From: Rhodococcus tukisamuensis NBRC 100609
GTDB taxonomy: Bacteria > Actinomycetota > Actinomycetes > Mycobacteriales > Mycobacteriaceae
DNA length: 36,274 nucleotides
Assembly: GCF_001894985.1 (NCBI RefSeq)
Contig: NZ_BCXG01000037.1
Coordinates: forward strand, 1 to 36,274
Reading direction: 5' to 3'
A program made the translations under genes and the position numbers. A model generated the notes under the pieces. The model had not been told where the DNA came from. It made no database searches and saw nothing but the letters and a program-made list of their open reading frames with translations. Position 1 is the first letter of the stretch. Every line of letters begins with the position of its first letter. This document shows, in pieces, positions 1 through 36,274 of the stretch.

Positions 1-229
1 GGGTGTCGGGTGTCGGGTGTGCAGTTGTGGGGGCAAACGCCGCGTGGGGTCACCGGTGGGTGCACACTCGGCGGACCACACTGCCGACCGCGCCCGGGAC
101 CGCGTCCGGCCGGCGCGATCGGCGTTCACCGCGGCGGCGTCTGGGACGCTGGTCTTTCACCCCGGTCACGTTGTCCCACGCCAACTGCAGGGCTCCCTCG
201 CCGATCCAGCCGAACGTCGGGGGACGGTG
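1..229. other. window edge with no assigned gene
   Basis: This is GC-rich sequence without a gene I can support. It opens with nearly three tandem copies of the heptamer GGGTGTC (positions 1-20). The minus strand stays open in the frame of the membrane protein for about 60 codons beyond its TAG at 230-232; this is treated as a finding. I see no clear terminator or promoter. Confidence 0.5.
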
Positions 230-808
230 CTAGCGGCCGAGCCAGCGGCCGACGGGCGGGAGGAAGAGCGCGGCGACGCCGACGAGCACCAGCCCGGCGT
301 AGCCGAACGGTGCCCACCGCAGCACCCCGCCGGTGGTATCGCCGGCGTCGGCCATCAGGGACCAGAACCCGACCGCGGACGCGACGGATGCCGCCCCGAT
401 CGCCGCCAGCGCCATCCTGGCAACACGGCGTCGGCCGGCGAGCAGGTGCAGGCCGACGAGTGCCGCCACCGTCAGAACCGCCGCGACGCCGGCGCTGACC
501 AGCAGGGTGAGCGAGACCGTGTCGGCGATGTCGTGGCGTGCGGCGTCGGGCTGCTCCTCCGCGAGCGTCGCCGCCAGCGCCTCGCGGACGGCGGAGAGGT
601 CGAGCAGGGTGGCGGCGGCGATGCCGCCCAGGACGGCGAACGCGCCGTACCAGGCAGAGCGTGCGAAGGTCACCGCTCGTGGGGTCGACACCTCCCCGGC
701 ATCACCGCGCAGCGGCGCGACGGCGAACTCGGGACGGGGCGGTGGGGGTCGGTGCGGCGTCGGAGCGCGCGGTGCGTCGGGGCCGCCTGGTGTGTCCACA
801 CCTGGCAT
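230..808 (-). CDS. small multi-pass membrane protein, unknown function
   Basis: The protein has 192 aa from an ATG at 808. The frame stays open further upstream to 967, but that stretch is Arg/Pro-rich and runs into the dnaK promoter, so the internal ATG (MPGVDTPGG) is preferred. The first ~45 residues are Pro/Arg-rich and probably cytoplasmic. About four hydrophobic helices follow: one starting near AWYGAFAVLGG, one at SLTLLVSAGVAAVL, one at MALAAIGAASVASAV, and a last one at GYAGLVLVGVAALFLPP. The C-terminus is short and basic (RWLGR). No enzyme motif is visible. It is divergent from dnaK with about 300 bp between the starts, so HspR sites could affect both genes, but nothing in the protein itself points to heat shock. 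The hydrophobic pattern makes a real membrane protein likely. The function is unknown. Confidence 0.75.
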   Translation of the reverse strand: MPGVDTPGGPDAPRAPTPHRPPPPRPEFAVAPLRGDAGEVSTPRAVTFARSAWYGAFAVLGGIAAATLLDLSAVREALAATLAEEQPDAARHDIADTVSLTLLVSAGVAAVLTVAALVGLHLLAGRRRVARMALAAIGAASVASAVGFWSLMADAGDTTGGVLRWAPFGYAGLVLVGVAALFLPPVGRWLGR

Positions 809-947
809 CGTATCCGCGCGTTGGCGCCGTCCGACGGTTCCGCGACTCCGGTGCCGGCGCGTCTGCCAGCTAAAAGTCGGCGCATCAGAGGAAATCTGCG
901 GGAGTGGGAACAAACCGGGCATACGCCCCGTTGACCACTTCGACAGG

Positions 948-968
948 ATTGAGCGAGTTTGGCTCAAG
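948..968. promoter_or_regulatory. HAIR element 1 (HspR operator) upstream of dnaK
   Basis: The sequence is ATTGAGC, seven bases, GCTCAAG. It matches the HAIR consensus CTTGAGT-N7-ACTCAAG bound by HspR in Streptomyces and mycobacteria, with perfect six-base inner arms (TTGAGC/GCTCAA). It lies just upstream of the TTGACT -35 candidate. Confidence 0.85.
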
Positions 969-1001
969 TTTGGCTTGACTCTCAGAAACGAGCCGGGCAG
1001 A

Positions 1002-1022
1002 CTTGAGCCGGAGACGCTCAGT
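1002..1022. promoter_or_regulatory. HAIR element 2 (HspR operator) upstream of dnaK
   Basis: The sequence is CTTGAGC, seven bases, GCTCAGT. The left arm fits the HspR consensus well and the right arm has a small deviation. It overlaps the candidate -10 and probable transcription start, a position where HspR (with DnaK as co-repressor in the known systems) would block initiation directly. Confidence 0.75.
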
Positions 1023-1108
1023 CTTACTGAGTATTACTAAACCACTCCAGCACTACTCACCCCGGTGCGCCAAGGCCGGGGGTGCTGCAACCAGTAGGAG
1101 GAATCACT

Positions 1109-2953
1109 ATGGCTCGTGCGGTCGGTATCGACCTCGGGACCACCAACTCGGTCGTTGCCGTCCTGGAGGGCGGCGAGCCGGTGGTGGTGGCCAACTCCGA
1201 GGGCGCGCGCACCACTCCGTCGGTCGTCGCCTTTGCCAAGAACGGCGAGGTGCTGGTCGGCCAGCCCGCCAAGAACCAGGCGGTCACCAACGTCGACCGG
1301 ACCATCCGCTCCGTCAAGCGCCACATCGGCACCGACTGGAACGTGGCGATCGACGACAAGAAGTACACCGCGCAGGAAATCAGTGCCCGCACGCTGATGA
1401 AGCTCAAGCGTGACGCGGAGGCCTACCTCGGCGAGGAGATCACCGACGCGGTCATCACCGTTCCCGCCTACTTCGAGGACGCGCAGCGTCAGGCCACCAA
1501 GGAAGCCGGTCAGATCGCCGGCCTCAACGTCCTGCGCATCGTCAACGAGCCCACCGCGGCGGCCCTGGCCTACGGCCTGGACAAGGGCGAGAAGGAACAG
1601 ACCATCCTGGTCTTCGACCTCGGCGGCGGCACCTTCGACGTGTCCCTGCTCGAGATCGGCGACGGCGTCGTCGAGGTCCGCGCGACCTCCGGCGACAACC
1701 ACCTCGGTGGCGACGACTGGGATCAGCGGATCGTCGACTGGCTGGTCGAGAAGTTCAAGGCCAGCAGCGGCATCGACCTGACCAAGGACAAGATGGCCCT
1801 GCAGCGTCTGCGCGAGGCCGCCGAGAAGGCGAAGATCGAACTGTCCTCCTCGCAGTCCACCTCGATCAACCTGCCGTACATCACGGTCGACGCGGACAAG
1901 AACCCGCTGTTCCTCGACGAGCAGCTGACCCGCGCCGAGTTCCAGAAGATCACCTCCGATCTGCTGGACCGCACCCGCGCGCCGTTCCAGGCCGTCATCA
2001 AGGACGCCGGCATCGCGGTCAAGGACATCGACAACGTCGTTCTCGTCGGTGGCTCGACCCGTATGCCCGCCGTCTCGGACCTGGTCCGCGAGATGACCGG
2101 TGGCCGCGAGCCCAACAAGGGCGTGAACCCGGACGAGGTCGTCGCCGTCGGCGCCGCACTGCAGGCCGGCGTCCTCAAGGGCGAGGTCAAGGACGTGCTG
2201 CTCCTCGACGTCACCCCGCTCTCCCTCGGTATCGAGACCAAGGGTGGCGTGATGACCAAGCTCATCGAGCGCAACACCACCATCCCGACCAAGCGCAGCG
2301 AGACCTTCACCACGGCGGACGACAACCAGCCGTCCGTGCAGATCCAGGTCTTCCAGGGTGAGCGCGAGATCGCCTCGCACAACAAGCTCCTGGGCTCCTT
2401 CGAGCTCGCGGGCATCCCGCCGGCCCCGCGCGGCGTGCCGCAGATCGAGGTCACCTTCGACATCGATGCCAACGGCATCGTGCACGTGACCGCGAAGGAC
2501 AAGGGCACCGGCAAGGAGAACACGATCAAGATCCAGGACGGCTCCGGTCTGTCCAAGGAGGAGATCGAGCGGATGGTCAAGGACGCCGAGGCGCACGCCG
2601 AGGAGGACAAGGCCCGCCGCGAGGAGGCCGAGGTCCGCAACCAGGCCGAGTCGCTGGTGCACCAGACCGAGAAGTTCATCAAGGACAACGAGGACAAGGT
2701 GCCGGCCGACGTGAAGGAGAAGGTCGAGGCCGCCGTCAAGGAGGCCAACGAGGCCCTCGCCGGCAGCGACATCGCCGCCGTCAAGTCCGCGGTCGAGAAG
2801 CTCTCCACCGAGTCCCAGGCACTGGGTGAGGCGATCTACAAGGCGCAGGCCGACGAGGCCGCAGCCTCCGGTGACGGCGCGGGCCCGAGCCAGGGCGACG
2901 ACGTCGTGGACGCCGAGGTCGTGGACGAGCCGTCTGATCAGGACAAGAAGTGA
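1109..2953 (+). CDS. dnaK: molecular chaperone DnaK (Hsp70)
   Basis: This 614-aa cytosolic Hsp70 is an ATP-dependent foldase that works with DnaJ and GrpE. The ATG at 1109 sits 7 nt after AGGAGG and starts [14 protein letters not shown], the phosphate-1 loop of the actin-like ATPase. Further hallmarks are [12 protein letters not shown] (phosphate 2), [13 protein letters not shown], the linker [16 protein letters not shown], a beta-sandwich substrate-binding domain, and a charged helical lid. The C-terminal tail is acidic ([14 protein letters not shown]) and lacks EEVD, as usual for bacterial DnaK. Length is normal for the family. It is the first gene of a dnaK-grpE-dnaJ-hspR operon; its TGA overlaps the grpE GTG. 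Two HAIR sites upstream indicate repression by HspR. In-frame upstream codons (from 1082) are excluded because they precede the RBS. Confidence 0.98.
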
Positions 2954-3522
2954 GCGAGTTCGACGCCGCGCGCGATCCGTTGACAGCCGAGGGGCAGCCC
3001 TTGGACGTCGAGGTCACCCCGGCCGCCTCCGAGGAGGCGGCCGGGGCCGGCCAGCCCGAGCCCGCGGTCGACGACCTGACCAAGCTCACCGGCGAACTGG
3101 AGAAGGTCGGCACCGAGCTGGGCTACGCCAAGGCCGAGATCGCGAACATCCGGCGTAACAGCCTCGCCCGGATCGATCAGGCCGTGGCCTCCGAGCGAGC
3201 CTCGGTGGTCGGCAAGTTCCTGGACGTGGTCGACGACCTCGACCGGGCACGTGCCCACGGTGACCTGGAGTCGGGCCCGTTGAAGGCGTTGTCGGACAAG
3301 CTCTCCGGCGTCTTCGGCGGTCTGGGTCTGGTCGCGTTCGGCGACGAGGGCGATGCCTTCGACGCGGAACTGCACGAGGCCGTCCAGATGGAAGGCGACG
3401 GCGGCAACCCGGTGCTCGCGGCGGTCCTGCGCAAGGGCTACCGCCTCGGCGACCGGGTGCTGCGCACGGCAATGGTGACGGTCACCGACGGCGAGCCTGC
3501 GCCGCCGGAGTCCGAGCAGTAG
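2950..3522 (+). CDS. grpE: nucleotide exchange factor GrpE
   Basis: This 190-aa protein is the ADP-release factor of DnaK. The GTG start overlaps the dnaK stop as GTGA, implying translational coupling. The N-terminal ~35 residues are acidic and Ala/Pro-rich ([14 protein letters not shown]). A coiled-coil stretch follows ([20 protein letters not shown]), then the family core with [15 protein letters not shown], a Phe-Leu-Asp-Val-Val-Asp-Asp-Leu-Asp helix, and the beta domain ending near [20 protein letters not shown], the GrpE signature. The tail is short and acidic. Length and order are standard for actinobacteria. The dnaJ start follows 34 bp later in the same operon. Confidence 0.96.
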
Positions 3523-3556
3523 TAGAACAGGAAACGACGAGAGGAGGAGACGCCCG

Positions 3557-4759
3557 GTGAGTCAGCGGGAGTGGATCGAGAAGGACTTCTACAAGGACCT
3601 GGGCGTCTCCTCTGACGCCACGGCCGACGAGATCAAGAAGGCCTACCGGAAGTTGGCGCGGGACCTGCATCCCGACGCCAACCCCGGTGACGCGAGTGCG
3701 GAGGAACGGTTCAAGGCCGTGAGCGAGGCGAATGCCGTGCTCTCGGATTCGGCCAAGCGCAAGGAGTACGACGAGGCCCGCCGGCTGTTCGCCAGCGGTG
3801 GCTTCGGTCGCGGCGCATACCCGCCGGGCGCCGAGTACACCACCGGCGGTGGCGGTTTCGGCGGCGGCGAATTCAACATCGGCGACCTCTTCGGTGGTGG
3901 CGCCAGCTACACCACCACCGGCGGCGACGGCGGCATCGGCGACCTGTTCGGTGGGCTGTTCGGCCGCGGGGGCGCGGGACGTGGGACCGCCACCAGCAGC
4001 CGGCCGCAGCGCGGCAGCGACGTCGAGGCACAGACCACGCTCCCGTTCCGCGACGCGGCACTGGGCGTGACGGTCCCGCTCCGGCTGACCAGTCCGGCGT
4101 CGTGCACCACCTGCCACGGCAGCGGCGCGAAGCCGGGCACCAGCCCGCGGGTGTGCCCGAACTGCAACGGAAGTGGCATCGTCAGCCGCAACCAGGGCGC
4201 GTTCGGGTTCAGTGAGCCCTGCGACGACTGCCGCGGCACCGGCTCGATCATCGACGACCCGTGCACCGACTGCCACGGCACCGGTGTGCAGAACCGCTCG
4301 CGCAGCATCACCGTCCGGATTCCCCCGGGCGTGAGCGACGGACAGAAGATCCGGCTCGCCGGACAGGGCGAGGCGGGGCTCCGCGGTGCGCCGTCCGGTG
4401 ACCTCTACGTCACCGTGAACGTCAAGGCGGACAAGGTGTTCGGCCGCAACGGCGACGACCTGACGGTCACCGTCCCGGTCAGCTACGGCGAACTGGTGCT
4501 CGGCACCACGCTGTCGGTGCCGACCCTGGAGGGCCGCGTCGGCGTCAAGGTACCGCCCGGCACCGTCGACGGCCGGACCCTGCGGGTGCGCGGCCGAGGC
4601 GTGCACAAGCGTGGCGGCGGCGCGGGAGACCTGCTGGTGACAGTGAAGGTGGCGGTGCCGCAGAACCTCGACGACTCGGCCACCGAGGCGTTGCGTACCT
4701 ACCTCGAGGCCGAGAAGGCCAGCGGCTTCGATCCGAGGGCGGACTGGGCCGGCGCCTGA
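3557..4759 (+). CDS. dnaJ: co-chaperone DnaJ (type I, DnaJ1)
   Basis: This 400-aa type I J-protein delivers substrates to DnaK and stimulates its ATPase. The GTG start at 3557 lies behind the purine-rich GAGGAGGAGAC. The J domain (residues ~10-75) carries HPD at 38-40. A long Gly/Phe-rich linker follows, with repeated GDLFGG motifs. Four zinc-binding CxxCxGxG motifs come next: [24 protein letters not shown] and CTDCHGTG. The rest is the two beta-sandwich substrate-binding domains. The J domain, G/F linker and zinc region are all intact. It sits between grpE and hspR, as the first DnaJ does in streptomycetes and mycobacteria. No dimerisation oddity or truncation is visible. Confidence 0.97.
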
Positions 4760-4794
4760 TGTCTGCCCCCTCGACCAATCGGAGGTGACCCACG

Positions 4795-5199
4795 ATGCAG
4801 GACCAGTTTCCGTACCAGGCTGACCCGCCGGACCCGGACGCGCAGATCTTTGCCATCTCGATGGCCGCCGAGTTGGCGGGGATGCATGCGCAGACCCTGC
4901 GCAACTACGACCGACTGGGCCTGGTCACGCCGCACCGGACCACCGGCGGCGGCCGTCGCTACTCGCCGCGGGATGTCGCCCTGCTTCGTGAGGTGCAGCG
5001 CCTGTCGCAGGACGAGGGCGTCAACCTGGCCGGGATCAAGCGGATCATCGAGTTGACCAACCAGGTGGAGGCGCTGCAGCGCCGGGTCACCGAGATGGCC
5101 AACGAGATCGCCCAGGTGCATGCGAGCTACCGACGCGACCTGGTGCCGGCACCGCGCAACAACGCGCTCGTGGTCTGGAAGCCTCGCCACCTGCGCTGA
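4795..5199 (+). CDS. hspR: heat-shock repressor HspR (MerR family)
   Basis: This 134-aa DNA-binding protein autoregulates the dnaK operon by binding HAIR repeats; in known systems DnaK is its co-repressor. The ATG at 4795 follows CGGAGGTG. The N-terminal ~17 residues are Pro/Asp-rich. The MerR-type winged helix starts at IFAISMAAELAGMHAQTLRNY, with the diagnostic RNYDRLGLVTPHRT and GGRRYSPRDVALL. A coiled-coil dimerisation helix follows (TNQVEALQRRVTEMANEIAQV), with a basic C-terminal tail. It is the last gene of the operon, 35 bp after dnaJ, and is followed by a strong terminator. Matching HAIR sites occur upstream of dnaK and clpB in this window, so its likely targets are visible here. Confidence 0.95.
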   Translation: MQDQFPYQADPPDPDAQIFAISMAAELAGMHAQTLRNYDRLGLVTPHRTTGGGRRYSPRDVALLREVQRLSQDEGVNLAGIKRIIELTNQVEALQRRVTEMANEIAQVHASYRRDLVPAPRNNALVVWKPRHLR

Positions 5200-5219
5200 C
5201 TGCACCACCCGAACATCGG

Positions 5220-5276
5220 AAGGCCCGGTGCCGCCGTCGTTCCAGTAACTCTGGAGCGGCGGTGGCACCGGGCCTT
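5220..5276. terminator. terminator of the dnaK operon
   Basis: A long stem pairs AAGGCCCGGTGCCGCCG (5220-5236) with CGGCGGTGGCACCGGGCCTT (5257-5276), with one bulge region and a small inner CCAG/CTGG hairpin. Only a short T-rich tail follows, typical of actinobacterial terminators. It lies between convergent hspR and the NOS gene and probably serves both. Confidence 0.85.
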
Positions 5277-5292
5277 CTTGTCGTCGTGGCGG

Positions 5293-6540
5293 TCAGTTGA
5301 AGGGGCAGCCGGTGCCCTGCGCGCGGACCACGAAGTTCGGCCGGACGTCGAGGTCGGGTTCGTCGTAGAGCCGGTGGAATGTCGGCGTCAGCGACGACGA
5401 CATCGGTGGGTTGATCCACGACCAGTCGGTGGGGCAGGCGCGGCCGGCCTCCTCCTCGCGGCCGACGAAGTCCAGGAACTGCCGGGCGACGGTGTGGTGG
5501 TCGACCATGATCACCCCGGCCTCCCGGTAGCTGTGGATCACGGCGCGGTTCAGCTCGACCAGCGCCCGGTCCTTCCACAGGGTGCGGTCCGAGCGCATGT
5601 CGAGCCGCAGCTTCCGGGCGATCGTGGGCAGCATGTCGTACCGGTCGGTGTCGCTGAAGTTGCGGGCACCCACCTCGGTGCTGACGTACCAGCCGCTGAA
5701 CGGGGCGCACGGGTACGTGAGGCCGCCGATCTCCAGGTCCATGTTCGCGACGGCGGGTACCGCGTGCCACTTGAGGCCCAGCCCCGCGAACCACTTGTAG
5801 TTCGGGTGCACGAGCGGGACTTCGAGGATCAGGTCCTCGGGCACCTCGAACCACTGCAGCGGCTCGTCGGGGACCGAGATCAGCAGCGGCAGGACGTCGA
5901 AGCGGGTGCCCGCGCCCTTCCATCCCATCTCCGTCACCTGCTCGGTGAGGGCGACGTGCCACGGGTCGCCCGTGATGCTGCCGTCCTCGTTGCGGTACCC
6001 CGCGTAGCGGATGAGCTGGGGGCTGACGATGCGGAACTCCCTGCCGTCCGGGAGCGGTCGCGGGCCGATGGTGATCACCGACTGCAGGGCGCCGCCGTTG
6101 GTCGCCGTCCGCAGGTGCTCCCAGCAGGCCTGCGCCAGCGCCTCCGCGGTGACCGCGTCCCGGGCGTCGATCAGCTTGAGTGTCCGCCAGTGGTTTCGGC
6201 CGACGCACCGTGCATGGTTCCGCCACGCGAGCTTGGCCCCCACCAGCAACTCCTCGGCGGTGTGCTCGTAGCGGCCGGTGAGGGCCAACTCGTCGAGCAC
6301 CTCCGCCGCCCGTGCCGCCGGCAGGTGCGCCAGTTCCGGCTGCCGATAGAAATCGGTGCACTCGGCCAGCCGACGTTCGACCTCGGCGGTGGACGGTGCG
6401 GGCCTGCGCGCGACCTCTCGATCGCGTGCCATCTCCTCCCCGAAGGCAACTTTCACGACTGCGAATTCTCCATTCTCGGTAGAGACGTACTGCGGGGCCG
6501 ACGCGTCAGTACGCCGGGCCTCGAGAACCCAGTTTGTCAC
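5293..6540 (-). CDS. nos: bacterial nitric oxide synthase, oxygenase domain
   Basis: This 415-aa heme-thiolate enzyme resembles the oxygenase half of animal NOS, which oxidises L-arginine to citrulline and NO. Visible hallmarks: the heme-ligand Cys112 in WRNHARCVGRNHW; the arginine-binding Glu289 in FSGWYVSTEVGARNF; PNYKWFAGLGLKWHAVPAV; and VDHHTVARQFLDFV near the C-terminus, in the pterin/dimer region. There is no flavin reductase domain, as in other bacterial NOS, so electrons must come from elsewhere. The start is a GTG at 6540; the N-terminal ~36 residues (before MARDREVARR) are atypical, so an internal start at that Met is possible. The gene is divergent from a flavohemoglobin-like gene across 367 bp that includes a perfect inverted repeat near its own start. 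It converges on hspR. Confidence 0.95.
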   Translation of the reverse strand: MTNWVLEARRTDASAPQYVSTENGEFAVVKVAFGEEMARDREVARRPAPSTAEVERRLAECTDFYRQPELAHLPAARAAEVLDELALTGRYEHTAEELLVGAKLAWRNHARCVGRNHWRTLKLIDARDAVTAEALAQACWEHLRTATNGGALQSVITIGPRPLPDGREFRIVSPQLIRYAGYRNEDGSITGDPWHVALTEQVTEMGWKGAGTRFDVLPLLISVPDEPLQWFEVPEDLILEVPLVHPNYKWFAGLGLKWHAVPAVANMDLEIGGLTYPCAPFSGWYVSTEVGARNFSDTDRYDMLPTIARKLRLDMRSDRTLWKDRALVELNRAVIHSYREAGVIMVDHHTVARQFLDFVGREEEAGRACPTDWSWINPPMSSSLTPTFHRLYDEPDLDVRPNFVVRAQGTGCPFN

Positions 6541-6907
6541 GCCTGAAACCGGCAGAACCCGTTCGCCCGCAGCGGTTCTGCAGAATCGGCGGGACGCATG
6601 GCGACCGGGGGGGAGGTGGTCGGTAGGTGCCGGAACATTCGCTCGGCCCGGTGCCGGCGTCGCCCACGGCGTCGGGTGCAGTGTCGTTCGAGCCGGTCCG
6701 GACGGGCGTTGCGCCAGGTGGATGCGCTGCGGGGGACTTGTCGGGTCCGCGTCGCGCAGATTTGCTACGCGGTTGCCGGTGTTTCGTTTGCAGACCGAAC
6801 AACCACATCTGTTTCATTGGTGACGTCGGCTCGCTAGACTTCGTTTCAACCCCGCGGCGATCGCCGGGGCCCGCGACCTACCGGATACTGCGGCAGGCCG
6901 CGTTTGT
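6541..6907. promoter_or_regulatory. divergent promoter region, NOS / flavohemoglobin
   Basis: This 367-bp gap separates two outward-reading heme-protein genes. Next to NOS is an 8+8 bp inverted repeat (annotated). Towards the flavohemoglobin gene there is a candidate promoter: TTCATT (6813-6818), 16-bp spacer, TAGACT (6835-6840). Short open frames here have no RBS or protein-like composition and are not called. Confidence 0.45.
6552..6581. promoter_or_regulatory. perfect inverted repeat upstream of NOS
   Basis: GCAGAACC (6552-6559) and GGTTCTGC (6574-6581) are perfect inverted arms with a 14-bp spacer, beginning 12 bp upstream of the NOS start codon. The 22-bp distance between arms is about two helical turns, as in a dimeric repressor site. 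It could also form a hairpin in the NOS mRNA leader. No regulator is assigned. Confidence 0.5.
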
Positions 6908-8092
6908 ATGCGAACGGGGACTCCTGCGGTGGATTCAACGACAATTTCGCTTGTCCGGACGACGTTCAAGGACGTCGCCGCGGTCGAGGACGGCCCGGCG
7001 AGGCTGACCCGCGACTTCTACGCAACCCTTTTCGCTCAGAGCCCTGCGGCGCGTGAGTTCTTCCCCGCCGCAATGGACGTCCAGCGAGACCGCCTGGTAC
7101 AGGCGATCGCCTACGTCGTCGACAAGCTCGACGAACCCGAACGGATCCTGCCGTTCCTCGCCCAGCTGGGTCGCGACCACCGTAAGTACGGCATCGAGGA
7201 AGCCCACTACATCGCGGTCGGCAACGCCCTGATCACCGCGCTCAGGCAGTTCGCGGGCAACGAGATGTGGACCGAGGAGGTCGACAACGCGTGGCGCGAG
7301 GGCATCGCGCTGATCGCCTCGACCATGATCGACGCCGCGAACAACGAGGCGGGCCCGCGGACCTGGACCGGCACCGTCGTCGAGCACAAGCAGGTGCTGC
7401 GCGACGTCGCGGTGGTCCGGCTCCAGCTGGACCAGCCGATGGCCTACGGCGCCGGCCAGTACATGAGTGTGAGCGTGCCTGGCCGGCCCCGGATGTGGCG
7501 TTACCTCTCGCCCGCGATCCCGTCGAACAGCGAGGGGCAGATCGAGTTTCACGTCCGTCGCGTCTCCGGCGGCTGGGTCAGCCCGGCGATGGTCGGCCAG
7601 ACCCACCTCGGCGACACCTGGGTGATGGGCAGCCCGCTCGGCGCACTCGGTGTGGACCGGACCCAGGACCGCGACATGCTGATGATCGGCTCCGGCACCG
7701 GCATCGCGCCGCTGCGGGCGCAGCTGATGGAGATGGCCATGCGCGGCGCCAACCCGCGGGTCCATCTGTTCGTCGGTGGCGTCTACCCGTGCGACCTCTA
7801 CGACATCGAGACGCTCTGGCAGCTCTCGCAGACCAACCCGTGGCTCACCGTGGTGCCGGTGTCCGAGGAGGTCGCGAACCCGTGGTGGCACCTGGACCCG
7901 ATCCCCGAGCCGCCGTCGGGCATGCACCAGCGACTGATCGGCAAGCTCGGCGAGGTCGTCGCCGACTTCGGCACATGGGCCGACCGGGACGTGCAGATCG
8001 TCGGTTCCAACGCGATGATCCAGACCACCAAGTTCCGGCTGCTCGCCGGGGGCACCCCGGCGGAGAACATCCGGCACGACCCGCTGAACTGA
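6908..8092 (+). CDS. flavohemoglobin-like globin/FAD/NAD(P)H reductase
   Basis: This 394-aa two-part protein has an N-terminal globin and a C-terminal ferredoxin-reductase-type module, the architecture of NO dioxygenase (Hmp). Globin residues match the family: Tyr38 (B10, DFYATLF), Gln59 (E7, VQRDRLVQ) and His91 (F8, GRDHRKYG). The FAD domain has MWRYLSPA where Hmp has RQYSL. The nicotinamide domain has GSGTGIAPL at 261-269. The final CG motif of the family is replaced by VGSNAM, so the usual Cys is missing. An ATG at 6908 is used here; a GTG at 6929 (VDSTTISL) sits better behind GGGGA and may be the real start. Divergence from NOS suggests either NO detoxification or electron supply to NOS. 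Its reductase half resembles the protein at 22616-23371. Confidence 0.88.
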   Translation: MRTGTPAVDSTTISLVRTTFKDVAAVEDGPARLTRDFYATLFAQSPAAREFFPAAMDVQRDRLVQAIAYVVDKLDEPERILPFLAQLGRDHRKYGIEEAHYIAVGNALITALRQFAGNEMWTEEVDNAWREGIALIASTMIDAANNEAGPRTWTGTVVEHKQVLRDVAVVRLQLDQPMAYGAGQYMSVSVPGRPRMWRYLSPAIPSNSEGQIEFHVRRVSGGWVSPAMVGQTHLGDTWVMGSPLGALGVDRTQDRDMLMIGSGTGIAPLRAQLMEMAMRGANPRVHLFVGGVYPCDLYDIETLWQLSQTNPWLTVVPVSEEVANPWWHLDPIPEPPSGMHQRLIGKLGEVVADFGTWADRDVQIVGSNAMIQTTKFRLLAGGTPAENIRHDPLN

Positions 8093-8119
8093 CCCGCACG
8101 TCGCCGGCCGTCCGTCCCC

Positions 8120-8410
8120 TCAGTCGCCCGGCAGGATGTTCACCGCGCGGGCCGCGACGAGACCGGCCACGACCAGCGGCACCAGCGCCTGGCTGGTCGT
8201 CAACGCCTTGGCCCAGCGCGAGAGCGGCATGGTGTCGGTCAGCCAGGTCGATGCACCCGACGCGAGGACGGTCGTCGCCGCCACGCCGCTGCCGGTGAGG
8301 ATGAAGTCGATTCGCGCGCCCGCCGGGGCGTCCGACTCACCCGTCCTCTCGGTACCCGCCTCGTCGTCGGTCACCCCGCCGTGATCCCCGTCCCTGTCGG
8401 TTCCGCGCAT
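8120..8410 (-). CDS. small membrane protein, unknown function
   Basis: The protein has 96 aa from an ATG at 8410. The N-terminal ~30 residues are hydrophilic and Asp/Gly/Glu-rich. Two hydrophobic stretches follow (FILTGSGVAATTVLASGAS and QALVPLVVAGLVAARAVNI), separated by a polar/basic segment (RWAKALTT), suggesting a two-helix membrane protein. It converges with the flavohemoglobin gene (27-bp gap) and is divergent from the quinone oxidoreductase at 8570. The open frame extends to 8527, but that extension overlaps the operator for the neighbouring gene and is rejected. No family is recognised. The call rests on the hydrophobic pattern and the placement. Confidence 0.55.
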   Translation of the reverse strand: MRGTDRDGDHGGVTDDEAGTERTGESDAPAGARIDFILTGSGVAATTVLASGASTWLTDTMPLSRWAKALTTSQALVPLVVAGLVAARAVNILPGD

Positions 8411-8526
8411 GACGTCGGGCGGGTCGGCGTCGTGTCCCCGGTCGAAGGCTGCCGGCTGCAACGTGGCGACAATCACCAAGTGGGGCCCCGGGTGGGCTGC
8501 GCCACTAGCGCAATGCGCTCCAGTCA

Positions 8527-8546
8527 ATTATTGTCGACACTAATAA
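8527..8546. promoter_or_regulatory. palindromic operator candidate TTANTGTCGACANTAA, site 1
   Basis: The 16-mer TTATTGTCGACACTAA (within 8527-8546) is a perfect palindrome of the form TTANTGTCGACANTAA, an AT-rich island in GC-rich DNA. It ends 24 bp upstream of the quinone oxidoreductase start. TAATAA at 8541-8546 could be a -10, which the palindrome would cover. A close relative lies at 14252-14269. Size and shape fit GntR-family operators, and a GntR-type gene lies downstream in this block. Confidence 0.6.
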
Positions 8547-8569
8547 CCGACGAGGACATGGAGTCGTAG

Positions 8570-9562
8570 ATGCGTGCAGCACGGATTCTCCCCCACGAAG
8601 ACGGCGGCAAGGTTGCGGTCGTCGAGGTACCCACCCCGACGCCCGGGCCCGGCGAGGTCCTCGTCCAGGTCAAGGCATCCGCGCTCAACCGCGGCGAGAT
8701 TCTGCAGGCCGGCCGGGTTCTCACGGGGGAGCCGCAGCCCATCGGCGTCGAGTTCGCGGGCGTGGTCGCCGCCGTCGGCGCGGAGGTCACGCAGTGGCTG
8801 CCCGGCGACAGGGTGATGGGCCACGGCAACGGCGGCCAGGCCGAGTACTTTCTCGCCGCGCCGCTCGCGTTGATGCGGGTCCCCGAAACGGTGTCCTGGG
8901 TTCAGGCCGGGGCCTTCCCCAACGTCTTCACCACCGCGCACGACGCGCTGATCACCAACGGCCGACTGGCCGAGGGCGAGACGGTGCTGGTGAACGCCGG
9001 GTCCAGCGGGATCGCACTGGCCACGATCGAGATCGCCAAGGCGATGGGCGCCGGCGCGGTCATCGCCACCACCCGCTCCGAGGACAAGGCCCAGCAGCTT
9101 CGTGACTTCGGGGTGGACCACGTGATCGACGTGAGCGTCGAGAACCAGGTCGAGGCCGTCAACGCCATCACCGGCGACCACGGCGTCGACATCATCATCG
9201 ACTCCGTCGGCGGCACCGTGTTCGAGGACAACCTCAACTCGCTGGCCGTTCAGGGCCGGCTGGTGAACATCGGCAGGCTCGGCTCCAGCACGTCCACCAT
9301 CGACCTGAACGTGCTGTGGCTCAAGCGCCTGAAGCTGATCGGCGTCACCTTCAAGACCCGTACCGAGGACGAGCGCGTCGCCTGCATCCAGGATTGCGCC
9401 CGCGACCTCCTCGGGCCGCTCGCCGCCGGAAAGCTGCGGACCCCGATCGACCGCACCTACGCCCTCGACCAGATCGCCGACGCGCACTCGTACATGGCGA
9501 CCGACCGGCACTTCGGGAAGATCGTGCTGGTCGTCGACGACGGCGAGGACGGGCAAGCGTGA
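8570..9562 (+). CDS. quinone oxidoreductase-like MDR family protein
   Basis: This 330-aa medium-chain dehydrogenase/reductase has an N-terminal GroES-like domain (residues ~1-120: PTPGPGEVLVQVKASALNRGE, GVEFAGVVAAVG, PGDRVMGHG) and a Rossmann domain with VLVNAGSSGIALATIEIAKAMGA, a variant of the usual GGVG loop. Cys/His ligands for catalytic and structural zinc are not apparent, so it is expected to be an NAD(P)H-dependent quinone or enone reductase. The ATG follows GGAG at a good distance. Its TGA overlaps the GTG of the next gene, so it heads a small operon with an unknown protein and an acyl-CoA ligase. The palindrome at 8527-8546 sits in its promoter. The substrate cannot be read from the sequence. 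Confidence 0.88.
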   Translation: MRAARILPHEDGGKVAVVEVPTPTPGPGEVLVQVKASALNRGEILQAGRVLTGEPQPIGVEFAGVVAAVGAEVTQWLPGDRVMGHGNGGQAEYFLAAPLALMRVPETVSWVQAGAFPNVFTTAHDALITNGRLAEGETVLVNAGSSGIALATIEIAKAMGAGAVIATTRSEDKAQQLRDFGVDHVIDVSVENQVEAVNAITGDHGVDIIIDSVGGTVFEDNLNSLAVQGRLVNIGRLGSSTSTIDLNVLWLKRLKLIGVTFKTRTEDERVACIQDCARDLLGPLAAGKLRTPIDRTYALDQIADAHSYMATDRHFGKIVLVVDDGEDGQA

Positions 9563-10038
9563 GGATCGCGTCGCACCTGGAGAAGTTCGACCGGCTCACC
9601 GACCTGCGGGACCGGCTGGACCCGCTCGAGGACTTCGAGCTCTGGTACTGGACGACGCTGACGGCCAGCACCAACGCCTACAACGCCAGCCTGCACCTGG
9701 CGGGACTGACCGACGACGACTCGGTCTTCTCGACGGTCCCGGGCGTGCACCTCGTTCGGCAGGCGGACGGTGGCTACGCGCGGGAGCTCCGCGGCCCCGG
9801 CGACGTGAGCCACGTCGGCTGGCCCAGCATCCCGGGTCCGATCCCGGAGGACATCCGCTGCATGGAGTACTCGATCGAGGCGATCGAGGAGTACAGCGAC
9901 CCCTGCCTGCGGGGCGACAGTGAGCTGACCCTGCAGATCATCGCCGAGTGCGAGCGCGCGTTCGCCGAGATCGCGAAGACCCTCGCGAACCGGGCCGCAC
10001 CGGCCATCCCGAACGACCGCGCCGCCGTCGGATCCTGA
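9559..10038 (+). CDS. protein of unknown function
   Basis: The protein has 159 aa, with a GTG start overlapping the preceding stop (GTGA), so it is translationally coupled to the quinone oxidoreductase. It is soluble, acidic and aromatic-rich at the N-terminus (EDFELWYWTTLTAST), with helical ends (the start LEKFDRLTDLRDRL and the end CERAFAEIAKTLANR). A middle section is rich in Gly/Pro (PSIPGPIPEDIRCMEY). Codon use matches its neighbours and the frame is clean. I do not recognise a family. Position between an MDR reductase and an acyl-CoA ligase suggests an accessory role in the same catabolic route; this is context only. Confidence 0.8.
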   Translation: MRIASHLEKFDRLTDLRDRLDPLEDFELWYWTTLTASTNAYNASLHLAGLTDDDSVFSTVPGVHLVRQADGGYARELRGPGDVSHVGWPSIPGPIPEDIRCMEYSIEAIEEYSDPCLRGDSELTLQIIAECERAFAEIAKTLANRAAPAIPNDRAAVGS

Positions 10039-10114
10039 CGGCGCCGACGACGGCGGACACACACTGCGCACATCCCCACACGAACACACACTCGACACTC
10101 CCTCGGAGGTTTCC

Positions 10115-11752
<1,638 letters not shown>

Positions 11753-11820
11753 CGGCGTACGGCGGCGTGCACGGATCCCTCAGCCTGCAACGCACTCGGG
11801 TGAGTGTCTCAATCGAAGGG

Positions 11821-12609
11821 ATGCAAGTGGGCAGGAACAGAACCGAGGATGTGCCGGACCTGTCCGCGCTGTCGTTCCCGCAGAACGAGATAATGACCGC
11901 GGTCGAGCAGGCAGTGCTACGCAACGGGGGCGCGCGTGTGACGGCGTCGCTGGCCGAGCAGATAGCCGCGAAGTTGGCCTGGTTGATCACCATGGGCCGG
12001 GTGGGGACCGGGCAACGCCTCGTGGAGCAGGACGTCAGCGCGACGCTGGGGGTCAGCCGCGCGCCGGTTCGCGAGGCGTTGAGAATCCTCGAGCGGGACC
12101 GTCTGGTGGAGTTCCGCTCCCGGAAGGGTGCGATGGTGAACGCGCTCAGCAAGCGTGACCTCGAAGATGTCTTCGCCGTGCGCAGACTGCTTTACGGAAC
12201 GTTCCTGCGCGAAGCAATGACGACGCAGTGGGGTGATGTCAAGAACGTTCTCGACGATCACATCCCCAGGATCCTGAGAGACGCGAACGATTCTGTCGAG
12301 CAGTACGTTGCCGATACCTTCCTGATGAACTGCGCGCTGTTCGAGATCTCGCAGAACCGCATACTCGCCGAGCTCCTGCAGTCGGTGTCGTTGCAGACGA
12401 TGCGATACGTCCGGGTGGGGCTCGCCTCGCATCCGAGCGAGATGCCGAAGTACGTGGAGAGTTGGACGACGCTGCAGGCGGCGGTCGACGCCAAAGAGGT
12501 GGATCGTGCGGTCGAGATAGCGGAGCGGAGAATCGACAGGATCCGCGAGGCGGCACTCGACGCGCTCGATTCCGGAGGGGGCGTGGAAGGCGACGCAGGA
12601 GCGGGCTGA
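11821..12609 (+). CDS. GntR-family transcriptional regulator
   Basis: This ~262-aa regulator has an N-terminal winged helix and a C-terminal all-helical effector domain of the FadR/FCD type. The DNA-binding part is clear: SLAEQIAAKLAWLITMGRVG, GQRLVEQDVSATLGVSRAPV, then REALRILERDRLVEF and GAMVNALSKRDLEDVFAVR. The rest is helical, ending ALDALDSGGGVEGDAGAG. ATG 11821 is given; GTG 11827 has better spacing from GAAGGG (11815-11820) and may be the true start. The frame is open further upstream but overlaps the ligase gene. It is co-directional with the CoA ligase 68 bp before it. It is the obvious candidate to bind the paired palindromes at 8527 and 14252, which flank this block. Confidence 0.88.
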   Translation: MQVGRNRTEDVPDLSALSFPQNEIMTAVEQAVLRNGGARVTASLAEQIAAKLAWLITMGRVGTGQRLVEQDVSATLGVSRAPVREALRILERDRLVEFRSRKGAMVNALSKRDLEDVFAVRRLLYGTFLREAMTTQWGDVKNVLDDHIPRILRDANDSVEQYVADTFLMNCALFEISQNRILAELLQSVSLQTMRYVRVGLASHPSEMPKYVESWTTLQAAVDAKEVDRAVEIAERRIDRIREAALDALDSGGGVEGDAGAG

Positions 12610-13096
12610 CCGCGCCGTGTCCGAGGTAGTCGCCATGTGAAAACTCCTGTCCTCGGCCAGATCTCGGCGGACCTGGCGACCTCCGTGGCACTGGCGACGA
12701 GTGCGTCGAACTGCTTCACGGTGGTCGGGCCGTGCGACGTGGCATTCCCGGCCGTGTCCGCGGGATGTCTTGCGCGCCAACAGATCGGCATCGCGCAGAT
12801 CGAGCTGATCGGGGGGCTCTCTTGGGTTGGCTCTCCCGTTTGTGGTTGTGCGGGTGGTAGATTCGCGATTGCCGACACGTCGTTGATACGAGTCGCCGCA
12901 ATCGCAGGCCGGCATGCCGTGGAATCGCACGGAGTCGAAGTGTCGGCCCTCTTTGCGTCTGGTGGCGAGCGACGTTGTGAATCAGACAGATCTCCGTCGG
13001 CTGTCCGCCCCTCCCGGCCGACCCGCATGACGCGGAAGCCGCATCGACCGAGTCGGTCTCAACGGGGCAATCCAACTGTGAGAGAACAGGTGCGGG
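12610..13096. other. 487-bp gap without a convincing gene
   Basis: Both strands have open frames here, but none has both a good RBS and protein-like composition. On the minus strand the string ACAGGAGTTTTCAC precedes an ATG (start at 12651) that opens MATTSDTARS and then runs antisense through the regulator gene; it looks like a leftover gene start. The stretch 12830-12900 is AT-richer and may hold the promoter for the next gene. I see no other structure. Confidence 0.45.
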
Positions 13097-14077
13097 ATGA
13101 GAGCAGTATCGATCGTCGATGACGGGGCTGACGGCCGTTTGGCCGTGATCACCACCGAAGACCCCCAGCCTTCCGCCGGCGAGATCGTGATCGACGTCGC
13201 GGGCGCGGGGGTCAACCGTGCGGACGTCACGCAGCGGCGGGGCGGCCGCAACGTCCCGCCCGGGGCGTCGCCGCTCCCGGGCCTGGAGTGCGCGGGCACC
13301 GTGAGCGCCGTGGGCGCGTCGGTCGCCCAGTGGAAGGTCGGCGACAGAGTCTGCGCGATCATGACCGGTGGCGGGTATGCGGAGAAGGTGGTGGTACCGG
13401 CCGGTCAGGTGATGGCCGTGCCACCGTCGGTCTCACTGGTCGACGCGGCCGCGCTTCCTGAGGCGATGGCCACGGCGTGGTCCAACCTCGTCGGACTGGG
13501 CAGGCTCACGGCGGGCGACCGACTGCTGGTGCACGGCGGTGCGAGCGGGGTCGGCACGATGGCCATCCAGCTGGCGAAAATGCTCGGCGTGGAGGTGTTC
13601 GCCACGGTGGGCGACGACCGTAAAGCGGCCATATGCCGCGACCTGGGTGCGCGGGCGGTGTTCAACTATCGCAGTGAGGATTTCGTCGAACGGGTCCAGG
13701 ACGAGACCTCGGGGGCCGGCGTCGACGTGGTGCTCGACGTGGTCGGAGCCGACTACTTGCAACGCAATGTCGAGGCGCTGGCATTCGGCGGCAGGTTGGT
13801 GATGATCGGCCTGCAATCCGGATCTCTCGGCGCCCTCGACCTGCGCGAGGTGGTGCGTAAACAAGTCTGTGTCACGGGGTCGTTGTTGCGTCCCAGGTCC
13901 GTGGCCGAGAAGACCCAGATCGTGGGCGAGATTGCCACCCATGTCATGCCCTGGGTCCGTGACGGCTCGGTCGTGCCGGTGGTGGACTCGCGATTCACTT
14001 TCGGTTCCGCAGGGGATGCTCACGCGCTGATGGAATCGTCCGCGCACATTGGCAAGATCCTGCTCGTGCCGGCGTAG
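13097..14077 (+). CDS. NAD(P)H:quinone oxidoreductase (PIG3-like MDR family)
   Basis: This 326-aa zinc-independent MDR protein has its ATG at 13097 behind AGGTGCGGG. The N-terminal domain has VNRADVTQRRG and a substrate-side GLECAGTVSAVG. The Rossmann domain has LLVHGGASGVGTMAIQLAKM, the classic AxxGGVG-type loop of quinone oxidoreductases, and later FGGRLVMIGLQSG. The motif NRADxxQRxG and the length fit the PIG3/TP53I3-like quinone reductase subgroup. It is only distantly related to the MDR protein at 8570. It stands alone between a 487-bp gap and a terminator-like hairpin, so it is probably monocistronic. It may reduce an enone or quinone intermediate of the neighbouring pathway. Confidence 0.9.
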   Translation: MRAVSIVDDGADGRLAVITTEDPQPSAGEIVIDVAGAGVNRADVTQRRGGRNVPPGASPLPGLECAGTVSAVGASVAQWKVGDRVCAIMTGGGYAEKVVVPAGQVMAVPPSVSLVDAAALPEAMATAWSNLVGLGRLTAGDRLLVHGGASGVGTMAIQLAKMLGVEVFATVGDDRKAAICRDLGARAVFNYRSEDFVERVQDETSGAGVDVVLDVVGADYLQRNVEALAFGGRLVMIGLQSGSLGALDLREVVRKQVCVTGSLLRPRSVAEKTQIVGEIATHVMPWVRDGSVVPVVDSRFTFGSAGDAHALMESSAHIGKILLVPA

Positions 14078-14131
14078 CGGTAGGCGCTTCATCGAGGCCG
14101 CGCCGCACTGGGTGGGCGCGGGCGAGCGCCG

Positions 14132-14169
14132 CTCGGGCCGCCTCTCCGGCAACGGAGCGGCGGCCCGAG
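14132..14169. terminator. hairpin terminator after quinone oxidoreductase
   Basis: CTCGGGCCGCC (14132-14142) pairs with GGCGGCCCGAG (14159-14169). The loop holds a second short stem, CTCCG/CGGAG around GCAA, so the whole forms one long rod. No T-tract follows. It begins about 55 bp after the stop codon. Confidence 0.7.
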
Positions 14170-14251
14170 TCGCGCGGCGGGTCCATCTATTTACGCTGGT
14201 AGGACCATGTAGTGGCGGCAAAAACGCGCGGGATCGTTAGGTCCATTTTAG

Positions 14252-14283
14252 GTGTCGACATTAATTAAAGTCTCTGCTACGTT
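14252..14283 (+). promoter_or_regulatory. TauD-like gene promoter with operator site 2
   Basis: GGTGTCGACATTAATT (from 14251) shares TGTCGACANTAA with the palindrome at 8527. Within it TCGACA (14255-14260) makes a five-of-six -35, followed by exactly 17 bp and TACGTT (14278-14283) as -10. A protein on the palindrome would cover the -35. The right half matches the palindrome fully and the left half is degenerate. The start codon is about 97 bp downstream of the -10. Confidence 0.6.
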
Positions 14284-14379
14284 GTGACGGGCACCACAGA
14301 AATCGTGTGATGTGGCGCATCTCAAACCGTTTGCCTTGGCAGACCCGCAGGACCAAAAACCGCAGACTGAGGAGTAGCC

Positions 14380-15174
14380 GTGAGCCTTCGCGTGACCCCC
14401 CTTACCGGATCGATTGGTGCAGCTGTCGACGGTGTGCAGCTCGATGATCAGCTTGGCGAGAGCGTCCTCACGGAGTTGCGTGAGGCCTTCAAGGCGCACT
14501 GTGTCCTGGTGTTCCGTGGCCAGTTCCTCAAGCCGGCCGAACAGGTGCAGTTCGGCCGACTCTGGGGAGAGCCGGAAGTCACGGCAATGTTGACGCCCAT
14601 GGAGGGGCACCCCGAGCTGATCCAGCTGACCAATGTCAAGAAGTCGACGACGGCCACCGAGGCCTGGCACTTCGACGGGCCCTTCAACAAGGTTCCACCG
14701 AAGATCTCGATCCTCTCCGCGATCACCATCCCTGCCGGTGGCGACACCATGTGGTCGAACCAGTACCTGGCCTACGAGAGGTTGTCCCCCGGACTGCGAA
14801 AGACGTTGGACACGCTCAATGTTCGCTTCAGGGGCCGTCGGCTCGGGCGCATGTTCAACGTCGCGGAGGAGGAGTGGCCCACCGCCGTGCATCCCATGGT
14901 CCGCACGCATCCGGAGACCGGTCGCAAGGCCCTCTTCGTCGGACACCGCGACAACGTCTGTATCGACGGCTGGACGCAGGAGGAGAGCGAGGCCCTGATG
15001 AGCTTCGTCTACGAGCAGTCCGGCACCCCCGACAACGTCTACCGGCACATGTGGCAGGAAGGGGACGTTGTCATGTGGGACAACCGCTGCACCATGCACT
15101 ACGCGATTCACGACTACGGGGACCAGGAACGCGTCCTGAACCGAATCACCCTGCACGGAGAGGTGCCGGCGTAG
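14380..15174 (+). CDS. TauD/TfdA-family 2-oxoglutarate-dependent dioxygenase
   Basis: This 264-aa non-heme Fe(II) enzyme belongs to the family that hydroxylates taurine, alkylsulfonates, phenoxy acids and related compounds, often cleaving C-S or C-O bonds. The iron triad is visible: His97 and Asp99 in WHFDGPF and distal His240 in CTMHYAIHDY. Arg251 and Arg255 follow (RVLNRITLHG) at the same +11/+15 spacing as in TauD, for 2-oxoglutarate binding. The start is a GTG at 14380. It lies just before a sulfonate-type ABC importer on the same strand, so importer and oxygenase probably handle one substrate, as tauABC-tauD do. The gene order here is reversed (oxygenase first). The substrate is not established. 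Confidence 0.9.
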   Translation: MSLRVTPLTGSIGAAVDGVQLDDQLGESVLTELREAFKAHCVLVFRGQFLKPAEQVQFGRLWGEPEVTAMLTPMEGHPELIQLTNVKKSTTATEAWHFDGPFNKVPPKISILSAITIPAGGDTMWSNQYLAYERLSPGLRKTLDTLNVRFRGRRLGRMFNVAEEEWPTAVHPMVRTHPETGRKALFVGHRDNVCIDGWTQEESEALMSFVYEQSGTPDNVYRHMWQEGDVVMWDNRCTMHYAIHDYGDQERVLNRITLHGEVPA

Positions 15175-15186
15175 CGCCGACATCTT

Positions 15187-15217
15187 GTTTCAAATCCGCC
15201 CCTCACGGTTTTGAAAC
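15187..15217. terminator. inverted repeat after the TauD-like gene
   Basis: GTTTCAAA (15187-15194) and TTTGAAAC (15210-15217) are perfect inverted arms, 13 bp after the TauD-like stop. The arms are AT-rich, so this is a weak hairpin. It may be an attenuator, a partial terminator or an operator for the transporter genes. Confidence 0.4.
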
Positions 15218-15303
15218 TGCTTGGGGCCGTTGCACACGGCGCAATCGGACTCGAGCTGCCCACGGCGTCTGGACTGCGGGCGAATTTTAGGAACGTCAAT
15301 GTT

Positions 15304-15317
15304 TGGAATCGATTCCA
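15304..15317. promoter_or_regulatory. 14-bp perfect palindrome upstream of ABC permease
   Basis: TGGAATCGATTCCA is a perfect palindrome 22 bp upstream of the permease start. Together with the 164-bp gap after the dioxygenase, it suggests the transporter genes have their own regulated promoter. The cognate regulator is unknown. Confidence 0.45.
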
Positions 15318-15338
15318 GGCAGACCGAGTGGAGTAGCA

Positions 15339-16184
15339 ATGACGACAACCGATCAACACTCTGCCGTGTCATCGGCACCAACAGTGTCACCGGAGAAGCC
15401 CAGTCGATGGTGGACGAACCGGGAGACGTGGACAGTTCGTGGCTGGCAACTCGTTGTCCTGGCGGCTTGGCTGGGGCTCTGGCAGATAACCGCGGCGAAC
15501 CAGTTGATGGATCCCGTGCTCGCCAAGACCCCAGCTCAGTCCTGGGACTACTTCGTCGGCGCGCTCAAATCCGGTGAGCTGATGGATAATACGGGCTACA
15601 CAATGATGGCCGTGATCATCGCCTGGGTGTTGGCCGGGGCGGTGGGCGTCGTCGCAGGGTTGGCGCTGGGTCTGTTGCCCCGAGTGGAGCGGGTGCTGAC
15701 GCCGTTCCTCGACGCCGCCAACGCGATGCCCCGCATCGCTCTGGCGCCACTGTTCATCGTCGCCTTCGGCATCAACACCACCGCCAAGGTGGCGCTCGCC
15801 GCGACCTTGGTGTTCTTCATCGTCATGTCCAGCGCCCGGGCCGGCGTGCGGTCCACCGACGCGGAATGGCTGCGGTTGTCGGCCGTACTCGGCGCGAGCA
15901 AGCCGCAGGTCTTCTTCAAGGTGCTCTTTCCGGTCGCGACGCCGGCCATCTTTGCGGGACTGCGGCTGGGCCTCATCTACTCCCTGCTGGGTGTGGTGGG
16001 CTCCGAGCTGATCTCGGCGCGAAACGGCCTCGGACAGTTGGTCGCCACCTACTCGGCGACCTACCGCATGGAGGCGGTGTACGCCATCTTGATCTTCCTG
16101 GCGGCCATCGCCGTTGTGCTCAACCAGGCGATGGGTGTCGCGGAGCGCAGGCTGCTGCGTTGGCAGCCCCCCGCCGACAAGTAG
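15339..16184 (+). CDS. ABC transporter permease (SsuC/TauC type)
   Basis: This 281-aa inner-membrane permease belongs to the nitrate/sulfonate/taurine importer family. The ATG at 15339 (MTTTDQHSAV) lies behind GGAG; a longer open frame from 15303 begins inside a palindrome and is rejected. After a ~35-residue polar N-terminus there are about six membrane segments. The cytoplasmic EAA loop is clear: LRLSAVLGASKPQVFFKV followed by LFPVATPAIFAGLR, the coupling site for the ATPase. Length is typical. The ATPase follows after 40 bp and the binding lipoprotein after that, so a full importer is present. The two-fold assembly is assumed from the family. Confidence 0.92.
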   Translation: MTTTDQHSAVSSAPTVSPEKPSRWWTNRETWTVRGWQLVVLAAWLGLWQITAANQLMDPVLAKTPAQSWDYFVGALKSGELMDNTGYTMMAVIIAWVLAGAVGVVAGLALGLLPRVERVLTPFLDAANAMPRIALAPLFIVAFGINTTAKVALAATLVFFIVMSSARAGVRSTDAEWLRLSAVLGASKPQVFFKVLFPVATPAIFAGLRLGLIYSLLGVVGSELISARNGLGQLVATYSATYRMEAVYAILIFLAAIAVVLNQAMGVAERRLLRWQPPADK

Positions 16185-16224
16185 TCGAATCCCAATGCCC
16201 CACTTCGAGTCTGGAGAAAGTTCG

Positions 16225-17037
16225 ATGAGCGTTACTACCGGTATTGAGGGGCGAACCGCCTTGGCGACGCCGAAGGCCCCGGCCAAGAATGCGATCGTGT
16301 TCGAGGACGTCCGCGTGACGTTCCCACACCCGCAGGGGGGCACGAAGACCGTGCTCTCCGAGGTGAACCTGAACATCCCGGCGGGCGAGTTCGTCGCGAT
16401 CGTGGGGCGAAGCGGCTGTGGCAAGACGACGCTCCTCAACATGGCTGCCGGCCTGGTCGAGCCCTCGGCCGGCAAGGTCTCCGTGATGGGCAAACCGCCG
16501 CGAGACGGGCGCTCGCACCTCGGCTTCATGCTGGCGCGAGATGCGCTGTTCCCGTGGCGCAACGCCGTGCGCAATGTCGAGTACGGGCTGGAACTGCGCG
16601 GGATCGGCCGCGCCGAGCGCAAGGCCACGGCTCGACGTTGGCTCAAGGCAGTGCATCTGGGAGACAGTGAGGGCCTGTTTCCCTGGCAGCTCTCGCAGGG
16701 CATGCGTCAGCGTGTCGCCCTCGCCCGCACCTGGGCGCTCGACCCAGATGTGTTGCTGATGGACGAGCCGTTCGCGGCGCTGGATGTCAACACCCGGACT
16801 TCCGTGCAGCAGGAGTTTCTCGAGCTGTGGCAGCGCGAGGCGCACCGCACCGTCCTGTTCGTGACACACGATCTCGGCGAGGCCGTCGCGCTTGCCGACC
16901 GGATCGTGCTGATGGGCGACGGTCAGGTTCTCGACGACGTCCGAGTGGGCATCCCCAGGCCTCGTGACCTGTCCACGATCACCACCGACCCCCGCTACAT
17001 CGAGGTCTACGAACGGATGCGCAAGCGGCTCCACTGA
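16225..17037 (+). CDS. ABC transporter ATP-binding protein (SsuB/TauB type)
   Basis: This 270-aa ATPase belongs to the sulfonate/taurine importer class. The ATG at 16225 follows GGAGAAAG. It has Walker A GRSGCGKTT, signature LSQGMRQR, Walker B VLLMDEPFAALD and the switch His in VTHDLGEAVAL. The segment that normally holds the Q-loop glutamine reads GFMLARDALFPWRN instead of the usual form with VFQ before DALxPW, so the metal-coordinating glutamine seems replaced by Ala. The signature has Gln in place of the second Gly (LSQG), a less rare change. The N-terminal ~30 residues before IVFEDVRVTF are an unusual extension. It lies between permease and lipoprotein, so it should serve that importer. 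Confidence 0.92.
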   Translation: MSVTTGIEGRTALATPKAPAKNAIVFEDVRVTFPHPQGGTKTVLSEVNLNIPAGEFVAIVGRSGCGKTTLLNMAAGLVEPSAGKVSVMGKPPRDGRSHLGFMLARDALFPWRNAVRNVEYGLELRGIGRAERKATARRWLKAVHLGDSEGLFPWQLSQGMRQRVALARTWALDPDVLLMDEPFAALDVNTRTSVQQEFLELWQREAHRTVLFVTHDLGEAVALADRIVLMGDGQVLDDVRVGIPRPRDLSTITTDPRYIEVYERMRKRLH

Positions 17038-17091
17038 GTCGACCTGCCAGCAATGTCGGCAGCCAGCAACAGAACCTATCGAGGAGTACCT

Positions 17092-18084
17092 GTGAAGTAT
17101 CGAAGTCGTTCCCTCGCGGTGGCCGTTGGCGCGGTATCCCTTGCCGCGTCCCTGGTGGCCTGCGGAAGTGCCCAATCGGCCGGCGTCAACGAGGATGGAC
17201 AGAAGCAGCTCATCGTCGGCAGTATGCCCAGCAACTCGCTCGCCTTCCCCTACACCGTCGCGAGAGAACAGGGATTCTTCGCGGACGAGGGCATCGTGAC
17301 GGAGACCGTCGACGCCAAGACCGGCCCGGAACTGACGGCCACCTTGATCGGCGGTTCGACGCAGATCGCGGTGGGCACTCCGGAGAACGTGATGTCGGCG
17401 ATGGATCAGGGGCAGGACCTGGTCGCCATCGCGCCGTTCGGGAAGATCGACATGCAGCTGGTAGTGCCCGCACAGTCCGGGATCACGGACTTCAAGCAGC
17501 TCGAGGGCAAGCAGCTCGGCGTTGTCCAGCGCGGCTCGTTCGCGGAGAAGTTCGCGCGAGCCGTGCTCGCAGAGAACGGGGTGGATCCCGAAAGTGTCAC
17601 GTACGTGGCTGTCGGCAGCGGCGCGACGATGGAGCCCGCGTTGCGCGCCGGGAAGATCGACGCCGTTGTCGCTACCGGATCGTCCGTCGTGCTGGTGAGG
17701 TCGCACGGGCTGGACGTGAAGACGATGGTGAACACGATGGACGGCACCAACACCAAGTTGGGTGATTATGCGCTGCAGACGTTCTGGGGTGTCACCGGAG
17801 CATTCAAGAAGGCGAATCCCGAGGCGGTCCTCGGATTCTGCAAGGCCATGAACAGGGCGGCCGCGTGGATCCGCGACGATGCCAACCGGGCGACGGGTGT
17901 CGCCTCGTTGGGCAAACTTCTGGATGTGACACCGGAGGCGGCAGAACAGATCTGGGACTCGACCAACCAGTCCTGGTCGCCCAGCGTCACCGCCGAGCAG
18001 TGGGGGAAGAACGTGGAGTGGATCCTGGGCGAGGGCTCGACCAGCCTGCCGTACGCGGATCGCGTGGATTCCAGCTGTCAGTGA
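17092..18084 (+). CDS. ABC transporter substrate-binding lipoprotein (NMT1/SsuA-like)
   Basis: This ~330-aa secreted lipoprotein captures the importer's substrate. The GTG at 17092 follows GAGGAG. The signal peptide has a basic start (VKYRSRS), a hydrophobic core and the lipobox LVAC-GS, with the Cys lipid-anchored. The mature protein has the type II periplasmic-binding fold of the NMT1/TauA family: LIVGSMPSNSLAFPYTVAREQG, FFADEGIVTETV, and LTATLIGGSTQIAVGTPENV. It is followed by a strong terminator and ends the importer genes. The binding-site residues do not reveal the ligand; the family takes sulfonates, nitrate, thiamine precursors, aromatics and others. Confidence 0.9.
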   Translation: MKYRSRSLAVAVGAVSLAASLVACGSAQSAGVNEDGQKQLIVGSMPSNSLAFPYTVAREQGFFADEGIVTETVDAKTGPELTATLIGGSTQIAVGTPENVMSAMDQGQDLVAIAPFGKIDMQLVVPAQSGITDFKQLEGKQLGVVQRGSFAEKFARAVLAENGVDPESVTYVAVGSGATMEPALRAGKIDAVVATGSSVVLVRSHGLDVKTMVNTMDGTNTKLGDYALQTFWGVTGAFKKANPEAVLGFCKAMNRAAAWIRDDANRATGVASLGKLLDVTPEAAEQIWDSTNQSWSPSVTAEQWGKNVEWILGEGSTSLPYADRVDSSCQ

Positions 18085-18104
18085 CCTGACCGCGCCGAAC
18101 ACCC

Positions 18105-18157
18105 GAAGACCCGGTGTCGCCGCCGTTCCTCCGGAGCGGCGGCGGCACCGGGTCTTC
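18105..18157. terminator. terminator of the TauD/ABC importer unit
   Basis: AAGACCCGGTG (18106-18116) pairs with CACCGGGTCTT (18146-18156). The inner GCCGCCG and CGGCGGC pair as well, making a very stable rod, and TCTGTCT follows. It separates the importer from the monooxygenase operon. Confidence 0.85.
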
Positions 18158-18244
18158 TGTCTGGCGCGGGCGGGGCGCACGGTCGGGCCCACTGAGCGGG
18201 ACTTGTGTCTGTTTCGCCCGGTCAGCGGGAGGAGTCCTAGGCCG

Positions 18245-18281
18245 CGTACGGGGTACGGCCATAGCGTCGATCACGAGTGAT
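18245..18281. promoter_or_regulatory. two adjacent small palindromes upstream of the monooxygenase gene
   Basis: CGTAC-GGG-GTACG (18245-18257) and ATCAC-GA-GTGAT (18270-18281) are perfect short inverted repeats, 24 bp apart between centres, 24-60 bp before the monooxygenase start. They may be operator halves for an unidentified regulator. No convincing -35/-10 pair was assigned. Confidence 0.35.
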
Positions 18282-18304
18282 GTCATCAGCGAAAGGCAGC
18301 CATC

Positions 18305-19942
18305 GTGAACGCCGTTTCTTCAGCGCCCGCCGGGGCCGCGACCTCCGAGGTCGACGTCGTCGTCGTCGGCGCGGGGTTCGCCGGACTGTACGCACTGCAC
18401 CGACTGCGCGGGGCCGGGCTCACCGTCCGGGTCTTCGAGGCCGGCGACGGGGTCGGCGGCGTCTGGTACTGGAACCGCTATCCGGGAGCCCGCTGCGACG
18501 TCGAGAGCGTGGACTACTCGTACTCGTTCTCCGAGGAACTGCAGCAGGAGTGGGACTGGACCGAGAAGTACGCCACCCAGCCGGAGATCCTGGCGTACGT
18601 CAACCACGTCGCCGACCGGTTCGACCTGCGCCGCGACATCACCTTCGGCACCCGGGTCACCGAGATGGTCCTGGACGAGGCCGCGACGCGGTGGACCGTG
18701 CGCACCGACTCGGGGGAGACGGTGTCCGCGCAGTACGTCATCACCGCGGTCGGACCGCTGTCGAACGCGAACATCCCCTCCATCGACGGGCTCGACGAGT
18801 TCGCCGGCCCGACCTACCACACCTCGAGCTGGCCGCACGAGGGCGTCGACTTCACCGGCAAGCGGGTGGGCGTCATCGGCACGGGATCCTCTGGCATCCA
18901 GACGATTCCGTGCGTCGCCGAGCAGGCGAGCGTGCTGCACGTGTTCCAGCGCAGTGCCAACTTCAGCGTGCCGGCCGGGAACGTCCCGCTCGACGAGGCG
19001 ACCCGTCGCGCGCAGAAGGCCGACTACGCCGAGAGGCGCCGGCTCTCGTTCCTCAGCGGCGGCGGTTCGCCGCACCAGGCGCACCCCTCCTCCGCCCTGG
19101 ACGTCTCCGAGCAGGAGCGGCGGGACGCCTACGAGCGGCGTTGGGAGCTGGGCGGCGTGCTGTTCAGCAAGACCTTCCCGGACCAGCTGACCAACCTCGC
19201 CTCGAACGACACCGCGCGGGAGTTCTGGGAGGAGAAGGTCCGCGGGGTGATCGAGGACCCCGAGCTCGCCGAGTTGCTGATCCCCAAGGACCACGCGATC
19301 GGCACCAAGCGGATCTGCACCGACTCGAACTACTACCAGACCTTCAACCGCGACAACGTGAACCTGGTGAACCTGCGGGCCACCCCGATCGTCTCGGTCG
19401 ACGCGACCGGTGTGAACACCACCGCCGAGCACTACGACCTCGACGCACTGGTCCTGGCAACGGGATTCGACGCGATGACCGGCTCTCTCGACAAGGTGAA
19501 CATCGTCGGCCGCGGCGGGCAGACCCTCAAGCAGGCGTGGGCGGCCGGGCCGCAGACCTATCTCGGGCTCGGCTCGGCGGGGTTCCCGAACTTCTTCAAC
19601 CTGACCGGCCCGGGCAGCGTGTCGGTGCTGGCGAACATGGTGCTGCACTCCGAACTGCACGTGGACTGGGTCGCGGACTGCATCGAGTACGTGGCACGGC
19701 AGGGGGCGCTCGGCATCGAGGCCACCGGGCAGGCCGTCACCGACTGGGTCCGCGAGTGCAGCGACCGCGCCGACGCCACCCTGATGCCCACCGCGAACTC
19801 CTGGTACGTGGGCGCGAACGTCCCGGGCCGGCCGCGAGTGTTCATGCCGTTTGTCGGCGGACTCGGGGTGTACGGCCAGATCATCGCCGAGGTGGCCGAG
19901 GCCGGGTACAAGGGCTTCGAGCTGGTCGAGTCGGGCCGGTAG
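18305..19942 (+). CDS. Baeyer-Villiger monooxygenase (cyclohexanone monooxygenase-like)
   Basis: This 545-aa FAD- and NADPH-dependent type I Baeyer-Villiger enzyme inserts oxygen next to a ketone to give an ester or lactone. The GTG at 18305 follows AAAGG. Domains: FAD Rossmann GAGFAGLY (22-29), then VGGVWYWNRYPGARCD, the diagnostic fingerprint FxGxxxHxxxW as Phe166, Gly168, His172 and Trp176, and an NADPH Rossmann GTGSSG (192-197). A further signature is LVLATGFDAMTGSLDKVNI. Length matches cyclohexanone monooxygenases (~540 aa). It is the first gene of a tightly packed operon with two dehydrogenases, so a likely order is alcohol to ketone to ester/lactone. No lactone hydrolase is in the operon. 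The substrate is unknown. Confidence 0.94.
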   Translation: MNAVSSAPAGAATSEVDVVVVGAGFAGLYALHRLRGAGLTVRVFEAGDGVGGVWYWNRYPGARCDVESVDYSYSFSEELQQEWDWTEKYATQPEILAYVNHVADRFDLRRDITFGTRVTEMVLDEAATRWTVRTDSGETVSAQYVITAVGPLSNANIPSIDGLDEFAGPTYHTSSWPHEGVDFTGKRVGVIGTGSSGIQTIPCVAEQASVLHVFQRSANFSVPAGNVPLDEATRRAQKADYAERRRLSFLSGGGSPHQAHPSSALDVSEQERRDAYERRWELGGVLFSKTFPDQLTNLASNDTAREFWEEKVRGVIEDPELAELLIPKDHAIGTKRICTDSNYYQTFNRDNVNLVNLRATPIVSVDATGVNTTAEHYDLDALVLATGFDAMTGSLDKVNIVGRGGQTLKQAWAAGPQTYLGLGSAGFPNFFNLTGPGSVSVLANMVLHSELHVDWVADCIEYVARQGALGIEATGQAVTDWVRECSDRADATLMPTANSWYVGANVPGRPRVFMPFVGGLGVYGQIIAEVAEAGYKGFELVESGR

Positions 19943-19946
19943 CGGG

Positions 19947-20747
19947 ATGCCTCGGATGGCGGGCAAGGTGGCGCTGGTGACCGGTGCCGGGAACGGAATG
20001 GGGCGCAGCCACTGCGTCCGACTGGCCGAGGAAGGCGCCGACGTCATCGCGCTCGACCTGCCCTCGGCGGAGGAAGGGCTGGACGAAACAGCCAGGCTGG
20101 TAGGCGAACTCGGCCGCCGTGCGGTGACCGCACATGCCGACGTCCGTGACCTCGCCGCCGTGCAGTCAGGGGTGGACCTCGGGGTGGCGGAACTGGGCCG
20201 GCTCGACGTCGTCGTCGCGAACGCCGGCATCTGCGACAACCCGGGACCGGCCTGGACCATCGACGAACCGGTGTGGCAGCGTTCGCTCGACGTCAACCTG
20301 ACCGGGGTCTGGCACACCGTCAAGGCCGCGGCTCCGTCGATCGGCGCCGACGGTGGCTCGGTCGTCATCGTCAGTTCCACCGCCGGGATGAAGGCGGTAG
20401 CCGGCGCCGCGCACTACTCGGCGAGCAAGCACGCCGTGATCGGGCTCATGCGGACCCTGGCAAACGAGTTGGGGCCGAGGTTGATTCGGGTAAACGCGCT
20501 GCTGCCCGGGGCCGTCGGCACCGCGATGACGCTGAACCCGGCGACCTTCTCCCGGCTGCGGCCGGACCTGGAGAACCCCACCGCGGAGGACGTGATGGAG
20601 GTGCTCTCCCGTAACCACCTGCTGCCGGTGCCGTGGGTGGAGTCGGCGGACGTCAGCAACGCCCTGCTGTTCCTGGTGTCCGACGAGGCCCGGTACGTCA
20701 CCGGGACCCAGCTGGTGGTCGACGCCGGCCTTACCCAGAAGGTGTGA
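19947..20747 (+). CDS. SDR family oxidoreductase, possibly mycofactocin-coupled (first of two)
   Basis: This 266-aa short-chain dehydrogenase has its ATG at 19947, 4 bp after the monooxygenase stop; ATG 19956 (MAGKVALV) is the alternative. It has TGAGNGMG (12-19) for the nucleotide, ANAGI, catalytic Ser144, Tyr157 and Lys161 (HYSASKHAV), and a C-terminal DEARYVTGTQLVVDAG. The whole pattern (GRSHCVRLAEEGADVIALDL, NLTGVWHTVKA, PWVESADVSNA, LFLVSDEARYVTG) resembles the mycofactocin-coupled SDR family (TIGR03971), although the usual loop insertion after the second strand is short here. In that family NAD is held tightly and re-oxidised by mycofactocin. Its likely role is oxidising a secondary alcohol to the ketone used by the monooxygenase. 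Confidence 0.88.
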   Translation: MPRMAGKVALVTGAGNGMGRSHCVRLAEEGADVIALDLPSAEEGLDETARLVGELGRRAVTAHADVRDLAAVQSGVDLGVAELGRLDVVVANAGICDNPGPAWTIDEPVWQRSLDVNLTGVWHTVKAAAPSIGADGGSVVIVSSTAGMKAVAGAAHYSASKHAVIGLMRTLANELGPRLIRVNALLPGAVGTAMTLNPATFSRLRPDLENPTAEDVMEVLSRNHLLPVPWVESADVSNALLFLVSDEARYVTGTQLVVDAGLTQKV

Positions 20748-20749
20748 CG

Positions 20750-21583
20750 ATGACTGGTCGAGTGGAAGGCAAGGTCGCGCTGGTCACCGGCGCGGCCCGG
20801 GGCATCGGGCGGGCGCAGGCACTGCGGTTTGCACAGGAGGGCGCGGACGTGATCGCCGTCGACCTGTGCGGTCCGGTGGAGACCGTGGTGATCCCGCCGT
20901 CAAACCCGGCGGATCTCGCGGAGACCGTGGCGCTGGTGCGGGAAACCGGTAGGCGCATCGAGGCATTCGAGGTGGACGTCCGTGACCGGGCGCAGCTGGC
21001 GGCGGCCGTGGACGCGGGCGTCGCGGCGCTCGGCGGCCTCGACATCGTGTGCGCCACCGCGGGGATCACCTCCTCGGCGGCCGCGCTCGAACTGGACGAG
21101 CAGACCTGGAACACCATGCTGGACGTCAACCTCACCGGGGTGTGGCACACCTGCGCGGTGTCGGCGCCGCACCTGATCGAGCGCGGCGGCGGGGCGATGG
21201 TGCTGACCAGTTCGATCGCCGGCCTGCGCGGGCTGGTCGGCGTCGCGCACTACACGGCGGCCAAGCACGGCGTGGTCGGGCTGATGCGGTCGATGGCAAA
21301 GGAGTTGGCGCCGCACAACGTTCGGGTCAACACGGTGCACCCGACCAACGTGGACACCACGATGATCCAGAACGACCTGGTGCGGTCCAAGTTCCGCCCC
21401 GACCTCGACCGGCCGCCGACGCGCGAGGAGTTCGCGGCGTCCGCGGTGTCGATGAACATGCTCGAGGTGCCCTGGATCGAACCGGCGGACGTCGCCAACG
21501 CCGCGCTGTTCCTGGCCTCCGACGAGGCGCGTTACATCACCGCGGTCGCGCTGCCGGTGGACGCCGGCAGCACAGCCCGCTGA
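20750..21583 (+). CDS. mycofactocin-coupled-type SDR oxidoreductase (second of two)
   Basis: This 277-aa protein has its ATG at 20750, 2 bp after the previous stop. It shows TGAARGIG, Ser155, Tyr168 and Lys172 (HYTAAKHGV). A ~15-residue insertion follows VIAVDLC (GPVETVVIPPSNPADLAETV), the hallmark of the mycofactocin-coupled SDR subfamily. Other family wording is present too: RVNTVHPTNVDTTMI, KFRPDLDRPPTREEF, and PWIEPADVANAALFLASDEA. The NNAG motif is CATAG here, so the Asn is missing. It is about as close to its neighbour as a diverged paralogue. No mft biosynthesis genes lie in the window. It probably handles another alcohol/ketone stereoisomer or a later intermediate. Confidence 0.9.
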   Translation: MTGRVEGKVALVTGAARGIGRAQALRFAQEGADVIAVDLCGPVETVVIPPSNPADLAETVALVRETGRRIEAFEVDVRDRAQLAAAVDAGVAALGGLDIVCATAGITSSAAALELDEQTWNTMLDVNLTGVWHTCAVSAPHLIERGGGAMVLTSSIAGLRGLVGVAHYTAAKHGVVGLMRSMAKELAPHNVRVNTVHPTNVDTTMIQNDLVRSKFRPDLDRPPTREEFAASAVSMNMLEVPWIEPADVANAALFLASDEARYITAVALPVDAGSTAR

Positions 21584-21588
21584 CCGAC

Positions 21589-21936
21589 ATGGCCGGCGCG
21601 AAGGTGTACGTCGTCGACCGGGTGGTCACCAGGCCCGGGCGGGCACGCGAGTTCGTCGACGCGTACCTGGCGGAGTACGCGCCCGGCGCCCGGGAGCGGG
21701 GCATGACGCTCGAACAGGTGCTCGTGAGCCCGCCGGTCTGGTTCGACGACGAGTCCAACACGGTCACCGTCACCTGGGCGCTCGACGGCGCCGACGCCTG
21801 GTGGCGGATGACGTTGCGGGGGCGCCCGGACCCGGCTCTGGGGCGGTGGTGGACGCGGATGGACGAACTGGTCGTGGAGCGGTCCCGCTCGATGGCCTCC
21901 GCCGCGGCGGACGTCGACGGGCTCTCCGATGTTTAA
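21589..21936 (+). CDS. small alpha/beta-barrel-like protein, unknown function
   Basis: The protein has 115 aa; the ATG at 21589 comes 5 bp after the second SDR. The start VYVVDRVVTRPGRAREFVDAY and the middle VTVTWALDGADAWWRMTLRG look like an EthD/NIPSNAP-type dimeric alpha/beta barrel (a short strand, helix, strands pattern). That assignment is tentative because no catalytic motif is visible. Its stop overlaps the next gene by 8 bp, so the two are probably made together. Within this operon it may be a small accessory or isomerase-like subunit. The coding frame is clean, with GC-rich third positions like its neighbours. Confidence 0.75.
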   Translation: MAGAKVYVVDRVVTRPGRAREFVDAYLAEYAPGARERGMTLEQVLVSPPVWFDDESNTVTVTWALDGADAWWRMTLRGRPDPALGRWWTRMDELVVERSRSMASAAADVDGLSDV

Positions 21937-22570
21937 GGCGACCAAGCTGGTCCACTTCCGGGACGCCGCCGACGCAGACGCGCGACTTCGGTGCGCGGAC
22001 GGGCTGCACGAGGCCGCGGCCGCGGCGGGCGCCCGGCGGGTGCTGGTCGCCCCGACGCTCGACGGCGTCCGCAACGGCGGTGACCTGCTCGTCCACCTCC
22101 AGTTCGACGACGAGGACCGGTGGCGCGCGGCCGAGGGGGAAGTCGCTGCCGTGCTGGGCAACTCGGCCGTCGCGCACGTCGACGGCGTCGAGTACCGCGG
22201 CGAGGCCGCGGGGACGACCGAGCCGCGGACCTCCGGCGGGGTGTACCGGACGCTGCTGCTGCGGGTGGACCCGGACGCGTCGGACGCCGCCGTCGAACGG
22301 TTCGAGGCCGACCTGCTGCGGATGCCCCGGTACGTGCCGGCGATCCGGTCGTGGCAGCTGTCTCGGGTGCTGCGCGCCGAGGGAGCCTCGGCGTGGACTC
22401 ACGTGTGGGAGCAGGAGTTCGCGGACCTCGACGCCCTGACCGGGCCGTACCTCCTGCACCCGGTCCACTGGGCCCACGTCGACCGCTGGTTCGACCCGGA
22501 GTGCCCTGAGATCATCGTCCGAGACCGGGTGTGCCACAGCTTCTGCGAGTTCGAGGGCTCGGTGCTCTAG
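21929..22570 (+). CDS. Dabb-like (stress-responsive alpha/beta-barrel) protein
   Basis: The protein has 213 aa; its ATG overlaps the previous stop. It seems to hold two barrel-like halves: residues ~1-95 (FKATKLVHFRDAADADARL to AHVDGVEYRG) and ~105-205 (YRTLLLRVDPDASDAAVERFEA, then WTHVWEQEFADLDAL, GPYLLHPVHWAHVDRWF, and ending near PEIIVRDRV). The second half has the His-rich HPVHWAHVDRWF stretch typical of Dabb domains. In known proteins such folds act as small dimeric enzymes or ligand-binding partners. A two-domain version would be a pseudo-dimer. It is the last gene of the monooxygenase operon, followed by a terminator hairpin. Its role in the pathway is not known. Confidence 0.75.
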   Translation: MFKATKLVHFRDAADADARLRCADGLHEAAAAAGARRVLVAPTLDGVRNGGDLLVHLQFDDEDRWRAAEGEVAAVLGNSAVAHVDGVEYRGEAAGTTEPRTSGGVYRTLLLRVDPDASDAAVERFEADLLRMPRYVPAIRSWQLSRVLRAEGASAWTHVWEQEFADLDALTGPYLLHPVHWAHVDRWFDPECPEIIVRDRVCHSFCEFEGSVL

Positions 22571-22578
22571 AGGCGGGG

Positions 22579-22606
22579 TGGTCTGGAGGCTGGGCCATCC
22601 AGACCG
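22579..22606. terminator. bidirectional terminator between convergent genes
   Basis: GGTCTGGA (22580-22587) pairs with TCCAGACC (22598-22605), a perfect 8-bp stem with a 10-nt loop that itself has GGC/GCC pairing. It lies 10 bp from both the Dabb-like stop and the reductase stop, so it should end transcription from both sides. Confidence 0.75.
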
Positions 22607-22615
22607 GGCGCCGCC

Positions 22616-23371
22616 TCAGCCGACCTGAATCGACCCGGCCGGGGTACCGGTGTCGACCAGCGCGCGCACGGTGGCGCGGACCATGGCGGGCGAGCCGCAG
22701 ATCAGCACCTGGTGCGAGGTGTAGCCGCCGTAGGAGCTGACCACCTCGGCGAGCGTGCCCTGGATTAGGTCGTCCTCGTCGAAACCGATGTCCACCCGGG
22801 TGCGTTCGTGCCACTCGTCGTGCCACTCCGGGTCCTCGACCTGCTCGACGACGGGGATGACGGTCAGCCAGTCGAGTTGCTGGGCCAGGATCCACAGCAT
22901 GTCGGAGGCGTAGAGGTCGCGGGGGTGCCGGGCGCCGACGAACAGGAAGACCAGCGGCGGGTTGGGCTTGCGGGTGAGCTCGAGCAGCATCGCGCGCAGC
23001 GGCGCGAGCCCCGTCCCGCCCGCGACCATGATGACCTCTTCGGTGCTGTCGTCGATGTTGAGCCGGCCGGTGGGCGCGCTGATCTGCCACTGGTCGCCGG
23101 GGGCGGTGTCGGCGACGATCGACCCGCTGACCCAGCCCGCCGGCACCGTCCGGACGTGGAACTCGAGCTTGCCGTCGAGCGACGGCGGCAGTGCGGGGGA
23201 GAGCCGACGACTGACGGCGGGCATCTGCGGGACGACGACGGAGACGGACTGGCCCGCGGTGAACGGGACGAACTCGCCCTCGAGCCGGATCACGGCCAGG
23301 TCCTGCCGGAGTCGATGGTGCTGGACCACCGTCGCAAGCCAACCCTGGTCCTGTTCCACGTCCGCGCTCAT
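22616..23371 (-). CDS. orphan FAD/NAD(P)H ferredoxin-reductase-type protein
   Basis: The protein has 251 aa from an ATG at 23371; the longer open frame to 23836 covers the opposite ligase gene and is rejected. It is a reductase module alone: FAD domain with FTAGQSVSVVVPQ and RRLSPALPP, nicotinamide domain with AGGTGLAPLRAML, and the C-terminal motif ICGSPAMV with the family Cys. It strongly resembles the reductase half of the flavohemoglobin-like protein at 6908: both have LSPA-IP/LP, EFHVR-V-GWVS, and LYxxxxLWxLxQ. The globin domain is absent. Possible electron acceptors are a heme protein, an oxygenase or the NOS of this window. It is divergent from an acyl-CoA ligase across a 159-bp promoter region. 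Confidence 0.88.
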   Translation of the reverse strand: MSADVEQDQGWLATVVQHHRLRQDLAVIRLEGEFVPFTAGQSVSVVVPQMPAVSRRLSPALPPSLDGKLEFHVRTVPAGWVSGSIVADTAPGDQWQISAPTGRLNIDDSTEEVIMVAGGTGLAPLRAMLLELTRKPNPPLVFLFVGARHPRDLYASDMLWILAQQLDWLTVIPVVEQVEDPEWHDEWHERTRVDIGFDEDDLIQGTLAEVVSSYGGYTSHQVLICGSPAMVRATVRALVDTGTPAGSIQVG

Positions 23372-23424
23372 GGGTCCACAGCGTAGTCGTGCGCCGCGCC
23401 GCGCTGCGCAAACAAGAGAAACAC

Positions 23425-23438
23425 TAGAACATGTGTCA
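23425..23438. promoter_or_regulatory. KstR-like operator candidate
   Basis: TAGAACATGTGTCA matches TNNAACNNGTTNNA, the KstR (TetR-family, cholesterol catabolism) consensus, at seven of eight fixed positions. A second half, GTTCTGGAAC, follows at once, making AGAAC-N8-GTTCT inverted arms. It lies between divergent reductase and acyl-CoA ligase genes and could control both. Confidence 0.4.
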
Positions 23439-23530
23439 GTTCTGGAACTAGGGTGTGAAAAAACACCATGCACCCGTGGGCCGCCGCCCACCACCTGGCG
23501 GCCGTATCCACAGTCAGAGCGGAGAAGTAC

Positions 23531-25108
23531 ATGACCACCGACGAGCACGCCGACCTGCACCGCCCGCAGTTCCTGGCGGACCTGCTGATCACCGCGCTCG
23601 AGCGGAACACCGACCGACCCGCGCTCTACCTCGGCGACGTCGTGCTCACCGGCGGCCAGATGCGGGACCAGATCAGCAGCTTCTGCCAGGCCCTCGCCGG
23701 ACAGGGCATCGGCAAGGGTTCCACCGTCGCGATGCTCTCGAAGAACCGTCCCGAGGTGCTCATCAGCGTCGGCTCGCAGATGATCCTCGGCTGTCGCAAC
23801 ACCGCCCTCGCGCCGATGGGCTCGATCGACGACCACGCCTACATTCTCGGGGACGCCGAGATCGAGACGCTGATCTTCGATCCGACCTCGTTCGAGGGCC
23901 GGGCCGCCGAACTCAAGGCCGCCGTCCCGACGCTGAAGAACTTCTTCTCCCTCGGCCCGTCCGAGGTCGGCATCGACATCCTCGCCCTGGCGGCGACTTT
24001 CGAGCCGACCCGCCTGGTCGCCGCGGACGTCGACGGCGGTGACCCGTCGAGCATGGTCTACACCGGCGGCACCACCGGCAAGCCCAAGGGCGTCGTCAAC
24101 ACCTTCGCCTCCGGCGTGACCCTGCCGCAGATCCAGATGGCGGAGTGGCAGTTCCCCGACGAGATGCGCTTCCTCGCCTGCACCCCGCTCTCACACGCGG
24201 GCATGGCGTTCTTCGTGCCGACCCTGCTGCGCGGCGGCTCCCTGGTGGTGCTCCCCGCGTTCGAGCCGGCCGCGGTGCTCGAGGCGATCGAGAAGTACAA
24301 GATCACCTCCACCATGCTGGTGCCGACGATGATCTACATGCTGCTCGACCACCCCGACCTCGCCACCCGCGACGTGTCGAGCCTCGAGACGCTGTTCTAC
24401 GGCGCCGCCGCGATGTCGCCGACGCGACTGGCGGAGGGCATCGACAAGCTCGGCCCGATCTTCTTCCAGTACTTCGGCCAGTCCGAGTGCGGCATGACGA
24501 TTTCGGTGCTGCGCAAGGAGGAGCACGACGCGAACGACCTGGAGCGGCTCGCGTCGTGCGGGCGTCCGGTGCCGTGGCTGAACGTCAAGCTCCTCGACGA
24601 CGACCTGAACGAGGTCCCCCGCGGCGAGCTCGGCGAGATCTGCGTGCGCGGCCCGCTGGTGATGAAGGAGTACTGGAACAAGCCGGAGGAGACGGCGGAG
24701 GCGCTGCGCGGTGGCTGGCTGCACACCGGCGACATCGCGCGGGCGGACAAGGACGGCTTCCTGTTCATCGTCGACCGTAAGAAGGACATGATCGTCACCG
24801 GTGGGTTCAACGTCTTCCCGCGGGAGATCGAGGACGTCATCTCCGCGCATCCGGCGGTCGCGTCGGTCGCGGTCGTCGGGGTGCCGGACGAGAAGTGGGG
24901 CGAAGCGGTCAAGGCCTGCGTGGTGCTGCGCGACGGGCAGACCGTCGAGGCGGCGGACCTGTCCGCGATGGTCAAGGAGGCCAAGGGCGCCGTGCACGCG
25001 CCGAAGACCGTGGACTTCGTCGACGCCCTGCCGCTGACCCCGATCGGCAAGCTGGACAAGAAGGCGCTGCGGGCGCACTACTGGGCGGGAGCCGCCCGCT
25101 CGGTGTAG
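23531..25108 (+). CDS. acyl-CoA synthetase (AMP-binding family)
   Basis: The protein has 525 aa from an ATG at 23531 behind GGAGAAG; an in-frame ATG at 23468 is upstream of the RBS and rejected. ANL motifs: YTGGTTGKPKG (the P-loop, with Gly where Ser is usual), the substrate/adenine region YFGQSECGMT, GWLHTGDIARADKDGF, hinge DRKKDMIVTGGFNVFP, and the C-terminal lysine region PIGKLDKKALR. Overall it is like long-chain or steroid-side-chain acyl-CoA ligases of actinobacteria (FadD-like). It differs clearly from the ligase at 10115. It is alone in its transcription unit, converges with isocitrate dehydrogenase and shares its terminator. A KstR-like site in its promoter hints at steroid or related catabolism, but this is tentative. 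Confidence 0.92.
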   Translation: MTTDEHADLHRPQFLADLLITALERNTDRPALYLGDVVLTGGQMRDQISSFCQALAGQGIGKGSTVAMLSKNRPEVLISVGSQMILGCRNTALAPMGSIDDHAYILGDAEIETLIFDPTSFEGRAAELKAAVPTLKNFFSLGPSEVGIDILALAATFEPTRLVAADVDGGDPSSMVYTGGTTGKPKGVVNTFASGVTLPQIQMAEWQFPDEMRFLACTPLSHAGMAFFVPTLLRGGSLVVLPAFEPAAVLEAIEKYKITSTMLVPTMIYMLLDHPDLATRDVSSLETLFYGAAAMSPTRLAEGIDKLGPIFFQYFGQSECGMTISVLRKEEHDANDLERLASCGRPVPWLNVKLLDDDLNEVPRGELGEICVRGPLVMKEYWNKPEETAEALRGGWLHTGDIARADKDGFLFIVDRKKDMIVTGGFNVFPREIEDVISAHPAVASVAVVGVPDEKWGEAVKACVVLRDGQTVEAADLSAMVKEAKGAVHAPKTVDFVDALPLTPIGKLDKKALRAHYWAGAARSV

Positions 25109-25126
25109 GCGCCGCGCCCGTATGCA

Positions 25127-25162
25127 GCAAGGCCCGCACCCTGGACGGGGTGCGGGCCTTGC
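25127..25162. terminator. shared terminator, acyl-CoA ligase / isocitrate dehydrogenase
   Basis: GCAAGGCCCGCACCC (25127-25141) pairs perfectly with GGGTGCGGGCCTTGC (25148-25162), a 15-bp stem with a 6-nt loop. Because it is symmetrical and lies between convergent genes, it works in both directions. Confidence 0.88.
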
Positions 25163-25181
25163 TCGTCGAGCACCGTACGGA

Positions 25182-27419
25182 TCAGCCGCGTGCAGCTGCC
25201 AAGGTGTCGTTGAACGTCGTGCTCGGGCGCATGACCGCGGTGGTCAGGTCGGCGTCGGGCGCGTAGTAGCCGCCGATGTCGACCGGGTTGCCCTGCACGT
25301 CGTTGAGCTCACCGACGATCGTGTCGCGCTTCTCCGCGAGCGCTGCCGCGAGCGGAACGAAGTGCGCACGCAGCTCCTCGTCCTCGGTCTGCGCGGCGAG
25401 CTCCTCGGCCCAGTACATGGCCAGGTAGAACTGGCTGCCGCGGTTGTCCAGCTCGCCGGTGGTGCGGGACGGGCCCTTGTCGTTCTCGAGCAACTTGCCG
25501 GTCGCGGCGTCGAGGGTCTTGGCCAGGACGGTGGCCTTCTTGTTGCCGGTCTTGATGCCGAGGTCCTCGAGGCTGACGGCCAGTGCGAGGAACTCACCGA
25601 GCGAGTCCCAGCGCAGGTGGTTCTCCTCCAGCAGCTGCTTGACGTGCTTGGGAGCGGAACCGCCCGCTCCGGTCTCGTACAGTCCGCCGCCGGCCATCAA
25701 CGGCACGATGGAGAGCATCTTCGCGCTCGTGCCCAGTTCCAGGATCGGGAACAGGTCGGTGAGGTAGTCACGCAGGATGTTGCCGGTTGCCGAGATGGTG
25801 TCGAGCCCACGGATGAGCCGCTCCATCGTGTACCGGATCGCGCGCACCTGCGACATGATCTGGATGTCGAGGCCCTCGGTGTCGTGATCGAGCAGGTACG
25901 TCTTGACCTTCGTGATCAGCTCGTTCTCGTGCGGACGGTACGGGTCGAGCCAGAACACGACCGGCATGCCGGAGTTGCGGGCGCGGGCGACGGCGAGCTT
26001 GACCCAGTCCCGGATGGGCTCGTCCTTGACGATGCACAGACGCCAGATGTCGCCCTCCTCGACGTTCTGGGTGAGCAGAACCTCTCCGGTGGCGAGATCG
26101 GTGATGTTGGCGACGCCGGCCTCGGGGACCTCGAACGTCTTGTCGTGCGAGCCGTACTCCTCCGCCTTCTGCGCCATCAGGCCGACGTTCGGCACGGTGC
26201 CCATGGTGGTGGGGTCGAACGCGCCGTTGGTCTTGCAGAAGTTGATCATCTCCTGGTAGATCCGGAAGAACGTCGACTCGGGGCTCACCGCCTTGGTGTC
26301 CTTCTGCCGACCGTCGGCGCCGTACATCTTGCCGCCGGCGCGGATCATCGCGGGCATGGACGCGTCGACGATGACGTCGCTGGGGGAGTGGAAGTTCGAG
26401 ATGCCGCGCGCCGAGTCCACCATCGCCAGCTCGGGCCGGTTCTCGTGGCACCGGTGCAGGTCGTCGACGATCTCCTCGCGCTTGGACGCGGGGAGGGACT
26501 CGATCTTCGCGTAGAGGTCGGAGAGCCCGTTGTTGACGTTCACGCCCAGCTCGTCGAACAGCTCGCCGTGCTTGGCGAAGGCGTCCTTGTAGAAGACCTT
26601 CACGGCGTGCCCGAAGACGATCGGGTGCGAGACGCGCATCATCGTGGCCTTGACGTGCAGGGAGAACATCATGCCCGTCTTGCGGGCGTCCTCCATCTCG
26701 TCTTCGTAGAAGTCGATGAGCGCCTTCTTGCTCATGAACATGCTGTCGATGACGTCGCCGTCGGTGAGGGACACCTTCGGCTTGAGGACGATGGTCTCGC
26801 CGCCGGTGGTCAGCAGCTCCATCTTGACCTCGCGGTCGCCGTCGACGGTCATCGACTTCTCGCCGTTGTAGAAGTCGCCGTGCCGCATGTGGGCGACGTG
26901 CGTGCGCGATGCCGGCGACCATTCACCCATGCTGTGCGGATGCTTGCGGGCGTACTCCTTGACGGCCCGGGGTGCTCGGCGGTCCGAGTTGCCCTCGCGA
27001 AGGACGGGGTTCACCGCGCTGCCCAGGCACTTGGTGTACCGGTCCTTGATCGCGGTTTCCTCGTCCGACTTCGGGTTCTCGGGGTAGTCCGGGATGCCGT
27101 AGCCGTGCGCCTGGAGTTCCTTGATGGCCGCGAGCAGCTGCGGGACCGAGGCACTGATGTTCGGCAGCTTGATGATGTTCGTGTCGGGCAGCTGCGTGAG
27201 TCGGCCCAGTTCGGCCAGGTTGTCCGGTACTCGTTGCGCCTCGGCCAGGTGGTCGCCGAACTCGGCGAGGATGCGGGCGGCGACGGAGATGTCGCAGGTC
27301 TCGACGTTGATCCCGGCTGCCTCGGCGAATGTCTCGATCACTGGCAGGAAGGCATGCGTGGCGAGCATCGGTGCCTCGTCGGTCAGCGTGTAGATGATGG
27401 TTGGTTGTTCCACGCTCAT
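25182..27419 (-). CDS. icd: monomeric NADP-dependent isocitrate dehydrogenase
   Basis: This 745-aa TCA-cycle enzyme oxidises isocitrate to 2-oxoglutarate with NADP. The ATG at 27419 ([19 protein letters not shown]) is the canonical family start; the frame is open to 27500 but that extension is not protein-like. Family hallmarks include [40 protein letters not shown], and [17 protein letters not shown]. Length (~740) is that of the monomeric class, not the ~420-aa dimeric one. Its product, 2-oxoglutarate, is the co-substrate of the TauD-like enzyme, though linkage is not implied. It looks like a core metabolic gene and is convergent with the ligase. Confidence 0.97.
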
Positions 27420-27722
27420 ATTCTGATCATTGCTCCGATATCGGCTAGGCGCGTTCTGTGTTCGCGTCTCATCTGAGCCACGGGGTGGTTGTAGTGGCAC
27501 CTACCTCCTACCACGCCGTGCGTGTTGTCCGCGACATTCTGCTCAGGCTCGGGGGTGCGAGACCGGCCACAGCCGGCCCGCAGAGTCGAAGGGAGTGGAC
27601 TCGGTCTCTGTGGTTCGGGAGGTCGAGTCCGCGGACACGGTGAGCGGAAACGCTGGTTCCGGCCGCGCCGGTCGGCGTCACGTGGACGCTGCCGAACGGC
27701 AGTGCAGGCGAATTCGCGTCGA
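27420..27722. other. 303-bp gap between IDH and the lipid operon
   Basis: It contains the IDH promoter region (minus strand) and the end of the four-gene minus-strand operon. A 7-bp perfect inverted repeat, GGACTCG (27597-27603) and CGAGTCC (27624-27630), may be a weak terminator of that operon. I see no gene here. Confidence 0.4.
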
Positions 27723-28517
27723 TCAGCCCCGGGGCGGGCGCGGCAGAAAGTATCCGGTGCGCGCCTGGTACTCGCGGTAGCCGGGCCGCCGCGACATCGA
27801 CTGCTCGAGCAGTCGCGCGCCGGTCGCGTAGACCAGGAAGTATGTCATCGCAATCGGGGACCCCACCGTCACCGCGCCGGGCCAGACGCCCGCGCAGACC
27901 AGCCAGAGCCCCCACCACACGCAGGCATCGCCGAAGTAGTTCGGGTGGCGGGTCCACGCCCACAACCCCGAGTCCATGATCCGGCCCCGATTGGCCGGGT
28001 CCGCCTTGAACGCTCGAAGTTGCCGGTCTCCCACCGCCTCGAAGGCCGCGCCGACCGCCCAGAGGGCGACGCCCATCGTCATGACGATGCGACCCGCGCC
28101 GTGTGCCGGTCCGAGCACCGCCGACAGTTGGACGGGCAGGGAGACGAACCACTGGGCCGCGCCCTGGGTCACGAACACCTTGCGGGCGACCGTGCCGAGG
28201 GTCGCCCCGCCGGCGCGGTCGAGCAGTTCCCGGTACCGGGGGTCCTCGCCGCGCCCCACGGACTTGCGGTGCATGTGCCAGCTCAACCGCAGGCCCCACA
28301 CCGTGACCAGCGCGAGCACCAAGACGCGGCGGCCGGGATCGCCGTCGCCGAGGGCGGCGGACACCGCGGCGACCAGCACGAAGCCCAGCCCCCACGACAC
28401 GTCCACCACGTTGTACCGGCCGAGTCGGTGACCGATCGCGAACGTCACGGCCTGCAGGGCAGTAAGCAACAGCGCGCTCACCCCGGTGATCGTCAGGAAC
28501 TCCGTCCATGTGCTCAC
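27723..28517 (-). CDS. DUF1295 membrane protein (steroid 5-alpha-reductase-like fold)
   Basis: This 264-aa integral membrane protein has its GTG at 28517 overlapping the methyltransferase stop (GTGA). It has about six or seven hydrophobic helices: LTITGVSALLLTALQAVTF, VVDVSWGLGFVLVAAVSA, and others towards the end. The family signature is clear: GLWAWTRHPNYFGDACVWWGLWL, with NYFG and a later PGYREYQARTGYFLPRPP. This DUF1295 group shares the fold of steroid reductases and isoprenylcysteine methyltransferases, with the C-terminal portion binding a cofactor or lipid. It is the last gene of a four-gene minus-strand operon. It probably reduces or alkylates a lipid made by the partners. Confidence 0.88.
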   Translation of the reverse strand: MSTWTEFLTITGVSALLLTALQAVTFAIGHRLGRYNVVDVSWGLGFVLVAAVSAALGDGDPGRRVLVLALVTVWGLRLSWHMHRKSVGRGEDPRYRELLDRAGGATLGTVARKVFVTQGAAQWFVSLPVQLSAVLGPAHGAGRIVMTMGVALWAVGAAFEAVGDRQLRAFKADPANRGRIMDSGLWAWTRHPNYFGDACVWWGLWLVCAGVWPGAVTVGSPIAMTYFLVYATGARLLEQSMSRRPGYREYQARTGYFLPRPPRG

Positions 28518-29797
28518 CGGGGCGAGTCCTTCTCGAAGACGAACTGCTGGACGTCGAGGTACCCGGCGCGGAATCCGGCCTCGGAGTAGGCGAGGTAGAA
28601 CTCCCACATGCGCCGGAAGACGTCGTCGAAGCCGAGTTCGGTGACTTCCGCGCCCTGGGCGGCGAAGCGCTCGCGCCACAGCCGCAGGGTCTCCGCGTAG
28701 TGCGCCCCCATCGCGAACCGGTCGACAACCCGCAGTGAGGTTTCCCGGCGGGTGACGTCGTCGATGGCGCGGGTGGACGGCAGCAGGCCGCCCGGGAAGA
28801 TGTACTTGTGCACCCACGTGTAGGTGTTGCGGGAGGCCGACATTCGATCGTGCGGCATGGTGATCGCCTGTAGTGCCACCCGGCCGCCCGGAACCAGCAG
28901 TCGGTCGAGCGTCCGGAAGTAGGTGGGCCAGTAGTCGAACCCGACGGCCTCGATCATCTCCACCGACACGATCGCGTCGTAGTCGCCGGTCACCGCGCGG
29001 TAGTCGAGCAGGTCGATCTTTACGGAGTCGGACAGCCCCGCGTCGGCCACCCGGCGGCGGGCCAGCAGTTGTTGCTCGCGGGAGAGGGTGACCGAGCGGA
29101 CCTGGGCGCCCCGCGCCGCGGCCCTGAGGCCCAATTCTCCCCAGCCGGTGCCGATTTCGACTAGGCGGGTACCCGGTCCGACCCGCGCCGCGTCGAGCAG
29201 GCGGTCGATCTTGCGGTGCTGCGCGACGGCCAGCATGTCCCACCGCGCCGGCAGGTCGTCGAACAGGGCGCTCGAGTAGGACATGGTGCGGTCGAGGAAG
29301 AGTTCGAACAGTTCGTTGGACAGGTCGTAGTGACGGGAGATGTTCGAGCGGGTGTTCTCTGGTGTGTTGCGCTCGGCGGCAGGTTGTTTCGCCGTCACCA
29401 GCGGGCGCAGCCACTGCAGTGGCCGAGGTATCAGGGTCGCGGCCTCCGCGGCGAAGGGGGTGAGCACGGCCGCCGGCTCGGGAGAGGCCCAGTCGCCGGC
29501 CATGTAGGACTCGCCGAAGCCGACGAGCCCGCCGGTGCCGAGGCGCCGGGCGAACTCCTCGGGCCGGTGGATGATCATGCGGGGCAGGATCCGTCCCGTC
29601 CCGTCGGTTCCGAGGACGGTGCCGTCCGGGTACTCCACCCGCACGGCCAGTCTCGATGCGGCTCGCCGGAACAGGCGGTCGGCCACCGCGCCCGCAGCCC
29701 GCGCGAAGGTGTCGGTCCGGACGTGGGCGATGCCCGGCCACCGGTTGGCATCGATCTCGAGTGCGCGGGCGGCGTTCTCGGTGCCAGAGGTAGTCAT
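28514..29797 (-). CDS. cyclopropane-fatty-acid-synthase-like SAM methyltransferase
   Basis: The protein has 427 aa. Its ATG at 29797 overlaps the DUF1365 stop (ATGA). The N-terminal ~120 residues are the accessory domain typical of CFA synthases (RLAVRVEYPDGTV, GFGESYMAGDWASPE). The methyltransferase domain has NISRHYDLSNELFELFLD, MSYSSALFDD, the SAM site LVEIGTGWGELG, and a C-terminal half with YIFPGGLLPST. It transfers methyl or methylene from SAM to a lipid double bond, in the membrane surface layer. Family members make cyclopropane rings or methyl branches, and the partners here decide the final product. The frame extends far upstream across the DUF1365 gene, but only this start fits. Confidence 0.93.
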   Translation of the reverse strand: MTTSGTENAARALEIDANRWPGIAHVRTDTFARAAGAVADRLFRRAASRLAVRVEYPDGTVLGTDGTGRILPRMIIHRPEEFARRLGTGGLVGFGESYMAGDWASPEPAAVLTPFAAEAATLIPRPLQWLRPLVTAKQPAAERNTPENTRSNISRHYDLSNELFELFLDRTMSYSSALFDDLPARWDMLAVAQHRKIDRLLDAARVGPGTRLVEIGTGWGELGLRAAARGAQVRSVTLSREQQLLARRRVADAGLSDSVKIDLLDYRAVTGDYDAIVSVEMIEAVGFDYWPTYFRTLDRLLVPGGRVALQAITMPHDRMSASRNTYTWVHKYIFPGGLLPSTRAIDDVTRRETSLRVVDRFAMGAHYAETLRLWRERFAAQGAEVTELGFDDVFRRMWEFYLAYSEAGFRAGYLDVQQFVFEKDSPR

Positions 29798-30555
29798 CGG
29801 TCGGCCTCCTGGTGAAGTAGCGGGGAACTGGTCGGTCGTGGGACGAGGGGTAGCCCGCGCAGCCACAGGGCGATGCCTTGCAGGCGGATCCGCGCCGCGA
29901 CCACGAGCGGGGCCATCGGAGCCGACAACTGCATCCGCGCCACCGCGGCCGTGGTGGCCCGGCGTCCGTTCCCGCGCATCGTCGCGGTGAACGGCGGTTG
30001 CCCGTCGCGGTGCAGGGTGACCGAGACGGCGAGGTCGCGGCCCGGTTCCGGCACCCGCAGCGTGTAGCGCCCGTCGACCTCGTTGAACGGCGAGACGAAA
30101 AACGCCTTGTCGGTCTCGGCGCGGCCGGAGCCGTCCGGCATGAGCAGGTAGCAGTGCCGCCCGCCGTACGTGTTGTGGACCTCGGCGACCACGCACCACA
30201 GCACGCCGGCCCGGTCGTGGCACCAGAACAGGCTCAACGGGTTGAAGACGTGTCCGAGTACCCGGGCGTTGAGCAGGGCCGTGACGCGGCCGCCGCGCAG
30301 GTCGACACCGTTTGCGGCGAGGTAGCCGTCGAGTCGTCCGCGGAGGGTCGCCGTGTCGTGGCCGGCACGCGAGTCCGCCGTGAAGTGGTCGCTCGCCTCG
30401 AACCGGGCGAACGGCCGCAACCACCCGGGCAGCCTGGGCAGCTCGTCGAGGTCGACGAACCAGCTGTAGCTCCGGTACTCGAACGAGTGCCGGACCGGCG
30501 CGGCGCGGACGTGTCGGATGCGGGTGCGGTAGATCGCGGGCGGGGACACCGTCAC
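29794..30555 (-). CDS. DUF1365 family protein
   Basis: The protein has 253 aa. Its GTG at 30555 overlaps the amine-oxidase-like stop (GTGA). The family pattern is present: IYRTRIRHVRAAPVRHSFEYR, SYSWFVDLDELP, LNARVLGHVFNPLSLFWCH, EVHNTYGGRHCYLL, and KAFFVSPFNEVDGRYTLR. The conserved HVFNPLS and VSPF motifs identify DUF1365. Its biochemical function is not established, but it almost always sits beside a FAD-dependent amine-oxidase-like gene and a CFA synthase. It has no signal peptide. It probably helps the partners act on a lipid substrate. Confidence 0.93.
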   Translation of the reverse strand: MTVSPPAIYRTRIRHVRAAPVRHSFEYRSYSWFVDLDELPRLPGWLRPFARFEASDHFTADSRAGHDTATLRGRLDGYLAANGVDLRGGRVTALLNARVLGHVFNPLSLFWCHDRAGVLWCVVAEVHNTYGGRHCYLLMPDGSGRAETDKAFFVSPFNEVDGRYTLRVPEPGRDLAVSVTLHRDGQPPFTATMRGNGRRATTAAVARMQLSAPMAPLVVAARIRLQGIALWLRGLPLVPRPTSSPLLHQEADR

Positions 30556-31937
30556 CTCACCGCCGTGCCGCGAGCGGGTGCGGCATCCCAGTCCACCCCG
30601 AGGCGGCGCGCGGCGCGCACCCCCGAACGGGCACCGTCCTCGTGGAAGCCCCACCCGTGGTACGCCCCCGCGAAGGTCACCGTGTCGCTGTCGAGTTCGG
30701 GCAGGCGGGACTGCGCGGCAACGGATTCCGGCGTGTAGACCGGGTGCTCGTAGGTCATCTCGGCCAGCACCGATGCCGGGTCGACGAGGCCGTCGCCGCC
30801 GAGGGTGACGAGGAAACGACGGTCGGTGCCGTCGGAGATCCGCATCAGCCGGGTCATGTCGTAGGTGACCACCACCGACTCCGAACTCCGGGTTTGCCGC
30901 GGTATCAGGTAGTTCCAGGACGCGCGGGCGCGCTCGGCGTGCGGCAGGACGGAGGAGTCGGTGTGCAGCAGGGCACGGTTGGTGGAGTACGGCATCGCCC
31001 CGAGCAGAGCGCGTTCGAGCGGGGTGGGATCGGCCAGCAGCCGCAGGGCCTGGCCGGGGTGCACCGCGATCACCGCGGCGTCGAACCAGCGGAGGTCGCC
31101 GTTGCGGGCGATGACGCACACCCCGTCCTCGACCCGTTGGAGGCTGTGCACCGGGGTGCCGACAAGCACCTCGTCCAGCGTCGCGGCCACCTTCTCGACG
31201 TAGCGGGCCGAACCGCCGGAGACGGTGCGCCAGGTAGGGGATCCGAACACGGTGAGCATGCCGTGGTGGTCGAGGAAGGTCAGCAGATACCGCGCCGGGT
31301 AGCGGCCGGCGGCGGACGGGGCGCACGACCACACGGCGGCGACGAGCGGGGTGAGGAAGTGCCGGGCGAAGTAGTCCGAGAACCGGTGCCGGGACAGGAA
31401 GGTGGCGAGCGGCTCGTCCGGATCACCGGCCGGGCTGTCCAACAAGGCCCGGGCGGCGCGGTGGAACCGGACCACCTCGCCGAGCATGCGCAGGTATCGC
31501 GGTCGGGTGAGCGCGCGCGGCGTCGGGAACAGCCCCGCCAGGCCCTTTGCGCCGGCGAACTCGAGGCCGTTCGCGTCCGATCGCACGGACATCGACATGT
31601 CGGTGTCCTGGGTGGCCACGCCCAGTTCGCCGAACAGTCGCAGCAGGGTGGGGTACGTGCGGTCGTTGTGCACGATGAACCCGGTGTCCACCGACACCCG
31701 CGTCCCGCTGTCGAGTTCGAGGTCGTGGGTGTGCGCGTGCCCGCCGAGTCGCTCGTCGGCCTCGTAGAGCGTCACCCGGTCACGTCGGGCCAGCACGTAC
31801 GCGGCGATGAGTCCGGCGACGCCGCTGCCGATGACGGCGACGGTGCGTGGCGGTGCGAGGGGGTCTGGGTGTGACTTCGAGGGACGGTCCATACCGGGTG
31901 TTCGGCGCCGCGGGGCGGCCGGATGGGTCCGCGTCAT
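30552..31937 (-). CDS. FAD-dependent amine-oxidase/desaturase-like protein
   Basis: This ~461-aa flavoprotein has FAD motif AVIGSGVAGLIAAYVLARRD, then YEADERLGGHAHTHDLE. Further on it carries VDTGFIVHNDRTYP and the C-terminal FAGAYHGWGFHEDGARSG, a second FAD-binding signature. It is homologous to the NAD(P)/FAD-dependent proteins found next to DUF1365 genes and more loosely to amine oxidases and carotenoid desaturases. The start is uncertain: ATG 31937 (MTRTHPAAPR) has GAGGG at a good distance; ATG 31892 (MDRPSKSHPD) has no RBS. It is the first gene of the four-gene operon. A likely role is oxidising a fatty-acyl chain before or after methylation. Confidence 0.9.
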   Translation of the reverse strand: MTRTHPAAPRRRTPGMDRPSKSHPDPLAPPRTVAVIGSGVAGLIAAYVLARRDRVTLYEADERLGGHAHTHDLELDSGTRVSVDTGFIVHNDRTYPTLLRLFGELGVATQDTDMSMSVRSDANGLEFAGAKGLAGLFPTPRALTRPRYLRMLGEVVRFHRAARALLDSPAGDPDEPLATFLSRHRFSDYFARHFLTPLVAAVWSCAPSAAGRYPARYLLTFLDHHGMLTVFGSPTWRTVSGGSARYVEKVAATLDEVLVGTPVHSLQRVEDGVCVIARNGDLRWFDAAVIAVHPGQALRLLADPTPLERALLGAMPYSTNRALLHTDSSVLPHAERARASWNYLIPRQTRSSESVVVTYDMTRLMRISDGTDRRFLVTLGGDGLVDPASVLAEMTYEHPVYTPESVAAQSRLPELDSDTVTFAGAYHGWGFHEDGARSGVRAARRLGVDWDAAPARGTAVR

Positions 31938-32246
31938 GGATACCCTCGGTAGCCGCGCGTCGGACACGTCAACCGGTCGCCGACGGGGAACAGCAGCCTT
32001 TGGGCGGTCGGCCGCAGCTCCGAGAGCCGCTCCGGGGGCGCCGACCCCGGTGCGGGGTCCAGGCTGAGGCACCGGAGCGTATCGAAAGTTGGTTCCGTTC
32101 CGGTGTTTCGAGATGCCCGTCAGCGTCGCTCTGCGCGGGCGTCACAGGGGGCTTCGGCGAGCCCTGTCCGCACGGTGCGTTGTGGTGAAAGCGGGCGTGC
32201 AGGCGGGCGCGGAGACGGGGGACCTCACCGACGCTTGACCCCCGAC

Positions 32247-32290
32247 GCGCACTTTCAACTCCTCCTGGATGCCCCTGATTGAAAGCGCGC
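32247..32290. terminator. hairpin downstream of the candidate small gene
   Basis: GCGCACTTTCAA (32247-32258) and TTGAAAGCGCGC (32279-32290) pair with one mismatch in 12. It lies 13 bp beyond the stop of the 28-codon minus-strand reading frame, where a terminator would be expected. No T-tract. Confidence 0.5.
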
Positions 32291-32302
32291 GCTAGCTAGC
32301 GG

Positions 32303-32389
32303 TCAGCTGGCAGCCAGACCCGCGATTGCCGCGAAGGCCTTGCCAGCGAGGTCGATGAGGGCGAGGGGCACGGTGTCCGACGAGGTCAT
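32303..32389 (-). CDS. candidate 28-aa peptide gene
   Basis: On the minus strand an ATG at 32389 follows AAAGGGATCTTC (a good purine-rich RBS 6 nt away) and opens a frame beginning MTSSDTVPLALIDLAGKAF, rich in Ala and Leu, ending at TGA 32303-32305. The peptide is a short amphipathic/hydrophobic helix. A hairpin follows at once. Its composition is unlike random GC-rich translation because it lacks Arg/Pro runs. It belongs to no family I know. It might be a small membrane peptide or the leader of something lost. It could also be chance. Confidence 0.45.
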   Translation of the reverse strand: MTSSDTVPLALIDLAGKAFAAIAGLAAS

Positions 32390-32710
32390 GAAGATCCCTT
32401 TCTGTTGCGCGCAGCGCAGATCGGCGTCACCCCGGTCAGGGTGGCGAGTAATTCAAACCTGAAACCCTCCGCAGAGGAAGTGTGACATTGATCATCATGA
32501 ATATGTCCGATTTTTGGGGAGTCTGGCGGTGCGGCCGGCGCGGTTTGGGGGTAGAGGAGGTTGGCGGAGATCGTGCGCGACCGTCTCCGTGTTGGCGTCC
32601 GAGGAACGCCTCTGATCCGGGCTGTCGCGGACCCCGACGCATCAACCATGGGCGTGTCAGGTCGGCGTTCGCTGGTCGAAGAGCAGTCGCCCGGCGCAGA
32701 ATTGGCCACC

Positions 32711-33406
32711 ATGGCCACCTACGTCCTGCTGCACGGCGCCGGGTCCGACTCGACCTACTGGCAGTTCGTCGCGCCGCGGCTGCGCGAGCGCGGTCACGAG
32801 GTGCTGACGCCGGACCTGCCGGTCGACGACGACTCCGCCGGGCTCGCCGAGTACACCGCTGTGGTGGTCGACGCGATCGGCGACCGCGCGGGGCCGATCC
32901 TGGTGGCGCAGTCGATGGCGGGGTTCACCGTGCCGCTGGTCTGCGAGCGGGTGTCGGTGGCACTGGTCGTCCTCGTGGCGGCGATGGTGCCGGCGACGGG
33001 GGAGTCGCCCGGCGAGTGGTGGTCGAACACCGGGCAGGAGGCGGCGCGCCGCGCGCTCGACGAATGCGAGGGACGCGACCCCGACGCCGAATTCGATCCG
33101 GTGGCAACGTTTCTGCACGACCTGCCGCCGGAGCTGCTGGAGACGGTGCTGGCGGACGGCGCGCGCCGGCAGTCCGACACCCCGTTCGAGCAGCAACTTC
33201 CGATGCCCGCCTGGCCGGACGTGCCGACCCGGTTCCTGCTGTGCCGGCAGGACCGCTTCTTTCCCGCCGACTTTCAGCGCCGCGTGGTGCGTGAGCGCCT
33301 CGGGATCGTGCCCGACGAGATGGACGGCGGGCACCTGCCCGCGCTGGCCCACCCGGAGGAGCTGACCGCGCGGCTCGAGGCGTACCGGGTGGGCGCGGGC
33401 CTGTGA
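32711..33406 (+). CDS. alpha/beta hydrolase
   Basis: This 231-aa serine hydrolase has the motifs of the EstA/salicylate-esterase-like group: YVLLHGAGSDSTYW (oxyanion region), nucleophile Ser in VAQSMAGF, acid in LLCRQDRFFP, and His in MDGGHLPALAHPEEL. The ATG at 32711 (MATYVLLHG) is the canonical start; an open frame from 32561 precedes it but is not protein-like. The RBS is weak. It could hydrolyse an ester or lactone, for instance a product of the monooxygenase, but it lies 10 kb away and is next to clpB, so this link is only possible, not shown. Confidence 0.88.
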   Translation: MATYVLLHGAGSDSTYWQFVAPRLRERGHEVLTPDLPVDDDSAGLAEYTAVVVDAIGDRAGPILVAQSMAGFTVPLVCERVSVALVVLVAAMVPATGESPGEWWSNTGQEAARRALDECEGRDPDAEFDPVATFLHDLPPELLETVLADGARRQSDTPFEQQLPMPAWPDVPTRFLLCRQDRFFPADFQRRVVRERLGIVPDEMDGGHLPALAHPEELTARLEAYRVGAGL

Positions 33407-33451
33407 CCGGGTAGTTTGCCTAGAATTTGCCGACGGTCGAAAGTTTTCAGA

Positions 33452-33472
33452 CTTGAGCGGAACAGACTCAAC
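33452..33472. promoter_or_regulatory. HAIR element upstream of clpB
   Basis: The sequence is CTTGAGC, seven bases, ACTCAAC. It matches the HspR consensus CTTGAGT-N7-ACTCAAG closely and mirrors the dnaK sites. A possible promoter follows: GTGACA (33492-33497), 18 bp, TAGGCT (33516-33521). HspR is known to control clpB in Streptomyces and mycobacteria. Confidence 0.82.
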
Positions 33473-33558
33473 TCTTGGTGTGTTGGGACATGTGACAGCG
33501 CCGACCGGCCACACCTAGGCTCGACGGCGACGACATACGTCTTCCGTTAGGGGTGACC

Positions 33559-36111
<2,553 letters not shown>

Positions 36112-36126
36112 GCCCCGTACGAAACG

Positions 36127-36167
36127 ATGCGCCCTCCCCGCTGCCCGAGGCAGCGGGGAGGGCGCAT
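36127..36167. terminator. terminator of clpB
   Basis: ATGCGCCCTCCCCGCTGC (36127-36144) pairs perfectly with GCAGCGGGGAGGGCGCAT (36150-36167), an 18-bp stem with a 5-nt loop, 15 bp after the clpB stop. The remaining bases to 36274 are GC-rich with nothing recognisable. Confidence 0.9.
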
Positions 36168-36274
36168 CTGTGTCCGAGCCCGGCCGGCGCGTCCGCGGGC
36201 CCGGGGGGTGAGCCGCGGGCCGCGCCGCGGCGGGCTCGGCGGGTCCGGCCGAGCTCGTGAGGGGCGAGGCCCCG

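Follow-up and report, generated by a model that had tools for sequence, protein, structure and literature searches.

Bacterial nitric oxide synthases (NOS) convert arginine to citrulline and NO with a pterin. Those of Bacillus, Staphylococcus and Deinococcus consist of a single oxygenase domain, and flavodoxin partners are known for the B. subtilis enzyme. NOS and a globin are associated in SyNOS of Synechococcus PCC 7335, a globin-NOS-reductase fusion whose globin domain converts NO to nitrate (PMC12922734; discussed in PMC6104048). S. aureus, with NOS and the flavohemoglobin Hmp, provides a further precedent (PMC5539425), although that paper names nitrite rather than nitrate as the effector. 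Coupling of NOS to an NO dioxygenase is already known, and the actinobacterial NOS-globin pair described here is most likely a new variant of it. Among the listed literature matches (open-licence PMC papers), no description of NOS-globin gene linkage in Actinobacteria was found.

The window, a stretch of 36,274 nucleotides from the soil-type actinobacterium Rhodococcus tukisamuensis NBRC 100609, carries a NOS gene and a flavohemoglobin gene (FHb1) back to back. We assign a probability of roughly 0.6 to the reading that the pair forms a two-gene NOS-globin system, with the globin acting on NOS-derived NO by consuming or oxidising it. The features of the window are the following.

948-968, HAIR-like box before dnaK
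1082-5199, dnaK-grpE-dnaJ-hspR group, with hspR as last gene
4795..5199, plus strand, hspR, heat-shock repressor (NCBIfam NF047375, 143.8 bits, cut-off 105)
5225..5271, plus strand, terminator-like hairpin (20-pair stem) separating hspR from the convergent NOS
5293..6540, minus strand, predicted NOS, oxygenase domain only (PF02898 NO_synthase, 415 aa)
6541..6907, no strand, divergent intergenic region between NOS and FHb1 (alignment of relatives)
6835-6840, TAGACT, putative promoter -10-like box for FHb1, within a block common to relatives
6908..8092, plus strand, FHb1, predicted type II flavohemoglobin (Pfam Globin, FAD_binding_6, NAD_binding_1)
22616..23371, minus strand, RED, globin-less FAD/NAD reductase (NAD_binding_1)
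33452-33472, HAIR-like box before clpB
33553..36111, plus strand, clpB, the other end of the heat-shock island (synteny)

The locus resembles SyNOS in associating a NOS oxygenase, a globin and an FAD/NAD(P)H reductase. Unlike SyNOS, it is composed of two separate divergent genes and contains no globin-NOS single polypeptide, and its FAD-only reductase is fused to the globin instead of NOS. Neither predicted protein contains a C2 or diflavin part according to Pfam.

The earlier note claimed a complete bacterial NOS oxygenase with heme Cys112 and Glu289, and the 415-residue open reading frame on the minus strand agrees with it to the base. Cys112 is located in ARCVGRNHW and Glu289 in YVSTEVGARN, the same catalytic residues as in the Bacillus, Staphylococcus and Deinococcus enzymes. 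The protein matches PF02898 with 463.4 bits (E 6.3e-139, Pfam cut-off 22.7) and aligns to NOS 3 chain 8uft_A with 373 bits. With the PF02898 domain, the heme-ligand Cys and the substrate Glu, it is assigned by sequence to the bacterial NO synthase oxygenases. GTG 6456 and ATG 6432 are candidate shorter starts, either of which may be the true one. Residue 158 is Ile, at the position of the mammalian NO-release Val. The effect of Ile at this position is discussed in PMC6104048. PF02898 is the single Pfam domain of the protein, which has no fused reductase domain. A genome search for PF00258 yielded no stand-alone equivalent of the flavodoxins that partner B. subtilis NOS; the one domain it found over cut-off sits inside a 1427-residue open frame. 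The locus further differs from the Bacillus, Staphylococcus and Deinococcus systems in that NOS adjoins a globin gene.

The divergent globin-FAD-NAD(P)H gene was likewise confirmed, with a product of 394 aa from ATG 6908 or, if a shorter start is used, 387 aa from GTG 6929. The Hmp globin residues attributed to it are only partly present. FHb1 is alike to Hmp (type I) in domain order, in the distal Tyr-B10 (Y38) and Gln-E7 (Q59) and in the proximal His-F8 (H91) and Tyr-G5 (Y101), and it also retains Phe-CD1 (F52), as judged by comparison with E. coli Hmp. Lys-F7, Glu-H23 and the RxYS FAD motif are hallmarks of Hmp, and the first two belong to its proximal charge relay. All three are missing in FHb1: Asp90 and Ala144 occupy the Lys-F7 and Glu-H23 places, and R198-Y-L-S201, read at the RxYS place, was scored as lacking the motif. 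These departures are shared by relatives, with Asp at the F7 place in 97/97 and Ala at the H23 place in 93/97 aligned family sequences; Lys-F7 and Glu-H23 are absent from all flavohemoglobin groups compared. A canonical Hmp was therefore rejected for this protein, which also reaches only 100.1 bits against the Hmp equivalog model NF009805 (cut-off 432).

FHb1 instead appears by its sequence to be a type II flavohemoglobin of the M. tuberculosis Rv0385 kind. It shares with Rv0385 and M. smegmatis FhbII the globin-FAD-NAD architecture, the departures from the Hmp residues and the D(x)8GxxP motif, as defined in PMC8883573. This motif spans residues 256-268 of FHb1 and is found in 77/97 family sequences. 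Further traits of the type are a six-coordinate heme and activity on D-lactate and disulfides. FHb1 differs from both mycobacterial proteins in adjoining NOS and in falling in a Rhodococcus/Nocardia clade, one of the three (FHb1, FHb2 and Mycobacterium-like) recovered in a quick tree. Tyr-B10 and Gln-E7 are present in FHb1 but lost from several of the Mycobacterium-like relatives (Rv0385 is not in the alignment). PMC3820574 describes Rv0385 as having little NO dioxygenase activity and giving negligible nitrosative protection, and detoxification by a type II protein can therefore not simply be assumed.

FHb1 is the sole PF00042 globin found in the genome by profile search, a count to be read as a lower bound, and thus no canonical Hmp was found there. 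The PF00042 search covered 20 chosen genomes, which are not a random draw. In one of them (G534) it hit one place on another contig, whereas the flavohemoglobin of a NOS locus (L271, Pfam 27.5 bits) escaped it, so the genome-wide globin counts, including ours, are lower bounds. The genome also contains one truncated hemoglobin, located far from NOS. It could handle NO as well, which was counted against the NOS-FHb1 explanation.

On the NOS side of the pair, hspR ends the dnaK-grpE-dnaJ-hspR group and converges with NOS. The region contains two terminator-like sites against 1.6 expected in shuffles, and the one at 5225..5271 has the 20-pair stem. Matches to the HspR (HAIR) box have 2-3 mismatches and are confined to the sequences preceding dnaK and clpB (two found against a shuffle mean of 0.6; at least two in 16/100 shuffles), and the pattern search found none in the NOS-FHb1 intergenic region. 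That NOS belongs to the transcription unit of hspR was rejected as a full account, given the convergent orientation, the intervening hairpin and the missing HAIR box. Exact palindromes sought across 22 NOS-FHb1 intergenic regions yielded none in common. CTAGACT-containing 10-mers are common to up to 6/22 of these regions, and the TAGACT box may act as a promoter element of FHb1. RED, with 42% identity to the flavohemoglobin reductase half, lies about 14 kb from FHb1 here and adjoins it in other genera.

The adjacency survey proposed in the earlier note recovered the divergent pair in 29/63 NOS-bearing genomes of the family and NOS-globin neighbours outside it, so that the absence of co-occurrence named there as a refutation did not arise. 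At 37/64 family loci and 14/70 other loci, a globin gene is located no more than 2 kb from NOS. The 531 kb of sequence near NOS contain 52 globin domain matches, of which two stem from a single degraded remnant (L111), and the 1,610 kb farther out contain 17; for the 70 other loci the corresponding numbers are 14 and 1. No globin was found within 2 kb in 27/63 family genomes with a full NOS, including all 21 of one genus (g22). On the NOS tree (133 rows), explaining the globin-neighbour state takes 15 gains or losses, and branches supported at 95 or above force 7 of these; L111 and L247, whose globin is slightly more than 2 kb away, were scored as globin and L095 was left out. All trees were quick ones, without bootstrap. 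Outside the family, 60/70 NOS places (fragments of one gene joined) and 10/14 plasmid records were read. The globin profile was based on type II flavohemoglobins, and that for truncated globins on NOS neighbours; globins of other kinds may therefore escape, and neighbour genes were called by a base-composition rule that may err in places.

Both the geometry and the class of the globin vary. The divergent arrangement is present in Rhodococcus, Rhodococcoides and Antrihabitans. The globin is located downstream on the same strand at seven loci of one genus (g45), which resemble a Micromonospora zamorensis plasmid where both annotated genes overlap by one base. It is upstream on the same strand at L226 and on an Embleya plasmid (L289), and convergent at L126 and L271; one Rhodococcus plasmid among the other loci (L281) yielded no globin. 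The NOS neighbours comprise type II flavohemoglobins, single-domain globins (L230, L249) and truncated hemoglobins, the last lying 6 bp from the NOS domain in R. jostii, R. wratislaviensis and R. koreensis and also adjoining NOS at L268. At L111 the adjacent truncated hemoglobin is a degraded remnant, and at L112 and L117 it lies about 5.5 kb from NOS. Particularly, the syntenic Rhodococcus NOS loci L126 and L131 match in their flanks at 94% and 95%; between the matching blocks, L131 carries the greater part of a truncated hemoglobin gene, and L126 a flavohemoglobin-bearing segment. The globin class was thus exchanged at one NOS locus, a truncated hemoglobin being replaced by a flavohemoglobin. 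Tyr-B10, Gln-E7 and Tyr-G5 are kept in 30/30, 12/12 and 2/2 NOS-linked 3/3 globins. Tyr-B10 and Gln-E7 are kept equally in FHb1 proteins without NOS (23/23), and the distal residues were therefore rejected as a mark of NOS partnership within FHb1.

These observations suggest that the globin beside NOS handles its nitric oxide. NOS would make NO from arginine with electrons from a reductase encoded elsewhere, and the type II flavohemoglobin would bind O2 at its heme and react it with the NO, which would be the substrate common to both proteins. The simplest FHb1 reaction would be NO dioxygenation to nitrate, after which the FAD domain of FHb1 would use NAD(P)H to re-reduce the heme of the same protein. 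Such removal would keep NOS from inhibition by NO and limit NO toxicity, and arginine nitrogen may come back as nitrate. Further points counted against this explanation are the frequency of flavohemoglobins without NOS, the 27/63 NOS genomes in which no near globin was found, the missing Lys-F7 and Glu-H23, the little NO dioxygenase activity reported for Rv0385, the equal retention of Tyr-B10 and Gln-E7 without NOS, the search for a shared regulatory motif, which found none, and the loci L111, L112 and L117.

The earlier note left two readings side by side, NO made and detoxified or electrons supplied to NOS. In the second, which we consider quite unlikely, the NOS heme receives its electrons from RED or from the FAD/NAD(P)H half of FHb1. 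NOS indeed has no reductase domain, no stand-alone PF00258 flavodoxin was found in the genome, and the reductase half of FHb1 resembles oxygenase-serving reductases, with BenC and a P450 reductase among its best matches. Sorangium NOS is said to be self-sufficient, which was also counted for electron supply. However, globins lacking any reductase (truncated or single-domain) are also found beside NOS. In 99 proteins flanking globin-less NOS genes, 132 families were matched, and the 25 matched most often, which leave out most single-match families, include two Flavodoxin_5 proteins and no FAD/NAD reductase family. On these two grounds the evidence favours NO handling over electron supply, although by a protein other than Hmp. 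Moreover, most of the family has retained FHb1 relatives in the absence of NOS. A very unlikely alternative is that the globin never touches NO and that FHb1 is an oxidoreductase of disulfide/mycothione or D-lactate, with NOS serving in the same oxidative-stress response. The D(x)8GxxP motif and the heat-shock neighbourhood agree with such a role, and both oxidoreductase activities are reported for Rv0385 (MtbFHb) in PMC8883573. Two reductase-domain cysteines, Cys289 and Cys360, are implicated in MtbFHb, whereas only C295 is widely kept here (77/97), with no second such column in the family alignment (without Rv0385); the single-domain and truncated globins beside NOS do not have the flavin domain needed.

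The adjacency might also be functionally meaningless in Rhodococcus, the result of a chance NOS insertion into a heat-shock island with the order dnaK-grpE-dnaJ-hspR-FHb1-RED-FHb2-clpB, or of NOS loss from it. Flavohemoglobins are commoner than NOS in the family (326 against 63 of 401 genomes), and FHb1 adjoins hspR without NOS in two same-genus relatives (G003, G005) and at nine Nocardia-group loci. NOS therefore probably joined or left an older island, and a flavohemoglobin so common without NOS has its own job. Moreover, hspR still lies within 5 kb in 17/29 divergent pairs. The other 12 showed no match to hspR within the sequence read, however, and L096 retains the pair without hspR, RED or clpB in its stretch. 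NOS-globin pairs also occur in other genera, and the globin was swapped at one NOS locus. The NOS-globin link exceeds inherited synteny, and mere inheritance as the whole explanation is unlikely.

For the NO-handling reading, a broader version is conceivable but doubtful. Actinobacteria would possess a counterpart of the cyanobacterial globin-NOS that is split into modules, in which NOS repeatedly recruits any available globin (type II flavohemoglobin, single-domain or truncated) and the physiological product is nitrate or a globin-held NO species, not free NO. In the flavohemoglobin version a single FAD domain may reduce both globin and NOS; if true, type II flavohemoglobins would gain a function they lack today.

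The role of bacterial NOS and the fate of its NO are a long-standing question. A recurrent genetic partner and a natural swap of globin class turn it into a testable two-component system, and provide a concrete candidate role for the type II flavohemoglobins, whose function is disputed. Our analysis suggests that the NO output of NOS-bearing soil actinobacteria may need measuring as nitrate, not NO.

The window's host genome is that of a Rhodococcus-type actinobacterium of 5.49 Mb. The earlier note described a divergent pair formed by a NOS and a globin-FAD-NAD protein, and the ORF positions, Pfam domains and residues Cys112 and Glu289 confirm it. The pair and its surroundings are arranged as follows.

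Upstream of the pair: dnaK, grpE, dnaJ and hspR
5293-6540, minus strand: complete NOS oxygenase (PF02898, 463 bits; heme Cys112, Glu289)
6908-8092, plus strand: flavohemoglobin with globin, FAD and NAD domains
22616-23371, minus strand: RED, a globin-less reductase related to the flavohemoglobin reductase half
33553-36111: clpB

The two ORFs as called are separated by 367 bases, and the starts of both may be shorter than called. Among named records, the most similar NOS proteins are from R. maanshanensis, R. oryzae (85%) and R. spelaei (82%). RED adjoins FHb1 (the window flavohemoglobin and its clade) in other genera; in the window the two lie ~14 kb apart, and the DNA between them encodes acyl-CoA ligase, alcohol dehydrogenase, transport and oxidoreductase functions.

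When E. coli Hmp is aligned with 97 family sequences, one of them the window protein, the window flavohemoglobin is seen to retain Tyr-B10, Phe-CD1, Gln-E7, His-F8 and Tyr-G5. The place of Lys-F7 is occupied by Asp in the window protein and in all 97 sequences, and that of Glu-H23 by Ala in the window protein and in 93 of the 97. The RQYS of Hmp reads RYLS, and the end is also shorter. The protein scores 100 bits with the Hmp model (cut-off 432) and contains D(x)8GxxP, the motif given for type II flavohemoglobins (PMC8883573). These departures, the score below the cut-off and the motif together lead us to file it, from its sequence, as a putative type II flavohemoglobin; the model score and residue alignment thereby correct the Hmp label of the earlier note. 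For the type II protein Rv0385 of M. tuberculosis, little NO dioxygenase activity is reported in a review (PMC3820574), and disulfide reductase and D-lactate activities are described in PMC8883573.

Within the family, NOS is present in 63 of 401 genomes and flavohemoglobin (E <= 1e-60) in 326, including all 63 with NOS. The flavohemoglobin tree contains three groups, FHb1, FHb2 and Mycobacterium-like, and each of the 30 distinct family copies that adjoin NOS falls in FHb1. In other genera the fuller island comprises dnaK, dnaJ, hspR, NOS, FHb1, RED, FHb2 and clpB, although not every genome has the complete set. Flavohemoglobin is the next gene after hspR in two NOS-free genomes of the same genus (G003, G005) and likewise at nine loci of the Nocardia group where this position lacks NOS. 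Given these NOS-free loci, the greater frequency of flavohemoglobin and the restriction of NOS-adjacent copies to FHb1, it is likely that a pre-existing island either acquired NOS or lost it. Genome G046 (loci L095 and L094) has a remnant of NOS (55% identity, matching residues 31-270) adjoining FHb1 in the hspR-clpB island, and a full-length NOS elsewhere, with no globin found within 2 kb of that gene.

The co-occurrence that the earlier note proposed to survey recurs across genomes. The divergent NOS-FHb1 pair is found in 29 of the 63 family NOS genomes; hspR lies within 5 kb in 17 of these pairs, and no hspR match is present in the stretch read in the other 12. One locus (L096) keeps NOS and FHb1, with hspR, RED and clpB absent from the 19.5 kb read. 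Overall, 37 of 64 family loci have a globin domain within 2 kb of NOS: the 29 divergent FHb1, one convergent flavohemoglobin (L126), six truncated hemoglobins, of which that of L111 is a degraded remnant, and one NOS fragment with FHb1 (L095).

Outside the family, the loci read number 70, of which 60 come from the 70 genome places and 10 from the 14 plasmid records; at 14 of these loci a globin lies within 2 kb of NOS. Flavohemoglobin lies directly downstream of NOS on the same strand in genus g45 (seven loci) and on a Micromonospora zamorensis plasmid, where the annotated genes overlap by one base; it is upstream at L226 and on Embleya plasmid L289, and convergent at L271. At L230 and L249 the neighbour is a single-domain globin; at L268 it is a putative truncated hemoglobin. 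All nine neighbours run against Pfam have a globin domain (L252, L280, L289, L226, L271, L249, L230, L247, just beyond 2 kb, and L128, a truncated hemoglobin of a family locus). Apart from that of L289, the NOS-adjacent flavohemoglobins outside the family reach 161-326 bits with the window protein and no more than 60 with Hmp; the single-domain globins reach 44-46 bits with the window protein and have no Hmp match. Over all 134 loci, 52 globin domain hits occur in 531 kb near NOS versus 17 in 1,610 kb farther out; for the 70 non-family loci these are 14 versus 1. Twenty chosen genomes gave at least 40 PF00042 matches, about two per genome of several megabases, a density at which few globins should adjoin NOS by chance. 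On a NOS tree built by a quick method (133 rows), the globin-neighbour state requires 15 changes, at least seven forced by well supported branches. The window pair belongs to a wider NOS-globin association that recurs in Actinobacteria, and of which no earlier description was found among the open-licence papers listed.

A natural exchange of the globin is seen in one Rhodococcus group. There NOS converges on a truncated hemoglobin gene, and in L131 the two domains are separated by 6 bp. L126 and L131 match at 94% over ~10 kb, ending just past the NOS end, and again at 95% in a block farther out. The interval between the blocks measures ~1.0 kb in L131 and contains the truncated hemoglobin, of which the distal ~110 bp fall outside it. 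In L126 the interval is ~4.6 kb and carries a type II flavohemoglobin, likewise convergent with NOS, and no truncated hemoglobin match. The remaining two flavohemoglobin copies of that L126 genome sit elsewhere.

Other NOS contexts were also observed. At six loci of genus g62 (L239, L240, L246, L250, L278, L279) a same-strand gene follows NOS, a Flavodoxin_5 protein in L239, and its product is a candidate electron donor. On two alphaproteobacterial plasmids, of Jannaschia (L286) and Novosphingobium (L287), a radical SAM protein gene precedes NOS with a four-base overlap. The paralogs at L260-L263, L265, L276 and L277, whose PF02898 match ends near position 300-324, are a second, divergent NOS-like family; one common gene family precedes them on the same strand, probably the Methyltransf_4 (TrmB-like) proteins of the flank count below. 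In the window genome a single PF00258 flavodoxin domain was found to exceed the cut-off (G000:C26:41564-41959); it sits inside a 1427-residue open frame weakly matching the flavohemoglobin reductase half, perhaps a fused assimilatory reductase.

The globin protein had been proposed either to detoxify NO or to donate electrons to NOS. The common feature of NOS neighbours is the globin, not the reductase: a reductase part is absent from both single-domain globins and from the truncated hemoglobins beside NOS. Flanking globin-less NOS genes (99 proteins, 59 representative loci, 132 families), the commonest family is a methyltransferase (7), accompanied by three P450s and two Flavodoxin_5 proteins, and no FAD/NAD reductase family is among the 25 commonest. 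Together these observations favour handling of NO (or O2) by the globin neighbour. All three of Tyr-B10, Gln-E7 and Tyr-G5 are kept in 44 of 44 NOS-linked 3/3 globins examined; Mycobacterium-like NOS-free proteins have Tyr-B10 in 12 and Gln-E7 in 10 of 18. These residues are permissive, not diagnostic of NOS partnership, because FHb1 without NOS keeps Tyr-B10 and Gln-E7 as well (23/23). A PF00042 search of the window genome found one globin, the neighbour of NOS, a count that is a lower bound; one truncated hemoglobin is on another contig. Precedents for the pair are Synechococcus NOS, whose globin domain is reported as an NO dioxygenase (PMC12922734, PMC6104048), and S. aureus, in which NOS is reported to act together with Hmp, the effector being, according to the authors, nitrite rather than nitrate (PMC5539425).

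Several points argue against NO handling. Flavohemoglobin is commoner than NOS in the family, and no globin was found within 2 kb in 27 of the 63 family NOS genomes, including all 21 of the Nocardia group. The window protein lacks the Hmp proximal relay, and the best studied relative is reported to be nearly inactive with NO (PMC3820574). A regulatory element common to the NOS-FHb1 promoter regions was looked for and not found, and a pattern search of the window's own promoter region did not support HspR control. We put the probability that the globin partner of NOS handles NO at roughly 0.6.
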